A DNA stretch of 64,000 nt, taken from contig NZ_CP113783.1 of assembly GCF_029542205.1 (NCBI RefSeq), forward strand, positions 1,789,001 through 1,853,000, in the 5' to 3' direction. Source of the DNA: Pseudoxanthomonas sp. SE1. Lineage in GTDB: Bacteria > Pseudomonadota > Gammaproteobacteria > Xanthomonadales > Xanthomonadaceae. This document shows, piece after piece, positions 1-64,000 of this stretch. The notes below the pieces were generated by a model that made no database searches, had not been told where the DNA came from, and worked only from the letters and a program-made list of their open reading frames with translations. The position numbers and the translations under genes were made by a program. Position 1 is the first letter of the stretch, and every line of letters begins with the position of its first letter.

Positions 1-182
1 TTGCCGACCTTTTCCGCATGCACCAGGTCGGCCTCTTTCAACACCGCGAAGTGCGCCGACATCGTCGGCTTGGACACATCGAACTGGTCGCTCAGCTCGC
101 CCGCACTCAGCGGCCCCTGCCGCAGCAACTGCAGCACCTGGCGGCGGGTGGGATCGGAAAGGGCGCGGAAGACCTGGCTCAT
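1..182 (-). CDS. ArsR/SdpR-family winged-helix repressor (partial, 3' end outside window)
   Basis: Sixty codons from an ATG at 182 are visible; the gene runs off the left edge. The N-terminus carries the ArsR-type signature FRALSDPTRRQVLQLLR, followed by a recognition helix around SKPTMSAHFAVL. No metal-binding CxC pair is seen in this part. Similarity is closest to the SdpR subgroup, small autorepressors that bind their own promoter. The promoter just upstream has a TTAGCTAA palindrome between its -35 and -10 elements, consistent with autorepression (inference). The target genes are probably left of the window. Confidence 0.85.
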   Translation of the reverse strand, partial: MSQVFRALSDPTRRQVLQLLRQGPLSAGELSDQFDVSKPTMSAHFAVLKEADLVHAEKVG

Positions 183-188
183 GGTGTG

Positions 189-217
189 ATAGTTAGCTAA
201 ACGTCGAAATGTGTCAA
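189..217 (-). promoter_or_regulatory. Promoter of the SdpR/ArsR gene with an embedded palindrome
   Basis: Read on the minus strand, a perfect -35 TTGACA (212-217) is followed after 17 bases by AACTAT (189-194) as a weak -10. The 8-bp palindrome TTAGCTAA (193-200) abuts the -10 and is a plausible operator for the downstream regulator. Seen by eye; no start site is known. Confidence 0.45.
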
Positions 218-362
218 GCGCCGCTTGTCGGCAACGCCCGGGAGGGCTCCTCACTCCGCACCGACGCCGACGGATATCGATGCCGGTTCGACGACGGTGC
301 AAGAAGGCATCGCCTGCGCGTACATGGCACCATGCGCATATTCCTGTTCTGTGAGAAGACGC

Positions 363-1202
363 ATGCTGCGTGCGCTGATCCTGTCGTTGTGCCTGTTCAC
401 CGGTACCGCCACCGCCGCCGGACCCGTGTTCGACGTGCACGTCCACCTGCGCGATGGCGAAACCTCGCTGCGCGAGTACCGCGAGACCGTCCGCGCCGCC
501 GGCCTCGAACTTTCCGGCATCGGCGTGATGTGGTTCGGCGGCCCGCACCAGGCAAGGCAGGGCGACCTGGCGAAGATCCGCGCCGGCAACGACCGCGTCA
601 TCGCCCTGGCCGCCGCGCATGCCGACGTGGTGCCCATCGCCACCGTGCACCCGTACGACGGCGACGACGCGCTGGCCGAACTCGCGCGCGTCGCCGCGGC
701 CGGCGTGAAGGTGCTGAAGATCCACGCCCATACGCAGGGCTTCGACGTGTCCGATCCGCGCGTGGAAACCCTCGCGCGCAAGGCCGGCGAACTCGGCGTC
801 ACCGTGCTGATGGACAACGCCAACATCCTGCCCGGCGACAGCGAGAAGCTGTTCAACCTGGTGGTGCGCGTGCCGAAGACGAAGTTCATCCTCGCGCACA
901 TCGGCGGCCTGAACTTCCGCTTCTGGAACATCCTCGCCCTCGCGCGCACTGCCGACGGTTTCGGCTTCGAGAACCTCTACTTCGACATCTCCGCCACCGT
1001 GCTGGTGGTGGCCGATTCGCCGGTGGAGGAAGAGTTCCTGTGGACGTTGCGCAACGTCGGCCTCGACCACGTGCTGCTGGGCTCGGACTACCCGCAGATC
1101 GGCCTCGACGCCACCGTGAAGGCGCTGGACCGCCTCGACCTGAGCGAAGAAGAGAAAGTGAAGATCCGCACCGGCAACGCGCAAAGACTGTTCGGAAGAT
1201 AG
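363..1202 (+). CDS. Secreted amidohydrolase-family (TIM-barrel) protein
   Basis: 279 residues. ATG 363 is chosen because it opens a clean signal peptide (MLRALILSLCLFTGTATAA) directly ahead of the mature start. The metal-binding HxH (VHVHL) lies about ten residues into the mature protein. Further barrel motifs are a histidine in ILAHIGG and the late aspartate in LLGSDYP. These fit the amidohydrolase-2 group (decarboxylase or lactonase-like hydrolases). The substrate cannot be told. Export to the periplasm is inferred from the signal peptide. It stands alone between the divergent regulator and the EAL gene. Confidence 0.8.
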   Translation: MLRALILSLCLFTGTATAAGPVFDVHVHLRDGETSLREYRETVRAAGLELSGIGVMWFGGPHQARQGDLAKIRAGNDRVIALAAAHADVVPIATVHPYDGDDALAELARVAAAGVKVLKIHAHTQGFDVSDPRVETLARKAGELGVTVLMDNANILPGDSEKLFNLVVRVPKTKFILAHIGGLNFRFWNILALARTADGFGFENLYFDISATVLVVADSPVEEEFLWTLRNVGLDHVLLGSDYPQIGLDATVKALDRLDLSEEEKVKIRTGNAQRLFGR

Positions 1203-1464
1203 GGCGGCCATGGCCCGCGGTCTCCACGAATCGCGGGTCGCGGCGGGCGCATGAAGCCCGACGCAATCGCGAGTGCAATCGCGTGTCTCGCATGCGCGTG
1301 TTTCGTCTCACATTCGTACCTGCAAGCGTGACTTGAACGCGCCGTGTTTGTGCCTGTGCGCGTGCTAGATTTCGCGCGGGGAACAATCGCTTCAGGGAAC
1401 GAGGGATGGATCCGAATCACTTGGCCGCGACGGCCGTCGCCACGCGTTCCCGCGCCGACGGAAC

Positions 1465-3762
1465 GTGCTCGTGTTGATCATGCAGGGCATCGGCCGCGCG
1501 ATGCGCGCGCGCCTGCACGCATGGTTTCCCCTCGCGTCGGGAACCCTCGGACATGCGTGGTGGGTGTTCATCCTCGTCGGCATCGTGCTGGGGCTGCTGG
1601 AATGGCCGTGGTTCGGCCGGATGCTGGTGTGGGGCAGTAGCGCAGGCATGATCATCGGGGCTGCGCAGGTGCATGGACGGCGCTGGGGCCCCTGGTGGGG
1701 GCTCGCTCTCGCGCATGCGTTGTTCGCAGCGGGGGCGTTCGTGCAGTCGCGGGCGGATGCGGCCGGTACGTCGGCCGCGGGTCTGACTGCCGCCGATCTG
1801 TTCTACACGCTCGCGACCGGCATGTTCGCCTGGGGGTTGCTGGGCTTCATCCGTGACCGGCGCAGTGGCGTCATTCCGTGGCGGGGCGCGCTGGATGGTG
1901 CGGTGATCCTGCTGTGCGCCGGGTTGGTGGGGTGGTGGTTGTTCGTCCAGCCCACGCTGGAACTGGCCCCGGCGTTTCCGTCGCCGCAGCGCTTCCGCAT
2001 GCTGTACCCGGTGGCCGACCTTGCGCTGCTGGCGCTGGTCGCGTGGCTCGCCAGCGCGCCGGAAACCCGTTCGCCCTCGCTCACGCTGCTGGTGCTGGGG
2101 CTGGTGTTCTGGACGGCGGGCGATGCGCTGTACCACGCGATGAGTTTCGGGGTGGAGACGCCGGCACAACCCTTGTTGCTGATGTGGCTGTTCGCCTACG
2201 TCAGCTGGGGTGCGGCGGCGCTGCATCCGTCGCGCCATCGGCTGCTCGCCATCCGCGATGCGGCGCGCGTGCACGGGACGGCGGGCCGGCTGTCGCTGGT
2301 CGCGCTGGCGCTGCTGGCCACGCCGGTCAGCCTGCTGGCGCCGTCGCGCCCGGATGCGCTCACCGCGACGATCGCCGCGACGCTGGTCACCGGCGTGGCC
2401 GCACTGCTGCTGTGGTGGCGCCTGCGCGGGCTGCGTGCCTGGGAGGACCACCAGCGCGATGCGCTGACGCTGGTTGCGGAGACCGATCCGGTGACCGGGC
2501 TGCCCAACCGGCGGCGGCTGCAGGAACTCATCGGCGACGCACTCGACAGCGGCACGCAGGTCGGTGTGCTGGTCATCGACATCGACCGCTTCGGCGCGGT
2601 GAACGAAGCCTACGGGCATCGCGTCGGTGACGCGGTGCTGAGCGAACTGGCGGCACGGTGGCGTGCGAGCCTGCCGGCAGGCGACGCCATCGCCCATCTC
2701 GGTGCGGACGCGTTCTGCGTGGTGATGCCGTCGATCGCGGGAGAGGCGCAGGCGCTGGCGGGTGCGCAGCGCATGCAGCATGCGCTGGACACGCCTGTCC
2801 ATATCGATGGCGGTACGTTGAAGGCGTCGGCGAGCATGGGGCTGGCGCTGGGGCCGCAGGATGGAAGCGATCCCTGGCGCCTGGTGCAGAAGGCAACCCT
2901 GGCGATGCGGCACGCGCAGCAGCAGCCGGGCAAGGTGGTGCGCTTCACCCCCGCCCTCAGGCGCGAGGATCCGCGCACGCTGCTGTTGCTCAACGACCTG
3001 CGCGATGCGCTGGCCGATGGGCAACTGCGCTTGCAGTACCAGCCTAAGGTCAGGTTGCGCGACATGCGCGTGATCGGCGTGGAAGCGCTGCTGCGCTGGC
3101 AGCATCCGGTCAACGGCCTGGTACCGCCGGGCGAGTTCATTCCGCTGGTGGAGCGCACCGACCTGATGCCGGACCTGACCCGGCATGTGCTGGGCATGGC
3201 GCTGAAGCAGTGTGCGGTTTGGCAACGCCGCGGCATGGGGCTGACGGTCGCGGTGAACCTGTCCACCTGCAGCCTGCTGGACGCGGCGCTGCCGGCCGAC
3301 GTGGGGCGGCAGCTGGCGCGGGCGAAGGTGTCGCCGCGACAGCTCGCGCTGGAGATCACCGAGTCCGCCGCGATGTCGGACCCGGGCGCAAGCCTGGATA
3401 CGCTGCGGGCGCTGTCGGCGTCGGGCGTGCACCTGTCGATCGACGACTACGGCACCGGCCACAGCTCGCTGGCTTACCTGCAGGAAATGCCGGTGCAGGA
3501 GCTGAAGCTGGACAAGAGTTTCATCGGCAAACTGCTGCGGCAGGATGCCAGCGCAGCCATCGTGGGCTCGACGATCCGCCTGGCGCGCAAGCTCGGCATG
3601 CACGTGGTGGCCGAAGGCGTCGAGGACGCCGGTACCGCAGCGGCCTTGCGCAAGATGCACTGCTTCGCTGCGCAGGGGTACTGGTTCTCTCCGCCGGTGG
3701 ATGCGGTCGCCTTGCCCGGTGTGATTGCTGAAATCGAGCGGCGCCCGGCACTGGTGGTCTGA
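1465..3762 (+). CDS. Membrane-bound EAL phosphodiesterase with degenerate GGDEF domain
   Basis: 765 residues from GTG 1465; ATG 1480 five codons later is an alternative start. About 310 N-terminal residues form several hydrophobic helices. A GGDEF domain follows (about 340-500) whose active-site signature reads LGADAF instead of GGDEF, so cyclase activity is unlikely. The EAL domain (about 505-755) looks intact: EALLRW near residue 538, the N of VNLS, the E of ITES, DDYGTG, LKLDKSF, EGVE and QGYWFSPP. Expected role: hydrolysis of cyclic di-GMP at the inner membrane, with the GGDEF domain perhaps a GTP-binding regulator (inference). Monocistronic. Confidence 0.88.
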   Translation: MLVLIMQGIGRAMRARLHAWFPLASGTLGHAWWVFILVGIVLGLLEWPWFGRMLVWGSSAGMIIGAAQVHGRRWGPWWGLALAHALFAAGAFVQSRADAAGTSAAGLTAADLFYTLATGMFAWGLLGFIRDRRSGVIPWRGALDGAVILLCAGLVGWWLFVQPTLELAPAFPSPQRFRMLYPVADLALLALVAWLASAPETRSPSLTLLVLGLVFWTAGDALYHAMSFGVETPAQPLLLMWLFAYVSWGAAALHPSRHRLLAIRDAARVHGTAGRLSLVALALLATPVSLLAPSRPDALTATIAATLVTGVAALLLWWRLRGLRAWEDHQRDALTLVAETDPVTGLPNRRRLQELIGDALDSGTQVGVLVIDIDRFGAVNEAYGHRVGDAVLSELAARWRASLPAGDAIAHLGADAFCVVMPSIAGEAQALAGAQRMQHALDTPVHIDGGTLKASASMGLALGPQDGSDPWRLVQKATLAMRHAQQQPGKVVRFTPALRREDPRTLLLLNDLRDALADGQLRLQYQPKVRLRDMRVIGVEALLRWQHPVNGLVPPGEFIPLVERTDLMPDLTRHVLGMALKQCAVWQRRGMGLTVAVNLSTCSLLDAALPADVGRQLARAKVSPRQLALEITESAAMSDPGASLDTLRALSASGVHLSIDDYGTGHSSLAYLQEMPVQELKLDKSFIGKLLRQDASAAIVGSTIRLARKLGMHVVAEGVEDAGTAAALRKMHCFAAQGYWFSPPVDAVALPGVIAEIERRPALVV

Positions 3763-3899
3763 GGCGAAGACGTTGTTCGGGTAGCCCGGGTGAGTGCAGG
3801 GCACGCAGGGTGATAGGACAGTGAAGCAGGTGCCGGGTCCAGGGCGCGTTTGCGCCTCGCATGCGCGGGCGGTAAAGCGCCCTTCATCCGCCTTCGGCA

Positions 3900-3926
3900 C
3901 CTTCTCCCCGTGTTACGGGGAGAAGG
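3900..3926. repeat. Intergenic stem-loop (CCTTCTCCCCG palindrome)
   Basis: CCTTCTCCCCG (3900-3910), loop TGTTA, and the exact complement (3916-3926) lie between convergent genes. The surrounding text (CCTTCATCCGCCTTCGGCACC then the stem) resembles a repeat often seen between genes in Xanthomonadaceae genomes. It may also end transcription from both sides, although no T-run follows. Confidence 0.6.
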
Positions 3927-3986
3927 GGGTATCGCGGGCCTATTTCCATCCGCAATGCCGGAAGAAGGATGCAAGCCAGAGCGGGG

Positions 3987-4247
3987 TCAGCCGTCGTCGC
4001 CGCGGATGCGCTCCACCCGCTGGCGATAGGCCTGCACGTTGTCGCCGTTGATGCGGGTGCGCTGGGTGCCCTTGACCTCGTCGATCTTGCGGTCCGAGCC
4101 GGTCACGGGCTTGGCCACGATGTCGGTCTCGCGCTCGAAGGCGTGCGACTTGTCGGTGTTGCGGTAATAGCGGTAGATGGCCCAGTACAGCGCGGCGGCG
4201 CCCGTGGGGCCCAGCGCCAGCAGCCATAGGCCGTTGTCGTCGCTCAT
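3987..4247 (-). CDS. Small single-pass membrane protein of the SPFH/zinc-ribbon operon
   Basis: 86 residues, starting at ATG 4247. One hydrophobic segment (about 6-25, LWLLALGPTGAAALYWAIY) is followed by a charged tail. Its start overlaps the stop of the upstream zinc-ribbon gene by four bases (ATGA), showing translational coupling. No family is recognised with confidence. By position it could correspond to the small partner in YdjG/YdjH/YdjI-type operons. Last gene of a three-gene minus-strand operon. Confidence 0.75.
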   Translation of the reverse strand: MSDDNGLWLLALGPTGAAALYWAIYRYYRNTDKSHAFERETDIVAKPVTGSDRKIDEVKGTQRTRINGDNVQAYRQRVERIRGDDG

Positions 4248-5566
4248 GATCCTGCCCAGATGATCCAGAGGGCGATGCCCTCCAGGAACGTGCCCACGGT
4301 CAGCGCGGCCAGCAGCAGTTTCCACTGCTGTACCGGCACGCTGCCCATCGTCTCGCCGGTGCGGCCGTTGACCGCGATGTAGTGCAGCATGCCGCCGTTG
4401 CTCCCGGGCTGGTGGTACGAGTACAGCCACACCGGCAGGTACATCGACACCCAGCGCGTGCCGTGCACGTCCAGGCGTTCCTGTTCCCAACGCACGCCGC
4501 GGTCGTAGCGGCGTACCGAACCCTCGACCTGCGCGCGCGCGATGGACAGCAACTGGTCTTCCAGCCGCGGGTGCAACTGCTCCACGTCGGTGTCGCGCTT
4601 CTCCGAGGTGAAGCCCGACAGGTAGGACGCGTTCCACTTCACCGCATTCTTGGTGTCGAACGGCAGGATGGTGTTGATGATGTTCTGCGTGTTGACCTTG
4701 GTATCGAAGTTGCCACGCTCGGCGGACGACTCCAGCGGCAGGTCGTCGACGGTGAAGTCGACCTGGCGCTCCACCTGGTACACATCGGCGTCGTAGTAGG
4801 TCTTCTTGTTCTTGTCGGTGCCGCGCGTGTAGGTGCGGGTCAGGATCTCGCCCTTGCCGGCGACCTCCGCGCTGGCGTTGCCGTCGACGATCATGTACGG
4901 CAGGTACACGCCGACGACGTTCTCCGGGGTGAACTGTTCCTTGAACGCCTTCAGCGCGAACAGGCGCCGCTTGCCCACGAACTGGCGGATGCGCGCGACC
5001 GCATCGTCCTTCCTGATGTGGAACGGCAGCACCGCATCAGGCACCGCACCGTTGGCGATCTGTTCGTTCACGCCGAACACGTGGCGGCACCAGTGGCAGC
5101 GTGCCGTCATCGTGCTTTCGGTGTTGACCATCACCTCGGCACCGCAGCCGGTGCATTTGAAGGTCATCAGGCTGGCGACATCGGCGTCGATGGCGCGCGC
5201 GCCGCTGGCGATCACCGTGCCACGCAGCTGGTCCAGGCCCACGCCCAGGCCGAATTCCTCCTCGATCCGCGCACCCACCCATTCGTTGCGGCAGTACAGG
5301 CAGACCAGCAGGTCGCTGCCCGGCTTGTGGCGGATGTCGGTGGCACCGCATTTCGGGCAGCGGTTCAGGCCGTCCTTGAGCTCGGCGGCCGCGGTGTCGA
5401 TGGCGACCGGATCGGGCGCCTCGATCTCCGCGCGGATGGCGTCGGGCAGGGTGGCGGGGTCGACCGGGAACGTCCCGGGCAACGGCGGCACCTCCTGCGG
5501 CGAACCAGGGCCTGCAGGAGGAGCCGGCGGCAACGGCGGGGGCGCCGGACGATGCGGGGTGGACAT
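4244..5566 (-). CDS. TFIIB-type zinc-ribbon membrane protein (YdjG-like)
   Basis: 440 residues. A Pro-rich N-terminus (1-35) precedes two zinc ribbons: C70-x2-C73 with C89-x2-C92, and C138-x2-C141 with C157-x2-C160. The long middle region has no motif I can name. A hydrophobic helix closes the protein (about 415-438, LAALTVGTFLEGIALWIIWA). This architecture matches TFIIB-type zinc-ribbon membrane proteins encoded beside SPFH/virion-core proteins, such as B. subtilis YdjG. It lies 18 bases after the SPFH gene and overlaps the next gene by four bases. A membrane-stress or envelope scaffold role is inference. Confidence 0.8.
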   Translation of the reverse strand: MSTPHRPAPPPLPPAPPAGPGSPQEVPPLPGTFPVDPATLPDAIRAEIEAPDPVAIDTAAAELKDGLNRCPKCGATDIRHKPGSDLLVCLYCRNEWVGARIEEEFGLGVGLDQLRGTVIASGARAIDADVASLMTFKCTGCGAEVMVNTESTMTARCHWCRHVFGVNEQIANGAVPDAVLPFHIRKDDAVARIRQFVGKRRLFALKAFKEQFTPENVVGVYLPYMIVDGNASAEVAGKGEILTRTYTRGTDKNKKTYYDADVYQVERQVDFTVDDLPLESSAERGNFDTKVNTQNIINTILPFDTKNAVKWNASYLSGFTSEKRDTDVEQLHPRLEDQLLSIARAQVEGSVRRYDRGVRWEQERLDVHGTRWVSMYLPVWLYSYHQPGSNGGMLHYIAVNGRTGETMGSVPVQQWKLLLAALTVGTFLEGIALWIIWAGS

Positions 5567-5584
5567 GGGCAGTGCGTGTTCCGG

Positions 5585-6733
5585 TTACAGGCCCAGCGCC
5601 TTCGCCTTCAGTGCGTCGTAGTCGGACTGGGTGATCAGGCCGAGGTCGAGCATCTCCTTGGCCTTCTTCAATCGGGCCACCGGATCCTCGACCGCGGGTG
5701 CGGCCGGGGTGGCCGGCTGCTGCAAGCCGCCGACGCCCATCATGCCCGAGGCCATGCCGATGCCCATCAGGCCGGCCGCGCCACCGTTCTCGCCAGCGGA
5801 CTGGATGCCCTGTGCGACGCTGGCCTGCAGGTTGGAGTTGCCGCGTGAGCCGGACAGCGCATCGGCGCGCTGCACGGTCTTCAGCAGTTCACGCGTGTTG
5901 GCGTCGTACTCGATGGAGACGATGGCGGTCTTGACGATGGCCAGGCCGCGGCTGGAACTCCACTGGTAGCCCTGTTCGACGGCGGCCGACAGGCTCTGCG
6001 CGAAGCCCAGCGAATCCTGCTGCAGCTTGGTGATGCGGTTGCCCTTGGACGGATCGTTCGTGTACAGGCTGAAGGCCGGCGCCAGCGAACCCACCACTTC
6101 GTTGAACAGCTGGGTGGCGGCGGCGTTGTCGAGGTCGGTGAAGTCGAACACCTTGCCCGGCTGCAGATACGACGCTGGCACGAAGTTCTTCACGAACAGG
6201 ATGGGGTCGACGATCTTCAACGTGTACGAGCCGCGCGTGACCGCGCCGACCTGGGTGTTGAGGAAGCCGTCGTCCCAGTAGATCTCGGACTGCGTGCCGA
6301 AGCGGTTGTCCGGCAGCTCCTTCAGCGAGACGAAGAACGCCGCCTGCTGCGAGCCCGGCTGGCCGCCGAACTTGAAGCGCTCCCAGCTCTGGGTGATGAA
6401 GGTCGAGACGATGCCGTCGCCGGCGAAGATCGACTTGGAATTGATGTCGTCCGAACGCCATTCGTAGCCACCCGGCTCGGCGACGAACGCGGTGATCGCA
6501 CCGTCCTGCATCAGCAGCAGGCCGTAGCCCTCGGGCACGACGATCTTCGAGCCGTTGGTGATGATGTTGGTCGAACCGCTGGTGTTGGAGCCGCGTCCGG
6601 CATTGGTGCCCTGGGGCACCGCGGCGAACAGCGCCGCCGTCGCCGGCAGGCCCTGCGGTACCGTGTAGAAATCCTTCCACTGGTCGCCCAGCACGCCGCC
6701 GACCGCACCCACCACCGCCTGTACAAGACCCAT
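5585..6733 (-). CDS. SPFH-domain / virion-core-like protein with C-terminal SHOCT motif (YdjI-like)
   Basis: 382 residues from ATG 6733, chosen because the family begins with a short MGL..VGGVLGDQWK-like motif. The main body is an SPFH (stomatin/prohibitin/flotillin-like) domain. A Gly/Met-rich linker (about 315-350) follows, then a SHOCT-type helix pair at the end (ARLKKAKEMLDLGLITQSDY). YdjI of B. subtilis has the same N-terminus and travels with a zinc-ribbon protein and PspA; no PspA gene is present here. First gene of the operon; it probably binds the membrane surface. Confidence 0.82.
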   Translation of the reverse strand: MGLVQAVVGAVGGVLGDQWKDFYTVPQGLPATAALFAAVPQGTNAGRGSNTSGSTNIITNGSKIVVPEGYGLLLMQDGAITAFVAEPGGYEWRSDDINSKSIFAGDGIVSTFITQSWERFKFGGQPGSQQAAFFVSLKELPDNRFGTQSEIYWDDGFLNTQVGAVTRGSYTLKIVDPILFVKNFVPASYLQPGKVFDFTDLDNAAATQLFNEVVGSLAPAFSLYTNDPSKGNRITKLQQDSLGFAQSLSAAVEQGYQWSSSRGLAIVKTAIVSIEYDANTRELLKTVQRADALSGSRGNSNLQASVAQGIQSAGENGGAAGLMGIGMASGMMGVGGLQQPATPAAPAVEDPVARLKKAKEMLDLGLITQSDYDALKAKALGL

Positions 6734-6874
6734 GACATCGCTCCGTGATTCGTGGACGGGTAAGGGCACCCGCCAACCGTGACCGAGTATAAAGAGCGAT
6801 ACGCAGGCTTCATGGCGCAGAGGTCATGTGTGACGTGTCATCCGGCGGCCTGGTTTTCTGGCTACCATCGGGGC

Positions 6875-7405
6875 GTGTCCACCGACGACATCGCCACCTT
6901 CCCCGACGACGACCTGCCGCTGGTCCGGCGCGAGTTTCCGTGGCCGATCCGCGCGGGCTGCGTCGCTGCGGGTGTCTTCGCCGTCGTCATGCCGCTCTGG
7001 GAGTTGGGCAGGGGACTGTGGCCGCTGAACGTGGCCACCCCGTTCTTCGCGGCCATCGTGGGCGGCGCAGGCTACGTGGGGCTGCAGTTCATCCGTGCGG
7101 GGCTGTCGGGCTGGGGCGACCACTGGCAGTACTCGCCGCACACCATCGTGGTCCACCGGCGTGCCTGGGGCCGACAGACCACCACCCGCCTGACGACCAC
7201 CAATGTGGCCGCCGTCGAAGTCCGCCTGAGCGAGGATGCGGACCATGACGACGCGCCCTGGCAGGTCGTCATCGTGCCCCGGCCCACGTTCTCCGGCCTG
7301 GCCGCGGCCGCCGGTGCCGGCGGTGTGTTCGATGCCGGCTGCTACGGGTCGCAGGACTATGCCGAGCGCGTGCGGCGCGCGTTGATCGACCACTTGGGGC
7401 TGTGA
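6875..7405 (+). CDS. Conserved hypothetical membrane protein, two TM helices
   Basis: 176 residues from GTG 6875. The open frame extends to 6779, but those residues look non-coding. Two hydrophobic segments (about 24-45 and 50-72) follow an acidic start (STDDIATFPDDDLP). The C-terminal half is soluble and resembles PH-like membrane-associated domains with WQYSPHTIVVHRRAWGRQ, but I cannot assign a family. It is divergent from the SPFH operon and could share its control region. Confidence 0.6.
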   Translation: MSTDDIATFPDDDLPLVRREFPWPIRAGCVAAGVFAVVMPLWELGRGLWPLNVATPFFAAIVGGAGYVGLQFIRAGLSGWGDHWQYSPHTIVVHRRAWGRQTTTRLTTTNVAAVEVRLSEDADHDDAPWQVVIVPRPTFSGLAAAAGAGGVFDAGCYGSQDYAERVRRALIDHLGL

Positions 7406-7408
7406 GCG

Positions 7409-7888
7409 TCAGCCTCGGATCGCGGCCTCGATCTTCGCGATGTCGATCTTGCGCATTTCCATCATCGCTTCGAATGCCCGCTTGGCGATGCCCTTGTCCG
7501 GGCTGGTGAAGGCCTCGGTCAGGATGCGCGGGGTGATCTGCCAGTTCAGGCCCCACTTGTCCTTGCACCAGCCGCAGGCGCTTTCCTGGCCGCCGTTGCC
7601 GACGATGGCATTCCACAGCCGGTCGGTTTCTTCCTGGTCGTCGGTGGCGATCTGGAACGAGAACGCTTCGGTCTGCTTGAACGCCTTGCCACCGTTGAGG
7701 CCGACGCAGGGAATGCCCAGGACGGTGAACTCCACCGTGAGCACGTCGCCTTCCTTGCCGGACGGGAAGTCCGCCGGCGCATGGTGGACGGCTTTCACTT
7801 CGCTGTCGGGAAAGATCTTCGCGTAGAACGTGGCGGCGTCCAGCGCGTCGGTGTCGTACCAGAGGCATAGGGTGTTCTTGGGAATCAT
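7409..7888 (-). CDS. VOC-family protein, PhnB-like
   Basis: 159 residues, full length for the PhnB / 3-demethylubiquinone-9 3-methyltransferase-like fold. Opening residues MIPKNTLCLWYDTDALDAATFYAKIFPDS are typical of this vicinal-oxygen-chelate subgroup, and a WGLNWQITPR motif ends the second half. Reaction unknown; most members have none assigned. A GGAGAACC-type ribosome site precedes the start. It converges with the gene ending at 7405. Confidence 0.85.
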   Translation of the reverse strand: MIPKNTLCLWYDTDALDAATFYAKIFPDSEVKAVHHAPADFPSGKEGDVLTVEFTVLGIPCVGLNGGKAFKQTEAFSFQIATDDQEETDRLWNAIVGNGGQESACGWCKDKWGLNWQITPRILTEAFTSPDKGIAKRAFEAMMEMRKIDIAKIEAAIRG

Positions 7889-7976
7889 CTTGGTTCTCCT
7901 GTGGGTGGGTGCAGTGCGGCAGGGCGATCATCGCGGCGCTGTTCGCAAAGCAGGGTGAAGCGAGCGGGGCGGTTGC

Positions 7977-8594
7977 TCAGTGCTCCGCGAACGTGCCGGT
8001 GCGCACCTCGCCATCGCGCAGGTAGTGCGTGACCAGCACGCCGGCCGGGGTGGTGACGGACGACGCCAGCCGCAACGCCGATGCGCGCGTGCCGGCGTCG
8101 AACAGGCGCTTGCCGTGGCCCAGCAACACCGGGTAGACCAGCAGCCGGAGTTCGTCCACCACCTCGGCGGCCAGCAGTTGATGCAGCAGGTCGCTGCTGC
8201 CCTGCGTCACCAGGTCGGGACCCTCGCCATGCTTGAGTTCGTGCAGGGCGGCGACGGGATCCGTGCCCAGGGCACGGCTGTTCCGCCACGCGAGCGTGTC
8301 CGGATGATGGGTGGCGACATGCTTGGTGGCGGTGTTGAACGCATCGGCGATGTGGCCGTGCGGGGCATCGCGGGACACCTGCGGCCAGTAGTTGGCGAAG
8401 ATGTCGTAGGTACGGCGCCCCAGTACCAGGTCGAACGGGCGCGTGAATACGCCGCCCATCGCTTCGCCATCGCCGGCATGGGGCCATACCCAGCCGCCGT
8501 GCGCGAAGCCGCCGCTGCGGTCTTCGTCCGGGCCACCGGGTGCCTGGATCACCCCGTCGAGACTGGTCATGACGGCCACGATGAGCTTGCGCAT
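7977..8594 (-). CDS. Dihydrofolate-reductase-like (RibD C-terminal domain) protein
   Basis: 205 residues; ATG 8594 is used because family members start MRKLIV...SLDGVI. Recognisable features are the early SLDGVIQAPGG, LVLGRRTYDIFANYWP in the middle and VDELRLLVYPVLLGHGKRLF near the end, all standard for RibD_C reductases. It probably binds NADPH; the substrate is unknown. It lies 88 bases upstream of the VOC gene on the same strand, so co-transcription is possible. Confidence 0.87.
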   Translation of the reverse strand: MRKLIVAVMTSLDGVIQAPGGPDEDRSGGFAHGGWVWPHAGDGEAMGGVFTRPFDLVLGRRTYDIFANYWPQVSRDAPHGHIADAFNTATKHVATHHPDTLAWRNSRALGTDPVAALHELKHGEGPDLVTQGSSDLLHQLLAAEVVDELRLLVYPVLLGHGKRLFDAGTRASALRLASSVTTPAGVLVTHYLRDGEVRTGTFAEH

Positions 8595-8752
8595 GTCGGT
8601 GTTCCTCGCGGATGCCTGTATCCGCCTCTCATTCCACGACGAACGGGAGCGGGGGAAATCGACAGCCCGCACCGGGCCGGTGATTGATCCCGATCAATGC
8701 GGTGATCCGCCGTGCCCGCCATGCTGTCCCCACCCTCAGCGAGGTCACGCAC

Positions 8753-8935
8753 ATGAAAGCGAACGTAGGCGGTTTCGACAAAGGGGCCCGCATCGTGGCG
8801 GGTGCGCTGCTCATCGCCTGGGCCGCGACCGGCGGACCGGTGTGGGCCTGGATCGGCGTGGTGCCGCTGGCGACCGGCCTGTTCAATTTCTGTCCGCTGT
8901 ACCGGTTGATCGGCGTGAACACCTGCCGGCGCTGA
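8753..8935 (+). CDS. DUF2892 (YgaP-like) inner-membrane protein
   Basis: 60 residues starting at ATG 8753. Two hydrophobic helices flank a short turn (RIVAGALLIAWAATGGPVWAW then PLATGLFNFCPLYRLIG). The FNFCPLYRLIGVNTC ending is diagnostic of DUF2892, where the two cysteines may form a thiol pair. YgaP couples this unit to a rhodanese domain; here it stands alone. Confidence 0.87.
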   Translation: MKANVGGFDKGARIVAGALLIAWAATGGPVWAWIGVVPLATGLFNFCPLYRLIGVNTCRR

Positions 8936-9045
8936 ACCACGCATGTCATGCGCGGCGGACGTGAACCCGTCCAGGTCGCGTCGCGTGCCGGTCCGTGAAT
9001 CGCGCGTCAACGTCGCTGCGTGGCGGGGCGGCGATACTGGCCCGG

Positions 9046-10281
9046 ATGGATATCTACGTACTTGCGTTGGCCCTGGTCGGCGTGGCGTTGCTGGGTGCCG
9101 CGTGGCTGCCGCATCTGCTGAAGCGGCATCCGCTGACATTCCCCATCGTCTACCTGCTGCTCGGCGCGGGTTTGTACGCGTTGCCCTGGCCACTGCCGCC
9201 GGCCGATCCGATGCGTTTTCCGACGATCGCCGAACGCCTGACCGAACTGGCCGTCCTGGTCGCGCTGACCGGCGTGGGCCTGCGCATCGACACCCGCTTC
9301 GGCTGGCGGCGGTGGGCGATCACGTGGCGACTGCTCGGCATCACCATGCCACTGACCATCCTGGCCGGTCTGTGGCTGGGCCAGGCGTGGCTGGGCTACG
9401 GCACGGCGGCGGCGTTGCTGCTCGGTGCCGTGCTGGCACCCACCGATCCGGTGCTGGCCTCGGACGTGCAGGTGCACCCTCCGGGTGAGGGCGGGGAGGA
9501 TCCGGTGCGGTTTGCGCTGACATCGGAGGCTGGCCTCAACGACGGTCTGGCGTTCCCCTTCGTATGGCTGGCGGTCGCCTTTGCCCTGGCCGCTGCGGGC
9601 GAGCCCATGGACTGGGGACGCTGGCTGCTGCTGGACGTGGTGTGGCGGGGGCTGGGTGGCGTGGCGATCGGCGCAGTGCTCGGCTACGCGCTGATGCATT
9701 TGATCTTCCGCAGCGAACGCAGGCCCACCCTGGCCAACAGCAGCGATGGGCTCACGGCACTGGCCATCACGCTGCTGGTCTATGGCGTGGCCGAACTCTG
9801 CCATGCATACGGGTTCCTGGCGGTGTTCGTGGCGGCGCTGGTGATACGCCAGCAGGAACGCGACCACGCGTATCACGCCACGCTGGATCTGTTCGCCCAT
9901 CAGTGCGAAAAGCTGCTGATGGCGGTGTTGCTGCTGTTGCTGGGCGGCGCGGTGGCCAGTGGCATCCTGGCCGGCCTGTCATGGCGCGAGGTGGTCTTCG
10001 CGCTGGCCTTCGTGCTGCTGGTGCGGCCCCTGGCCGGCTGGCTGGGATTGCTGGGCACGTCGCTGTCTTCGCGCGAGCGCTGGACCATCGCGGTGTTCGG
10101 TGTGCGCGGCATCGGGTCGTTGTACTACCTCGCCTTCGCCACCCATCACGCGGACTTCCCTGATCCCGGGGCCTTGTGGGCGGTGGTCTGCCTGGTGGTG
10201 GTGCTGTCGATCCTGCTGCACGGCCTGAGCGCGCAGGACGTGATGGAGCGGCTCGACCGGCGAAGGCGCGGCAGGCGCTAG
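9046..10281 (+). CDS. Cation:proton antiporter (CPA1/NhaP-type)
   Basis: 411 residues, mostly hydrophobic, about 12 predicted helices. ATG 9046 is preferred over the upstream in-frame ATG because it starts directly at the first helix. The antiporter core motif APTDPVLASDVQ (about 140-152) contains the transport aspartate, and TSEAGLNDGLAFP follows, as in Na+/H+ antiporters of the NhaP family. It is expected to exchange Na+ or K+ for protons across the inner membrane. The family often carries a cytoplasmic domain; this one ends after the membrane part with an Arg-rich tail. Confidence 0.88.
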   Translation: MDIYVLALALVGVALLGAAWLPHLLKRHPLTFPIVYLLLGAGLYALPWPLPPADPMRFPTIAERLTELAVLVALTGVGLRIDTRFGWRRWAITWRLLGITMPLTILAGLWLGQAWLGYGTAAALLLGAVLAPTDPVLASDVQVHPPGEGGEDPVRFALTSEAGLNDGLAFPFVWLAVAFALAAAGEPMDWGRWLLLDVVWRGLGGVAIGAVLGYALMHLIFRSERRPTLANSSDGLTALAITLLVYGVAELCHAYGFLAVFVAALVIRQQERDHAYHATLDLFAHQCEKLLMAVLLLLLGGAVASGILAGLSWREVVFALAFVLLVRPLAGWLGLLGTSLSSRERWTIAVFGVRGIGSLYYLAFATHHADFPDPGALWAVVCLVVVLSILLHGLSAQDVMERLDRRRRGRR

Positions 10282-10389
10282 GTGCGCAGGCCAGCGCGTG
10301 CGCGCCTGCGCCCGTTCGCACCCGCCTGCGTTGTTGGCTGCGGTACGGATTGCTACCCTGCCTGCGGATCCGGTCAGACAGGCGGTTGA

Positions 10390-11439
10390 ATGCACAGGCG
10401 AAACTTTCTCGGAACGGCAGCGCTTGCCGCCACGGCGTTGATGCTGCCCATCGCAGGCAGTCATCGCGCCTTCGCCGCCGCGTCGCGCAAGCGCCTGCTA
10501 CCGCCCGCGCTGAATCCTGGCGATACCGTCGCCCTGGTCAGCCCCTCCGGCGCCACCGACGACCCCCTCGACCTGCAACTGGCGCAGGAAGCGATGGAAG
10601 CGCTCGGCTTGAAGGTGAAGGTGGCACCGCACTTCGCGGCACGGCGCGGGCACCTGGCCGGCAGCGATGACGAGCGCGCCGGCGATCTCAACGCCATGTT
10701 CGGCGACAGGGACGTCAAGGCGATCATCTGCGTGCGCGGTGGTTCCGGCGCCGCGCGCCTGCTGCCGTTGCTGGACTACGGCCTGATCCGCCGCAATCCC
10801 AAGGTACTGCTGGGGTACTCGGACATCACCGCGCTGCACAATGCGTTGCTGTCGCAGGCCGGGCTGGTGAGCTTCCATGGCCCCATCGGCGCAGGCAGCT
10901 GGAATGCCTTCAACGCCGACCAGTTCCGCCGCGTCTTCTTCGAGCGCGAGCAGATGCAGTACAGGAACACGGCCGAGAAAGGCGACGAGCTCGTGCAGCG
11001 CAGGAACCGCACCGTCACCATCACCGGCGGCAAGGCGCAGGGCGAACTGGTGGGCGGCAACCTGTCGGTGCTGGTGGCGCTGGCCGGCTCACCGTACCTG
11101 CCGGATTTCAGCGGCAAGATCCTGTTCCTGGAAGACGTGTCCGAAGCGCCGTACCGCATCGACCGCATGCTCAGCACGCTACGGCTGATGGGCGCCCTGG
11201 ACAAGGTGGCCGGGGTGATCTTCGGCGAATGCACCGACTGCGATCCCGGCAACGGCTACGGCTCGCTCACGCTGCCGCAGATCTTCGACGACTACTTCAA
11301 GCCGCTGAAGGTCCCGGCCTACCGCGGCGCGATGATCGGCCACATCCGCCAGCAGTTCATCGTGCCCGTCGGCGGCAGGGTGGAGATGGATGCGGACGCA
11401 GGGACGTTCCGGATGCTGGAGCCGGTGTTCCCGGGTTGA
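10390..11439 (+). CDS. LD-carboxypeptidase (S66 family), Tat-exported
   Basis: 349 residues. The start MHRRNFLGTAALAATAL has a twin-arginine motif ahead of a hydrophobic stretch, so export by Tat is likely. The S66 fold is clear: VALVSPSG near 47-54, ICVRGGSGAARLLPLLD, the nucleophile S144 in GYSDIT, the Glu region ILFLEDVSEAPYRIDRM and the catalytic His in MIGHIRQQF. LdcA enzymes trim the terminal D-Ala from murein tetrapeptides during cell-wall recycling; Tat-exported versions act in the periplasm. No operon partner. Confidence 0.9.
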   Translation: MHRRNFLGTAALAATALMLPIAGSHRAFAAASRKRLLPPALNPGDTVALVSPSGATDDPLDLQLAQEAMEALGLKVKVAPHFAARRGHLAGSDDERAGDLNAMFGDRDVKAIICVRGGSGAARLLPLLDYGLIRRNPKVLLGYSDITALHNALLSQAGLVSFHGPIGAGSWNAFNADQFRRVFFEREQMQYRNTAEKGDELVQRRNRTVTITGGKAQGELVGGNLSVLVALAGSPYLPDFSGKILFLEDVSEAPYRIDRMLSTLRLMGALDKVAGVIFGECTDCDPGNGYGSLTLPQIFDDYFKPLKVPAYRGAMIGHIRQQFIVPVGGRVEMDADAGTFRMLEPVFPG

Positions 11440-11557
11440 GCGACGTGGTCGCCGTCCGGTACGTGCATCGCGCACGCCTGGCGAAGGCGCTGCGGCGCGA
11501 CTTGAGCGTGCCCGGCGTGCATGGGAGCATCGCGTCCCGGTGACAGGAGACTCGCGC

Positions 11558-11977
11558 ATGACGAAGGCCACACCGCAGGACACCGGCGACGCCGCGCGCC
11601 GTATCGACGCCCGCATCGATGAACTGCGCGACTGGCGCGGCGACATGCTCTCGCGCGTGCGTGCGCTGATCCACCAGGCCGATCCCGATGTCGTGGAAGA
11701 GGTGAAGTGGGTCAAGCCGACCAATCCGCACGGCGTGCCGACGTGGTCGCACGACGGCCTGGTGTGCACCGGCGAGGTCTACAAGGCGTACGTGAAGCTG
11801 ACCTTCGCGCATGGGGCGTCGCTGGCGGACCCGGACGGCCTGTTCAATGCCAGCCTCGACGGCGGCACGCGTCGCGCCATCGACATCCGCGAGCGCGACA
11901 CGCTGGATGGTCCTGCGTTCAAGGCGCTGTTCCGTGCCGGGATCGCTTTCAACACGGGCAGGAAATCCCGCAAATAG
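11558..11977 (+). CDS. DUF1801 protein
   Basis: 139 residues, start ATG 11558 with AGGAGA upstream. The sequence shows VVEEVKWVKPTNPHGVPTWSHDGLVCTG and GVSLADPD-like motifs typical of the DUF1801 (YdhG-like) fold. Function unknown. It is followed after 11 bases by a second DUF1801-type gene, so the two form a likely operon. Confidence 0.85.
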   Translation: MTKATPQDTGDAARRIDARIDELRDWRGDMLSRVRALIHQADPDVVEEVKWVKPTNPHGVPTWSHDGLVCTGEVYKAYVKLTFAHGASLADPDGLFNASLDGGTRRAIDIRERDTLDGPAFKALFRAGIAFNTGRKSRK

Positions 11978-11988
11978 GGTGGTTCCCC

Positions 11989-12411
11989 ATGGCAGACAAG
12001 ACCACCAGGCCACGGCTGCTGTCCGGCGGCAACCCGCAGATCCCGAAAGGCGATGGCGATGCGCCGGTGCAGGCCTATCTCGCCGCGATTCCCGGCTGGA
12101 AGCGCGCCGTCGCCGAACGCCTGGATGCGCTGGTCGGGCAACAGGTGCCGGGCGTGCGCAGGGCGGTGAAGTGGAATTCGCCTTTCTATGGGGCGCCGGA
12201 TGCCGAGGGGTGGTTCCTGTCGTTCCATTGCTTCGACCGCTACCTCAAGGTCACCTTCTTCCGTGGCCAATCCCTGCAGCCGGTACCGCCGGAAGCCTCG
12301 AAGTCGCAGGACACACGCTACGTGCACCTGCGCGAGGACGGGGATTTCAACGAAGCGCAGCTCGCCGACTGGGTGAAGCAGGCGAGCGGCCTGCCGGGCG
12401 AGAGGCTGTAG
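11989..12411 (+). CDS. DUF1801 protein, second copy
   Basis: 140 residues, ATG 11989. It shares VRRAVKWNSPFYG and FHCFDRYLKVTFFRGQSL with the DUF1801 fold, but is well diverged from the gene 11 bases upstream, so this is not a recent duplication. Function unknown. It converges on the DUF6122 gene. Confidence 0.85.
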   Translation: MADKTTRPRLLSGGNPQIPKGDGDAPVQAYLAAIPGWKRAVAERLDALVGQQVPGVRRAVKWNSPFYGAPDAEGWFLSFHCFDRYLKVTFFRGQSLQPVPPEASKSQDTRYVHLREDGDFNEAQLADWVKQASGLPGERL

Positions 12412-12431
12412 ACGCCCAGGCACCGCGCGTT

Positions 12432-12752
12432 TCACATCATCAGGCAGTCGATGCCGTCCAGCACGATGTGGATCGCCAGGCCGATGCCGAACCAGCGCGT
12501 CTTCCGGGGAATGACCAGCGCGCCGTACACCAGCATCGCCGGCCATGCATGCAGCGGGTGGAAGCCGATGCTGCAGCGGCCGGGCGCGTAGACCGGGTCG
12601 GCAAGCAAGTGGTCGAGATCGATCACCCAGGCGGCCAGCATCCACAGGGCCGCGCGTTTCCAGTCCTTCGGCCAGAACATGCGCGCGGTGGCCACCGGCA
12701 CGACGACGTGCAGCAGCAGGTGGAGCAGGGGACGGACTTCGATATCGGGCAT
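12432..12752 (-). CDS. DUF6122 / YdjM-like small membrane protein
   Basis: 106 residues. A histidine/aspartate pattern (LLHLLLHVVVP, then WVIDLDHLLADP, then GFHPLHAWP, then GLAIHIVLDGIDC) resembles the membrane-bound metal-dependent hydrolase family around YdjM and DUF6122. Hydrophobic helices alternate with these motifs. Its start lies seven bases after the stop of the interrupted UPF0178 gene, so it is the last gene of a three-gene minus-strand operon. Confidence 0.78.
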   Translation of the reverse strand: MPDIEVRPLLHLLLHVVVPVATARMFWPKDWKRAALWMLAAWVIDLDHLLADPVYAPGRCSIGFHPLHAWPAMLVYGALVIPRKTRWFGIGLAIHIVLDGIDCLMM

Positions 12753-12759
12753 GGCGGAT

Positions 12760-13230
12760 TCAGCGCCGTGCGGCCAGCCAGCGGTCGAGCTGGTTGGCGA
12801 AGGCCTGGCGGTCGCGCGCATTGAAGGCGGCCGGGCCGCCGGTCTGCACGCCGGCGCCGCGCAGTTCGTCCATGAAGTTCCGCATCGACAGCCGTTCGGC
12901 GATGTTGTCCGGCGTGAAGCGCTCGCCGCGCGGATCGATGGCCTGTGCGCCGTTGACCAGCACGCGCGCCGCCAGCGGGATGTCCTGGGTGATCACCAGG
13001 TCGCCGGCCCGGGCACGCTCGACGATGGCATCGTCGGCCACGTCGAAGCCACCCTATACCTGCAGCGAGCGGATGAAACGGGAGGGGGGCGTGCGCAGCC
13101 ACTGGTTGGCGACCAGGGTGACCGCCACCTGGGCGCGTTCCGCCGCGCGGAACAGGATCTCCTTGACAGGCCCCGGGCAGGCGTCGGCGTCCACCCACAC
13201 CTGGGGAGCGGGAGCCGCGCCGTCGGTCAT
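12760..13230 (-). pseudogene. yaiI: UPF0178 (YaiI/YqxD) gene interrupted by an in-frame TAG
   Basis: Reading from ATG 13230 gives a normal UPF0178 N-terminus ([21 protein letters not shown], then [13 protein letters not shown]). Codon 59 (13054-13056) is TAG. The same frame then continues with [32 protein letters not shown] and ends with the expected [23 protein letters not shown]. Both halves are otherwise undamaged, and 156 codons is the family length. A single substitution (for instance GAG to TAG) explains it: either a recent nonsense mutation or a base-call error. The start overlaps the upstream small gene by four bases. Confidence 0.85.
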
Positions 13231-13382
13231 TCCTTTGCGGTGTCGGGCGCGCCCGGCTCAGGATCGGCGCCGGGCTGGGCCGCATCGCGTTCGGCGCGCT
13301 TCTTCGCGTCCTTTTCGTCCTTCTTCTTCTTCTTGGCCAGCTCACGCTGGCGTTTTTCGAACGAATAATTGGGTTTTGCCAT
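13227..13382 (-). CDS. Small Lys-rich conserved hypothetical protein
   Basis: 51 residues: [20 protein letters not shown], then an acidic/basic tail ending PDTAKE. Short proteins starting this way are widespread in proteobacteria; the function is unknown and nucleic-acid binding is only a guess from charge. The stop overlaps the UPF0178 start (ATGA, 13227-13230). First gene of the operon, divergent from the lipoprotein at 13658. Confidence 0.75.
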
Positions 13383-13657
13383 GGACAAGGTCACCTGGGG
13401 ACGGGAATGGGGCGTGGCGTGCCGATGGGCGTTCCACAGGCCTACACGATAGCCCGCATCTGCCGCCTGCGGGAAACCGGCATGAAAACAGCCATTTGCG
13501 AGAGCCTTGCGACGGTGCGGATGCGGGCCCGCCTGCACGCGGGGCTCGCCGATGCCGCCGCGCGCGGCTCGCGGGCGGCGCCTTCGCTGCTATACCATCG
13601 CCGCGTCGGGCGCCTCCGGGGAAGGGGCGCCCATGACGTCCTTCCATGGGGTGATCG

Positions 13658-15005
13658 ATGCGGCGGATTCTCTGCCTGATGCTGGCAGCACTGGTGCTGG
13701 CCGGCTGTGCGAAACGTGTCAAGGAGTCGTTGCCACCTCCGCCGGAGCAGACATCGGTGCCTGCGCCACCGCCACCGCCACCGCCTCCGCCTCCGCCTCC
13801 GCCTCCGCCTCCGCCTCCGCCTCCGCCTCCGCCTCCGCCTCCGCCTCCGGGACAGTGCCGCGGAAGCCGCGCGCATCGAGGCGGCCCGCCGTGCCGCAGC
13901 TGAAGCTGCCGCCCGCGCGCAGCAGGAGCGCGCCGCCGACAGTGCGCGCCAGGCGGCCGAGCGCGCTGCCCGTGCCCGCGAGGCCGCGCAGCCGCCGAAA
14001 TCGGATTTCGTCAACGTCGACGTGTTCTACGCCACCAACCGGATGCCGGCGACCGCGTTCGCCGCGCTGCCGCCAGGCGATCGCTTCACCGCGGGTGTCG
14101 CGCGGCAGCTCACGTACGGCACCGCGCGCATCAGCATCCCGAAGGCGCATGTCGCCGGGGAACTGGAATCACCGCGCTGGTACCTGCTGGAGTTCAAGGA
14201 AGATCCCAAGCAGCACATCATCCTGCAGGAGGTCGACCGGCTGGCGCAGGCACCGTTCTTCGCCAGGCTGTACGGGCGCGTCGGTGAGTCACGCGGCAGC
14301 AATGCGTTCGTGTTCGTGCACGGCTACAACGTCAGCTTCCGCGACGCCGCGCGCCGTACGGCGCAGTTGGCCTACGACCTGCGCTTCGATGGCGCGCCGG
14401 TGTTCTACAGCTGGCCGTCGCAGGCGGCGCTGGCGGGCTATTTCACCGACGAACAATCCATCGCGCGCTCGGTGCCGTTGATCGAGGGTTTCCTGGCCGA
14501 CATGGCCGACCGCTCGGGCGCGCAGAACCTCTACGTCATCGGCCACAGCATGGGCACGCGCGGCGTCACCCAGGCCATCCGCAACCTGGTGGCGAAGCGG
14601 CCGGAACTGCGCGGCCGTTTCCGCGGCATCATCCTGGCCGCGCCCGACATCGATGCGAAGGTGTTCCGCGAGGAACTTGCGCCCGCCCTGCGGCAGGCCA
14701 GTGGTTACGTGACCCTGTACGCCTCGTCCGAAGACATGGCGCTGAAGGCGTCCAGGCAGGTCAATCGCGGTCCCCGTGCCGGCGACACCAGCGAGGGCGT
14801 GGTGCTGGTGAGCGGCGTGGACACCATCGATGTGTCCGGTGTGGACCAGAGCATGCTGGCGCACTCCTACTTCATGGAATCGGACAAGGTGATGGGCGAC
14901 ATCCGCGAGATGTTCCGCGCCCACCAGCCCGCCGCACGGCGCAAGCCGCTGCAATCGGTGAAGCTGGGCACGGGGATGTTCTGGAAGATCCTGCCGCCGC
15001 CATGA
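13658..15005 (+). pseudogene. Alpha/beta-hydrolase (DUF900) lipoprotein with a frameshift after a poly-Pro tract
   Basis: ATG 13658 starts a lipoprotein signal (MRRILCLMLAALVLAGC, lipobox LAGC at 14-17) that leads into a Pro-only run encoded by CCG/CCT codons. That frame stops soon after the run. The body continues in the +1 frame: an Ala/Glu/Arg-rich stretch (about 13850-14000), then FYATNRM, FVHGYN and the nucleophile elbow GHSMG, as in the DUF900 hydrolase family, to a stop at 15005. Removing one G from the GGG at 13849-13851 joins both parts (PPDSAAEAARIEAARR) into a 448-residue protein. Either a sequencing indel or a real break; the rest is intact. Confidence 0.78.
13781..13846 (+). repeat. 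CCGCCT hexamer array, 11 perfect copies
   Basis: Eleven uninterrupted CCGCCT units, preceded by GCCACC units, encode the Pro run of the hydrolase lipoprotein. All three forward frames stay open through it. Loss or gain of whole hexamers would not change frame, so it is not by itself a phase switch. Confidence 0.95.
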
Positions 15006-15026
15006 GGCGACGGCAGGAAGGCGCCG

Positions 15027-16856
15027 TCATGGCAGCGTGTAGGTGACCGACAGTTTCGCGCTGGCACCCTTGTCGATCCACAGGTAGTGCGTCGCCGTCG
15101 GGTTGGCGTTGAAACGCAGCCGCAGCTGCGTGCGGCCGGTGCGGTTGATCGCCGCGCGCCCGGCGGTGTCGAACACGGTGCTGGTCTGGTTGCCGCCGCT
15201 GAAGGCCGGTACCTGCGCGCTGCCGGTCGTGGTCGTGGCGGCGGCCCAGTCCGCCGCTTCGATGGTGCACGCGCCGAGGCAGCCGCTGCGGACATCGACG
15301 ACCAGCGTGTTGCCCGCCGGATTGCTCCACGGGTCGCCGCTCGCGCTGCGGTAGGCCACCGTCAGCGTGGCGGAGGTGACCACCGCGTTGTCCGGCAACG
15401 ACGACGTATCGAAGGACAGCACCGCGCGATTGTGGTTGCCGTCGGTGCCGCGGCCGATCGCCAGGCCGTAGTACGCCTCCAGCGCCCCCACGGCCGCACT
15501 GCCGCCGGTGCCGCTGGCCTTCACGTAGCCATCGTTCGCGTCCTCGTTGTTGAACACCACGGTGACCGGCGATCCGCCGCCGGTCCCGCCGCTGACGGTG
15601 ACATTGACCGCTGTGGAGGTGCCTGTATTGCCGGCAAGGTCCAGTGCCCGCGCCTGCAACACGTGCGCGCCGTCACTGGTGCCGCTGCTGTTCCAGGCCA
15701 GGCTGTAGGGCGCGCTGGCATCGCTGCCGAGCAGGGCACCGTCCAGCAGGAAGTCCACGCGCGCCACGCCGATGTCGTCGCTGGCCGTGGCCGCCAGCGT
15801 CACCGTGCCGCTGACGGTGGCGCCGTTGGCAGGCGAGGTCAGGGCGACACTCGGCGGTACGCCGTCCAGGTTGTCCAGGCCGAAGAAGCGGGCGATGTGG
15901 TAGCTGGAGCAGATGTTCACGTCGAGGATGTACGCGCCCGCCGTGCCGCACTGGGTTTCGCCGGTGCCGGGATCGACAGGTGTGCCGTGGCCCATGCCGG
16001 TGATGGTATAGGTCTCCACCTTCGCGGTGCCGGTCGCGTCCTTGTAGACCTTGTGCGGATAGCCGCTGACGGTGTCGGTGGCGTCGGCCACGGTGTCGAT
16101 GCCATGCACATCGGCCCACTGTTCCAGGCTCTCGGTGAGGTTGGCCGGGCGCACGGTGTAGTCGGCGTCGCCATGCCATATCGAGACGATCGGCCAGGGA
16201 CCGCTCCAGCTGCTCGCCGCGCGCACTTTCGCGCCCCATTGCGCGGGCGTGAGGTCGCTGCCGGGATTCATGCAACTGAAGGCCGCGGTCTGGGTCGTCG
16301 CGCAGCGGTAGGGCAGGCCCGCCACAATTGCGCCGCCCGCGAAGACGTCGGGGTAGGTGGCCAACATCACCGAGGCCATCGCGCCACCCGCCGACAGGCC
16401 GGTGACGTAGACGCGGGCGGGATCGATCGCATGGTCCGCGATCATGCGGTCCACCATCTGCTTGATCGACAGCGGTTCGCCCTGGCCGCGCGTGGTGTCG
16501 GCGGTCTCGAACCAGGTGAAGCAGCGGCTGCTGTTGTTGCCGGTCTGCTGCTCGGGCAGCAACAGCGCGAAGCCGAAACGGTTGGCCAGCATTTCCCAGC
16601 CGGTCTCGGCGTCGTAGCTCGAAGCGGACTGCGCACAGCCGTGCAGCGCGACCACCAGCGGTGCATCCGCCGGCAGGCCGGCGGGAACGACCTTGTGCAT
16701 GCGGAGGTTGCCGGGATTGCTGCCGAAGCCGGTGACTTCGGTCAGTGCCAGCGCAGGGCCGCTGGCCAGCAGCAGGAGCAGGGAGGAGAGCACCAGGCCC
16801 GTGCGGTGTGCACGGGAACGCGGAGCGGAACGACACGGCAGCGCAGCGATCGACAT
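15027..16856 (-). CDS. Secreted PHB-depolymerase-family esterase with Ig-like and C-terminal adhesive domains
   Basis: 609 residues; ATG 16856 is chosen as it gives a signal peptide (about 1-38 ending PALA). The catalytic domain (about 40-330) has the LpqC/esterase-depolymerase pattern: VVALHGCAQSASSYD, the nucleophile in VTGLSAGGAMASVML, an aspartate in IWHGDADYTV and a histidine in TGMGHGTPVDP. A Big-type Ig domain follows (PPSVALTSPANGATVSGTV, about 335-425). The C-terminal 170 residues look like a DNRLRE-type beta-rich binding domain. It probably hydrolyses polyesters or feruloyl/acetyl esters outside the cell; substrate not determined. Confidence 0.87.
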   Translation of the reverse strand: MSIAALPCRSAPRSRAHRTGLVLSSLLLLLASGPALALTEVTGFGSNPGNLRMHKVVPAGLPADAPLVVALHGCAQSASSYDAETGWEMLANRFGFALLLPEQQTGNNSSRCFTWFETADTTRGQGEPLSIKQMVDRMIADHAIDPARVYVTGLSAGGAMASVMLATYPDVFAGGAIVAGLPYRCATTQTAAFSCMNPGSDLTPAQWGAKVRAASSWSGPWPIVSIWHGDADYTVRPANLTESLEQWADVHGIDTVADATDTVSGYPHKVYKDATGTAKVETYTITGMGHGTPVDPGTGETQCGTAGAYILDVNICSSYHIARFFGLDNLDGVPPSVALTSPANGATVSGTVTLAATASDDIGVARVDFLLDGALLGSDASAPYSLAWNSSGTSDGAHVLQARALDLAGNTGTSTAVNVTVSGGTGGGSPVTVVFNNEDANDGYVKASGTGGSAAVGALEAYYGLAIGRGTDGNHNRAVLSFDTSSLPDNAVVTSATLTVAYRSASGDPWSNPAGNTLVVDVRSGCLGACTIEAADWAAATTTTGSAQVPAFSGGNQTSTVFDTAGRAAINRTGRTQLRLRFNANPTATHYLWIDKGASAKLSVTYTLP

Positions 16857-16988
16857 CGACGGCACCTCGGGTGTGAAGTGCCGGCAGTGGGCCACACGCA
16901 CCCGAGCGGGGGCATTGGTCAAAGGGGAAAGCTGCAACGCAGCATCGCGCAAGCGTGACGCAGGCCCCGCGACAGGACCTGCGTGCCA

Positions 16989-17819
16989 TCAGCCTGTGCG
17001 TCGCCGTGCCGTCGCCACCACGAACTCGCCCGGCATGCGATAGCCCTGACCGACGCGCCACGGCCGGATCGCCTGCAGGTAGCGCGTACGGACGCGTCGG
17101 CGGGTCGCCTCATCGAAGCGCGACCAGGCCATCGCCACCGGCCCGCCGACGAAGGCGGCATCGCAGGCGTCGTCGTCATTGGCGTAGGCCAGCACCGCCT
17201 CGACGCGATGTTCCTCGGCATCGACGAAGCCGGCGCGCGCGCACAGATCGGCGAGCATGCCTTCATGGCCGAGCTGGAAGAACAGCGGACAGACATCGCT
17301 GGCGACTTCCTCGTCGACGATGGGGAACACCGGCGACCAGCCACAGCGTGCGCGCTGGCCCCAGACCGCCACAGCCACGCGGCCGCCCGGGCGCAGCGCG
17401 CCGTGCATGCCGCGCATGGCCTGGTCGGGATCGGGCATGTACATCAGGCCGAGCGCGCAGTACGCCACGTCGAAACCGACGCCCGAGGTGTCCAGCGTCT
17501 CACCGTCCATGCGCACGAAGCGCGCATGGGGCAGGCCGCGCGCCCGCGCCTGTGCGTTGGCTTCCTCGACCATCCGCTCGGCGATGTCCACGCCGACCAC
17601 GCTGCCGTTGCTGCCGACGGCTTCCGCCGCTGCCAGCGCCATCACGCCGGTGCCGCAGGCCACGTCGAGCACGGATTCGCCCTGGGCCGCCGGCGCGAGC
17701 GCCAGCAGCCGACGGTGCGCTTGCGATAGCTGCGCCTGCCAGAGAGCGTCATAGCGGGATGCGGCGAGGTCCCAGCCGTAGCGCTGCACACGCCGCTGCA
17801 GTCGCGCGTGGTCCTTCAC
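16989..17819 (-). CDS. Class I SAM-dependent methyltransferase
   Basis: 276 residues from GTG 17819, whose GTGA overlaps the stop of the preceding methyltransferase by four bases. SAM motif I is VLDVACGTGVMALAAAE, the acidic ribose-binding residue is in VVGVDIAERM, and FDVAYCALGLMYMPDPDQAM corresponds to motif IV. The UbiE/Methyltransf_11 group fits. Substrate unknown. The translational coupling suggests the two enzymes are made together. Confidence 0.85.
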   Translation of the reverse strand: MKDHARLQRRVQRYGWDLAASRYDALWQAQLSQAHRRLLALAPAAQGESVLDVACGTGVMALAAAEAVGSNGSVVGVDIAERMVEEANAQARARGLPHARFVRMDGETLDTSGVGFDVAYCALGLMYMPDPDQAMRGMHGALRPGGRVAVAVWGQRARCGWSPVFPIVDEEVASDVCPLFFQLGHEGMLADLCARAGFVDAEEHRVEAVLAYANDDDACDAAFVGGPVAMAWSRFDEATRRRVRTRYLQAIRPWRVGQGYRMPGEFVVATARRRTG

Positions 17820-18649
17820 CGGCGCACGACCACGATTTCGAGGTATTCGCTGGGGATGACCAGGCCGTTGCCGTTGCCGCGATCCATGCGCTCCATCAGC
17901 GCGTGCAGGTCCTGTTCGAGTTCGGCGGCCTTGTCCGCCGGCAGGGCCTGGAAGGCCTTCTGCACCGGGCCGTACCAGGTGCGGAACACGTCGATCATGT
18001 GCGCGGCCGAACGGTAGCGGAAATTGAACATGCGCGCGGTGACGCCGATGGCGCCGGCCGTGTCGCCGAACAGCGACTGCACGTGCGCGGCGGTGCCCCA
18101 CAGCGACGGCGATTGCACACCGGCAGGCGGCGCGATGTGGCGCCCCAGCACCTTGAACATCTGGCCGATGAAGCCTTCCGGCGTCCAGTTGGCCAGGCCG
18201 ATGCGGCCGCCGGGCCGGCACACGCGCGCCAGTTCGCCAGCGGCACGCGCATGGTCCGGGGTGAACATCACGCCGAACGTGGACAGCACCACATCGAAAC
18301 TGGCATCCGCGAAGGGCAGGGCCTCGGCATCGGCTTCGGCGAAGGCGACCTGCAACTGCTCGGCCTCGGCACGGGCCTGGCCCAGGTCCAGCAGTGCAGG
18401 CACGTAGTCGGTGGACACCACCTGGCCTCCACGGCGCGCTGCGGCCAGCGTCGCATTGCCGTTGCCGGCGGCGACATCGAGCACGCGTTCGTCCCAGCGC
18501 AGGTCGACCGCTTCGGCCAGACGCTCGCCGACGATCTGCAGCGTAGTCCCTACGACGGCGTAGTTGCCGCTGGACCAGGCGGCCTGCTGGAGGTGCTTGA
18601 GGGCGTCCAGGTCGGGCAGGGTGGGGAGGGAAACGGCAACGGCATTCAT
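17816..18649 (-). CDS. Class I SAM-dependent methyltransferase
   Basis: 277 residues, ATG 18649 preceded by GGAG. Motif I is VLDVAAGNGNATLAAARRGG, followed by VVSTDYVPALLDLGQARA and SFDVVLSTFGVMFTPDH. The long C-terminal half with NWTPEGFIGQMFKVLGRHI matches UbiE-like methyltransferases common in soil bacteria. It heads a two-gene operon divergent from osmC; a 229-base shared upstream region separates them. Confidence 0.85.
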   Translation of the reverse strand: MNAVAVSLPTLPDLDALKHLQQAAWSSGNYAVVGTTLQIVGERLAEAVDLRWDERVLDVAAGNGNATLAAARRGGQVVSTDYVPALLDLGQARAEAEQLQVAFAEADAEALPFADASFDVVLSTFGVMFTPDHARAAGELARVCRPGGRIGLANWTPEGFIGQMFKVLGRHIAPPAGVQSPSLWGTAAHVQSLFGDTAGAIGVTARMFNFRYRSAAHMIDVFRTWYGPVQKAFQALPADKAAELEQDLHALMERMDRGNGNGLVIPSEYLEIVVVRR

Positions 18650-18878
18650 TCGGGGGAAACTCCTGGGTTGGGGAGGGCGCAGCGTGGCGGTCGCACCGGG
18701 CTTCCGTCCTGACGGGGCGTCTGCCGGAACTGGCCGCGCGTCCGGCGTCGGCAGCGCGGTTTCCCCGTCTTCCGCGATTCCTTGCCGATCGTCCGGCGGC
18801 TGGCCGCGCACCGTCCCGGGACGCGTTGTTGCGCTCAGAATCCGCCTGCCCCAACCGTTCGATGGAATTCCCCTGGCC

Positions 18879-19424
18879 ATGAGCAATCCACGAGAGATCG
18901 CCGATGCGATGCAGCGCGCCGTCAGCGTGTTCACCCGCCGTCCCGACAAGGGCCTGCATGACGATGTGAGCGCACGTGCGCGCTGGCAGGACGACACGCG
19001 GGTGGTGGCCACGCATGCCACCGGGACGACGGTCGAATCCGACATGCCGGTGGAACTCGGTGGCACCGGCGACCGGCCGTCGCCGGGCTGGTTCTTCCGT
19101 GCCGGCATCGCCGCGTGCGCCACCACGGCGATCGCGATGGTCGCGGCCGAGCAGGGCGTGGTGCTGGAGCGGCTGGAAGTGGAAGTCGGCAGCCGCTCCG
19201 ATGCGCGCGGGTTGCTGGGCATGCGCGATGCGGAGGGCATGGCGGTCGACGCGGGTCCGGCGTCGATGCAGGTGGAGGTCGTGCTGCACGCGCCGGGTGT
19301 CGACGCGGTGCGCTTGAACGCGCTCGTCGTCGAGGGCCTGCGCCGCTCGCCGATGCAGGGTGCACTGTCCGGCCAGCCGCCGATCCGGGTGGCGGTGTCG
19401 GTCGCAGACCGGCCGGCGGACTGA
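18879..19424 (+). CDS. OsmC-family protein
   Basis: 181 residues from ATG 18879. The OsmC fold is indicated by DMPVELGGTGDRPSPGWFFRAGIAACATTAIAMVAAE, where the cysteine of the AACATT turn is one of the redox pair. A second family cysteine is not evident at the usual late position, so peroxidase activity is uncertain. It lies two bases before an AraC-type regulator, a tight pair that probably forms an operon. Confidence 0.83.
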   Translation: MSNPREIADAMQRAVSVFTRRPDKGLHDDVSARARWQDDTRVVATHATGTTVESDMPVELGGTGDRPSPGWFFRAGIAACATTAIAMVAAEQGVVLERLEVEVGSRSDARGLLGMRDAEGMAVDAGPASMQVEVVLHAPGVDAVRLNALVVEGLRRSPMQGALSGQPPIRVAVSVADRPAD

Positions 19425-19426
19425 AC

Positions 19427-20404
19427 ATGGACGCGCTGTCCGAAATCCTGCGCGTGGTGCAGATGTCCGGTGCGTTCTTCGTCAACGCCCGCTTCAGTGC
19501 GCCCTGGTGCTACCAGTCGCCGAAAGCCTCGCTGGCGGCGCCTTGGCTGGACCCGACCGCGGAGCAGGTGGTGATCTTCCATCTGGTCACCGAAGGCGAG
19601 TGCCTGGTGGAGATGGAAGGCATGCCGCCACTTGGCGTGCGCGAGGGTGACGTGGTGATGTTCCCCGGTGGTGCGGCGCATCGCATGGCCTCGACGCCCG
19701 GCCTGCCGCCGCCGCGTGGCGCGGCCGACCTCAGGAAACTGTTTTCGAGCCGGCCACGTCGCCTCGCCTATGGTGGCGGCGGCGAGCCTACACGCATCGT
19801 CTGCGGCTACCTGGCGTGCGATACCCGGCTCGCGCGATTGCTGCTGGACGGCCTGCCGCCCGTCGTGCGGATCAGCCTGCGCGATTCCGATGCCGGCGCA
19901 TGGCTCGAATCGTCCGTGCGATATGCATTGGCTGAAACGCGCACGCCAAGACCCGGCGGCGCGAGCCTGCTGTCCCGGCTCGCGGAATTGCTGTTCATCG
20001 AAGTGCTACGCCGTTACGTGCACCAGCATGAAGGTCATGCGGGCTGGCTGGCGGGCCTTGGCGACCGCGTCGTCGGCAAGGCCCTCAACGCGTTGCACCA
20101 GCGGCCTTGCCGCGAGTGGACGCTCGCCGACCTGGCGCGTGTCGCCGGCACCTCACGTTCGGTACTGGCCGAGCGGTTCCAGCAACTGGTCGGCACGTCG
20201 CCGATGCTGTACCTGACGCAATGGCGGATGCTGATGGCGGCCAACCTGCTACGCCGCAGCAATGCGCCGCTGTCGCGGGTCGCCGAAGAGGTGGGCTACC
20301 AGAACGACACCTCCTTCAGTCGCGCGTTCCGGCGCGAGTACGGACTGCCACCCGCCGCGTGGAGACGCAACCTGGCCGACGCCGGCCAGGCCGCGCACGC
20401 TTGA
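19427..20404 (+). CDS. AraC-family regulator with N-terminal cupin
   Basis: 325 residues. The N-terminal cupin_6 domain (1-190) has VVIFHLVTEGECLVEMEGM and EGDVVMFPGGAAHRMA. The C-terminal AraC double HTH (about 215-320) contains WTLADLARVAGTSRSVLAERFQQLVGTSPMLYLTQWRM and the family signature VAEEVGYQNDTSFSRAFRREYGLPPAAWR. Such cupin-AraC proteins usually control a neighbouring redox or detoxification gene; the adjacent osmC or divergent methyltransferases are likely targets (inference). Confidence 0.9.
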   Translation: MDALSEILRVVQMSGAFFVNARFSAPWCYQSPKASLAAPWLDPTAEQVVIFHLVTEGECLVEMEGMPPLGVREGDVVMFPGGAAHRMASTPGLPPPRGAADLRKLFSSRPRRLAYGGGGEPTRIVCGYLACDTRLARLLLDGLPPVVRISLRDSDAGAWLESSVRYALAETRTPRPGGASLLSRLAELLFIEVLRRYVHQHEGHAGWLAGLGDRVVGKALNALHQRPCREWTLADLARVAGTSRSVLAERFQQLVGTSPMLYLTQWRMLMAANLLRRSNAPLSRVAEEVGYQNDTSFSRAFRREYGLPPAAWRRNLADAGQAAHA

Positions 20405-20419
20405 TGAGGGGCGGAGCGG

Positions 20420-21019
20420 CTACGGCCGCCGCTTGTAGGTGATTTCCATCATCTTGGCTTCCTTGCCATCCGGGGCGGGGCCGTACATCTCGAAGACTTC
20501 CGTGTTTTTGTCGGTCCAGCGCGTTGTCATGCGGCTGCTCTGGGGCTTCTTCGTCACCGGATCGTGGTGGGTGCCGGTGTAGGTGCAGCTCAGTTGGGCA
20601 TCGCAGGTGCCCTCGCTGACCATGAGGCCCGTGCTCATGCTGTCGTTCCACGTGCCCCAGTATTTGCCGGTGACGTTGTCGAACCCATGCAGGCCCTGGC
20701 CGCTGAAGGGCTGGCCCATCATCTGCGAGGTCACTTCCTCCAGCATCACGCGGTTGCCGAGGATCATCTTGCGTGTCGCGGTGCCGGTATCGGTGCTGGG
20801 CGGTGCGCCGGGGGCGTACCAGCTCTTCACGGTGAGGTCGTAGGTGCCCGCCATCGAGGCCAGCCTGCCGTGTTCCATGCCTGGCGTGCCGGCCTTCTGA
20901 TACGCCTCCATCATGGCCTGCGTCTCCGGTGTCATCGCCGGTGGCTTGTCCTGGGCGAGCGCGGGGCCTGCGAGCAGCAGGGCGGAAACGGCGACGGACA
21001 ACAGGGTGGTACGGTGCAT
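20420..21019 (-). CDS. Secreted DUF1579 protein
   Basis: 199 residues with a signal peptide (MHRTTLLSVAVSALLLAGPALA). The mature part shows LASMAGTYDLTVKSWYAPG, GNRVMLEEVTSQMMGQPFSGQGLHGFDNVTGKYWGTWND and a C-terminal KMMEITYKRR, as in DUF1579 proteins of unknown function. Periplasmic or secreted. Single gene; it converges on the AraC gene. Confidence 0.87.
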   Translation of the reverse strand: MHRTTLLSVAVSALLLAGPALAQDKPPAMTPETQAMMEAYQKAGTPGMEHGRLASMAGTYDLTVKSWYAPGAPPSTDTGTATRKMILGNRVMLEEVTSQMMGQPFSGQGLHGFDNVTGKYWGTWNDSMSTGLMVSEGTCDAQLSCTYTGTHHDPVTKKPQSSRMTTRWTDKNTEVFEMYGPAPDGKEAKMMEITYKRRP

Positions 21020-21100
21020 GGTGGCCCCTCCCGGGCGTGGTGGTGGCGACGTTGTGCACCCAACAGCGCTCAGGCGGCGTGAAGGCCAGGCGAGGGCCGG

Positions 21101-21943
21101 TCAGCGGCGCACGGCGACCACGCCGTCCAGCGCCCGCTGCGCCTTGAAGCCGGCCTTGTCCAGGCGTTTTGCCACCTCGCCGGGCACATCGCGCCCGCTG
21201 GTCAACTTGTTGGGCGTGCCGGTGTAGTGGAACAGCTTGCCGCCGCGACGCAGCACGCGCGCAAGCTGGTCGTAGAAGGCCTGCGAATACAGTTCGCCGG
21301 CGATGCCGAAACGCGGCGGGTCGTGCAGCACGGCATCGACGGAGGCATCCGCCACCTGCGTGATGGCCTGCGAGATGTCGGCGTGGGCCAGTTGCAGGCG
21401 GCCGCCGTGCCCGGGCGCGTCCGGATCGGGCGACCATGGATTGAGCGTGCGCAGCCAGAGCACGTCCGCATTCTTCTCGAACGAAAGGATGCGTGCGGCG
21501 CCCGCGGCCAGGCAGCACGCCGCGAAGTAACCCAGCCCGCCGCAGGTATCCAGCACCACCTTGCCGTGCGGCTCGACCAGCGCGACCTTGCGTTGCGCGT
21601 CATCCAGCGGCGATTCCTTCGACGTCGGCAGCATCTTGATGCCGTCGATCTCGAACGTGGGCGCGCCCCATTCCGTGGGCACGAGCTTGATCAGCGAGCC
21701 GGCGTAGCGCGAGATCGGCGAGAAATCCTCGCCGTCCCAGTAGTACAACGTGCGATCCTTCAGCCGGTCTGGATAGGGGTACGCCGCATCGCGCCACTGC
21801 CATGTTCCGGCCTCCAGCCGCGCGTCCGCCAACGTGCGTCCCAGGTCCAGCGAACCATGCCACGCGGTGTCGCCCCGGTCGCGTGCCGCCAGCAGGGCGG
21901 CAGCGGTATCGCGGGTGAGCAGGGGGCCTGTGTAGTGGGGCAT
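21101..21943 (-). CDS. COG2521-like SAM-dependent methyltransferase
   Basis: 280 residues from ATG 21943. The C-terminal half has VVLDTCGGLGYFAACCLAAGA (motif I), ILSFEKNADVLWL, then VLHDPPRFGIAGELYSQAFYDQLARVLRRGGKLFHYTGTP. The DPPRF and hYTG elements are typical of COG2521, better known from archaea. The N-terminal half carries an unusual YWDGEDFSPISRYAGSLIKLVPTEWGAPTFEIDGIKM. Target unknown; DPPR-type motif IV can accompany N-methylation of bases or amino groups. Divergent from the M14 peptidase. Confidence 0.8.
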   Translation of the reverse strand: MPHYTGPLLTRDTAAALLAARDRGDTAWHGSLDLGRTLADARLEAGTWQWRDAAYPYPDRLKDRTLYYWDGEDFSPISRYAGSLIKLVPTEWGAPTFEIDGIKMLPTSKESPLDDAQRKVALVEPHGKVVLDTCGGLGYFAACCLAAGAARILSFEKNADVLWLRTLNPWSPDPDAPGHGGRLQLAHADISQAITQVADASVDAVLHDPPRFGIAGELYSQAFYDQLARVLRRGGKLFHYTGTPNKLTSGRDVPGEVAKRLDKAGFKAQRALDGVVAVRR

Positions 21944-22092
21944 GGAGCGGGAGTCCAGAAGCGCGTCGTGACCGCAGGAGCGGGATTTTCGCCCCCGCCG
22001 ACCCTTCGGCGATAGCCCGGGATGTCTGCGGAAGCCATGTTGCTCCCGCTGGTATAGTGCCGACCCCTCGGATTCCCGGCCTCGCCATCGCC

Positions 22093-23019
22093 ATGAACAC
22101 GCCCGCCCGCTTCCATCCCATCGGCACACCCGGTACGCCCTGGGCGGCGGCGGAGAAAGCCCAGTGGCGCGCGCAGCAGCGCGTGCAGCGCCGTTACGCG
22201 GACGATGTGGTGGCGGTGGTCGATCGGCTGCGCGGACGCTTCGATGTACAGCAGTACGGCATGCTGGACTACGGTCCGGGCGAGGTCTATCCGCTGTTGG
22301 CGGTACTCAGCCGCGACTGGAACGAGGCGTTGCCCACGATGCTGGTCACCGGCGGCGTGCATGGCTACGAGACCAGTGGCGTGCATGGCGCGCTGCAGTT
22401 CCTCGAAGAGCGTGCCGCCGACTATGCCGGCAAGGCCAACCTGCTGGTGGTGCCGTGCGTCAGCCCGTGGGGCTACGAACGCATCCACCGCTGGAATGCC
22501 GATGCGCTGGACCCCAACCGCTCGTTCCGTGCGGACAGCCCAGCGCAGGAATCCGCCGCGTTGATCGCGCTGGTCGCGCCGGTGAAGGATCGGGTGCTGA
22601 TGCACATCGACCTGCACGAAACCACCGACAGCGACGAGAGCGAGTTCCGTCCTGCACTTGCAGCGCGCGATGGAAAGCCGTTCGAACCCGGGGAGATTCC
22701 GGACGGCTTCTACCTGGTGGACGACAGTGCGAATCCACAGCCCGGTTTCCAGCGCGCCGTGATCGCGGCGGTGGCGGCCGTCACCCATATCGCCCCCGCC
22801 GACGCGCGTGGCGAGATCATCGGGTCGCCGGTGGTGGCCGAAGGTGTCATCCAGTATCCGGTGAAGTCGCTGGGCCTGTGCACCGGCATCACCGACGCAC
22901 GCTACACCACCGTCACCGAGGTCTATCCTGACAGCCCGAAGGTGACGCCGCAGCAATGCAACGACGCGCAGGTGGCGGCGGTGGTGGCGGCGATCGGGTA
23001 CGCCCTGGCGCAAGATTGA
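22093..23019 (+). CDS. M14-family metallocarboxypeptidase
   Basis: 308 residues from ATG 22093. Zinc ligands are visible as H and E in TGGVHGYETSGVHGALQFLEE and H in LMHIDLHETTD; the substrate-binding DPNRSFR (Asn-Arg) and the general base Glu in TVTEVYPDS follow. No signal peptide, so cytoplasmic. It belongs with M14 enzymes near the succinylglutamate desuccinylase/aspartoacylase border; substrate unknown. Confidence 0.87.
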   Translation: MNTPARFHPIGTPGTPWAAAEKAQWRAQQRVQRRYADDVVAVVDRLRGRFDVQQYGMLDYGPGEVYPLLAVLSRDWNEALPTMLVTGGVHGYETSGVHGALQFLEERAADYAGKANLLVVPCVSPWGYERIHRWNADALDPNRSFRADSPAQESAALIALVAPVKDRVLMHIDLHETTDSDESEFRPALAARDGKPFEPGEIPDGFYLVDDSANPQPGFQRAVIAAVAAVTHIAPADARGEIIGSPVVAEGVIQYPVKSLGLCTGITDARYTTVTEVYPDSPKVTPQQCNDAQVAAVVAAIGYALAQD

Positions 23020-23114
23020 AATCCGCCTGTCGCGGCCCCATTCCTGTTCGTGAAAACCGCTGTGGTTGCCGGGCGTAAGCTGTCCCGGCAGCGGTACGAA
23101 GCGAGGACATGACC

Positions 23115-23381
23115 ATGGCAACCGGATGGGCCGGCGATGGCGCCGTGCAGGAACAGATCGATGCGACCGTGAAGGACGGCATCGAACGCGCGCGTCGCGC
23201 GCTGCCCAAGGGTCCGAGCCTGACCCACTGCGAAGAATGCGAAAAGCCGATCCCGGCCGCCCGCCAGCAGGCGGTGCCGGGCGTGCGCCTGTGCGTGGTA
23301 TGCCAGGAGGCGGCCGACCAGGAAGAGCAGGGTGCCGGCCTGTACAACCGGCGCGGCAGCAAGGACAGCCAGCTGCGCTAG
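23115..23381 (+). CDS. DksA/TraR-type C4 zinc-finger protein (YbiI-like)
   Basis: 88 residues. An ATG at 23109 is also in frame, but the GAGG ribosome site at 23103-23106 is only two bases from it and eight from ATG 23115; family members also begin MA(T/S)GW. The zinc finger is C39-x2-C42 and C60-x2-C63. The end NRRGSKDSQLR is nearly invariant in YbiI. It lacks the coiled-coil tip acids of DksA, so a role on RNA polymerase is only inferred from the family. Confidence 0.9.
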   Translation: MATGWAGDGAVQEQIDATVKDGIERARRALPKGPSLTHCEECEKPIPAARQQAVPGVRLCVVCQEAADQEEQGAGLYNRRGSKDSQLR

Positions 23382-23405
23382 CAAGGTGCCGTCACCCGCC
23401 GGGCA

Positions 23406-23699
23406 TCACTCCACCGTCAGTGGAATGCCTTTCCTGCGCATTTCCGTGTAGTCGGTGCGCACCGCGCGGCAGTAGGGCCCGCTCATGACAAAGCGCCGGC
23501 ATACGTCCGGCCGGGTCTGATAGATGCCGCAGTTCATCCGGGCGCCATCCAGTGCCACGCACCAGCCTTCCTCGTCGCGCGCCATCACGTGCAGGCCGGC
23601 GGGAGTATGGGTGGTGAGATGCGCGGGAATGTGGTCTTCCGGTTGCAGGACCACGGTCAGACGGCAGCAGACAGCGTCGCAACGCGAACACGAAGTCAT
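23406..23699 (-). CDS. YkgJ-family cysteine-cluster protein
   Basis: 97 residues from ATG 23699. The Cys cluster opens at once (MTSCSRCDAVCC) and completes with NCGIYQTRPDVCRRFVMSGPYCRAVR, the YkgJ (zinc- or Fe-S-binding) pattern. The frame is open further upstream, but that part lacks any family feature. Converges with the DksA-like gene. Confidence 0.85.
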   Translation of the reverse strand: MTSCSRCDAVCCRLTVVLQPEDHIPAHLTTHTPAGLHVMARDEEGWCVALDGARMNCGIYQTRPDVCRRFVMSGPYCRAVRTDYTEMRRKGIPLTVE

Positions 23700-24092
23700 G
23701 ACGGCATGACCTGCAGGAGCCGGCCGCAGGCAGCGCGTGCTGCAGCGGGGAAAGGCATGGCATGTACAACGAGAGGACCAGGGTGTGGCGGGCAGGGCAT
23801 GGGAGCTCCCGTGGGCAACCATCCCGCGTGGGGAATGCGTCGCGTGGGAAAGGGAGCGAAGCGGAGGGCCGGGGGCCGTGCGGAACGCGCGAAGCAAGCG
23901 GTGGGCTCGCGGCACGCATGCTACAGCATGCATCGCATGGGACGGCCTGCGGATGCGGAGGTACGTCACCTGAGCTTCATGTGGTGCCGCGCCCGTTTTC
24001 CTGCGCGTCAGGCAAGCATGCCGGGTTTGACGCCGCAGTCATACCGCGTGCGTTATCCCTGTCCGCAGATGTCTTGAAGCCGAGGTGCGTTG
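23700..24092. other. Intergenic region, 393 bp, nothing recognised
   Basis: This gap separates two divergent genes. I see no convincing gene, terminator or palindrome. It is less GC-skewed by codon position than its neighbours and contains scattered GCATG words. It presumably holds both promoters. Confidence 0.5.
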
Positions 24093-24683
24093 ATGGCGCT
24101 GGAACTGCGTTGCCGCTGCGGGCAGGTGCAGGGCATGGTGGATGCCTGTCGGGCGTATGCGCGTGCAACCTGCTACTGCAGAGATTGTCGGACGTACGCG
24201 CGTCACCTCGGGCAACCCGGCGTGACGGATGCGCAGGGTGGTACCGACATCGTGGCGATGAACCCGTTGGCGGTGCGTTTCACGACAGGCGAGGAGCACA
24301 TCGCCGGCCTTTGCCTGCGTGAAGGCGGGCTGCTGCGCTGGTACGCGGCGTGTTGCCGTATGCCGCTGGCCAATACGCCGCGCGACGGGAAAGTCGCCTA
24401 CGTGGGCGTGGTGGCCGCATGCCTTGTGCCGGATACCGACGTCGATGCCGCATTCGGCCGGCCGGGCCGCGTGGTGCTGAATGCCGACAGTGCCGTCGGC
24501 GAGGTGCGTCGCACGCCGCTTGCTTTCCTCGGGGCCGGCGCCCGCATCGCCGTGGGCATCGTGGCGGCAAGGCTGCGCGGGCAAGCGCCGAGTCTGTTCT
24601 TCAGTGCCAATGGCCAGCCCCTGCGTACCGCGTACCCGCTGGGCGAGGATCCGCGCGGCGAGGCGGGGCGTGAGCCGGCCTGA
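24093..24683 (+). CDS. DUF6151 protein (GFA-like zinc-binding fold)
   Basis: 196 residues from ATG 24093. The N-terminal cysteines (LRCRCGQVQG, then ATCYCRDCRTYARHL) and a later YAACCRMPLANTP correspond to the zinc sites of glutathione-dependent formaldehyde-activating (GFA) folds. This longer version is typical of DUF6151. Function not established. It precedes the MarR-GNAT gene by 55 bases, but the latter has its own operator. Confidence 0.83.
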   Translation: MALELRCRCGQVQGMVDACRAYARATCYCRDCRTYARHLGQPGVTDAQGGTDIVAMNPLAVRFTTGEEHIAGLCLREGGLLRWYAACCRMPLANTPRDGKVAYVGVVAACLVPDTDVDAAFGRPGRVVLNADSAVGEVRRTPLAFLGAGARIAVGIVAARLRGQAPSLFFSANGQPLRTAYPLGEDPRGEAGREPA

Positions 24684-24721
24684 GCCGATCGTGCGTACCG
24701 CGGTTGCCTCCGCACAAATAT

Positions 24722-24735
24722 CTGACTAAAGTCAG
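24722..24735 (+). promoter_or_regulatory. Palindromic operator overlapping the start region of the MarR-GNAT gene
   Basis: CTGACT-AA-AGTCAG is a perfect inverted repeat, extendable to TATCTGACT / AGTCAGGTA with one mismatch. It ends three bases before ATG 24739, so a bound repressor would block transcription or translation start. MarR proteins bind such palindromes; autoregulation is inferred. Confidence 0.6.
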
Positions 24736-24738
24736 GTA

Positions 24739-25629
24739 ATGAACGAGAGCCAGATCCAGCGGGTCCGCCGCTTCAACCGCACGGTCACCCGCCGCATCGG
24801 GGTGCTCACTGATGACTATCTCGGGCACGGCCGCCCGTTGGCCGAGTCGCGCCTGCTGTTCGAAGCAGGGCATGCGGGGGCGGACGTACGTGACCTGCGC
24901 GCACGCCTCGGGTTGGACTCCGGCTATGCGAGCCGGTTGTTGCGTGCGCTCGAGGCGCAGGGGCTTGTGCGGGTGCAGGCATCGCCCGTTGATGCACGCA
25001 GGCGGCATGTGGTCCTGACCGCGAAAGGGCGGCGCGAGGTGGATGCGCTCGATCGTGATTCCCGGGCGTTGGCGGATTCCCTGCTGGCGCCCCTGTCGGC
25101 GCGACAGCGCGAACGCCTGGTCGAGGCGATGGATGAAGTGGAGCGCCTCATGCGTGCGTCCGCGGCGGAGATCGCACTGGAAGATCCGGCCTCCAGCGAG
25201 GCGCAGGCATGCATCCAGGCCTATCTGGACGAACTCGATGCGCGCTTCGAAGGTGGATTCGACGCCGCCCGCAGCGTGTCGGCCGATCCCGGCGAGCTGG
25301 TGCCGCCCCGTGGCGCCTTCGTGGTCGCGCGTCTGGAGGGTGAGGCGGTCGCATGCGGAGGACTGAAGCGGATCGCCGACGGCATGGGCGAGATCAAGCG
25401 CATGTGGGTGGCGCCGGACGCGCGCGGGCTGGGCATCGCACAGCGGGTGCTGGATGCGCTGGAGACGCGCGCGGTGGCGATGGGACTGCGCACGTTGCGA
25501 TTGGACACCAACGGCAGCCTGGTGGAAGCGCGGGCGTTGTATGAGCGCAACGGCTACATCGAGATCCCCGCCTACAACGACAACCCTTACGCGCATCACT
25601 GGTTCGAGAAGCACCTGCGCACTGACTGA
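24739..25629 (+). CDS. MarR-type regulator fused to GNAT acetyltransferase
   Basis: 296 residues. Residues 1-150 are a MarR winged helix (RFNRTVTRRIGVLTDDYLG, DLRARLGLDSGYASRLLRALEAQGLV, then DARRRHVVLTAKG wing). Residues 155-296 are a GNAT domain with the acetyl-CoA loop KRMWVAPDARGLGIAQRVLDALE and late LDTNGSLVEARALYERNGYIEIPAYN. Such fusions are common in actinobacteria and proteobacteria, and may sense a small molecule and acetylate it. Start is supported by the family N-terminus. Regulation by the palindrome directly upstream is likely. Confidence 0.9.
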   Translation: MNESQIQRVRRFNRTVTRRIGVLTDDYLGHGRPLAESRLLFEAGHAGADVRDLRARLGLDSGYASRLLRALEAQGLVRVQASPVDARRRHVVLTAKGRREVDALDRDSRALADSLLAPLSARQRERLVEAMDEVERLMRASAAEIALEDPASSEAQACIQAYLDELDARFEGGFDAARSVSADPGELVPPRGAFVVARLEGEAVACGGLKRIADGMGEIKRMWVAPDARGLGIAQRVLDALETRAVAMGLRTLRLDTNGSLVEARALYERNGYIEIPAYNDNPYAHHWFEKHLRTD

Positions 25630-26189
25630 AGGCGAGGCCCACTGCTCGCGCAGGGATGAGCTGACGCTACGCGTTTGCTCGACCGGATTCGCGGCGGGGT
25701 TGATGGCCTGGCAGGCGCGGGTGTCGCCCCGGGGGCGTCGTGGCCGGCGGTTTGGGGTGGAATGTCATGGCAAGTCTCCTCCGGCCGACGGCCGGATGTG
25801 CGCTGTGCGCGTGCTGCGATGAGTAGCGTGTGGATTTGCAGGGGAAAGCGGGCCGAATGGCTCAGGACTTGCATCTGTGCGCAGCGCGCGCATTCAGTTG
25901 ATGGGCGCCCCGGGGGCTGTGGAGTAATGTGAGTTACCCGGGTACCATGCTTCCAGCCGTTTGGACGGCGGGCACCTTGGGGTGGTGCCTGCGGAAATGC
26001 GTCCGGGCATAGACACCATGGGCCAGCCCTGTACGGCGCTGCGCCTGTGCGACAACAGGGGATCTGCTTGGATACTTCGGTCGGCATGCCGCGTGCATGT
26101 GCCGCCATGCGCGTTTCGCTTCTGCGAAGCGCGTGTTTGCGCAATGCGCAGCGTCCGGCAAGGGCGCGGGTTCGCGGGAAGGTCGTCGC
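25630..26189. other. Intergenic region, 560 bp
   Basis: The largest gap of the window. It holds one small minus-strand candidate gene (25667-25768), an imperfect hairpin CGCGTTTCGC / GCGAAGCGCG (26110-26133) in the leader of the sulfotransferase gene, and no other recognisable element. The sulfotransferase promoter is probably here. Confidence 0.5.
25667..25768 (-). CDS. Possible 33-residue small protein with strong ribosome site
   Basis: ATG 25768 is preceded on the minus strand by GGAGGAGA at five-base spacing, one of the best ribosome sites in the window. The product (MTFHPKPPATTPPGRHPRLP, then GHQPRRESGRANA) is Pro/Arg-rich without membrane segment or known domain. It may be a leader or a small protein, or a coincidence in GC-rich DNA. 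Confidence 0.25.
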   Translation of the reverse strand: MTFHPKPPATTPPGRHPRLPGHQPRRESGRANA

Positions 26190-27047
26190 GTGAGCAGGCG
26201 CTTCCACTTCATCTCGGGCCTGCCGCGTTCCGGATCGACATTGCTGGCCGGCATCCTGCGGCAGAACCCGCGTTTTCAAGCCGGCATGAGCAGTCCGGTG
26301 GCCGGGCTGATCAATGGCGCCCTGGAGCAGATGGGGGCGGGCGGCGAGTCCTGGGCATTCTTTGATGAAGCCAAACGGCGGGCCATATGCCGCGCCTTGC
26401 TCGATGCCTATTATGCCGACAGTGCGGCCGACGTGGTGTTCGATACCAATCGCACATGGACCGCGCGCATGCACCAGCTGGTCGAGTTGGTGGACGACTT
26501 CAAGGTGATCTGCTGCGTTCGGAATCCTGCCTGGATCATGGACAGCTTCGAGTCCATCCACCGGAAGAATCCCTTCGATTACAGCCGCATGTTCAACCCG
26601 GCCACGCGGCAGACCGTATACAGCCGCTGCGACCAGCTGATCAATGCCGGCGGCGCCGTGGGTGGTGCATGGACGGCGTTGAAGGAAGCCTACTACGGCG
26701 AATTCTCCGACCGACTGCTGCTGGTCGACTACGAACTGCTCACGCGCCATCCGGCCCGCACGATGGAACTGGTGTACGACTTCATCGGCGAACCGCGGTT
26801 CACCCACGACTTCGACAACGTGGACTACGCCGAAGAGGCGTTCGACCAGGGGTTGGGCGTCAAGGGCCTGCATACGGTCAGGCGGAAGGTCGAATTCAGG
26901 GCCCGGCGGAGCATCCTGCCGCCGGATCTGTTCGCGAAATATCAGGGCATGGATTTCTGGCAGGACCAGGCCGGCACGGCGGCGGGGATCGTTGCGCCGC
27001 GTCGCGACGGCAGCCAGGCCACGGACAACACCAAGGACACACCATGA
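26190..27047 (+). CDS. Sulfotransferase
   Basis: 285 residues from GTG 26190, with GGGAAGG upstream. The 5'-phosphosulfate loop is FISGLPRSGSTLLAGIL (PRSGST at 12-17), and the 3'-phosphate region is FKVICCVRNPAWIMDSFESI. Late features LLVDYELLTRHPARTMELVYDFIGEP match the sulfotransferase_3 group. It should move sulfate from PAPS to a protein or sugar acceptor in the cytoplasm. The stop overlaps the ATG of the giant autotransporter by four bases, so the autotransporter or something bound to it is the obvious candidate substrate (inference). Confidence 0.87.
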   Translation: MSRRFHFISGLPRSGSTLLAGILRQNPRFQAGMSSPVAGLINGALEQMGAGGESWAFFDEAKRRAICRALLDAYYADSAADVVFDTNRTWTARMHQLVELVDDFKVICCVRNPAWIMDSFESIHRKNPFDYSRMFNPATRQTVYSRCDQLINAGGAVGGAWTALKEAYYGEFSDRLLLVDYELLTRHPARTMELVYDFIGEPRFTHDFDNVDYAEEAFDQGLGVKGLHTVRRKVEFRARRSILPPDLFAKYQGMDFWQDQAGTAAGIVAPRRDGSQATDNTKDTP

Positions 27048-30000
27048 AGCGCGCCCTGCTTGGCGGCCTTTCGACGCTGCTGCTCCCCTTTTCCGCGCAT
27101 GCTGCCGCCACCTCTGCGGGCGGTTATCTGATGCGCGGTGGCTATCAGCCGCGCAGCTATCTGAGGATGGACCACCGCACAGGCTCCAGTGTGGTCGACC
27201 TGGCGCGAAACGGTGCCCCGTCTGTCAAGCAACGCACACAACACCCGCGCGACGTGACTGCCGATTCGTTGGCGGTCCTGCAGACCGCTGCCGTCACCGA
27301 GCTCGTGGTGATCGACAGTTCCGTCCAGGACAAGGCCACGCTGTATCGCGGGCTGCGTCCAGGCGTCGCTGCGGTGGAAATCGATGCGTCCCGCCCCGGC
27401 CTTCCGCAGTTGGTCGAGGCACTGCGCGGTTACCGCGACCTGGCCGCGATCCACGTGGTCTCCCACGCCAATGCAGGCATGTTGCAGCTGGGCAGCAGCA
27501 GGATCGACGCCGAGGCGATGCATGGCGAACTTTCCGCGATGCAGGCGCTGCGTGGCGCCGTTCGCGATGGCGCCGACCTGCTGCTCTATGGCTGCGATCT
27601 TGCTGCCGGCGCGTCCGGTGAAGCGTTGCTGGACATCATCCACCAGGGAACCGGCATGGATGTGGCCGGCTCGTCGAACCTGACCGGTGACGCGGAGCAG
27701 GGCGGTGACTGGGAACTGGAGGTACAGCGCGGCAGCTTCGACACCGCGCTGGCGTTCTCGGCCAAGGCGCTGGCCGACTTCTCGGACGTGCTGGTGGCCA
27801 GCAACGGCACGAAGACGTTCTCCATGTTCACGGACGCCGGCAACACGCTGGTCAACACGGATTTCACCGCGTCGGCACGGGACGGCACCAATGCCGTGCT
27901 CAACGTGAGCTTGTACGCGGGTGGCATCGCTTACATCCAGACAGGCGGTACGCAGACCGGCAACTATTTCTACGTGCAGGCAGATGGCGCCAACACGACG
28001 GCTTTCGAGCTTACCGGCCTCAATGCCGGCGAGTACCTGGATGGACAGTTCACCAACATGCGTGTCGTCGGCATGCTGGCATCCGGCGGTACCGTCACCT
28101 CGTCCACGGTCAACGGCAGCGCCATGCAAGGCGAGAGCTTCAGTTTCAGCGGTGGCGAGCTGTCGGCTTTCGCGGGACAGAAGCTGAAGGGCTTCAAGCT
28201 GTACGTTGACTGCCAGGGAACATGTGCGTCCCCGCCCAACAATCTCGCCTTCTTCGAGTTCCGCAACTTCACCATCCAGGGAGCCATTGACACGCCACCT
28301 GCCCCCATCGTGACGGATGCTCGCATCAGCATCTCCGGCGCGACCGGTACCGGCGGGGCCTTCAAGATCGGCGACACCGTCACCGCTACCTGGAACAACA
28401 CCGCTGCGGGCGACAACAGTGGCATCATGACTGGCGTCACCGTGGATTTCAGTCAGTTCGGCGGCGGAGCGGCGGTGGCTGCGAGCAACAGCAGCAACAC
28501 CTGGACCGCCACGTATACGATCACGTCGGGCGCCATCGATGCGATCAACAGCAACATCAGTGTCACTGCGACCAATACGGGCGGCAGCACGACGATCGGC
28601 GATACCACCAACGCCACGGTCGACAACATCGCACCGACGGTGACGGACGGCAACATCGCCATTTCCGGTGCGTCGGGCACCGGTGGTGTGTACAGGATCG
28701 GTGACACGGTCACCGCCACCTGGAACAACACGCCCGCGGGCGACAACAATGCGGACACCATCAGTGGTGCTACCGTCAACTTCAGCCAGTTCGGTGGTGG
28801 CGCGGCAGTGAGCGCGACCAACAGCGGCGGCACCTGGACGGCAACGTACACGTTGCCCAGTGGCGCGCTCCAGACGACGGGCCGCAATGTCTCGTTCACG
28901 GCGACCGACAATGCAGGCAATCTCACGACGGTAGTCGATACCACCAATGCCGCTGTCGACACTGCGCCGCCCGCGGTCACCGCCATCACGGTGAGCGGCT
29001 CTCCTGCGGCCACCGCCACCAGCGTGACCTTCACGGTCGCGTTCAACGAAGCGGTCAGCAACGTCTCGACCGACGACTTCGCGCTGGTCACGACGGGCTC
29101 GGCCACGGGCACGATCAGTGCTGTCTCCACCAGCAGCGGCACCTCGATCGACGTCACCGTGAGCGGCATTGCCGGCGATGGAACGCTGGAAGTGAATCTC
29201 AACGGGTCCACCGACATCGCGGACGCGGCCGGCAACAGCGGGCCGGCGGCGTTCACCAGTGGATCGACCCATACGGTCGCCATTCCGACCGCGCCGGGCG
29301 CACCGACCATCGGCACGGCGACGGCAGGCGATGGCCAGGTCAGCGTCACCTTCACCGCGCCGGGCAGCAACGGCGGTTCGGCCATCACCACGTACACGGC
29401 GACGGCCAGTCCCGGTGGCGCGTTCGGCACCTGTGCGGGGCCGGCAGCCTGCACGGCCACCGTGACCGGACTCAGCAACGGCACGGCGTATACCTTCACG
29501 GTCACCGCCACCAACGCCATTGGAACGAGCGTGGCGTCGGGCACGTCGAACGCAGCCACGCCCAAGGGCAACCAGACCCTCACGTTCGGCAATCCCGGTG
29601 CACAGAATTTCGGCACCACGCCGACGTTGGCCGCCACTGCGACATCCGGTCTCGCGCCGACGTTCAGTTCGTCCACCACCGGCGTATGCACCATCACCTC
29701 CGGCGGCGCGCTGACGTTCGTCACCGCGGGCAGCTGCACCATCGACGCCGACCAGGCCGGCGACGCTGTATGGAGCGCGGCAACCACCGTGAGCCAAACC
29801 TTCACGGTCAACGCCGTGGTGCCCGGGGCGCCGACCATCGGTACCGCGACGGCGGGAGATACCGAGGCCACGATCACGTTCACCGGGCCGGTCTCCATCG
29901 GCGGTGCCGCCATCATCGCCGGCGGTTACACGGTCACGGCGAATCCCGGCGGCGCAACCGGCACCGGCTCGAATTCGCCGATCACGGTCACCGGGCTGAC

Positions 30001-33000
30001 CAACGGCGTGGCGTACACGTTCACGGTGACGGCGACGAACTCCGCGGGCACCGGCAGTGCATCGGCGGCATCGAACAGCATCACGCCCGCATCGCCGCAG
30101 ACGATCACCTTCGCCAATCCCGGTGCGCAGAACTTCGGCACCTCGCCGACGATTGGCGCGACTTCGAGTTCGGGACTGACGGTGTCTTTCACCTCCGCCA
30201 CGACCGCTGTCTGCACGATCACCCCGGGCGGCACGCTGACCTTCATCGCAGCCGGCATCTGCACCATCAACGCCGACCAGGCGGGCGACGGCAGCTTCCT
30301 CCCCGCGTCGCAGGTCAGCCGGTCGTTCTCCGTCAGTCCCGTGGTGCCGGCTGCGCCGACGATCGGCACGGCGATCGCTGGCGACACCCAGGCGAGTGTC
30401 GCGTTCACCGCCCCGCTGAACATCGGCGGATCGGCGATCACCAGCTATACCGTGACCGTCAACCCGGCCGATGTGGCACCGATCAATGGCGCGTCGTCGC
30501 CGATCGTCGTCACGGGCCTGACCAATGGCATCGCATACACCTTCACGGTGACGGCGGACAATGTGGCGGGCACGGGTCCTGCGTCGGCGGCGTCGAACAG
30601 CATCACGCCGGCAGCGACGCAGACCATCACCTTCAACAACCCCGGTGCACAGAACTTCGGCACTACGCCGACGCTAACCGCGACATCGGACTCCGGCCTG
30701 ACGCCGACATTCACCTCGTCCACGACGGGCGTCTGCACGATCACCTCCGGTGGTGCGCTGACGTTCGTTACCGCGGGCACCTGCACGATCAATGCCGACC
30801 AGGCGGGAAATGGCAGCTATCTGGCGGCCCCGCAGGTCAGTCGCACGTTCACCGTCAATCCGGTGGTGCCGGGTGCGCCGACCATCGGGACGGCCACGAT
30901 GGCGCTTGCAGGAGAAGTTGATATCGCGTTCACCGCGCCTATCAGCAACGGTGGCGTGGCGATCACCGGATACACGGTTACCGCACAGCCTGGTGGAGCG
31001 ACCGTCGTGGGCGCGTCGAGTCCCATCCGCTTCGCCGGTCTGTCCGCGGGAACCAGTTACACGTTCACCGTGGCCGCGACGAACAGTGCGGGCACGGGGT
31101 CGGCTTCGGCGGCATCGAATGCGGTCACGCCCGCCCCAGCGCTCGTCGCGGGCCCGGTCAGCACGTCGCTGCCCTATGGCGCGACGGCCACGCCGGTGAC
31201 GCTTGCGATCACGGGCACCGCCACGTCGGTGGCCGTTGGAGCTCCGCCGGCGCACGGTACCGCCACTGTCAGTGGTACGACGATCACCTACCAGCCGACG
31301 CCGGGTTATTCCGGCCCGGACAGCTTCACCTATACAGCCAGCGATGCGTACCAGACCACCGCGGCCGCGACGGTGACGATCACCGTGACGGCGCCGACGG
31401 TGGTGCTGGATGCCGCGAATCCCGGCAACGGCGCGGGCGGCACAGCCTACACGCATGCGTTCCTCGCCAGTGGCGGTGCATCGCCTTACCGCTTCCAGCT
31501 TGTCGGCGGCGCTTTGCCGAGCGGGCTGAGCCTGGGCACGGACGGACGCATCACCGGCACGCCGACGGTGGCGGGCAGCTTCACGTTGACGGTGGAGGTG
31601 ACCGACAGCAGCACGGGCACCGGTCCCTTCACGGCGCAGCAGCAGTACACGCTGCAGGTGGTGGCGCCGCAGATCGCGTTCGCGCTGCCCGCATTGCCGC
31701 AGGCGACGCATGCCAGTGCGTTCGACCAGACCCTGACGGTAACCGGCGGCACCGCGCCGTACACCTACGCGGTGACGGCAGGCAGCCTGCCGCAGGGCGT
31801 CGCGTTGAGTGCGGCGGGCGTGCTGTCGGGAACGCCGACCGCGTCGGGGCGCTTCTCCTTCACGGTGGAGGCGCGTGATGCCAACGGCTTCACGGGAGCG
31901 CAGGCGTACGAACTGGTCGTGGCACAGGCGCTGCAGGCCATCACCGGCTTCAGTGCGAATCCGGCCACGCCGGTGTTCGCGCCCAATGGCACGTTCACCG
32001 TGGCCGCGACGGGGGGTGCGTCCGGCAACCCGGTGGTGTTCGCGAGCGCCACGGCGCAGGTCTGCCAGGTGAGTGGTGCGACCGTCACCATGCTGGCGGC
32101 CGGGCGTTGCAGCCTGACAGCGGACCAGGCAGGCGATGCGAACCACGAGGCGGCACCGCAGGTGCGACTGGACGTGGATATCGCGGCCGCCGTGCCGACG
32201 CTTGAATGGCCGGAAGAACTGCGCAAGGTGTTCGGCGAGCCTGCGTTCGACCTGGTGAACCCGCAGAGCCCCAGCAGCGGTGCCTTCACCTTCACCAGCA
32301 GCGATCCGGAGGTGGCCAGCATCAATGGGCGCACCGTGACGCTGCATGCGGAAGGCGAGACCGTCATCACCGCGTCGCAGGCGGCCGCCGGCAACTACGC
32401 GGCGGCCAGTGTGGAGATGCGCCTGCAGGTGGAAGTGCGCCCGGATCCGACCCGGGACCCGGGCGTGGTCGGCCTGTTGCAGGCACAGGTCGATGCGAGC
32501 GTGCGTTTCGCAAGCGCGCAGCAGTCGAACATCCGCGACCGCCTGCGCCAGGTGCGCAGCGGTGCCAACGGCTCCAGCAACAACGTCACGCTGGCCTATG
32601 CCGGTAGTGAGGAGCGCCAGGGGCTTTCGGTGCCCGTGGGCCAGGCCACGGGCGGCAGCCTGCCGGCGCTGCCGCAGGGATGGGGGGCGTGGGCATCGGG
32701 CACGGCGACGTTCGGCAAGAGCGGCCGGGCAGGCGGATACGACTTCCAGACCGATGGCCTCACGCTGGGTGCGGACCGCGCCATCGGCGAACAGGTGCTG
32801 GTCGGCGTGGCGGGCAGTCTGGCGCGCAACGACAGCGATCTGGACGGCACGGCGTCGCGCCTGAAGGCCGACCAGCGCTCGCTGGCGCTGTACGGCCTGT
32901 GGCGCGCGGGCGAGCATGTGTTCGTGGACGGCATGCTGGCCACCGGGCGCCTGGACTTCGATATCCGCCGCTGGAGCGACGATGCCGGGGCGATGGGCAC

Positions 33001-33598
33001 CGCGGTGCGCGATGGCAAGCAATGGTTCGGTTCTTTGGCTTTCGGCTACGAGCATCGTGGCAAACGTATGGCGCTGACCACCTATGGTCGCTTCGATGCC
33101 AGCCGCACCACGCTGGAGGCCTATCGCGAGTACGGGATGGACATCTACGACCTGGCCTATCGGCGCCAGATGGTGGAGAACAGCACCGTCGCGCTGGGCC
33201 TGGAGGGCAGCTACCGCTTCGGTGGTGACGACGGGCGCTACCGTCCGTTCTGGAGCCTGGAGTATCGCCAGGCGCTGGAGGACAAGGGCGAGGCCGCGAT
33301 GAACTATGTCGTGTGGCCGCACCCCACCGACTATCGCCTGGACATGCAGAGCTACAACGACGATGCCCTGGCATTGTCGGCGGGCCTGGACGTGAAGCTG
33401 CGACAGGGGTGGCTGCTGTCGTTGCTGTTCGGTCACGAACAGGCCAGCAACAGTACGCAGGGCAGCAGCATCGGCCTGCGGCTGTCGTATGGGCAGCCCT
33501 CCAGCGGCGGGTTCGTGCCGGATGACGGCACGATGGCCGGCGATGCCGCCCGTCGTTGCGGACGCCGGTGCGCCAACAGCGGCGCCGCGCCCCGCTGA
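27044..33598 (+). CDS. Giant autotransporter adhesin: DUF4347, FN3/Ig repeats, C-terminal beta-barrel
   Basis: 2184 residues. Order: signal peptide (MKRALLGGLSTLLLPFSAHA); DUF4347 domain (about 85-240, VVSHANAGMLQLG and LLLYGCDLAAG); a beta-rich unit (245-420); two copies of a block starting ISISGA(T/S)GTGG (420-645); a Big-type Ig unit; four FN3 units alternating with NPGAQNFGT-type units (750-1365); a cadherin-like Ig and two putative-Ig (He_PIG) domains (1370-1630); a linker; and an autotransporter barrel (about 1875-2150, from GWGAWASGTATFGKSG). After the last strand (IGLRLSYG) come about 33 extra residues with two cysteines, unusual for a barrel end. Surface adhesin role inferred. A strong terminator follows. 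Confidence 0.88.
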   Translation: MKRALLGGLSTLLLPFSAHAAATSAGGYLMRGGYQPRSYLRMDHRTGSSVVDLARNGAPSVKQRTQHPRDVTADSLAVLQTAAVTELVVIDSSVQDKATLYRGLRPGVAAVEIDASRPGLPQLVEALRGYRDLAAIHVVSHANAGMLQLGSSRIDAEAMHGELSAMQALRGAVRDGADLLLYGCDLAAGASGEALLDIIHQGTGMDVAGSSNLTGDAEQGGDWELEVQRGSFDTALAFSAKALADFSDVLVASNGTKTFSMFTDAGNTLVNTDFTASARDGTNAVLNVSLYAGGIAYIQTGGTQTGNYFYVQADGANTTAFELTGLNAGEYLDGQFTNMRVVGMLASGGTVTSSTVNGSAMQGESFSFSGGELSAFAGQKLKGFKLYVDCQGTCASPPNNLAFFEFRNFTIQGAIDTPPAPIVTDARISISGATGTGGAFKIGDTVTATWNNTAAGDNSGIMTGVTVDFSQFGGGAAVAASNSSNTWTATYTITSGAIDAINSNISVTATNTGGSTTIGDTTNATVDNIAPTVTDGNIAISGASGTGGVYRIGDTVTATWNNTPAGDNNADTISGATVNFSQFGGGAAVSATNSGGTWTATYTLPSGALQTTGRNVSFTATDNAGNLTTVVDTTNAAVDTAPPAVTAITVSGSPAATATSVTFTVAFNEAVSNVSTDDFALVTTGSATGTISAVSTSSGTSIDVTVSGIAGDGTLEVNLNGSTDIADAAGNSGPAAFTSGSTHTVAIPTAPGAPTIGTATAGDGQVSVTFTAPGSNGGSAITTYTATASPGGAFGTCAGPAACTATVTGLSNGTAYTFTVTATNAIGTSVASGTSNAATPKGNQTLTFGNPGAQNFGTTPTLAATATSGLAPTFSSSTTGVCTITSGGALTFVTAGSCTIDADQAGDAVWSAATTVSQTFTVNAVVPGAPTIGTATAGDTEATITFTGPVSIGGAAIIAGGYTVTANPGGATGTGSNSPITVTGLTNGVAYTFTVTATNSAGTGSASAASNSITPASPQTITFANPGAQNFGTSPTIGATSSSGLTVSFTSATTAVCTITPGGTLTFIAAGICTINADQAGDGSFLPASQVSRSFSVSPVVPAAPTIGTAIAGDTQASVAFTAPLNIGGSAITSYTVTVNPADVAPINGASSPIVVTGLTNGIAYTFTVTADNVAGTGPASAASNSITPAATQTITFNNPGAQNFGTTPTLTATSDSGLTPTFTSSTTGVCTITSGGALTFVTAGTCTINADQAGNGSYLAAPQVSRTFTVNPVVPGAPTIGTATMALAGEVDIAFTAPISNGGVAITGYTVTAQPGGATVVGASSPIRFAGLSAGTSYTFTVAATNSAGTGSASAASNAVTPAPALVAGPVSTSLPYGATATPVTLAITGTATSVAVGAPPAHGTATVSGTTITYQPTPGYSGPDSFTYTASDAYQTTAAATVTITVTAPTVVLDAANPGNGAGGTAYTHAFLASGGASPYRFQLVGGALPSGLSLGTDGRITGTPTVAGSFTLTVEVTDSSTGTGPFTAQQQYTLQVVAPQIAFALPALPQATHASAFDQTLTVTGGTAPYTYAVTAGSLPQGVALSAAGVLSGTPTASGRFSFTVEARDANGFTGAQAYELVVAQALQAITGFSANPATPVFAPNGTFTVAATGGASGNPVVFASATAQVCQVSGATVTMLAAGRCSLTADQAGDANHEAAPQVRLDVDIAAAVPTLEWPEELRKVFGEPAFDLVNPQSPSSGAFTFTSSDPEVASINGRTVTLHAEGETVITASQAAAGNYAAASVEMRLQVEVRPDPTRDPGVVGLLQAQVDASVRFASAQQSNIRDRLRQVRSGANGSSNNVTLAYAGSEERQGLSVPVGQATGGSLPALPQGWGAWASGTATFGKSGRAGGYDFQTDGLTLGADRAIGEQVLVGVAGSLARNDSDLDGTASRLKADQRSLALYGLWRAGEHVFVDGMLATGRLDFDIRRWSDDAGAMGTAVRDGKQWFGSLAFGYEHRGKRMALTTYGRFDASRTTLEAYREYGMDIYDLAYRRQMVENSTVALGLEGSYRFGGDDGRYRPFWSLEYRQALEDKGEAAMNYVVWPHPTDYRLDMQSYNDDALALSAGLDVKLRQGWLLSLLFGHEQASNSTQGSSIGLRLSYGQPSSGGFVPDDGTMAGDAARRCGRRCANSGAAPR
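29294..31135 (+). repeat. About 525-bp internal super-repeat of the autotransporter gene
   Basis: Starts of FN3 units with (G/A)APTIGTA recur near 29294, 29822, 30347 and 30868. Between them a NPGAQNFGT..PT...VCTI unit appears three times. Period is about 175 residues. The copies are diverged at DNA level, so this is a coding repeat, not a mobile one. Confidence 0.85.
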
Positions 33599-33625
33599 CG
33601 CCGCTTTCCGGCAGGCCAATCACGC

Positions 33626-33656
33626 GAAGCCCGGCCTTGGCCGGGCTTCGTCTTTT
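33626..33656 (+). terminator. Rho-independent terminator after the autotransporter gene
   Basis: GAAGCCCGGCC (33626-33636), loop TT, perfect complement (33639-33649), then GTCTTTT. It lies 28 bases after the stop codon. Confidence 0.9.
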
Positions 33657-33799
33657 CAGTGTTGCGGGGCATGGACGGAACGCCTCCCGCAGCCTTGGCC
33701 ACCACCTTTTGGCACGGTCTCCGGGGCGGGCGCTGTCGGTATCCTCACGGGCACGCCCGCGCGCGATGCGCGTACCTGTCCCGTTTCCGGAGAACGCTT

Positions 33800-35923
33800 T
33801 TGAAGAAGACCCTGCTGACCACCGCGACCTCGCTGGCTCTGTTCCTCGCCGGGCCGCTGGCTGCGCACGAAGACGATGGCTGCCTGGATGACGGCTGCAC
33901 GCTGCAGGCCCTGTTCGCCGAGTCCGGAAGCACGGGCGCGGCCGCGACCGGGTCCACCATCGCCGCCCGGCGTTTCGGCGAGTGGGGCATCGACACCGCC
34001 GGCATGGACCGCGAGGCGCAGCCCGGTGCGGACTTCTTCCGCTACGTCAGCGGTACCTGGGCCGACACCACCCAGATCCCGGCCGACCGCTCCAGCTACG
34101 GCGGCTTCGCCATCCTGCGCGACCTGTCCGAAGCCCGCCTGCGCGTGCTGGTGGAAGGCTATGCGCTGGGCGACCCGGCCACGGGCGGCGACGCAGCGAA
34201 GATCGCCGCGCTGTACCAGGGTTTCATGGACGAGAAGACCGTCGAGGCCCTGGGTGCCGAGCCCCTGCAGCCGGTGCTGGCCGACATCCGCGTGGCGAAG
34301 GACAAGGATGCGCTGGCACGGCTGATGGGCCGCCGGGGCAGCTTCAACGACAGCTTCTTCAACCTCAGTGTCACCGACGACCAGAAGGACCCGGACCGCT
34401 ACACGCTCTACCTGAGCCAGGGCGGCCTGGGCCTGGGCGACCGCGAGATGTACCTGCGCGACACCTTCAAGCCGCAGCGCGAGCACTACGAGGCCTACAT
34501 CGCGCAGATGCTGCAGCTGGCCGGCTGGGACACGCCGCAGGACAACGCGAAAGCGATCCTGGCACTGGAAACGCGTATCGCCGAGGCGCACTGGACGCGT
34601 GCCGAAAGCCGCAACCGCGACAAGACCTACAACCCGCTGGCGATGGCCGAGTTCGCCACGAAGTCCCCGGGGTTCCCGTGGGCGGACTTCTTCAAGGCCG
34701 CCGGCGTCGACGGGGCGGGGCGCGCGGTGATCCGCCAGGATTCCGCCATCCCCAAGATCGCCGCGATCTTCGCCGACACCGACGTGGCTACGCTGCAGGC
34801 CTGGCAGGCCTTCCACGCGACCGACAATGCCGCGCCGTTGCTGTCGAAGGACTTTTCCGTGGCGCAGTACGAGTTCCGCGACAAGTTCCTGTCCGGCCAG
34901 CCGCAGCAGCGCGAGCGCTGGAAGCGTGGTGTCGCGTTCTCCGAGAGCGCGATGGGTGAGGCCATCGGCCGCGACTATGTGCAGCTGTACTTCCCGCCGG
35001 ATGCCAAGGCCAAGATGGACGCGCTGGTCGCCAACGTGAAGGCGGCCATGGGCGCGCGCCTGGACACGCTGGCCTGGATGAGTCCGGCCACCAAGGCCGA
35101 AGCGCACGCCAAGCTGGCCGGCTTCGGCCTGAAGATCGGCCACCCCGACACGTACCGCGACTACAGCGCGCTGGTGGTGAAGAACGGCGACCTGTTCGGC
35201 AATGCCCTGCGTTCGCAGCAGTTCGAGTGGGACTATCGCCGCAATCGCATCGGCAAGGCGGTGGACAAGGGCGAGTGGGGCATGACCCCGCAGACGGTGA
35301 ACGCGTACTACAACTCGGTGAAGAACGAGATCGTGTTCCCGGCCGCCATCCTGCAGCCGCCGTTCTTCGATCCGGATGCCGATCCGGCGGTGAACTACGG
35401 CGGCATCGGTGGCGTGATCGGCCACGAGATCATCCACGGCTTCGACGACCAGGGCCGCAAGTCCGACGGCAAGGGTCTGCTGCGCGACTGGTGGACGGCC
35501 GACGACGCGGCCAAGTTCGAAGTGCAGGCGGCCAAGCTGGGCGCACAGTACGAGGCGTATGCGTTCCCGCAGCTGCCTGGCATGCACATCAACGGGCGTG
35601 TGGCGATGGGCGAGAACATCGGTGACCTCGGCGGCCTGACCATCGCGCTGGAGGCTTACCACCGTTCGCTGGAAGGCAGGCCGGCGCCGGTGATCGACGG
35701 CTTCACCGGCGACCAGCGCTTCTTCATGGGTTGGGGCCAGGTGTGGCGCACGCTGTGGCGCGACGACGCGCTGCGCCAGCAGCTGGTCAACGGCACGCAT
35801 TCGCCGGGCCATATCCGCGCCTTTGCCCCGCTGCGCAACATCGATGCGTGGTACGACGCATTCGGCATCAAGCAGGGCGACCCGCTGTACATCGCGCCCC
35901 AGGATCGCGTGCGGATCTGGTGA
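33800..35923 (+). CDS. M13-family (neprilysin/PepO-like) zinc metallopeptidase, exported
   Basis: 707 residues. TTG 33800 is chosen: GGAGA at 33789-33793 is well spaced and the product starts with a signal peptide (KKTLLTTATSLALFLAGPLAA). The zinc motif HEIIH lies at about 542-546 (GVIGHEIIHGFDDQGR), the third ligand is E of MGENIGDLGG, and the NAYY motif (QTVNAYYNSVKNEIVFPA) binds substrate. The C-terminal VRIW is the usual M13 ending. Periplasmic oligopeptidase. An unusual acidic Cys-containing stretch (HEDDGCLDDGC) follows the signal. Confidence 0.92.
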   Translation: MKKTLLTTATSLALFLAGPLAAHEDDGCLDDGCTLQALFAESGSTGAAATGSTIAARRFGEWGIDTAGMDREAQPGADFFRYVSGTWADTTQIPADRSSYGGFAILRDLSEARLRVLVEGYALGDPATGGDAAKIAALYQGFMDEKTVEALGAEPLQPVLADIRVAKDKDALARLMGRRGSFNDSFFNLSVTDDQKDPDRYTLYLSQGGLGLGDREMYLRDTFKPQREHYEAYIAQMLQLAGWDTPQDNAKAILALETRIAEAHWTRAESRNRDKTYNPLAMAEFATKSPGFPWADFFKAAGVDGAGRAVIRQDSAIPKIAAIFADTDVATLQAWQAFHATDNAAPLLSKDFSVAQYEFRDKFLSGQPQQRERWKRGVAFSESAMGEAIGRDYVQLYFPPDAKAKMDALVANVKAAMGARLDTLAWMSPATKAEAHAKLAGFGLKIGHPDTYRDYSALVVKNGDLFGNALRSQQFEWDYRRNRIGKAVDKGEWGMTPQTVNAYYNSVKNEIVFPAAILQPPFFDPDADPAVNYGGIGGVIGHEIIHGFDDQGRKSDGKGLLRDWWTADDAAKFEVQAAKLGAQYEAYAFPQLPGMHINGRVAMGENIGDLGGLTIALEAYHRSLEGRPAPVIDGFTGDQRFFMGWGQVWRTLWRDDALRQQLVNGTHSPGHIRAFAPLRNIDAWYDAFGIKQGDPLYIAPQDRVRIW

Positions 35924-35938
35924 TCCGATGACGCCGCA

Positions 35939-35968
35939 GGAAGGCGGGAGCCCGTGCTCCCGCCTTCC
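35939..35968 (+). terminator. Stem-loop after the M13 peptidase gene
   Basis: GGAAGGCGGGAGC (35939-35951), loop CCGT, perfect 13-bp complement (35956-35968). No T-run follows, so termination efficiency is uncertain. Confidence 0.6.
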
Positions 35969-36043
35969 CTGGCAGGGCGTTGCAGGGTTGCATCGTCCGA
36001 CGCGCGCGCCGATGATGAGGCGATTGTTCCGCGCTCGCGTGCC

Positions 36044-36637
36044 ATGTCATCCCGTTCTGCTTCCACTCCGCAAGGCGACCTGTTCGGCGGCCCGCAACCG
36101 GGCCGGCTGCATCGACTGTTCTTTGCGCTGGTGCCCTCTGCGGGCGAATGCGAGGCGCTGCGGCACCGTGCCGAGGATCTCAAGGCGACGTATCCGCAGG
36201 CGCGCTGGGTGCGGCCGGAACGCTACCACCTGACCCTGCATTTCCTCGGCGAGAGCGATAGCCCGCGCGAGGACATGATCGCCACCGCGCGCAACGCCAT
36301 GCAGGCGTGGCAGCCGGAACCCCTCGGCATCACCCTCGACCATCTGCTGTGCCTGGGCAACCCGAAGAATCCCGCGCTGACGCTGGCGGCCTTGCACCCG
36401 TCGCCCGCAACGGTCGCCTTCTGGCGCGACCTGCAGCAGCGCCTGCTGCGCGCAGGCTTCAAGCAGCACGTCGGGCGCAGCTTCGTGCCGCACCTGACGC
36501 TGGCTTACGTGCCGCCGCGCACCGCACCGGTGGATGTGCCACCCGTCGTGCTGCATCCGCAGGAGGTGCACCTGCTGCAGAGCATCGAGGGCGAGGCGGA
36601 CTACCAACGCCTGGGTGAGTGGTCCCTGGCAGGCTAG
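36044..36637 (+). CDS. thpR: RNA 2',3'-cyclic phosphodiesterase (2'-5' RNA ligase family)
   Basis: 197 residues from ATG 36044. The two HxT catalytic motifs of 2H phosphoesterases are present: YHLTLHFLG and VPHLTLAYV, each in its usual half. RLFFALVPSAGECEAL is the typical opening. ThpR opens 2',3'-cyclic phosphate ends of RNA and can join tRNA halves in vitro. Single gene. Confidence 0.9.
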   Translation: MSSRSASTPQGDLFGGPQPGRLHRLFFALVPSAGECEALRHRAEDLKATYPQARWVRPERYHLTLHFLGESDSPREDMIATARNAMQAWQPEPLGITLDHLLCLGNPKNPALTLAALHPSPATVAFWRDLQQRLLRAGFKQHVGRSFVPHLTLAYVPPRTAPVDVPPVVLHPQEVHLLQSIEGEADYQRLGEWSLAG

Positions 36638-36816
36638 CCTTCCGGCGAGGCCGAGCAGCGGGACGTCGAGGGGGCGGATGTAATCCCATGTCGCTGCGAC
36701 GCGCGTTCGTCGGTCTGGCCCCGTATTCCGGCCAACGCATGGCCGAAGGATGGTGTCGTGCCGCGTTCAGCTGGGCACCCGGAATCATCCGGCGACCATC
36801 GAACGAGGAACCCGAC

Positions 36817-37254
36817 ATGAAACGCTTGCCATTGCTGTGGGCGCTGCTGCTGTGCGTGCTGTCCTTCCCGCTGTCCGCGCAGGACCGCAGCTATACCGAA
36901 GGCCCGGTCATGGAGGTCACGGCGGTGAAGATCATGGATGGCCAGTTCGACAACTACATGAAGCACCTGCAGGGCCAGTACAAGCGTGTCATGGAAGCGC
37001 AGAAGGAGGCCGGGATCATCCTCGGCTACGCGATCTATTCCACCCAGGCGCGCCGGCCGGACGAGCCGGACCTCTATCTGACCGTGGTCTATCCGAACAT
37101 GGCCGCCTTCGATGGCCTGCGCGACCGTTCGGAAGCCGTCTCCGGCAAGGTCACCGGGCAGAGCACGGCACAGGCGAACACGGCCTACGCCGATCGCGGC
37201 AGGATGCGCCAGATCCTGGGCAGCAACCTGGTCCGCGAATTGAAGTTGAAGTAG
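36817..37254 (+). CDS. Secreted conserved hypothetical protein
   Basis: 145 residues. ATG 36817 follows GAGGAACCCGAC and opens a signal peptide (MKRLPLLWALLLCVLSFPLSA). The mature part (VMEVTAVKIMDGQFDNYMKHLQGQYK, then DLYLTVVYPNMAAFDGL) looks like a dimeric alpha/beta-barrel fold of the NIPSNAP/ABM kind. No catalytic residue can be named. Confidence 0.7.
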   Translation: MKRLPLLWALLLCVLSFPLSAQDRSYTEGPVMEVTAVKIMDGQFDNYMKHLQGQYKRVMEAQKEAGIILGYAIYSTQARRPDEPDLYLTVVYPNMAAFDGLRDRSEAVSGKVTGQSTAQANTAYADRGRMRQILGSNLVRELKLK

Positions 37255-37309
37255 CCGCGCCGCGCGGGTCCGCGCTTGCGGGTGCGGTCCCGCGTCGCTG
37301 CACCGGGGC

Positions 37310-38383
37310 CTAGTGCCCCTGCCTGCGCAATGTATCCAGCTTGGCCTGGTAGAGCGCACGGGTAGCGCCCTCGCTGAGTTCGCGGGCGCGCGCCAGTGCC
37401 TTTCCCGCACGCCGGTGGTCGCCCTGCAGGAAGTACACGCGGGCGAGGCCGAAGTGGAAGCGGTGTTCGCCGTCGTACAACTGGATGGCCTTGCGGTAGT
37501 GGGTGGTGGCGCGCGCCAGGTCGCCGTCGCGCTCGAAGCCGGCGGCCAGCAGGAAATGGTGGAACGGATCGCGGGCCTGCACGGCATCCAGCCGCTTCTG
37601 CAGGGGGCGCGCGGCCTCCACGTCGCCCGCACGCTGGTAGAACGTGACCAGGTTGAACAGGGCGCCGGGATTGTCGGCGTCGAGGTCGAGCGCACGCCGG
37701 TAGGCCTGCTCGGCACGCCCTGCATCGCCGCTGCGCAGGTGGATGACGCCGATGTTGCTCCAACTGGTGGCGTAACCTGGGTCCAGGGTCAGGGCCATCT
37801 CCGCATGGCGCAGCGCATCGGCCTGCGCGCCGTCTTCTAGCAACGCCACCGCACGGTTGTTGTAGTAGTGGGCGATGAGGCGGGCGTCGTGGACCGGTTC
37901 CGGCGGCTTGCGGGTGATGACCTCGTTCCACGCCACGTCGACGGTGAAGCGGCGCTCGCGAATGCGTACGCCGGCATTGACGTGCTGGGTGCGGTAAAGC
38001 GTGTTGTGGTCCTGTCGCCAGGCCAGGGTTTCGTCGACCTGCTGCGCGTAGGCATCGAGCCCTGCCTCGCGCGCCAGCGCCACCGTCAGCAGGGTGAAGC
38101 TCATGCAGTTGGCCTGGCGCGTGGCGTAGGCTTCGGCCACGGTGTGGTTGGCGTCGGGGTGGTAGTTCATGCCCAGCCCGCGGGGACTGAAGAGGAAGTC
38201 GACCATCCGCTCAAGCCGGGCGTGCGGGAGGCGGGTGTGATCGAGGACCTGTTCGCGGAACTGCCGCTTCAGCGGTTCCGGCACTGCCAGCACGTCGGCG
38301 GCAGCAGGAGGTGGAGCGGCTTGGGCCAGCGCCGACAGGGCCGACGACGCCAGCAGCAGGGTGCCGAGCCATTTCGTCCACAT
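37310..38383 (-). CDS. Periplasmic TPR protein with transglutaminase-like core
   Basis: 357 residues, ATG 38383 with GGAGGT upstream and a signal peptide (about 1-22). An N-terminal transglutaminase-like region (TRQANCMSFTLLTVALAREAGLDAYAQQV, with Cys in ANCMSF) precedes about five TPR units (from residue 175: AHYYNNRAVALLEDG, YATSWSNIGVIHLRSGD, NPGALFNLVTFYQRAGD). Families like this are often taken for envelope assembly proteins. The cysteine is conserved, but activity is not assured. Confidence 0.78.
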   Translation of the reverse strand: MWTKWLGTLLLASSALSALAQAAPPPAAADVLAVPEPLKRQFREQVLDHTRLPHARLERMVDFLFSPRGLGMNYHPDANHTVAEAYATRQANCMSFTLLTVALAREAGLDAYAQQVDETLAWRQDHNTLYRTQHVNAGVRIRERRFTVDVAWNEVITRKPPEPVHDARLIAHYYNNRAVALLEDGAQADALRHAEMALTLDPGYATSWSNIGVIHLRSGDAGRAEQAYRRALDLDADNPGALFNLVTFYQRAGDVEAARPLQKRLDAVQARDPFHHFLLAAGFERDGDLARATTHYRKAIQLYDGEHRFHFGLARVYFLQGDHRRAGKALARARELSEGATRALYQAKLDTLRRQGH

Positions 38384-38530
38384 TGCCCACCTCCGGGCCC
38401 CGCATCGGGACGCGTCCGCGTACCCGGAGTGTAGTCCCGCATCGCAGTGCGACATGAACCGTCCCGGCAGCGTTGACGCGATCATCGTGGGACGGCTAGC
38501 GTCAGGGCCCTTTCGCCTGAGGCGTCCCGC

Positions 38531-39889
38531 ATGCGCGTTGCCAATTCCCTGCTCCTGTTGCTGGCCGGCCTGGCGTCGGCGCCCTGCGGACACGCCGCAC
38601 CGGTGCCGCAGCAGGGACGGGACGGGATCGACGTGGGCGCGGTGCTGTCGCCGCGGGACCGCGTGGAGCCCGAGAACCGCATGCTCCGCGAGCGGCTCGA
38701 CACCTTGCTGCCACGGCTGATGCGTGATGCCGACCTCGACATGTGGGTGGTGATCGCGCGCGAGTACGCCGAGGACCCGGTGTACTTCACGCTGGTGCCG
38801 CAACCGGCCCATGCGGCGCGCCGGACCACGATGCTGGTGTTCCATCGCCAGCCGGACGGCAGCGTGCAGCGGCTGTCCATCAACCGATACCCGTTCGGCG
38901 CACCCTACGAGACGGCGTGGTCCGGCGGAGACCTCAATGCGCAGTGGGAGGCGCTGGGGGCGCTGATCACCGCGCGCGACCCGCGCAGGATCGGCATCAA
39001 CGTCTCCGGCGAGTGGGCGGTCGCCGATGGCCTGACGCACGCGCTGCACGAGCGCCTGCTGTCGGTGCTGCCGGCCGCGCTGCACGCCAGGCTCGTGCCG
39101 GCGGAGACGCTGGTCGTCCGCTGGATGGAAACCCGCACGGCGGGAGAGCTCGCGGCGTATCCGCATATCGTGTCGCTCGCACGCGGCGTGATCGCCGAAG
39201 CGTTCTCGGGTCGGGTCATCACGCCCGGCGTCACCACCACGGACGATGTGGCCTGGTACATCCGGGAGCGCTTCGAGTCGTTGGGGCTGGCGCCGTGGTT
39301 CATGCCGGACGTGAACCTGCAGCGGGCCGGAACGGCGTGCGCCGACGATGCGCCGTTCTGCGGCGAAGAAGGCGTGATCCAGCCCGGCGATGTGCTGCAT
39401 ACCGATGTGGGGCTGTGCTACCTCAAGCTCTGCACCGATACGCAGGAAATGGCCTATGTGGCGCGTGCGGGGGAAGCCGGGGTGCCTGCCGGGTTGCGTG
39501 CGGCGCTGGCACAGGGCAACCGCTGGCAGGACGCGCTGACGGGCCAGTTCGTCAGCGGTCGCACGGGCAACGAGATCCAGGCGGCGACGCAGCGCGAGGT
39601 GGCGCGCCTGGGCCTGCGCGCGGCGACCTACTCGCATCCGGTGGGGTTCGTGGGCCACGCGCCCGGGCCGACGATCGGCATGTGGGACAACCAGGGCCCC
39701 ACGGCGGGGCAGGGCGACTGGCCCCTGCATGCCGATACGGTCTACGCCATCGAGGGCAACGTGAAGGCACGCGTCCCGGAGTGGGGCGGGCAGAACGTGC
39801 AGGTGAAGCTGGAGCAGATGGCCGTGTTCGATGGCCGGAGGGTGGTCTATCTGGCAGGGCGGCAGGTGGTCTGGCACCTGGTGCGGTGA
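38531..39889 (+). CDS. Exported M24-family metallopeptidase (Xaa-Pro aminopeptidase-like)
   Basis: 452 residues with signal peptide (MRVANSLLLLLAGLASAPCGHA). The C-terminal pita-bread domain has the five metal ligands in order: D in VLHTDVGL, D in LCTDTQ, H in VGHAPGP, E in YAIEGNVKA and E in VKLEQMAVF. The N-terminal creatinase-like domain covers about 45-200. It removes N-terminal residues ahead of proline or related dipeptides. Divergent from the TPR gene. Confidence 0.88.
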   Translation: MRVANSLLLLLAGLASAPCGHAAPVPQQGRDGIDVGAVLSPRDRVEPENRMLRERLDTLLPRLMRDADLDMWVVIAREYAEDPVYFTLVPQPAHAARRTTMLVFHRQPDGSVQRLSINRYPFGAPYETAWSGGDLNAQWEALGALITARDPRRIGINVSGEWAVADGLTHALHERLLSVLPAALHARLVPAETLVVRWMETRTAGELAAYPHIVSLARGVIAEAFSGRVITPGVTTTDDVAWYIRERFESLGLAPWFMPDVNLQRAGTACADDAPFCGEEGVIQPGDVLHTDVGLCYLKLCTDTQEMAYVARAGEAGVPAGLRAALAQGNRWQDALTGQFVSGRTGNEIQAATQREVARLGLRAATYSHPVGFVGHAPGPTIGMWDNQGPTAGQGDWPLHADTVYAIEGNVKARVPEWGGQNVQVKLEQMAVFDGRRVVYLAGRQVVWHLVR

Positions 39890-39921
39890 CGCGCCGGACG
39901 CGCGGGCGTTAGGATGCCCGC

Positions 39922-40362
39922 ATGAGCGCCGATGCCCACCTGATCGCCTGCCCGCACTGCGCGGCGATGAACCGTGTGCCGCCGGCGCGGCTGATCGAGG
40001 CACCCAACTGCGGGCGCTGCCACCATCCCCTGTTCACCGGCCTGCCGCTGGCGCTGGGCGAGGCGGACTTCGACCGCCACGCGCTGCGCAGTACGCTGCC
40101 GTTGCTGGTGGATTTCTGGGCGCCGTGGTGCGGGCCCTGCCTGCAGATGGCTCCGCACTTCCAGCAGGCGGCGGGCGTGCTGGAGCCCGCGATGCGGTTG
40201 GCCAAGGTGGACACGGAAGCCTGCCCGGGACTGGGCAACCGCTTCGGTATCCGCAGCATCCCCACGATGGTGCTGCTGCAGGGCGGCCGCGAGCTCGCCC
40301 GGCAGAGCGGGGCGATGTCGGCGGAGGCGATCGTCAGGTGGGCGCGAGGGGTGGTGGGATGA
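39922..40362 (+). CDS. trxC: Thioredoxin 2
   Basis: 146 residues. An N-terminal zinc ribbon (C10-x2-C13, C30-x2-C33) precedes a thioredoxin domain with active site WCGPC (69-73) and the cis-proline IPT. This is the TrxC architecture, a redox-stress thioredoxin of the cytoplasm. It lies 32 bases after the M24 gene. Confidence 0.95.
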   Translation: MSADAHLIACPHCAAMNRVPPARLIEAPNCGRCHHPLFTGLPLALGEADFDRHALRSTLPLLVDFWAPWCGPCLQMAPHFQQAAGVLEPAMRLAKVDTEACPGLGNRFGIRSIPTMVLLQGGRELARQSGAMSAEAIVRWARGVVG

Positions 40363-40443
40363 TGTTGCAAAAGACGCGTAAACGCGGTGCGGTGTTCTGT
40401 GCGGGCGCCAAGCGATGATCACGAATCGTGCGGTGGTCGCGGC

Positions 40444-40983
40444 ATGACTCTGCCGATTCTTGAAACAGGCCGCTTTCACCTGCGGCCTCTGCTTGAGAAG
40501 GACCGGGCGTTGTACGTTTCCATTTACACGAACGAAGCGCTGATGCGCTTCGTGGGCGAGCCAATGACGTCCGGGGACGCAGCACGCGCGTTCGGCGCGT
40601 TTCTTAGTTCCAATCGGCATGGTGACCTTCGGCGGGCTTGTTGTTGGGTGATCGAACACGGCGGTCCGACGCGGGAAGCAGTCGGGCTTCTAGCGCTGAT
40701 TCCCCATTCGCATGCCGCTGAAATCGGAGTGATGGTTCTACAGGCTTGGCAGGGTCGCAAGGTTGCCCAGGACGTCATCGGGTTCCTTTCCGGCCATGTG
40801 TTCCAGGGGGAGAGTTGGACACGGACCTTCAGCCGACATCTGCGCGAGAACGAAGCAGGTGCTGGCGTGATGCGCAGGCTGGGGTTCCGGGAGATGGAGG
40901 ATGTTCCCGGGGGCGCGCGATTTCGGGGGTGGGAGATGGCGCGCGGGGAGTGGAAGGAGCGCCATTCGGTGGCGCAGCTGTAA
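40444..40983 (+). CDS. GNAT acetyltransferase at the borosin locus
   Basis: 179 residues from ATG 40444. The RimJ/RimL-like GNAT pattern is present: LETGRFHLRPLLEKDRALYV at the start, EIGVMVLQAWQGRKVAQDVIGFL as the acetyl-CoA region, and NEAGAGVMRRLGFREME. It ends 26 bases before the borosin-type methyltransferase, suggesting one transcript. Ten of codons 3-31 end in A or T, against three of the first 29 in trxC next door, so codon use differs. Acetylation of the modified peptide is possible, but no direct evidence is seen. Confidence 0.8.
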   Translation: MTLPILETGRFHLRPLLEKDRALYVSIYTNEALMRFVGEPMTSGDAARAFGAFLSSNRHGDLRRACCWVIEHGGPTREAVGLLALIPHSHAAEIGVMVLQAWQGRKVAQDVIGFLSGHVFQGESWTRTFSRHLRENEAGAGVMRRLGFREMEDVPGGARFRGWEMARGEWKERHSVAQL

Positions 40984-40998
40984 GGGACATGATGGGGC

Positions 40999-41004
40999 AG
41001 GAGG
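40999..41004 (+). promoter_or_regulatory. Ribosome site fixing the methyltransferase start
   Basis: AGGAGG lies five bases before ATG 41010. In-frame ATGs at 40989 and 40992 have no such site, and SonM-like proteins begin at the equivalent of 41010. Confidence 0.75.
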
Positions 41005-41009
41005 AAGCA

Positions 41010-41792
41010 ATGACAGGAATGGGTACGCTCGCATGCGTGGGCGTAGGAATGACGTTGGGAGCGCACCTTGCGCCGCGAGCGCGGAGCCATATCGAACAGG
41101 CCGATGTGGTCTTCAGTGCCATGTCGGATCCGATCGTGGAGCTTTGGGTCCAGGGCATGAACCGGGACGTCAGGAGCCTGCAGCCGCTCTATGCCGAAGG
41201 GAAGCCGCGTCGCGAGACCTATCGCGAGATGGTGGACCTGATGCTGGCAGAGGTCCGCCAGGGGCGCCGCGTATGCGGGGCCTTCTACGGTCATCCCGGG
41301 GTCTTCGCCCAGGTGCCGCACCAGGCGCTGGCGAAAGCGCGTGCGGAAGGCTATGAGGCTGTCATGGAAGCCGCTGTTTCTGCTGAGGATTGCCTCTATG
41401 CGGATCTGGGCATCGATCCTGGCGCTTTCGGTTGTCAGCATTTTGAAGCCAGCCAGTTCATGTTCTATCGGCGCAGAGTGGATCCTTCCGCCTACTTGGT
41501 CCTTTGGCAGATCGGCGTGGCTGGTGACCTGACCACGGGGCGCCTGTCCACGGACGCTGGAGCAAAGCAGTTGCTGGTGGATCTGCTGCTTGACGACTAC
41601 CCGCCGGATCATGAAGTTGTCGCCTATGAAGCAGCGACCCTGCCCATTGCCCCCCCTCGCATTGACCGTCTGCCGCTCGATCGGTTGCCTACGGCCTCCC
41701 TGTCGACCGCGACCACGTTGGTGATACCTCCTGCCATGCCCTTGCGCCCTAACGAGCGCATGCTGGAGCAACTGCGCCGCATGGCGCGGTGA
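41010..41792 (+). CDS. Split-borosin peptide alpha-N-methyltransferase (SonM/OphM-like tetrapyrrole-methylase fold)
   Basis: 260 residues. It has the tetrapyrrole methylase fold with GTLACVGVGMTLGAHL at the N-terminus. Signature positions of backbone N-methyltransferases are present: Y61 (LYAEGK), R67 and Y71 (RRETY), which align by eye with OphMA Y63, R72 and Y76, and the SAM-site loop FYGHPGVF (92-99). Also conserved are VSAEDCLYADLGIDPG and FEASQFMFY. Unlike fungal OphMA, no substrate peptide is fused; the precursor is a separate gene 138 bases downstream, as in Shewanella SonM/SonA. Expected to methylate backbone amides of the precursor core in the cytoplasm. Confidence 0.88.
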   Translation: MTGMGTLACVGVGMTLGAHLAPRARSHIEQADVVFSAMSDPIVELWVQGMNRDVRSLQPLYAEGKPRRETYREMVDLMLAEVRQGRRVCGAFYGHPGVFAQVPHQALAKARAEGYEAVMEAAVSAEDCLYADLGIDPGAFGCQHFEASQFMFYRRRVDPSAYLVLWQIGVAGDLTTGRLSTDAGAKQLLVDLLLDDYPPDHEVVAYEAATLPIAPPRIDRLPLDRLPTASLSTATTLVIPPAMPLRPNERMLEQLRRMAR

Positions 41793-41808
41793 CGCCTGGT
41801 GGTGCCGG

Positions 41809-41829
41809 AATGGTCATGGCAAGACCATT
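41809..41829 (+). other. Stem-loop between methyltransferase and precursor genes
   Basis: AATGGTC (41809-41815), seven-base loop, GACCATT (41823-41829). It is directly followed by TTGAAA. It could tune relative expression of enzyme and precursor, or be chance. Confidence 0.3.
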
Positions 41830-41930
41830 GAAAAGTGGGTATTGTCCCGGTCGGGGGCAGCTTTTGCCGGCCTGTCGGGTCCGGTAGTGGCTGCGAAAGC
41901 GTCGAATTTCATCAAAATTGGGGAAACAGC

Positions 41931-42206
41931 GTGTCCAATGCAATCCGCTTTCTGGAATCCATGGGGGCGTCCGATTCGCTGCGTGCGGCATCGGACTATG
42001 AGGCGGCGGTGAGGGCGCTCGATGTCGGGTCGGCCCAACAGACTGCGCTGCTCGACCGTGATTCGGCTTCACTTGCGGGGCTGTTGCTCGCCCGTCCGAC
42101 GATGTTCTGCATGATCCTGGCTCCGGACGAGGGCAAGGAAGACGAATTGCCCGACCAGGCCGACGAGCAGACGGATGGAGACGAGGATCACGGAGAAAAA
42201 GAGTAG
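41931..42206 (+). CDS. Borosin precursor peptide (SonA-like)
   Basis: 91 residues from GTG 41931, which follows GGGGAAA. Residues 1-55 (SNAIRFLESMGASDSL, YEAAVRALDV, TALLDRDSASLAGLL) align by eye with the helical borosin-binding domain of SonA (start MSGLSDFFTQLG). The hydrophobic stretch MFCMILAP (58-65) takes the place of the SonA core and is the predicted methylation region. The last 26 residues (from D66) are strongly acidic, a follower that SonA lacks. It contains a single Cys (C60), in the predicted core. Confidence 0.82.
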   Translation: MSNAIRFLESMGASDSLRAASDYEAAVRALDVGSAQQTALLDRDSASLAGLLLARPTMFCMILAPDEGKEDELPDQADEQTDGDEDHGEKE

Positions 42207-42255
42207 GCTCCGGGAGCGTTTTGCTCCGGCTGCATCGGCTGATCAGGAGAAGGAC

Positions 42256-44073
42256 ATGAGACTCGGGAAAGGACGTACCTTGTGGTTGGCAGCTGCGCTG
42301 GCGTGCGTTTTCGCCGCGCCGGTCCAGGCACAGGTTTCTCCCGGCATCGATGCGCTGATCGAACAGGCGGAGGCGATCAAGACGTCGCAGCCCGCCAAGT
42401 TCTATGATCTGTTGGAACGCCTCGAAAAGCGTGTCGAGGAGGCCACACCCGAGCAACGCCTCAAGCTGAGGCTGCTCAGGGCGCATGGTTTCCTGATGAA
42501 GGGCAGGGCGGAGCCGGCGATACGCGAGCTCCGCCAGATCCAGCAGGAAACCGACGACCCGGAGATGCTGTTCTGGACAGGCTCGCTGCTGGTCAACACC
42601 TACGCGTTGACGCGGAAGTTCGAGCAGGGGCTGACGACGCTCAATGACATCCTCCCACTCGCCACCAAGGTGGAGAAGAAGGACGTCCGTCACCGGGGTC
42701 TTCTGGTCGCGGGCCTGCTGTACAACCAGGTAGGGGAGTACATGCTCGGCGAGCAGTACGCCAACCAGGTCCTGGCAGACGCGCCCGAGGGGCGCAACCA
42801 GTGCGCCGCCGGCAACTTGGTTGCCGAAGCGGCGCTAGGGCTCAAGAAGGCGCCCTCGGAGGAAATGATCTTTCGTACCATCAAGGTCTGCGAAGACCAG
42901 AAGGAGCCGATTCTTGGTGGATTGACGCGTACGTACCTTGCACGGAAATGGGTGGAGGACGGCAAAGTCGATCAAGCCATCGAACTGCTCGAGCGTTACC
43001 TCCCTACCGTGACGGCTACGGGCTACCCGCTGGTCATCAGTGAGTACCACGCCATGCTGGCCAGCATGTACCTGAAGCTGGGCGACATCGGCACGGCGCA
43101 GGCGCACGCCAACGAAGCGGTGGAGCGAGGGGTGGGCATGACATCGCTGCCGCTCGTGGTGGCATACAAGACACTTTATGAAATCGCCGAGTCGCGTGGT
43201 GATTCCAAGGCAGCATTGTCGCGCTACCGGCAGTACGCCGACGCCGACAAGGCATACCTCAACGACGTGAAAACGCGCCAGCTCGCTTATCAGATCGTCC
43301 GCCAGCAGATCCTCCAGAAGACCCAGCAGATCAGCATGCTGGACCAGGAAAACCAGGTCCTGCAGCTGCAGCGTACGGTCGACCAACAGGCCGCGCAGAA
43401 CACGCGGCTGATCGTCATCCTGCTGGTGCTGCTGGTCGCCTCCATCGGCTACTGGGCGTTCAAGATCAAGCGCGTGCAGCTGTCGCTGAAGAAGATGGCC
43501 GAGACCGACGCGCTGACCGGCATCTGCAACCGCCACCACTTCACCCTGCGTGCCGAACGCGCGCTGGCCGAGTGCGCCCGCAATGGCGAACAGGCCGCGC
43601 TGATCATGTTCGACCTCGACCACTTCAAGAACATCAACGACCGTTTCGGCCATGGCACCGGCGACTGGGCACTCAAGGAAGTGGCAGAAGCCAGCAAGGG
43701 CTTCTGCCGCCGCATCGACGTACTCGGCCGCCTGGGTGGCGAGGAATTCGCCATCCTCATGTACGGTTGCGACCTGCGCGCCGCTGCCCGCGTGGCTGAA
43801 GACTGTCGCGTGCGCCTGGCGCAGATCGAGACCCGCGAGACCGGGCATGTCTTCGCCATCACCGGCAGTTTCGGCGTGACCTCCAGCGTGCAGTCCGGCT
43901 ACAGCCTGGCCAAGCTGCTGTCGCACGCCGACAAACAGCTGTACCGCGCCAAGCACCTGGGCCGCAACCGCGTCTGCGTGCACGAGAACGAACACGAGAA
44001 CGTGCGTGCCTCCGGCAGCAACGTGCTGGAACTGCCGCAGCGCGAAGGCCGCACGGAACACCTGGGCGCCTGA
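42256..44073 (+). CDS. Diguanylate cyclase with periplasmic TPR sensor
   Basis: 605 residues, ATG 42256 with AGGAGAAGG upstream. A signal peptide (about 1-28) leads into TPR-like helical repeats (about 35-360), a coiled-coil (365-395), one membrane helix (LIVILLVLLVASIGYWAF, about 395-413) and a GGDEF domain with intact GGEEF near 493. The inhibitory RxxD site (RRID) lies five residues before it. It should make cyclic di-GMP in response to a periplasmic signal. It lies 49 bases after the borosin precursor and may share its transcript; a functional tie is not proven. Confidence 0.9.
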   Translation: MRLGKGRTLWLAAALACVFAAPVQAQVSPGIDALIEQAEAIKTSQPAKFYDLLERLEKRVEEATPEQRLKLRLLRAHGFLMKGRAEPAIRELRQIQQETDDPEMLFWTGSLLVNTYALTRKFEQGLTTLNDILPLATKVEKKDVRHRGLLVAGLLYNQVGEYMLGEQYANQVLADAPEGRNQCAAGNLVAEAALGLKKAPSEEMIFRTIKVCEDQKEPILGGLTRTYLARKWVEDGKVDQAIELLERYLPTVTATGYPLVISEYHAMLASMYLKLGDIGTAQAHANEAVERGVGMTSLPLVVAYKTLYEIAESRGDSKAALSRYRQYADADKAYLNDVKTRQLAYQIVRQQILQKTQQISMLDQENQVLQLQRTVDQQAAQNTRLIVILLVLLVASIGYWAFKIKRVQLSLKKMAETDALTGICNRHHFTLRAERALAECARNGEQAALIMFDLDHFKNINDRFGHGTGDWALKEVAEASKGFCRRIDVLGRLGGEEFAILMYGCDLRAAARVAEDCRVRLAQIETRETGHVFAITGSFGVTSSVQSGYSLAKLLSHADKQLYRAKHLGRNRVCVHENEHENVRASGSNVLELPQREGRTEHLGA

Positions 44074-44092
44074 CGCTGCCGCGTCGCCTTGC

Positions 44093-45181
44093 TCAGCGTG
44101 TGGCGAGGGCGGGCTGCGGCCCTTCGTGGATGGCCAACTGGTTGCGCCCGCTGCTCTTCGCCCGGTAGAGCGCCCGGTCGGCCGCTTCCAGCCAGGCCCG
44201 CAAGCCGGCTGTCGCGGCATCCGCGTTCGCCAATCCCAGGCTCACCGTGTGTCGCAGGTGCGGCGCGGACTGCACCCGCAAGGCCTCCACGCCTGCCCGG
44301 ATGCGTTGGGCGACGATCTCCGCCGCCATCAGGTCGGTTCCGCGCAGTAGCACAGCGAACTCGTCGCCACCCAGCCGGCCCGCGCAGTCCTGCCCGCGGA
44401 TGCTGTGGCGGATCACCTCGGCGGTCGCGCGCAGCACGTCATCACCCACCGCGTGTCCGTGGCGGTCGTTGATCGCCTTGAAGTGGTCGATGTCGATCAT
44501 CATCAGTGTCGCGGGCTCTCCGGTCACGGCGCACTGGTCCAGCAACAGCGTCGCCTGTTCCTGCCAGTGCCGGCGGCTGTCCAGTCCCGTCAACGTATCG
44601 CGCCGGCTCAGTTCGTCCAGCAGGCGGTTCTGCCGCTTCACCTTGCGGACCAGGTGATAGCTGGCCTGGCTGACCGCGATGGAGTGGATCAGCAGCATCG
44701 GCAGGCACGCCAGCATCACCGGCATGCTGGTCGCGGGACGCAGTTCGAATCCTGTCGCCGCCCCGGCCACCAACGCGCCGGCCAGCATCAGCGGCAGCGA
44801 CCAGTACCAGAGACGATCGATGCCGGTGCTGATCTTGTCGACCGTGGCCAGTGTCACCAGCAGCACGCTGGGGAGCAGGTTGAATGCCATCAGCGGCACC
44901 CACATGCCGGCCAGCAGGGAATCGAACAGCAGGTTGCGGATCTCGCCCCGAAAAGGCATGGGATGGCGCAACGACAGCCATAGTGCGAGTTGCGGCCACA
45001 GTACGGCGGTGAAGGCCAGCCATGCCCACGTGCCCCAGGCGGCATTGTTCTCCAGCAGGACAGTCCCCACCGGCAACGCAGCCAGACCCATCCCCAGCAT
45101 GCGCAGCCGGTAGATCCGGCGCGGCAATCGCTGGCTCTGGCGCGCCGGATCGGCGCCGGAAGGCGGTGCGGTGAACGGCAT
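44093..45181 (-). CDS. Diguanylate cyclase with MASE2 membrane domain
   Basis: 362 residues. An N-terminal MASE2-type block (about 20-175) has RRIYRLRMLGMGL and FNLLPSVLLVTLATVDKIS. The GGDEF domain (about 195-355) has intact RLGGDEF and an RxxD inhibitory site (RGQD) five residues before it. Predicted cyclic di-GMP synthesis at the inner membrane, as in DgcC/AdrA. It converges with the TPR cyclase, only 19 bases apart. Confidence 0.9.
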   Translation of the reverse strand: MPFTAPPSGADPARQSQRLPRRIYRLRMLGMGLAALPVGTVLLENNAAWGTWAWLAFTAVLWPQLALWLSLRHPMPFRGEIRNLLFDSLLAGMWVPLMAFNLLPSVLLVTLATVDKISTGIDRLWYWSLPLMLAGALVAGAATGFELRPATSMPVMLACLPMLLIHSIAVSQASYHLVRKVKRQNRLLDELSRRDTLTGLDSRRHWQEQATLLLDQCAVTGEPATLMMIDIDHFKAINDRHGHAVGDDVLRATAEVIRHSIRGQDCAGRLGGDEFAVLLRGTDLMAAEIVAQRIRAGVEALRVQSAPHLRHTVSLGLANADAATAGLRAWLEAADRALYRAKSSGRNQLAIHEGPQPALATR

Positions 45182-45359
45182 TGGCGCGTGGAGTCCCCTT
45201 GCTCGTGACGGCCGTTCCCGGTGCGCCGGGGGCAGGCGGAGTGTAGGTCAAACCGTGACGCTGGGCACGTCACGGAGCCCTGCCAACGACAGCGGCCCCG
45301 GCCGGGAAATCTTGAGGCGGTGTCGGATAATCGGGGGCCTGTTTCCCCTGGGCGCCTTC

Positions 45360-46004
45360 ATGCCTGAGTCCCGCTGCAGTCCCGTTTCCCCGGATCACCG
45401 CACACGCGCTCGCGTGGCGGCCCTCGCCGCAATGGCTGGCGCGTCGCTGTTCCTGATGGTGGGCACCGCGCTGCAGTTTCTCCGGGCTGATCTCGCCTGG
45501 CAGCAGGCCACGATGAGCCAGTACCTGCTCGGCCCCGGCGGATTGTTGCTGCGCATTGCCTACTGCGCGCTGGCGATCGCCATCGTGGTGTTGGCGATGG
45601 GCATCTACCGGCAGTTGTCGGTGCATGCGCGCAGTGCGGCACCGCTCCTGCTGCTCTGCACCGGCGCGGTCGCGCTGGCGGGCGTGGCGATTGGGGACTC
45701 GTGGCTGCCGTCCATCGCGCCTGATTTCCATCGCTGGTTCCACCACACCTGCGCGATCACCGCCTTCCTGTGCCTCACCGGCGGCATGGTGCTGCAGGCG
45801 TGGCGGTTCCGGCTTGACCCGGCCTGGCGGTCCTTCTTTCCCCTCGCGGCGGGATGGTCTCTCGGCTGCCAGGGGTTGCTGTGGATGCATGCGCTGTGGC
45901 CGCCTGCCGGACAGGGCTGGGTGCAGAAGCTGCTGATCGCACTGATCGTCACCGCCATGCTGCTTGCCGGAACATGGCTCTGGCGCGCGGCGCGGGTGCG
46001 ATGA
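45360..46004 (+). CDS. DUF998 family membrane protein
   Basis: 214 residues from ATG 45360, with six hydrophobic helices. DUF998-like features: QATMSQYLLGPGG in the first loop and DFHRWFHHTCAITAFLCLTGGMVLQAWRF, with the conserved histidines. Function unknown. The RidA gene follows after 48 bases. Confidence 0.77.
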   Translation: MPESRCSPVSPDHRTRARVAALAAMAGASLFLMVGTALQFLRADLAWQQATMSQYLLGPGGLLLRIAYCALAIAIVVLAMGIYRQLSVHARSAAPLLLLCTGAVALAGVAIGDSWLPSIAPDFHRWFHHTCAITAFLCLTGGMVLQAWRFRLDPAWRSFFPLAAGWSLGCQGLLWMHALWPPAGQGWVQKLLIALIVTAMLLAGTWLWRAARVR

Positions 46005-46052
46005 CGCAGGCACGGCGCTAAGCTGCGGCTTCCAACCAGGGAGAAGAGCATC

Positions 46053-46397
46053 ATGATCCAGCGGTTCGACGTGGGCACGCGTTTGTCCGAAATGGCCATC
46101 CACAACGGCGTGGTGTACCTCGCCGGACAGATTGCGGAGGACGCGACGCAGGGTATCGCCGGACAGACGCAACAGGTGCTCAGCGAGATCGATGCGCTGC
46201 TGGCGCGCGCGGGCACGGACAAATCGAAGATCCTGCGCGCCGAGATATTCCTGAAGGACCTGCAGGACTTCGAAGGCATGAACCGCGTCTGGGACAGCTG
46301 GGTACCGGAAGGCAACGCACCCCCGCGTGCGACCGTGCAGGCACATCTCGCGCGTGCCGGATGGCTGATCGAAATCGTGGTCACCGCCGCGGTCTGA
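46053..46397 (+). CDS. RidA-family protein
   Basis: 114 residues, start supported by GGGAGAAG. The fold is shown by VVYLAGQIAED, QTQQVLSEIDALLARAGTDKSKILRAEIFLKDLQDFEGMNRVWDSWVP and the catalytic Arg in PPRATVQAHLA. RidA deaminates reactive enamines such as 2-aminoacrylate. Here the end of the protein is LIEIVVTAAV, as in the Rid2-like groups. The next gene follows after three bases. Confidence 0.92.
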   Translation: MIQRFDVGTRLSEMAIHNGVVYLAGQIAEDATQGIAGQTQQVLSEIDALLARAGTDKSKILRAEIFLKDLQDFEGMNRVWDSWVPEGNAPPRATVQAHLARAGWLIEIVVTAAV

Positions 46398-46400
46398 ACG

Positions 46401-46613
46401 ATGGCGGCGCGCAAACCCGGTCCCTGGCAGCGCCCGGCGCCGAAGCGTCGCGAGGGAGGCCAGAAACTCACGCCCGAGCAGGTGCAGGAAGCCAGGGCCC
46501 GTGCGTTCGCGGCCGGCCGCCGCTATCCGAACCTGGTGGACAACATGTACGTGGCCGCGAAGGCGAAATGCGAAGGAGCGACGACGGAGGGGCCGCGTGA
46601 CGAGGCGGAGTGA
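46401..46613 (+). CDS. Small basic conserved hypothetical protein
   Basis: 70 residues, Arg/Lys-rich: MAARKPGPWQRPAPKRREGG, then EQVQEARARAFAAGRRYPNLVDNMYVAAKA. The start is three bases after the ridA stop. Similar short proteins with YPNLVDNM occur in related genomes as far as I recall. Function unknown. Confidence 0.65.
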   Translation: MAARKPGPWQRPAPKRREGGQKLTPEQVQEARARAFAAGRRYPNLVDNMYVAAKAKCEGATTEGPRDEAE

Positions 46614-46791
46614 GTGCGTTTCGGCGCTTGGGCACGAGGATGCACATCCGGCTGTAAACGTCTGTAATAAAACTGCTTCGAAACGCTAACCGGACATCAA
46701 CAATGCCTCGCGTATCGTGCGCGCACGTTCCGCAGCCGCTGCGGCACGCACTTCCCGGGGTGCGCGCCGCAGCCCCTGCGGACGACCACAC

Positions 46792-48060
46792 TCAGGCGTT
46801 GCGCTGCGCCAGCCAGTCGATCACGCCGCGCGCGGCATGGCGGCCGCTGGCGAAGCACGCCGTCAGCAGATAGCCACCGGTGGGGGCTTCCCAGTCGAGC
46901 ATCTCGCCGGCGGCGAACACGCCCGGAAGGGCGCGCAGCATCAGATGGTCGTCCAGTGCCTCCAGGGCCACGCCGCCGGCACTGCTGATGGCTTCGGCGA
47001 TCGGCCGCGGGCGCAGCAGCCGGAAGGGAAAGCGCTTCAGCGTGCGCGCGATCCTGGCGGGCTCGGCCAGTGCCGTCTTGTCCAGGACTTCGTAGAGCAG
47101 CGCCGCGCGCACGCCGCTCACGCCGGCCTCGCGGCGCAGGTGTTCGCTCAGGCTGCGCGAGCCGCGCGATCTGGCCAGTCGCCGTGCAAGATCCTGTTCG
47201 TCGCGGCCGGGCAGCAGGTCAAGCGCCAGCGTGGCGTGACCATCGCGTTCGATGGCGTCGCGCAGTATCGGCGAGAGTGCATAGACCAGGCTGCCCTCGA
47301 TGCCGGTGGCGGTGACCACGCACTCGCCCTGGCGTTGGCGCGCAGTGCCATCAGCGTCCTGCCAGTGCGCGATGACCGGCTTGAGGGGCTCGCCAGCGAA
47401 CCGCGTCGCAAGGTGCTCGCTCCACGCGATGTCGAAGCCGCAGTTGGAAGGTTGCAGGGGCGCGATGGCGACATCTTTCGTCCGCAGCGTATCCACCCAT
47501 GCGCCGTCCGAACCGAGTTCCGGCCAGCTTCCGCCGCCCATCGCCAGGACGGTGGCGGCGGCGGACACGGTGGCCTCGCCGTCGGGCGTCGCGAAGCGCA
47601 GGGCGCCGTCGTCGGTCCATCCCGACCACCGATGATGCACATGGAAACACACGCCCTGTTCGCGCAGCCTCCGCACCCAGCCGCGCAGCAGCGGGGCCGC
47701 CTTGAGATCGGACGGAAACACCCGGCCCGAGGTGCCGACGAACGTCTTCACGCCCAGCCCGCGCGCCCAGTCGCGCAGGGCGTCCGCATCGAAGCCGCGC
47801 AACCAGGCTGCCACGTCCTCCTGTCTGTCGCCGTAGCGCGCGACGAAGACATCGAACGGATCGGAGTGGGTCAGGTTCATGCCGCCCTTGCCGGCGATCA
47901 GGAACTTGCGCCCCACCGACCCCTTGGCGTCGTACAGGTCCACCCGCAGGCCGGCCGCACGCAGGGTTTCGGCGGCCATGAGCCCGGCGGGCCCGCCACC
48001 GATGACGGCGACGGAGGGCGTGGAAGGTGGGTCATCGGAGCGCTGGGCAGGCATCCGCAT
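46792..48060 (-). CDS. HI0933-type FAD-dependent oxidoreductase (TIGR03862-like)
   Basis: 422 residues from ATG 48060; ATG 48054 is equally possible. FAD-binding signature VAVIGGGPAGLMAAETLRAAG, then GRKFLIAGKGGMNLTHSDP, TVLAMGGGSWPELGSDG and the end LPGVFAAGEMLDWEAPTGGYLLTACFASG are those of the HI0933 flavoprotein family. Activity unknown. A second, diverged member lies at 56857-58038. Confidence 0.88.
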   Translation of the reverse strand: MRMPAQRSDDPPSTPSVAVIGGGPAGLMAAETLRAAGLRVDLYDAKGSVGRKFLIAGKGGMNLTHSDPFDVFVARYGDRQEDVAAWLRGFDADALRDWARGLGVKTFVGTSGRVFPSDLKAAPLLRGWVRRLREQGVCFHVHHRWSGWTDDGALRFATPDGEATVSAAATVLAMGGGSWPELGSDGAWVDTLRTKDVAIAPLQPSNCGFDIAWSEHLATRFAGEPLKPVIAHWQDADGTARQRQGECVVTATGIEGSLVYALSPILRDAIERDGHATLALDLLPGRDEQDLARRLARSRGSRSLSEHLRREAGVSGVRAALLYEVLDKTALAEPARIARTLKRFPFRLLRPRPIAEAISSAGGVALEALDDHLMLRALPGVFAAGEMLDWEAPTGGYLLTACFASGRHAARGVIDWLAQRNA

Positions 48061-48151
48061 AGTATGCCGCGCCCACACGGCGCTTCCGGCAGGCGCATCG
48101 CGCGCGCCGCGTGCGGTATCGTCGCGCGTGACTCCGGATACGGGACATGCG

Positions 48152-49750
48152 ATGCGTTCGAACCTGATGGCGGCTGCAGGCCGCGCACTCTGGCTGCTCG
48201 GCCTGGTGGCCACCGGCGCCGTGGCGAAGGAGACCACGCCGCCGCCTGCGTTGCAGGACCTGGATACCTATGTCGAATCCGTGCGCCGGGCGTTCGATGT
48301 CCCGGGCATCGCGGTGGCGGTGGTCAAGGACGGAGAGGTCGTGCTGGCGAAAGGCTGGGGCGAGCGCGAGATGGGCAAGCCGGCGAAGGTCGATGCGCAC
48401 ACGATGTTCGCCATCGCTTCCAACACCAAGGCCTTCACCTCGGCATCGCTGTCGATGCTGGCCGACGAAGGCAAGCTGGAACTGGAGGATCGTGTCATCG
48501 ACCACCTGCCGTGGTTCCGCATGGCCGACCCCTACGTCACCCGCGAGATGCGCATCCGCGACCTGCTGGTCCATCGCAGCGGACTGGGCCTGGGGGCGGG
48601 CGACCTGCTGTACTGGCCCACCACCACCTACAGCAACCGGGAAGTGGCCGAACGCCTGCGCGATGTCCCGCTCAGCGGCAGCTTCCGCGAACGCTATGCC
48701 TACGACAACATCCTGTACGGCGTGGCGCAGCTGGTGATCGAGCAGGCCAGTGGCCAGTCGTACGACCAGTTCCTGCGCACGCGCTTCTTCCAGCCGCTGG
48801 GCATGCGCGCGACGCGCTACAACAGCGATGCGCTGAAGCCGGGCGACAATGTCGCCACCGGGCATGCGATGGCGGACTTCACCACGCTGCAGCCGGCGCC
48901 GCGGATGACGTGGCGCAATGTCGCCGGCGCAGGTGGCATCTACTCCAGCGTCGACGACATGGCGAAGTGGATGAACGCACAGCTCGCCGGAGGCACGTAC
49001 CGGGACGCGAAGGGACGCGAACATGCGCTCTTCACGCCCGCGCGGCAGAAGGCGATGTGGTCGCTGGTCACGCCAATCCCGATCACCGAGCCGAAGGTGG
49101 AAGCACTGAAGGCGGCGAAGCCGAACTTCCTCGGCTACGGTGAAGGCTGGATGGTGTCCGACTTCCAGGGCCGCAAGCTGGTCTGGCACACCGGCGGCTG
49201 GCCCGGCATGGTCTCGCGGGTGACGCTGGTACCGGAGCAGAAGCTGGGCGTGGTGGTGCTCACCAACCAGGAGGTCGGCGCCGCCTTCCACGCGATCACG
49301 CTGAAGGTGCTGGACGCGTACCTGGCGAACAGCGGCACCGACTGGCTGGCCGCCTACCAGGCGCAGGTTGCGCAGGCGAAGGGCAACGCCGACGAGCATT
49401 GGCAGAAGCTGCAGGCCGCACGCGACGCCACGTCGAAGCCGTCGTTGCCGTTGGCGAACTACGCCGGCACGCTGCGCGACCCGTGGTATGGGGATGTCGT
49501 GGTAATGCAGGAAGGCGAGGGCCTGGTGCTGCGTTTCAGCCGAACTCCCGAGCTGGTCGGCGACCTGCAGCCGTGGCAGCACGACACCTTCGTGGTGCGC
49601 TGGCGCGAGCGCTGGCTCAACGCCGACGCCTTCCTGACGTTCTCGCTGAAACCGGACGGCGGCATCCGCGAGGCGCGGATGGAGGCGATCTCGCCGCTGA
49701 CCGATTTCAGCTTCGACTTCCACGACCTGCGGCTGGCGCCGGTGGAGTAG
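48152..49750 (+). CDS. Beta-lactamase-fold serine hydrolase with DUF3471 domain, exported
   Basis: 532 residues from ATG 48152 with a signal peptide (about 1-25). The class-C-like motifs are S-x-x-K (SNTK in FAIASNTKAFTSASL) and Y-x-N (YDN in RYAYDNILYG), and LVWHTGGWPGMVSRVTLVP is the third (HTG). A C-terminal DUF3471-type lipocalin-like domain covers about 435-530. Probably a periplasmic esterase or D-amino-acid peptidase; resistance is not implied. Confidence 0.88.
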   Translation: MRSNLMAAAGRALWLLGLVATGAVAKETTPPPALQDLDTYVESVRRAFDVPGIAVAVVKDGEVVLAKGWGEREMGKPAKVDAHTMFAIASNTKAFTSASLSMLADEGKLELEDRVIDHLPWFRMADPYVTREMRIRDLLVHRSGLGLGAGDLLYWPTTTYSNREVAERLRDVPLSGSFRERYAYDNILYGVAQLVIEQASGQSYDQFLRTRFFQPLGMRATRYNSDALKPGDNVATGHAMADFTTLQPAPRMTWRNVAGAGGIYSSVDDMAKWMNAQLAGGTYRDAKGREHALFTPARQKAMWSLVTPIPITEPKVEALKAAKPNFLGYGEGWMVSDFQGRKLVWHTGGWPGMVSRVTLVPEQKLGVVVLTNQEVGAAFHAITLKVLDAYLANSGTDWLAAYQAQVAQAKGNADEHWQKLQAARDATSKPSLPLANYAGTLRDPWYGDVVVMQEGEGLVLRFSRTPELVGDLQPWQHDTFVVRWRERWLNADAFLTFSLKPDGGIREARMEAISPLTDFSFDFHDLRLAPVE

Positions 49751-49760
49751 TCCGTGCTTT

Positions 49761-49881
49761 CTGTAGGAGCGACGTGAGTCGCGGCCGCACGGCTTGACCA
49801 CCTGGGGCGGGAATTCGTGCGCGACGTGGAAGGTCTGCTTGCCTTTATGTCTCGCGGTCGCGACTCACGTCGCTCCTACAG
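49761..49881. repeat. REPIN-like inverted repeat pair
   Basis: A 23-bp arm (49761-49783, starting CTGTAGGAGCGACGTGAG) and its exact complement (49859-49881) frame a 75-bp centre. The GTAGGAGCGACGT core is a known type of REP sequence in Xanthomonadaceae and pseudomonads. It sits between convergent genes. Confidence 0.85.
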
Positions 49882-49895
49882 GGGCGTAGCGGTAC

Positions 49896-50342
49896 TCACT
49901 TGTGCGGCTTGACGTCCAGCAGTTCGACATCGAACACCAGCGATGCGCCGGGGGGAATCACGCCACCGGCGCCATTGCTGCCGTAGCCGAGGTCGGCGGG
50001 GATCCGCAGCGTGCGCTTGCCGCCGACCTTCATGCCGGCCACGCCCTCGTCCCAGCCCCGGATGACCTGGCCGGCACCGAGCAGGAAGGTGAAGGGCTGG
50101 CCGCGATCCACCGAGCTGTCGAACTTCAGGCCGCGCTGCTGCGGGGCGTTCTCGTCGTACAGCCAGCCGGTGTAGTGGACCGTCGCATCACTGCCGCTGG
50201 TCGCGATGGCGCCGGTGCCGGCGAGGGTGTCGATACGCTCAAGTTCGGCGACGTTGCCGCTGGGCGACGGCACGGGGGCGTTGCAGGCAGCGAGCACGAG
50301 CAGCGAAACGGAGAGCAGCAGGGAACGCATCGAGGGCTTCAT
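49896..50342 (-). CDS. FKBP-type peptidyl-prolyl isomerase lipoprotein
   Basis: 148 residues from ATG 50342 (ATG 50330 possible). A lipobox (LLVLAAC) follows the hydrophobic signal. The FKBP domain has VHYTGWLYDE, FDSSVDRGQPFTFLLGAGQVIRGWDEGVAGMKVGGKRTLRIPADLGYG and VFDVELLDV. Predicted to isomerise X-Pro bonds in envelope proteins. Confidence 0.92.
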   Translation of the reverse strand: MKPSMRSLLLSVSLLVLAACNAPVPSPSGNVAELERIDTLAGTGAIATSGSDATVHYTGWLYDENAPQQRGLKFDSSVDRGQPFTFLLGAGQVIRGWDEGVAGMKVGGKRTLRIPADLGYGSNGAGGVIPPGASLVFDVELLDVKPHK

Positions 50343-50417
50343 CCACAGGGCGAAAGGCGCGCAGGGTAGCGCATCCTGCTGCCCGGTGGCCCGGATTGCA
50401 GCGGTTACACTGGCGGC

Positions 50418-50780
50418 ATGGCGAAACTTTTCCTGAATCTGCGCAACGTGCCCGGCGACGAGGCCGACGATGTGCGCGAGCTGCTGCGGGCGAACGCGAT
50501 CGACTTCTATGAGACGCAGCCCAGCCCGTGGGGGATTTCCGCTGGCGGGCTGTGGATCGAAGACATCGACCAGCTCGCGCGCGCCAGGGTCCTGATGGCG
50601 GACTACCAGGCCCGGCGGCGGACGCAGGCACGTGAGGACCGCACGGCGGCGGAGCGCGAAGGGCGTGCGGAGACGTTTGCGGGCCAGTTGCGCGCGCGGC
50701 CCTTGTACGTGGTCGGGGTGCTGGCGGCGATGGTCGCGATCATCGTGCTGACCCTCGCGCTGCCCTGGATGCTGCTCTGA
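50418..50780 (+). CDS. DUF6164 membrane protein
   Basis: 120 residues. N-terminal half KLFLNLRNVPGDEADDVRELLRANAIDFYETQPSPWGISAGGLW resembles the signal-transducing DUF2007-like fold. A charged helix and one C-terminal membrane helix (about 95-119) follow. Function unknown. It is followed after 34 bases by trhO. Confidence 0.8.
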   Translation: MAKLFLNLRNVPGDEADDVRELLRANAIDFYETQPSPWGISAGGLWIEDIDQLARARVLMADYQARRRTQAREDRTAAEREGRAETFAGQLRARPLYVVGVLAAMVAIIVLTLALPWMLL

Positions 50781-50814
50781 GGCGCGCGCCGCCAACGGGC
50801 GGTAAAATCAGCGC

Positions 50815-51560
50815 ATGATCACCAACATCGCGGCCTACCATTTCACGCCCATCGACGCTCCCGAGGCATTCGCGTCGACCCTGCGCGAGCGCGCCGAGGC
50901 GCTCTCGCTGCGGGGCTCGGTGCTGGTGGCGGGCGAGGGCCTGAACCTGTTCCTGGCCGGTGGGGCGGATGCGATCGAATCCTTTCTCGCGCCGCTGCGC
51001 GCAGACGCGCGCTTCGCCGGCCTGCGGGTGAAGTACAGCACCAGCCGGCAGGTGCCGTTCGCACGCCTCAAGGTCAAGGTGAAGCAGGAGATCATCAGCT
51101 TCCGCCGCCCCGGCACCACGCCGGAAGACGTGCGGGCCCCCGTCGTCGAACCCCGTACGCTCGCCCGCTGGCTGGAGCAGGGGCATGACGATGCCGGCCG
51201 CCGCGTGGTGATGCTGGATACCCGCAACCAGCAGGAGATCGCCTACGGCACCTTCACCGGTGCGCTGACGCTGCCGATCGACAAGTTCACCGACCTGCCG
51301 GCGGCACTGGAGCGGCATCGCGAGGCGCTGAAGGACGCCACCGTGGTCAGCTTCTGCACCGGCGGCATCCGCTGCGAGAAGGCCGCGCTGTGGATGCAGG
51401 CCGATGGCATGGACAACGTGCTGCAGTTGGACGACGGCATCCTGGGATACTTCGAACAGGCCGGTGGCGCCGGTTACGACGGCGCCTGCTTCGTGTTCGA
51501 CGAGCGCGTTGCGCTGCGTCCGGATCTCACGCCGCTGGTGGACGACGCGGCCGACGCCGC

Positions 51561-51564
<4 letters not shown>
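50815..51564 (+). CDS. trhO: tRNA uridine-34 hydroxylase, rhodanese fold
   Basis: 249 residues. An N-terminal ferredoxin-like domain ([39 protein letters not shown]) precedes a rhodanese domain with the catalytic loop [11 protein letters not shown] (C near 181) and [21 protein letters not shown]. TrhO makes 5-hydroxyuridine at tRNA wobble position 34 with oxygen. The stop overlaps selO by four bases. Confidence 0.92.
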
Positions 51565-53129
<1,565 letters not shown>

Positions 53130-53144
53130 GTCGCATCGTTTCCT

Positions 53145-53275
53145 TGTAGGAGCGACGTCAGTCGCGACCGGATGCAGCGGCCGTGCGTGACTCAGCTCCA
53201 AGCGCGAGGCCCCGATGTTGAGTGTCCGCTCCCGCAAGCGTTGGCCGTGCGGTCGCGACTGACGTCGCTCCTACA
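53145..53275. repeat. Second REPIN-like inverted repeat pair
   Basis: A 26-bp arm (53145-53170, starting TGTAGGAGCGACGTCAG) and its exact complement (53250-53275) frame a 79-bp centre. It belongs to the same family as the pair at 49761, differing at one core base (GTCAGTC against GTGAGTC). Confidence 0.85.
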
Positions 53276-53321
53276 GGGATGAGAGGCGCGGTAGCATGGC
53301 CCACCCCCACGGAGCACCGGC

Positions 53322-53993
53322 ATGATCACCGTCCACCACCTCAACAACTCCCGTTCCCAGCGCGTGCTCTGGCTGATCGAAGAACTGGGCCTGGACTACA
53401 CGGTGGTGCGTTACCAGCGCGACCCGCAGACCATGCTCGCGCCGCCGGAACTGAAGAGAGTGCATCCGCTGGGCAAGTCGCCCGTCGTGGTGGACGGTGA
53501 GCACGTGCTGGCCGAATCCGGTGCGATCCTCGAATACCTCGTGGAGCGTTACGACACCGCGCGCCGGTTCGCACCGTCGCCGGGCACGGCGGAGCACCTG
53601 CGCTACCGCCACTGGCTGCATTACGCGGAAGGCTCGGCGATGCCGCCGATGCTGCTCAGCCTGGTGTTCTCCCGCCTGAAGAAGGCGCCGATGCCGTTCT
53701 TCGCCCGACCCATCGCGCGCGGCATCGCCGACAAGGCGATGCGGACCTTCGTCGGACCGCAGGTGAAGCTCCATCTGGGCTACATGGAAAGCGAACTGGG
53801 CAAGGCGCCGTGGTTCGCCGGGGACGAGTTCAGCGCAGCCGACATCCAGATGAGCTTTCCGGTCGAAGCGGCGGCGGTACGCGCCGGATTGGAGGCCTGT
53901 CCGAATCTCGCCGGATTCCTGCAGCGCATCCACGCCAGGCCTGCCTACCAGCGTGCGCTGGAACAGGGCGGGCCGTTCGACCTGCTGGGCTAG
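53322..53993 (+). CDS. Glutathione S-transferase family protein
   Basis: 223 residues. The thioredoxin-like N-terminal domain has HLNNSRSQRVLWLIEELGLDYTVV, HPLGKSPVVVD (cis-Pro) and LAESGAILEYLVERY (glutathione-binding). The C-terminal helical domain contains PWFAGDEFSAADIQMSFPVEA. The active residue is probably Ser10 of NNSRSQ, as in beta/fungal Ure2p-like GSTs. Substrate unknown. Confidence 0.9.
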   Translation: MITVHHLNNSRSQRVLWLIEELGLDYTVVRYQRDPQTMLAPPELKRVHPLGKSPVVVDGEHVLAESGAILEYLVERYDTARRFAPSPGTAEHLRYRHWLHYAEGSAMPPMLLSLVFSRLKKAPMPFFARPIARGIADKAMRTFVGPQVKLHLGYMESELGKAPWFAGDEFSAADIQMSFPVEAAAVRAGLEACPNLAGFLQRIHARPAYQRALEQGGPFDLLG

Positions 53994-54045
53994 GCGGGAT
54001 GCAGCATCCCATGCCGCAGAGTGGAACCGGATCGCCTGCGGCCCC

Positions 54046-54064
54046 ATGACGATGACATCGTCAT
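54046..54064 (+). promoter_or_regulatory. Perfect palindrome upstream of the LLM oxidoreductase
   Basis: ATGACGATG-A-CATCGTCAT, arms 9 bp, ends 13 bases before ATG 54078. The position fits an operator or a translational hairpin hiding the ribosome site. No regulator gene is adjacent. Confidence 0.45.
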
Positions 54065-54077
54065 TGCCGGTGTCCCC

Positions 54078-55061
54078 ATGATCCCTTACTCGCTCCTCGA
54101 CCTCGCGCCTGTCTGCGAGGGCAGCGATACCACCCGGGCGTTCGTCCACATGCGCGACCTCGCGCAGCATGCCGAGCGCTGGGGTTACACGCGTTACTGG
54201 CTTGCCGAGCACCACAACATGCCGGGCATCGCCAGCGCCGCGACGGCGGTCCTGATCGGTCACGTCGCAGGGGCGACCTCGACGATCCGCGTGGGGGCCG
54301 GCGGCATCATGTTGCCGAATCATTCGCCACTGCAGGTGGCCGAGCAGTTCGGCACGCTGGCGTCGCTGTATCCGGGGCGCATCGATCTCGGTCTCGGCCG
54401 TGCGCCGGGTACCGACCAGGCAACGGCGCGTGCGCTGCGCCGCTATTTCGACAGCGCCGAGCAGTTCCCGCAGGACGTGCAGGAACTGCTGCGCTACTTC
54501 GAGCCGGTACAGGAGGGCCAGGCGGTGCGCGCCGTGCCGGGCGCGGGCCTCGACGTGCCGGTGTGGCTGTTGGGCTCCAGCCTGTTCGGTGCGCAGCTCT
54601 CCGCCGCGCTCGGCTTGCCGTACGCGTTCGCGTCCCACTTCGCACCCGATGCCATGGACCAGGCGCTGCTGGTGTACCACCGCGACTTCCGCCCATCCAA
54701 GCGGCAGGCCAAGCCGCACGCGATGCTCGCGTTGAACGTGGTGGCGGCCGAGACCGATGCCGAGGCGAAACACCTGTTCACCACCCAGCAGCAGGCCTTC
54801 GTCAACCTGCGTCGCGGGCGTGCCGGCCTGGTGCCGCCACCGATCGACGACATCGAAACGTTCTGGGAGCCGCACGAAAAAGCAGGCGTTGCGCAGGCGC
54901 TGGCCTGTGCTGTCATCGGCAGCCGCGACACCGTGCGCAGGGGCATTGCGGACTTCATCGAGCGGCACCGCCCGGACGAGCTGATGCTGACGGCCAACAT
55001 TTTCGATCACGAAAAGCGCTTGCGCTCGTTCCAGATCGCGGCCGAGGTCATGCAATCGTAG
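54078..55061 (+). CDS. LLM-class flavin-dependent oxidoreductase
   Basis: 327 residues. ATG 54078 begins the typical [22 protein letters not shown]. Luciferase-like motifs: [72 protein letters not shown] and a late [11 protein letters not shown]. This is the YhbW-type group; reaction unknown, uses FMN. The TAG stop lies in the inverted repeat arm at 55056. Confidence 0.9.
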
Positions 55062-55173
55062 GGTGGGCCTTGGCCGACCGTCGCACGGGGTCGGACGCGG
55101 CGTGCGTCGAGCCGCCGATCATCCTCCACGCGAGCAGATGCGACACGGTGGTGGACGAAGGCCCACCCTACGA
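55056..55173. repeat. Inverted repeat pair that supplies two stop codons
   Basis: TCGTAGGGTGGGCCTT (55056-55071) and its exact complement (55158-55173). The TAG of each arm is the stop codon of the gene that enters it: the LLM oxidoreductase from the left and the carboxylesterase from the right. Both end in Ser-TAG. Confidence 0.9.
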
Positions 55174-56787
55174 GGTGCCTCGCTGGAGGAACGGCACGCG
55201 CTCGTACAGCCGGCGCTCTCCGCCGCGCGGATCGTCCTGCACGCTGGATGTGTCGTCGAACACCATCGTCTGGCGCTGCGGCAGCGTGTAAGGCGCCCAT
55301 TCGGGCAAGCCCGCGTGGTTGGGATCGCCATGGCGGGCGAGGGCGATCAAGGCCTTGCTCATGCGCGAGGCCATCGTGCGTGCGCGTGCGTCGTCGCCGG
55401 TCTTCGATCCCTCGGCCGTCACGTTGTCGAACACCAGCGGAATGTCGAGCGTGTGGAAGGCGCGCAGGCGTCCGCCTTCGGCTGGCGAGCGCCAGTCCAA
55501 CTGGTAGACCCACGCAGGCGATCCCTGCTTCGCACGCTCCTCGGCTTCGATGACGGCGCCGCGCCAGGAGCGGCCCGCGGTGGTGGCCGCGAAGAACACC
55601 TCGGACGGCGTGTAGTCCGGATACAGGCGGCGGTATCCGGCGATGACCACCTCCGGCGACAGGTCCACGTACTGCTGCTCGCGCAGCTTCTGCGGCAACT
55701 GGTCCCAGGTCAGCGCGAAGTTCGCTTCGTCGTTGCCCAGGAACGCGCGCGTCTCGTCGCGCGTATTGCCGATGATCATCGGAATGCGTGCCGACTGCGC
55801 GGGCGCATCGGGGTAGAACGGGTGCCGGGGGAGGTTGTGCGTATCCAGCACCGGGCCGAAGTAGAGCGCCGTGTTCTCCACCCGCGACGGATCGCGCACG
55901 CGCGTGGCGTCCAGCAGCCGCGCCATCGGCATCGCGAGCAGCGCATCGGTATCGCGTGGGCCGAGGCCCAGTCCGGCCAGGAACAGCGCGCTGCGCTGTG
56001 CCGCTGCACGCGGGCCGGCGGCGGTGACCTGCTGGCCGCTCATCGTCATCGCTTTGTGGAACAGGCCATCGGCTTCCGGCATGGCCATCAGCGTGGCGAT
56101 CTTGGCTCCGCCGCCCGACTGGCCGAATACAGTGACGTTGTCCGCATCGCCGCCGAACTCGTGCGCATGCTCGCGAACCCACTGCAGGGCGTCGATCAGG
56201 TCGAGCTGGCCCACGTTGCCGGCGTCGCGCAGGCGTTCGTCGCCGCTCTCGCCAAGATAGAGGTAACCGAACGCGTTGAGCCGGTGATTGACGGTGACCA
56301 CGACGACATCGCCGCGGCGACACAGGTTCACGCCGTCGTACAGCGGGTGGGAGCCGGAGCCGTTGTTGTAGCCGCCACCATGGATGTAGAACAGGATCGG
56401 GCGCTTGCCACCCTCGCGCAGCGCAGGGGTGTAGACATTGAGGAACAGGCAGTCCTCGCTGGCGGGCTGTCCGTCGGCATCGCCGCGCTGGGGTGCGGAT
56501 GCGCCGTAGCGGGTGGCATCGCGCGTTCCCTTCCAGGCGGCTTCACGCGCGGCGCGCTGGAACCGTCGGTTGGCGGTGTCGCCGCCGTAAGGCACGCTGC
56601 GGAATACGTGGATGTCGCGATCCACGATGCCTGCGATGCGTCCGCTACGCGTGGTGGCAAGCGAAGACCGGGAGCCCGCCTGCGCGGTGAACAGTCCGGG
56701 GCCGAGCAGGCCCGCCATCGCGGAGGTGGCGGCGAGCTGTCGCAGGAAATCGCGGCGCGAGGAAGGAACGGGAGGGAACGGATGCAT
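55168..56787 (-). CDS. Type-B carboxylesterase, Tat-exported
   Basis: 539 residues from ATG 56787. A twin-arginine signal (SSRRDFLRQLAATSAMAGLLG) is near the start. The catalytic domain has EDCLFLNVYTP, the oxyanion loop FYIHGGGYNNGSG, the nucleophile elbow VFGQSGGGAKIATLM, an acidic residue region NTRDETRAF and the late His in AFHTLDIPLVF. The family cleaves carboxylic esters; substrate not known. Last codon is inside the inverted repeat. Confidence 0.9.
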   Translation of the reverse strand: MHPFPPVPSSRRDFLRQLAATSAMAGLLGPGLFTAQAGSRSSLATTRSGRIAGIVDRDIHVFRSVPYGGDTANRRFQRAAREAAWKGTRDATRYGASAPQRGDADGQPASEDCLFLNVYTPALREGGKRPILFYIHGGGYNNGSGSHPLYDGVNLCRRGDVVVVTVNHRLNAFGYLYLGESGDERLRDAGNVGQLDLIDALQWVREHAHEFGGDADNVTVFGQSGGGAKIATLMAMPEADGLFHKAMTMSGQQVTAAGPRAAAQRSALFLAGLGLGPRDTDALLAMPMARLLDATRVRDPSRVENTALYFGPVLDTHNLPRHPFYPDAPAQSARIPMIIGNTRDETRAFLGNDEANFALTWDQLPQKLREQQYVDLSPEVVIAGYRRLYPDYTPSEVFFAATTAGRSWRGAVIEAEERAKQGSPAWVYQLDWRSPAEGGRLRAFHTLDIPLVFDNVTAEGSKTGDDARARTMASRMSKALIALARHGDPNHAGLPEWAPYTLPQRQTMVFDDTSSVQDDPRGGERRLYERVPFLQRGTS

Positions 56788-56856
56788 GGAATACCTGTGA
56801 TGACACCGGTTTCCAAAGGCTAGCAAAGGTGGTCGGGGCAGGAACGCCGCAGTGCG

Positions 56857-58038
56857 TCAGACCGCCATGCCCGCCGCGTGGCCCGAAGCCCAGGCCCATT
56901 GGAAGTTGTACCCACCCAGCCAGCCGGTGACGTCCAGTACTTCGCCGACGAAGAACAGGCCCGGCACGTGCTTCGACATCATCGTGCTGCTGGATACGCC
57001 GTCGGTGTCCACGCCCCCCAGCGTGACTTCGGCGGTGCGATAGCCTTCCGTACCGCTGGCGACCAGCGGCCAGCCGGCCAGCAACGCGGCCGCCTCCTTC
57101 AGTTGGGGGGCGTTGAATTGCTTCATCGACCGGTTGGGCAGCCAGACCTCGCACAGGCGCTGGGCAAAGCGACGCGGCAGCGCGTCGGACAGCACGGTCT
57201 TGAGTTCGGCGTCCGGACGTTGCTTCTGCTGGGACTGCAGCCAGTCCAGCGCATCCCGGTCCGGCAGCAGGTCCATTCGCAGGTCATCGCCCGGCTGCCA
57301 GTACGACGAGATCTGCAGGATCGAGGGCCCGCTGACACCGCGGTGGGTCAGCAGCATGAAGTTGCGGAAACGCGTCTTGCCGCATCGGGCTTCCACCGGG
57401 AACGCGACACCGCTCAGGTCGGCCAGCCGCTCCTGGTGCTTGCCGCTGAGCGTCAACGGGACAAGTCCGGCACGCGTGGGCAGCACGGCGTGTCCGAACT
57501 GCTTCGCCAGTTCGTACCCGAAGCCGGTGGCGCCCATGCTGGGGATCGACAGGCCGCCGGTGGCCACCACCAGCGATGGTGCGGCGAAACGGCCCAGTGG
57601 CGTATCGATGCGGAATACGCCGCCGTCGTGGCGGACCTGCTGCACGCTGCAGCCCGTCTCGACGCGTACGCCTGCGGCGACGCATTCGTCCACCAGCATC
57701 TTCACGATGAGTTTGGACGACACATCGCAGAACAACTGCCCCAGTTCCTTCTCGTGGAAAGCAATGCGATGGCGCTGGACCAGCTCGATGAAATCGCCCG
57801 GCGTGTAGCGCGCCAGCGCCGACTTGCAGAAATGCGGATTGGCCGACAGGAAGTTGGCGGGCGTGGTGCCGGTGTTGGTGAAGTTGCAGCGTCCGCCGCC
57901 CGACATCAGGATCTTCTTGCCGACCTTGTTGGCATGTTCGATGACCAGCACGCGCAGGCCACGCTGACCTGCCGTGAGTGCGGTCATGAGACCGGCTGCG
58001 CCGCCGCCGATCACCAGGACGTCGTGGGTGGGCGCCAT
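56857..58038 (-). CDS. HI0933-family NAD(P)/FAD-dependent oxidoreductase
   Basis: 393 residues from ATG 58038. FAD signature VLVIGGGAAGLMTALTAGQRG, GKKILMSGGGRCNFTNT, VVATGGLSIPSMGATGFGYELAKQFGH and the ending LFFVGEVLDVTGWLGGYNFQWAWASG define the HI0933/YhiN flavoprotein family. Function unknown. It follows yaeQ by four bases on the minus strand, so they are co-transcribed. Confidence 0.9.
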   Translation of the reverse strand: MAPTHDVLVIGGGAAGLMTALTAGQRGLRVLVIEHANKVGKKILMSGGGRCNFTNTGTTPANFLSANPHFCKSALARYTPGDFIELVQRHRIAFHEKELGQLFCDVSSKLIVKMLVDECVAAGVRVETGCSVQQVRHDGGVFRIDTPLGRFAAPSLVVATGGLSIPSMGATGFGYELAKQFGHAVLPTRAGLVPLTLSGKHQERLADLSGVAFPVEARCGKTRFRNFMLLTHRGVSGPSILQISSYWQPGDDLRMDLLPDRDALDWLQSQQKQRPDAELKTVLSDALPRRFAQRLCEVWLPNRSMKQFNAPQLKEAAALLAGWPLVASGTEGYRTAEVTLGGVDTDGVSSSTMMSKHVPGLFFVGEVLDVTGWLGGYNFQWAWASGHAAGMAV

Positions 58039-58042
58039 GCGA

Positions 58043-58600
58043 TCAGGCAGCCCGCGCAAGCCCCGTCTGGCGGATCGCGGGGATGACGCTGACCACGCGA
58101 TCGTCGGTCATCCACTGCATTTCGCCGTCCTGGATCATCACGTTGAACCGCATGCTGCGCACCATCAGCGCGGTGAGCGCATCCACCGCCTCCGGGGCGA
58201 TGTCGAGCACGGTCAGGTTGCGGTGGCGGGCCAGCAGCGCTGCATTCTTGTCCCACCAGAGATCGGCCGCGCGGCCGCCGTAGTTCACCACCACGACCTC
58301 CCGGGCACGCCCGCATGCTTTGCGGATCCGGGATTCGTCCGGTTGGCCCAGGTCGATCCACTGCTCGATCAGGCCGGTGTAGTCCTTGCGCCAGAGGTCG
58401 GGTTCTTCTTCGTTGCTGAGGCCCTTGCCGAATTCCAGCCGGTCCTCGGCCAGCAGTGCGAAGGCGAGCAGGCGCACCATCAGCCGCTCGTCGGTCTCCG
58501 ATGGGTGCTGGGCCAGGGTCAGGCCGTGGGCACCGTAGTAATGGCGGTCCATGTCGCTGATCTGGAGTTCGGCTTTGACGACGGTGGACTTGAGGGCCAT
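58043..58600 (-). CDS. yaeQ: YaeQ family protein
   Basis: 185 residues. Typical YaeQ pattern: MALKSTVVKAELQISDMDRHYY, HPSETDERLMVRLLAFALLAEDRLEFGKGLSNEEEPDLWRKD, WIDLGQPDESRIRKA, and MQWMTDDRVVSVIP. The fold is PD-(D/E)XK-like; reported as a suppressor of RfaH loss, function unclear. First gene of the yaeQ-flavoprotein unit. Confidence 0.93.
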   Translation of the reverse strand: MALKSTVVKAELQISDMDRHYYGAHGLTLAQHPSETDERLMVRLLAFALLAEDRLEFGKGLSNEEEPDLWRKDYTGLIEQWIDLGQPDESRIRKACGRAREVVVVNYGGRAADLWWDKNAALLARHRNLTVLDIAPEAVDALTALMVRSMRFNVMIQDGEMQWMTDDRVVSVIPAIRQTGLARAA

Positions 58601-58906
58601 GGTGGGGGATCGGGCAAAGGGGCGTCATGATACGCCGCATGGAGGGGTGGCTCCGGATGCCGGCAGGCGTTCGACGGAACCGCCGGGACCTCCCTGTTCA
58701 GCTTGTGGGCGGGAAGGATTCGCTTTTCTCCGGAAACCCCGGTAGAGTGCCGGCACTGTGCTTGCCAGGGTCACCGTGAATCGTGAGCCTGATGCGGTAG
58801 ATACATCTGCTACATCTTCCCGCTTTACCAACGCCTGCAAACCCAGTCCCGTCCCGGTTTCCCCGGGGTTGTGGTCCTTTCATCCATGTTTCAGGAGTTA
58901 GTAAAG
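58601..58906. other. Divergent intergenic region with cold-shock 5' leader
   Basis: 306 bp between yaeQ and the cold-shock gene. A long leader with a GGAG at 58893-58896, ten bases before ATG 58907, is typical of cspA-type genes. I could not fix a promoter by eye. No other gene is seen. Confidence 0.5.
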
Positions 58907-59116
58907 ATGTCTGATCGTCAGACCGGTACCGTCAAGTGGTTCAACGACGCCAAGGGCTTCGGCTTCATCACCCCGCAGAGCGGCCCCGACCTGTTCGTGC
59001 ACTTCCGCTCGATCCAGGGCAATGGCTTCAAGTCGCTGAAGGAAGGCCAGGCGGTCTCCTTCGTCGCCGTGCAGGGCCAGAAGGGCATGCAGGCCGACCA
59101 GGTGCAGCCGCTGTAA
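58907..59116 (+). CDS. Cold-shock domain protein (CspA family)
   Basis: 69 residues. ATG 58907 gives the usual CspA length. RNA-binding motifs RNP1 KGFGFI (16-21) and RNP2 DLFVHF (28-33) are intact. An RNA chaperone that melts structure and binds single strands. A strong terminator follows. Confidence 0.95.
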
Positions 59117-59142
59117 TCCAGCGCTGAACCCTACGGTTCAAG

Positions 59143-59173
59143 AAAACGCCGGTGCGCAAGCACCGGCGTTTTT
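59143..59173 (+). terminator. Rho-independent terminator of the cold-shock gene
   Basis: AAAACGCCGGTGC (59143-59155), loop GCAA, complement ending in a T-run (59160-59173). Strong 13-bp stem. Confidence 0.92.
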
Positions 59174-59235
59174 GTTTGTGGGCCCGCCGGAATGGCGGGG
59201 CGTGAGCCCGGGGGCGGTGCATCTGCAACCATTGC

Positions 59236-59343
59236 CGTCATTCCAGCGCAGGCTGGAATCCATTGGCCATCAGCAAGACAGTTCTCGCCGTTTAGCTGTG
59301 AAAGCAACAGCAAAATGGGTCCCAGCTTTCGCTGGGACGACGG
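59236..59343. repeat. CGTCATTCCAGC-type palindromic repeat, copy 1
   Basis: Begins CGTCATTCCAGC with hairpin ATTCCAGC-GCAG-GCTGGAAT and ends with GTCCCAGC-TTTC-GCTGGGAC then GACGG. Such units are frequent between genes in many GC-rich bacteria. Confidence 0.75.
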
Positions 59344-59369
59344 CAGCGGACATGTCAGTCGAGTTCACG

Positions 59370-59477
59370 CCGTCATTCCAGCGCACGCTGGAATCCATTG
59401 GCCATCAGCAAGGCAGTTCTCGCCGCCCAGCCGGGAAATCGACAGAAAGTGGATCCCAGCCTTCGCCCGGACGACGG
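59370..59477. repeat. CGTCATTCCAGC-type palindromic repeat, copy 2
   Basis: Same layout and orientation as copy 1, 26 bp away. The first hairpin (ATTCCAGC-GCAC-GCTGGAAT) is intact; the end hairpin is imperfect (ATCCCAGC / GCCCGGAC). Confidence 0.75.
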
Positions 59478-59479
59478 AC

Positions 59480-60856
59480 TCAGAGCTTCCGTACGCGGAA
59501 GCTGCGGCCCTTGATCTTGCCGGCGTTGAGTCGTGCCAACGCCACGCCGGCCTTGTCGCGTGCAACCGCAACGTAGGTCCGCGTGGCGAAGACGTTGATC
59601 TTCCCGATCACGGAAGCGGACAGTCCGGCGTCGCCGGTCAGCGCGCCGAGTACATCGCCGGGGCGCAGTTTGTCGGTCTTGCCGGCGTCGATGCGCAGCG
59701 TGGTCATCGCGGCGGGCGGCGCGGTATTGGCCTTGGGCGCCGATGGGACATTGCGGTCCCACAGCAGCGGTGGGCCCAGACGTTCTTCGATCACGGCGGC
59801 GCGCGGCAGTTCGCGCGGCGTGCACAGGCTGATCGCCAGGCCATCGCGACCCGCGCGGCCGGTGCGGCCGATGCGGTGCACGTAGGTGTCCGCGTCGCTG
59901 GGCATGTCGTAGTTGACGACCAGCGCCAGATCCTCGATGTCCAGCCCGCGCGCCGCCACGTCGCTGGCGACCAGCACGTTGCAGCTGCGGTTGGCGAAGC
60001 GCACCAGCACCTCGTCGCGGTCGCGCTGCTCCATGTCGCCGTGCAGGGCGAGGGCGGAGAAGCCGAAGTGCTGCAACGAACCAGCCACTTCGTCCACGTC
60101 CTTGCGCATGTTGCAGAACACCACGCACGACTCCACGCCGTGTTGCGCCAGCAGGCCCGCCAGCGCGGTCTGCTTGCGCTCCGGGTCCACGCGCACGAAG
60201 TGTTGCTCGATGACCGCCTGTTCCTGCGGCGCGTCCACCGTGACTTCCAGCGGGTCGCGCAAGGTATTGCGGGCGATGTCGCGGATGGCGTCGGTGAAGG
60301 TGGCCGAGAACAGTAGGCTCTGGCGGTCCTTCGGCGTCTTGCCGGTGATCTCGCGGATCGGTTCCTCGAAGCCCATGTCGAGCATACGGTCCGCTTCATC
60401 CAGCACCAGCGTGCGCACGCCGCCCAGGTGCAGCGCCTTCTTGCGCAGCAGTTCCTGGATGCGGCCCGGCGTGCCGACGACCACGTGCGGGTCATGCGCT
60501 TCGAGCGAGCGCAGCTGCGGTTCCAGCGGCATGCCGCCGCACAGCGTCAGGACCTTGAGGTTGGGAATGCCCACGGCCAGTTTGCGCAGCTGCTGCGCCA
60601 CCTGGTCGGCGAGTTCGCGGGTCGGGCACAGCACCAATGCCTGCGTGCGCCCCGTGGCGACATCCAGCCGGTGCAACAAGCCCAGGCCGAAGGCAGCGGT
60701 CTTGCCGCTGCCGGTGGGTGCCTGCGCGATGACATCGCGACCATCGAGGATGGCGGGCAGGCTGCGGGCCTGGATGGGCGTCGGCCGGGCGTAACCCAGG
60801 GCCTGGACACCCTGCTGCAGGCCGGGCGCCAGCGGAAGAGAAGTGAAATCGAGCAT
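59480..60856 (-). CDS. dbpA: ATP-dependent RNA helicase DbpA
   Basis: 458 residues. DEAD-box motifs: PIQA (Q motif), APTGSGKT (46-53), PTREL (78-82), DEAD (153-156), SAT (184-186), and HRIGRTGRAGRDG. The C-terminal DbpA RNA-binding domain (from about 385, TTLRIDAGKTDKLRPGDVLGALTGDAGLSAS, VIGKINVFATRTYVAV) recognises 23S rRNA hairpin 92. It remodels large-subunit precursors. The start lies 41 bases after the barstar stop. Confidence 0.95.
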   Translation of the reverse strand: MLDFTSLPLAPGLQQGVQALGYARPTPIQARSLPAILDGRDVIAQAPTGSGKTAAFGLGLLHRLDVATGRTQALVLCPTRELADQVAQQLRKLAVGIPNLKVLTLCGGMPLEPQLRSLEAHDPHVVVGTPGRIQELLRKKALHLGGVRTLVLDEADRMLDMGFEEPIREITGKTPKDRQSLLFSATFTDAIRDIARNTLRDPLEVTVDAPQEQAVIEQHFVRVDPERKQTALAGLLAQHGVESCVVFCNMRKDVDEVAGSLQHFGFSALALHGDMEQRDRDEVLVRFANRSCNVLVASDVAARGLDIEDLALVVNYDMPSDADTYVHRIGRTGRAGRDGLAISLCTPRELPRAAVIEERLGPPLLWDRNVPSAPKANTAPPAAMTTLRIDAGKTDKLRPGDVLGALTGDAGLSASVIGKINVFATRTYVAVARDKAGVALARLNAGKIKGRSFRVRKL

Positions 60857-60897
60857 GCGGCATTTTCGCAGATCGGCGCGGTCGCCGCCGGGAAAAC

Positions 60898-61332
60898 CTA
60901 TTGCAGGTCGGGGAAATCTTCCTCCGGCAGCGCGATGAACGACCAGAACGGGACCTCGTTGGACGTCCAGAACTGCGAGACTTCGTCCAGGATATCGAGC
61001 AGGGTGTCGAAATCGGCCTCGGTGCGTTCGCGCAGTTCCTGGGCCTGTTCGAAGAGCAGGACGTAACCGGGCGCCTCCAGCCAGGACAGGTCGCGCAGGC
61101 TGTCGGACAGCGCATCCCAGTTGCGCCCGGAGGATTGGGGGAAGTCCAGCACCGTGGCGATGCGCAACAGCAGGGCGCCCTTGCTGTCGCAGCCGGACAG
61201 GTCTATGCGGCGCGACAGCAGCCCGGCATCGCGGCCGACCGCTGCCAGTGGATCGAGATCATCCTCGGTGACGAAGAAGACGCCCGCGCGCGTGGGATCG
61301 GCCAGGCCGGGATCGAAACCGGATTCGCTCAT
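60898..61332 (-). CDS. Barstar-family ribonuclease inhibitor
   Basis: 144 residues. The barstar fold is seen from about 40: RRIDLSGCDSKGALLLRIATVLDFPQSSGRNWDALSDSLRDLSWLEAPGYVLLFE, where NWDALSDSLRDL is the key helix. It should bind and silence the RNase encoded just upstream. The start overlaps the RNase stop by four bases. The first 35 residues are an extra N-terminal part not present in the classical 89-residue barstar. Confidence 0.9.
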   Translation of the reverse strand: MSESGFDPGLADPTRAGVFFVTEDDLDPLAAVGRDAGLLSRRIDLSGCDSKGALLLRIATVLDFPQSSGRNWDALSDSLRDLSWLEAPGYVLLFEQAQELRERTEADFDTLLDILDEVSQFWTSNEVPFWSFIALPEEDFPDLQ

Positions 61333-61898
61333 GGCAGGGTTCCGTTGCCGATCTCGAACCGGCGGAAGCTCTCGTAGTGGTCGTCGGTGTAGTAGTACTC
61401 GCGCGGCGGTTGGCCACCGGTGACGATGCGGCGTGCGCCGCGATGGTCGAGGCCGGGCGTGTCGACCGTGTACTCGCGGTAGTAGCCGCGGGACTGGCGT
61501 GGCAGCCGGCCCTCGCGGTTCTGGAAGACGCTGCCGTCCTGGCGATGCGGGAACGGCCCACCGCGCTCGATCAGTTCCAGTGTCTGCCGGGCCTCCGGCG
61601 GCAGGAAGGCGGGCAGCACCCCGTTGCCGCCCGATCGCGCGGGCGCGACGGGTGGCGCGATGTCGGGGACTTCACCCGCGAGTTCGCCGGGGCGTGTCTG
61701 TTCGACCGGCGGCAGCGCAAGTTCGGCGCTGGTGTGGCGGGGATCCGCGGTTTCATGCGACGCGATGGCCGGCGCGGCAGGCGCTTCGTCGCGCTGGGAC
61801 CACCACCAGGCGCCCGCACCCAGCACCAGCAGCGCGAGGAAGGCGAACAGGGGGAGACGCTGCCGACTCTGTCGGCGGGCGCGGGAACGTCGACTCAT
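61329..61898 (-). CDS. Membrane-anchored/exported barnase-like ribonuclease
   Basis: 189 residues. A hydrophobic anchor (about 15-33) follows an Arg-rich start (positive-inside). A Pro/Ala-rich linker (36-95) leads to the RNase (100-189) with barnase-type catalytic set: E142 (REYTVDTPG), R153 and R157 (HRGARRIV), H174 (TDDHYESFRRF). The anchor implies a periplasmic or secreted guanine-specific RNase. It is translationally coupled to barstar, which would protect the cytoplasm before export. Confidence 0.9.
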   Translation of the reverse strand: MSRRSRARRQSRQRLPLFAFLALLVLGAGAWWWSQRDEAPAAPAIASHETADPRHTSAELALPPVEQTRPGELAGEVPDIAPPVAPARSGGNGVLPAFLPPEARQTLELIERGGPFPHRQDGSVFQNREGRLPRQSRGYYREYTVDTPGLDHRGARRIVTGGQPPREYYYTDDHYESFRRFEIGNGTLP

Positions 61899-61905
61899 GC
61901 GTGGA

Positions 61906-62670
61906 TCATTCCGTCAGGAAGCGGCCGCAGCCGCGGTAGACCTTGCCACCCACCGTCAGGGTCGCAGAGGCCGGGTATTCGTTGTCGCTCATGCCATCGC
62001 TGCAGACTTCCTTCTTCGTCGTCAGCGACACGGCCAGGCCATCGGCGGTGCTGCCGACATAACCCTCTGCCGTCTTCCGGGACTGTGCGACATCGATCTT
62101 GCGTTCGCCGTAGTCCAGGTCGGCGCTCAGGCGCGGCGTGGAGCCGGCACCGACTTCCACGGACCAGCCCGGTTCGGTGCCGATTCCACGGAAGACGCTG
62201 CCACGTGCCCTGGCCTGCTCCCAGGGTGTTCCCGTTGCAGGAGGAGCCGGATCTTCAGCAGCCCGCACCATGCGGAATTCAACCGGTGCAGACGCGCCGG
62301 GCGTCACCGGCACGCGCGTATCGGTGACGAACCAGAGCGTGCCCTGCGCGTCCCGAAGGCCGGCGTGCAGGCCGTACATGCCATTCGGACGCAGCTTGGC
62401 AGGGTCATAGGGCAGGGTGAACGCGAACGGCGGGCCCTTCAGGTCGCGGAAGTCGGCGCTCGCGACCACGGCGGCCGGTGTATCGGCCAGCTGGTTGTCC
62501 ACGAGTTGCACGCTGAGCGTCGCGCCTGGCGGCGGCGCGATGCGTTCGAGATAGAGGGCCCTCCCCTGGATCACCGCAGCAGGTTGGGTCGGGGCTGCGT
62601 TGCCAGTGGGCGGCGACTGGCAGGCTGCGAGTGCCAGCAGGCAGGCGGTGATCAACGGCAGACGGAACAT
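61906..62670 (-). CDS. YbaY-type lipoprotein with COG3650/MliC-like C-terminal domain
   Basis: 254 residues. Lipobox LALAAC follows the signal. The N-terminal YbaY-like domain (about 33-140, VIQGRALYLERIAPPPGATLSVQLVDNQ) is beta-rich; the C-terminal COG3650 part (about 155-254) includes ERKIDVAQSRKTAEGYVG, KKEVCSDGMSDNEYPASATLTVGG and a paired Cys (RGCGRF). Outer-membrane lipoprotein of unknown role. The RNase gene starts seven bases after it, so it is the first gene of the RNase-barstar operon. Confidence 0.85.
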   Translation of the reverse strand: MFRLPLITACLLALAACQSPPTGNAAPTQPAAVIQGRALYLERIAPPPGATLSVQLVDNQLADTPAAVVASADFRDLKGPPFAFTLPYDPAKLRPNGMYGLHAGLRDAQGTLWFVTDTRVPVTPGASAPVEFRMVRAAEDPAPPATGTPWEQARARGSVFRGIGTEPGWSVEVGAGSTPRLSADLDYGERKIDVAQSRKTAEGYVGSTADGLAVSLTTKKEVCSDGMSDNEYPASATLTVGGKVYRGCGRFLTE

Positions 62671-62819
62671 CGCGCGCTCCAGGGAGGTCGTGGCTGGTCG
62701 CCAGCTTAGCGGTGGCCGGTGTAATGGTTCGTCAACGCGGAAATGGTCGTGATGCGGTCTCCGTCAGCGGTCCTGGCATCGCTGCGCTACAGTCGCGTTT
62801 CGACACGGAGGCCGCCGGG

Positions 62820-63425
62820 ATGCCGTCGTACGATCCGAGAGTGGATGCCTACATCGCGGGAGCGGCCGGGTTCGCGCGCCCGATCCTCGAACGCCTGCGG
62901 AACGTGGTGCACGAGGCGTGTCCGCAGGTGGAAGAGGCCATCAAGTGGAGCATGCCGTCGTTCCAGTACGGTGGGCGCATCCTGTGCAGCATGGCGGCAT
63001 TCAAGCGGCATGCGTCGTTCGGCTTCTGGCAGCACGCGCAGGTCACGGAGGGCAAGGCGCGTGACGGCATGGGGAGCCTGGGCAAGCTGGTGTCGCTGGA
63101 AGACCTGCCGCCCGGAAAGGAGCTGGTCGCGCTGGTACGCAAGGCGATGGCATTGATCGATGCCTCTGCGGCATCAACGGCGGCTGTGCGCGCAAAGGCC
63201 AGCCCGCGTCCGGCGCCGACTACGCCGGCGGACCTCCAGGATGCGCTGTCCGGCAATCCGGAAGCGAAAGCGACATTCGATGGCTTCAGCCCCAGCGCGC
63301 GGCGCGAGTACATCGAATGGATCGTCGGGGCCAAGCGAACGGACACACGGGCGCGACGGCTGGCGCAGGCGGTCGCATGGATGGCGGAAGGCAAAGCGCG
63401 CCACTGGAAATACCAGCCGCGCTGA
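62820..63425 (+). CDS. YdeI/DUF1801-type protein
   Basis: 201 residues from ATG 62820. The N-terminal DUF1801 part has PQVEEAIKWSMPSFQYGGRILCSMAAFKRHASFGFWQHA. The C-terminal YdeI-type part has DLQDALSGNPEAKATFDGFSPSARREYIEWIVGAKRTDTRARRL. The bacteriocin-protection YdeI family shares the end. Function not established. Third DUF1801 member of the window. Confidence 0.87.
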   Translation: MPSYDPRVDAYIAGAAGFARPILERLRNVVHEACPQVEEAIKWSMPSFQYGGRILCSMAAFKRHASFGFWQHAQVTEGKARDGMGSLGKLVSLEDLPPGKELVALVRKAMALIDASAASTAAVRAKASPRPAPTTPADLQDALSGNPEAKATFDGFSPSARREYIEWIVGAKRTDTRARRLAQAVAWMAEGKARHWKYQPR

Positions 63426-63569
63426 GCGCCGACATAGGCCGCACGCATCGGGGCGATTCAGTATTGCGATGATGATGCAGTCGGCGGAGCGGTTAGTATC
63501 GGGCGCACGCCGTCGAACCATCGTCATCGCACTGCGCGCGTCCCTGTGCGCGTGCCGGAGATCACTGGC

Positions 63570-64000
63570 ATGAATCGCGTCCTGCGACCGTTTGCCTACA
63601 CCCGTACCGCGGCGGACTGGCCCTACGTGGCGGCCGTCACCGCGCTTGTAATCGCGGCGTTGTGGGTAATCTGGCAGGCACCGCCGCCAGGACAGCGAAG
63701 CGGTATGGAGCTGGCACTGCGCGGCGGTGCATTGTGCGCCGCCGCCACGGCGATCGGCGCGTTGCCGGTCCTGGTGATGCGGACGATTCCGCAGCGGTTG
63801 GCGGATGGGTTGCTCGGCTTCGGGGCCGGCGTGATGCTGGCGGCCACGGCATTCTCGCTGGTGCTGCCGGGATTGGCGGCGGCGGAAGCACAGGGCTTCT
63901 CGCCCTGGGGTGCGGCGGGCCTCGTGAGTACCGGGATCCTGCTGGGTGCATTGGCGCTGCTCGCTCTCGATCGCGGGCTGGTCGACGATCCGCTGGACGC
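63570..64000 (+). CDS. ZIP-family metal transporter (partial, runs off the window)
   Basis: 143 codons from ATG 63570 are visible without a stop. Hydrophobic helices begin at about residue 18. The ZIP-type region AATAIGALPVLVMRTIPQRLADGLLGFGAGVMLAATAFSLVLPG has GFGAGVML, and the helix-2/3 pattern is typical of GufA/ZupT-like proteins. It would import Zn2+ or other divalent metals. The metal-binding helices 4 and 5 are outside the window. Confidence 0.8.
   Translation, partial: MNRVLRPFAYTRTAADWPYVAAVTALVIAALWVIWQAPPPGQRSGMELALRGGALCAAATAIGALPVLVMRTIPQRLADGLLGFGAGVMLAATAFSLVLPGLAAAEAQGFSPWGAAGLVSTGILLGALALLALDRGLVDDPLD

Follow-up and report, generated by a model that had tools for sequence, protein, structure and literature searches.

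A gene for a putative peptide backbone methyltransferase, followed by a small frame, raises two questions: whether the two genes encode a split borosin, and what the resulting peptide would be for. The whole stretch of DNA that was analysed, 64,000 nucleotides in length, is called the window here and is part of a single 4,229,371-base contig. The products of the window were compared with those of related loci in other genomes, and the features are collected in Table 1.

Table 1. Features of the putative borosin unit, in window positions unless a locus is named
Feature	Position	Strand	Basis
GNAT N-acetyltransferase (Acetyltransf_3), 179 aa from ATG	40444..40983	+	Pfam PF13302, E 1.1e-16
SonM/OphMA-type peptide backbone alpha-N-methyltransferase	41010..41792	+	PDB match, Pfam TP_methylase, active-site residues
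Borosin precursor, 91 aa, GTG start	41931..42206	+	SonA-like profile, predicted fold
Borosin binding domain of precursor, residues 1-54, four predicted helices	41931..42092	+	AlphaFold2 model
Predicted core, residues 57-66 (TMFCMILAPD)	42099..42128	+	predicted from alignment to SonA
Acidic C-terminal follower of precursor, residues 67-91	42129..42203	+	sequence; tails in relatives
Membrane diguanylate cyclase (DGC), 605 aa: signal peptide, TPR domain, TM helix, GGDEF	42256..44073	+	Pfam GGDEF, AlphaFold2
Extracytoplasmic TPR domain of DGC, about residues 27-345, with invariant Cys183 and Cys212	42334..43290	+	
Transmembrane segment of DGC, about residues 379-397	43390..43446	+	hydropathy
GGDEF domain of DGC; GGEEF at residues 494-498, RxxD at 485-488	43498..43971	+	Pfam, motifs
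Pepsin-like protease gene of related loci	L179 3927-5249; also L066, L069, L072, L081, L125-L128, L190, L194, L210		

Identity of the methyltransferase

The methyltransferase has 260 residues when counted from its ATG, and the mechanical open frame begins farther upstream. An earlier note on this DNA had assigned it the tetrapyrrole-methylase fold and the OphMA/SonM type, and both assignments are supported by our searches. The protein matches Pfam TP_methylase (PF00590) with an E-value of 9.9e-21, and its top PDB match is SonM (E 1.4e-75, 51% identity). The fungal enzymes rank after SonM, with dbOphM at 4.6e-51 and OphMA at about 6e-47, and OphMA-type chains match at 1e-51 to 1e-44. Mutating Y58, R67, Y71 and Y93 lowers the activity of SonM, as described in passages of PMC8429565. 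All four tested residues are present in the window enzyme, where Y61, R67, Y71 and Y93 align with them in that order; Y61, R67, Y71 and the FYGHPGVF stretch (residues 92-99, including Y93) lie where the earlier note had put them. Across the window and the related loci, 162 of 163 methyltransferase domains keep all four residues.

A methylase of the cobalamin or siroheme pathway with an unrelated small frame downstream, which the shared Pfam family and the names precorrin-2 methylase, siroheme synthase or YabN-like given to some relatives by some sources would favour, is extremely improbable and was rejected, as the sole cobalamin/siroheme-type chain among the PDB matches has an E-value of 0.22, the NCBIfam models score far under their cut-offs (YabN, 38.9 versus 525 bits), and the precursor and the active-site residues are conserved jointly. 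The check that had been proposed, a comparison of the enzyme with the tetrapyrrole methylase and SonM/OphMA families, came out in favour of SonM and not of a cobalamin/siroheme-type enzyme. A phage origin of the methyltransferase-precursor pair was also rejected, because neither protein matches PHROGs.

The nearest named protein relatives are from Pseudoxanthomonas (96% and 90% identity), so the placement of the locus in a Xanthomonadaceae chromosome is correct. Family-wide, the enzyme was detected at E <= 1e-40 in 104 of 297 genomes, and the loci that were fetched are a subset of these; class-wide, it was detected at E <= 1e-30 in 9 of 369 genomes.

The precursor and its predicted core

The precursor gene begins 138 nt past the stop of the methyltransferase gene, and no signal peptide was seen in its product. 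A protein search returned 15 sequences at E <= 0.001, its own near-copy counted, and single-sequence searches of Pfam, NCBIfam and PDB gave nothing at useful E-values. The profile of alignment A4 identified the precursor as SonA-like. This profile is preferred to that of A2, which finds SonA at E 2.1e-19, because A2 includes SonA orthologues. In the AlphaFold2 model the leader folds into a helical borosin binding domain with a mean pLDDT of 85-97 in the ten-residue blocks of residues 1-50, and the matches listed by the structure search include SonA and the clasp of OphMA. The separate SonA-like gene that had been claimed directly downstream of the enzyme was thus recovered by both profile and predicted fold.

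SonM/SonA of Shewanella oneidensis is a type IV split borosin in which, as in the window, enzyme and precursor are separate proteins, according to passages of PMC8429565. The two systems have in common the four active-site residues, the helical leader domain and the enzyme similarity given above. The window adds a GNAT gene, a cysteine in the core and, behind the core, an acidic tail of 25 residues. Most of the Xanthomonadaceae precursors in alignment A4 likewise end in an acidic tail, whereas SonA has none. Fungal OphMA and dbOphMA belong to the same enzyme family and, as noted, OphMA has a clasp like the window leader, but they carry enzyme and core in one protein.

The methylation sites of SonA are L63 and I65, as given in passages of PMC8429565. 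In an alignment profile including SonA orthologues, C60 and I62 of the window precursor occupy the equivalent positions, and these two residues are predicted as the most likely methylation sites of the core. A recognisable precursor gene was found in 145 of 161 non-duplicate stretches around methyltransferase genes, which together with the conserved active site takes the observation beyond chance. By every feature open to testing by sequence or model, this locus qualifies as a split borosin, and the methyltransferase and the precursor very probably form a pair of the SonM/SonA (type IV) kind.

A membrane diguanylate cyclase next to the precursor

The unit at this locus is larger than the methyltransferase-precursor pair, with the GNAT gene upstream and the DGC gene downstream. 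The DGC gene starts 49 nt after the precursor gene, and its product is predicted to be an enzyme of the c-di-GMP-making kind. It matches Pfam GGDEF with an E-value of 1.7e-41 and carries an intact GGEEF, in agreement with the GG[DE]EF pattern, together with an RxxD; we take these to be the active site and the inhibitory-site motif, respectively. TPR models score only below cut-off. In the AlphaFold2 model of the protein (mean pLDDT 92), the TPR domain spans about 320 residues.

The extracytoplasmic placement of the TPR domain is drawn from a signal peptide recognised by eye in the window protein, the hydropathy, the positive charge found on average after the TM segment in 157 DGC relatives, and a cysteine pair that is invariant in 164 of 164 readable relatives. 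Only 74 of 157 cyclases passed a rough check for an N-terminal hydrophobic stretch, perhaps because gene starts were trimmed.

The TPR model has peptide-bound Rap receptors among its listed matches, at only 7-12% identity. APPBP2 and an APC/C subunit score like Rap, and since TPR superhelices resemble one another, this match speaks of shape and not of ligand. Rap proteins are cytoplasmic. The same signal peptide, hydropathy, charge and cysteines argue against such a location for the window TPR domain, which is also joined to a cyclase, and we did not file the DGC as a member of the RRNPP/Rap receptors.

Linkage of the methyltransferase, precursor and cyclase genes

A TPR-GGDEF DGC on the same strand was found within 5 kb of the methyltransferase in 143 of the 161 non-duplicate stretches. 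When 46 Shewanella and Parashewanella stretches were left out the count was 99 of 115, and when eight shorter duplicates were included a TPR-GGDEF DGC was near the methyltransferase in 144 of 169. No two of the 161 stretches share an identical methyltransferase sequence, but they are related to one another, so the locus counts are not independent tests. Family counts over the 157 stretches that reach 6.5 kb or more put TPR-GGDEF first (145 stretches), ahead of a separate methyltransferase (140) and GNAT (65). The other neighbour families checked, in nine size classes of the 25 largest, were mostly overlapping frames or lineage-bound, except for a pepsin-like protease.

The same association was seen with two other sets of loci. 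When 111 stretches were scanned with a profile for each of the four window proteins, GNAT, methyltransferase, precursor and TPR-GGDEF occurred together in most Xanthomonadaceae loci. A second layout was also present, in which the precursor is followed by one protein of about 840 residues with TPR, TM and GGDEF parts fused to the methyltransferase. In the best 80 of 556 named loci from a search led by an SonM alignment, the TPR-GGDEF cyclase adjoins SonMA in Shewanella, Rheinheimera, Colwellia, Arsukibacterium, Alkalimonas and others; in Shewanella sp. ANA-3 the SonA homologue and the cyclase gene behind it are 10 nt apart.

Of the 38 genomes of the genus, 22 have full-length DGC homologues (E <= 1e-30), and these are the same 22 that have the split enzyme. 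Three further genomes carry the fusion, and the 13 genomes without the enzyme have no full-length DGC homologue. All of the full-length homologues (27/27) sit at the methyltransferase locus. DGC and methyltransferase form one protein in 14 stretches, and the fusion clade includes a relative with the order precursor-DGC-methyltransferase (support 1.0).

To weigh these counts, we estimated the background by hand. The window genome has 34 GGDEF genes in 4.23 Mb, and therefore a random gene has a likelihood of about 5% of a same-strand GGDEF gene within 5 kb. The relatedness of the stretches, 46 of 161 being Shewanella or Parashewanella, would favour chance or plain inheritance of gene order from a recent ancestor as the source of the DGC neighbourhood. 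This explanation is very unlikely given the background estimate, the persistence of the DGC while other neighbours vary between genera, and the several gene orders that exist (M-p-D, n-M-p-D, M-n-p-D, p-D-M and fused).

The cyclase also goes with the precursor at a finer scale. The median gap in 144 precursor-cyclase pairs is 61 nt, and in nine loci the pair is present in two or three copies; in L190 and L209, among others, additional DGCs stand alone. In loci such as L191, L198 and L204 two such pairs share one methyltransferase, which argues that the copied partner is the precursor rather than the enzyme. Over all pairs, the partial rank correlation of core distances was 0.29 with TPR distances, 0.16 with GGDEF distances and 0.14 with enzyme distances. 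Within clades the advantage of TPR over GGDEF is not clear: core-TPR exceeded core-GGDEF in 67%, 69% and 53% of bootstraps. For the Rheinheimera/Colwellia group, the best correlation of the core was with the enzyme. This covariation gives weak support to a pairing of the peptide with the TPR domain. Taken together, a functional link between the borosin pair and the DGC is highly likely, and a borosin pair joined with such a link is likewise a likely description of the locus.

Loci that depart from the pattern

In 18 of the 161 stretches no full TPR-GGDEF was found within 5 kb. The frame is interrupted in L049, where the cyclase frame overlaps the enzyme frame; contig ends are near in L161, L171 and L180; and L112 has a different GGDEF protein of 1,082 aa in its place. 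The Kangiella loci L178, L187 and L188 have TPR only, the GGDEF part being absent. In these loci TPR-only proteins with signal peptides (7189-9366 in L178) adjoin the enzyme and precursor; two such proteins remain after the loss of GGDEF, and the readable ones keep the cysteine pair.

The other ten stretches (L058-L060, L100, L101 and L114-L118) have a methyltransferase and no TPR-GGDEF found within 5 kb. In L058-L060 (genomes G303, G294 and G167) the methyltransferase forms the N-terminal part of a frame of 450 to 513 aa, and neither precursor nor cyclase was found; these are perhaps another borosin type. L100 (G058) carries, upstream of the enzyme at 4479-4910, a precursor with three to four YFCxVxTPE repeats, and shows no TPR-cyclase within that distance. 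The more distant methyltransferases of L115, L116 and L118 have a small frame just upstream, and L115 and L116 have a transporter-like neighbour instead of the cyclase, both as judged by eye. In L114 (G588, 6866-7777) the methyltransferase relative lacks every one of the four active-site residues, and no precursor or DGC was found within about 7 kb; it is perhaps a retired enzyme.

A class-wide search with the DGC profile, in which up to three candidates per genome were scored, detected full-length TPR-DGCs in at least five of 369 genomes. Genome G454 has one and shows no methyltransferase match at E <= 1e-30, and in G588 the cyclase and the enzyme are on different contigs. These two TPR-DGCs, examined away from borosin loci, have no cysteines at the positions of the invariant pair; the G588 protein carries two at other places in its TPR part.

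Possible role of the peptide

In the window and at most related loci examined, the gene of a c-di-GMP-type membrane enzyme lies next to the borosin genes, which points to a possible role of the peptide in chemical signalling. By homology, a methyltransferase dimer would bind the helical leader of the precursor and use SAM to methylate backbone amides of the core, most likely at the two residues named above. The GNAT enzyme may acetylate the product. The core would then be cut free and reach the periplasm, aided by its backbone methylation. Gene linkage suggests that the DGC is the dedicated partner of the precursor; its periplasmic TPR domain would bind the peptide and set the activity of the cytoplasmic GGDEF domain, and the peptide would be a signal or a self-sensed product that alters c-di-GMP. 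In this signalling scheme, the peptide would owe its stability and membrane permeability to methylation, and the invariant cysteine pair would hold the TPR domain.

We propose tentatively that the window peptide is the ligand of the DGC. With similar reserve, the split borosins of Gammaproteobacteria at large can be suggested to serve peptide signalling, each precursor being paired with its own DGC whose TPR domain reads the methylated peptide into c-di-GMP.

The main rival to signalling is co-regulation, in which the DGC senses a different cue in the periplasm and tunes lifestyle or production of the peptide. The peptide, an ordinary secreted product such as an antagonist or metal binder, would then never be bound by the TPR domain. 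Operon linkage alone would yield the same synteny counts, methyltransferases without a DGC exist (L058-L060, L100, L101 and L115-L118), and the core-TPR covariation is weak inside clades. The duplication of precursor and DGC together in nine loci speaks against it, though with the lone extra DGCs of L190 and L209 to be set beside it, and the TPR domain retained without GGDEF in Kangiella is unexpected under a pure output role. We regard co-regulation as possible but rather doubtful.

Alternatively, the DGC could recruit or gate the methyltransferase at the membrane. Its TPR domain would then respond to a different cue, and methylation would be the output. The clade in which GGDEF is fused to the methyltransferase on the cytoplasmic side would be the clearest form of such gating. 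It is unlikely in view of Kangiella, where no GGDEF or TM part was found to gate the enzyme, and of L191, L198 and L204, where one enzyme is shared between two precursor-DGC pairs.

If signalling through the DGC is true, SonMA and its relatives would gain a function, a new class of ribosomal autoinducer would be defined, and TPR-cyclases could serve as a marker to find more such peptides. A peptide that alters c-di-GMP through the cyclase would make methylated-backbone ribosomal peptides bacterial signals. With the cyclase beside most enzyme-precursor pairs and fused in one clade, the effect of the peptide on c-di-GMP is open to a cheap and direct test.

Relation to published borosins

Some GGDEF-containing borosin form is known in print, because the legend of Figure 1 in PMC11395268 names a GGDEF domain in a borosin architecture. 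Judged from this legend, the form is perhaps the fused layout of L043-L057; in the window, by contrast, DGC and methyltransferase are separate. The passages of that paper at hand contain no discussion of a role for c-di-GMP. It was the only paper found with borosin and GGDEF as search terms, and the same text search showed that the word GGDEF is not used in PMC8429565. In a literature search of partial coverage, which makes an earlier description possible, no paper joined borosin with diguanylate (cyclase) or c-di-GMP, and priority for the borosin-DGC link is uncertain.

GNAT, protease and other neighbouring genes

A GNAT gene is near the methyltransferase in 75 of the 161 non-duplicate stretches, and its product is likely to be a tailoring enzyme or a co-transcribed partner. 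A cysteine in the core region was present in 74 of 84 precursors with GNAT nearby and in 8 of 78 without it. This association mostly separates large clades, and it may hint at a role of GNAT or reflect clade only.

A pepsin-like aspartic protease gene (PF00026) occurs in 12 of 157 stretches from two lineages, Xanthomonadaceae and the Colwellia group, with E-values of 8.5e-17 to 5.8e-11 for the three proteins tested. Where inspected, for example in L179, it stands in a row before GNAT and enzyme, and pieces of it are present in L200 and L202 and in the short stretches L032, L034 and L042 from further genomes. A Shewasin-type pepsin homologue reportedly cuts a borosin precursor, and the PF00026 protease could do the same and release the peptide in some relatives. 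In the window genome, the Pfam model, run without a positive control, found no such protease. A search with a Xanthomonadaceae copy gave no match in G000 (the window genome), G017, G014 and G030 and recovered the protease in the controls G135 and G210; with the Colwellia copy, none was found in 38 genomes of the genus.

No exporter was seen at the window locus. Predictions of sigma-70 promoters and terminators in 39700-44300 gave 0 and 4, the same as in shuffled sequence. A second diguanylate cyclase gene (MASE2 and GGDEF; 44093-45181, minus strand) is convergent to the DGC gene, and GGDEF matches on the opposite strand lie close by in many Pseudoxanthomonas borosin loci. Elsewhere in the window, a 2,403-aa autotransporter with DUF4347, fn3 and Ig-like domains is encoded at 26387-33598 on the plus strand.
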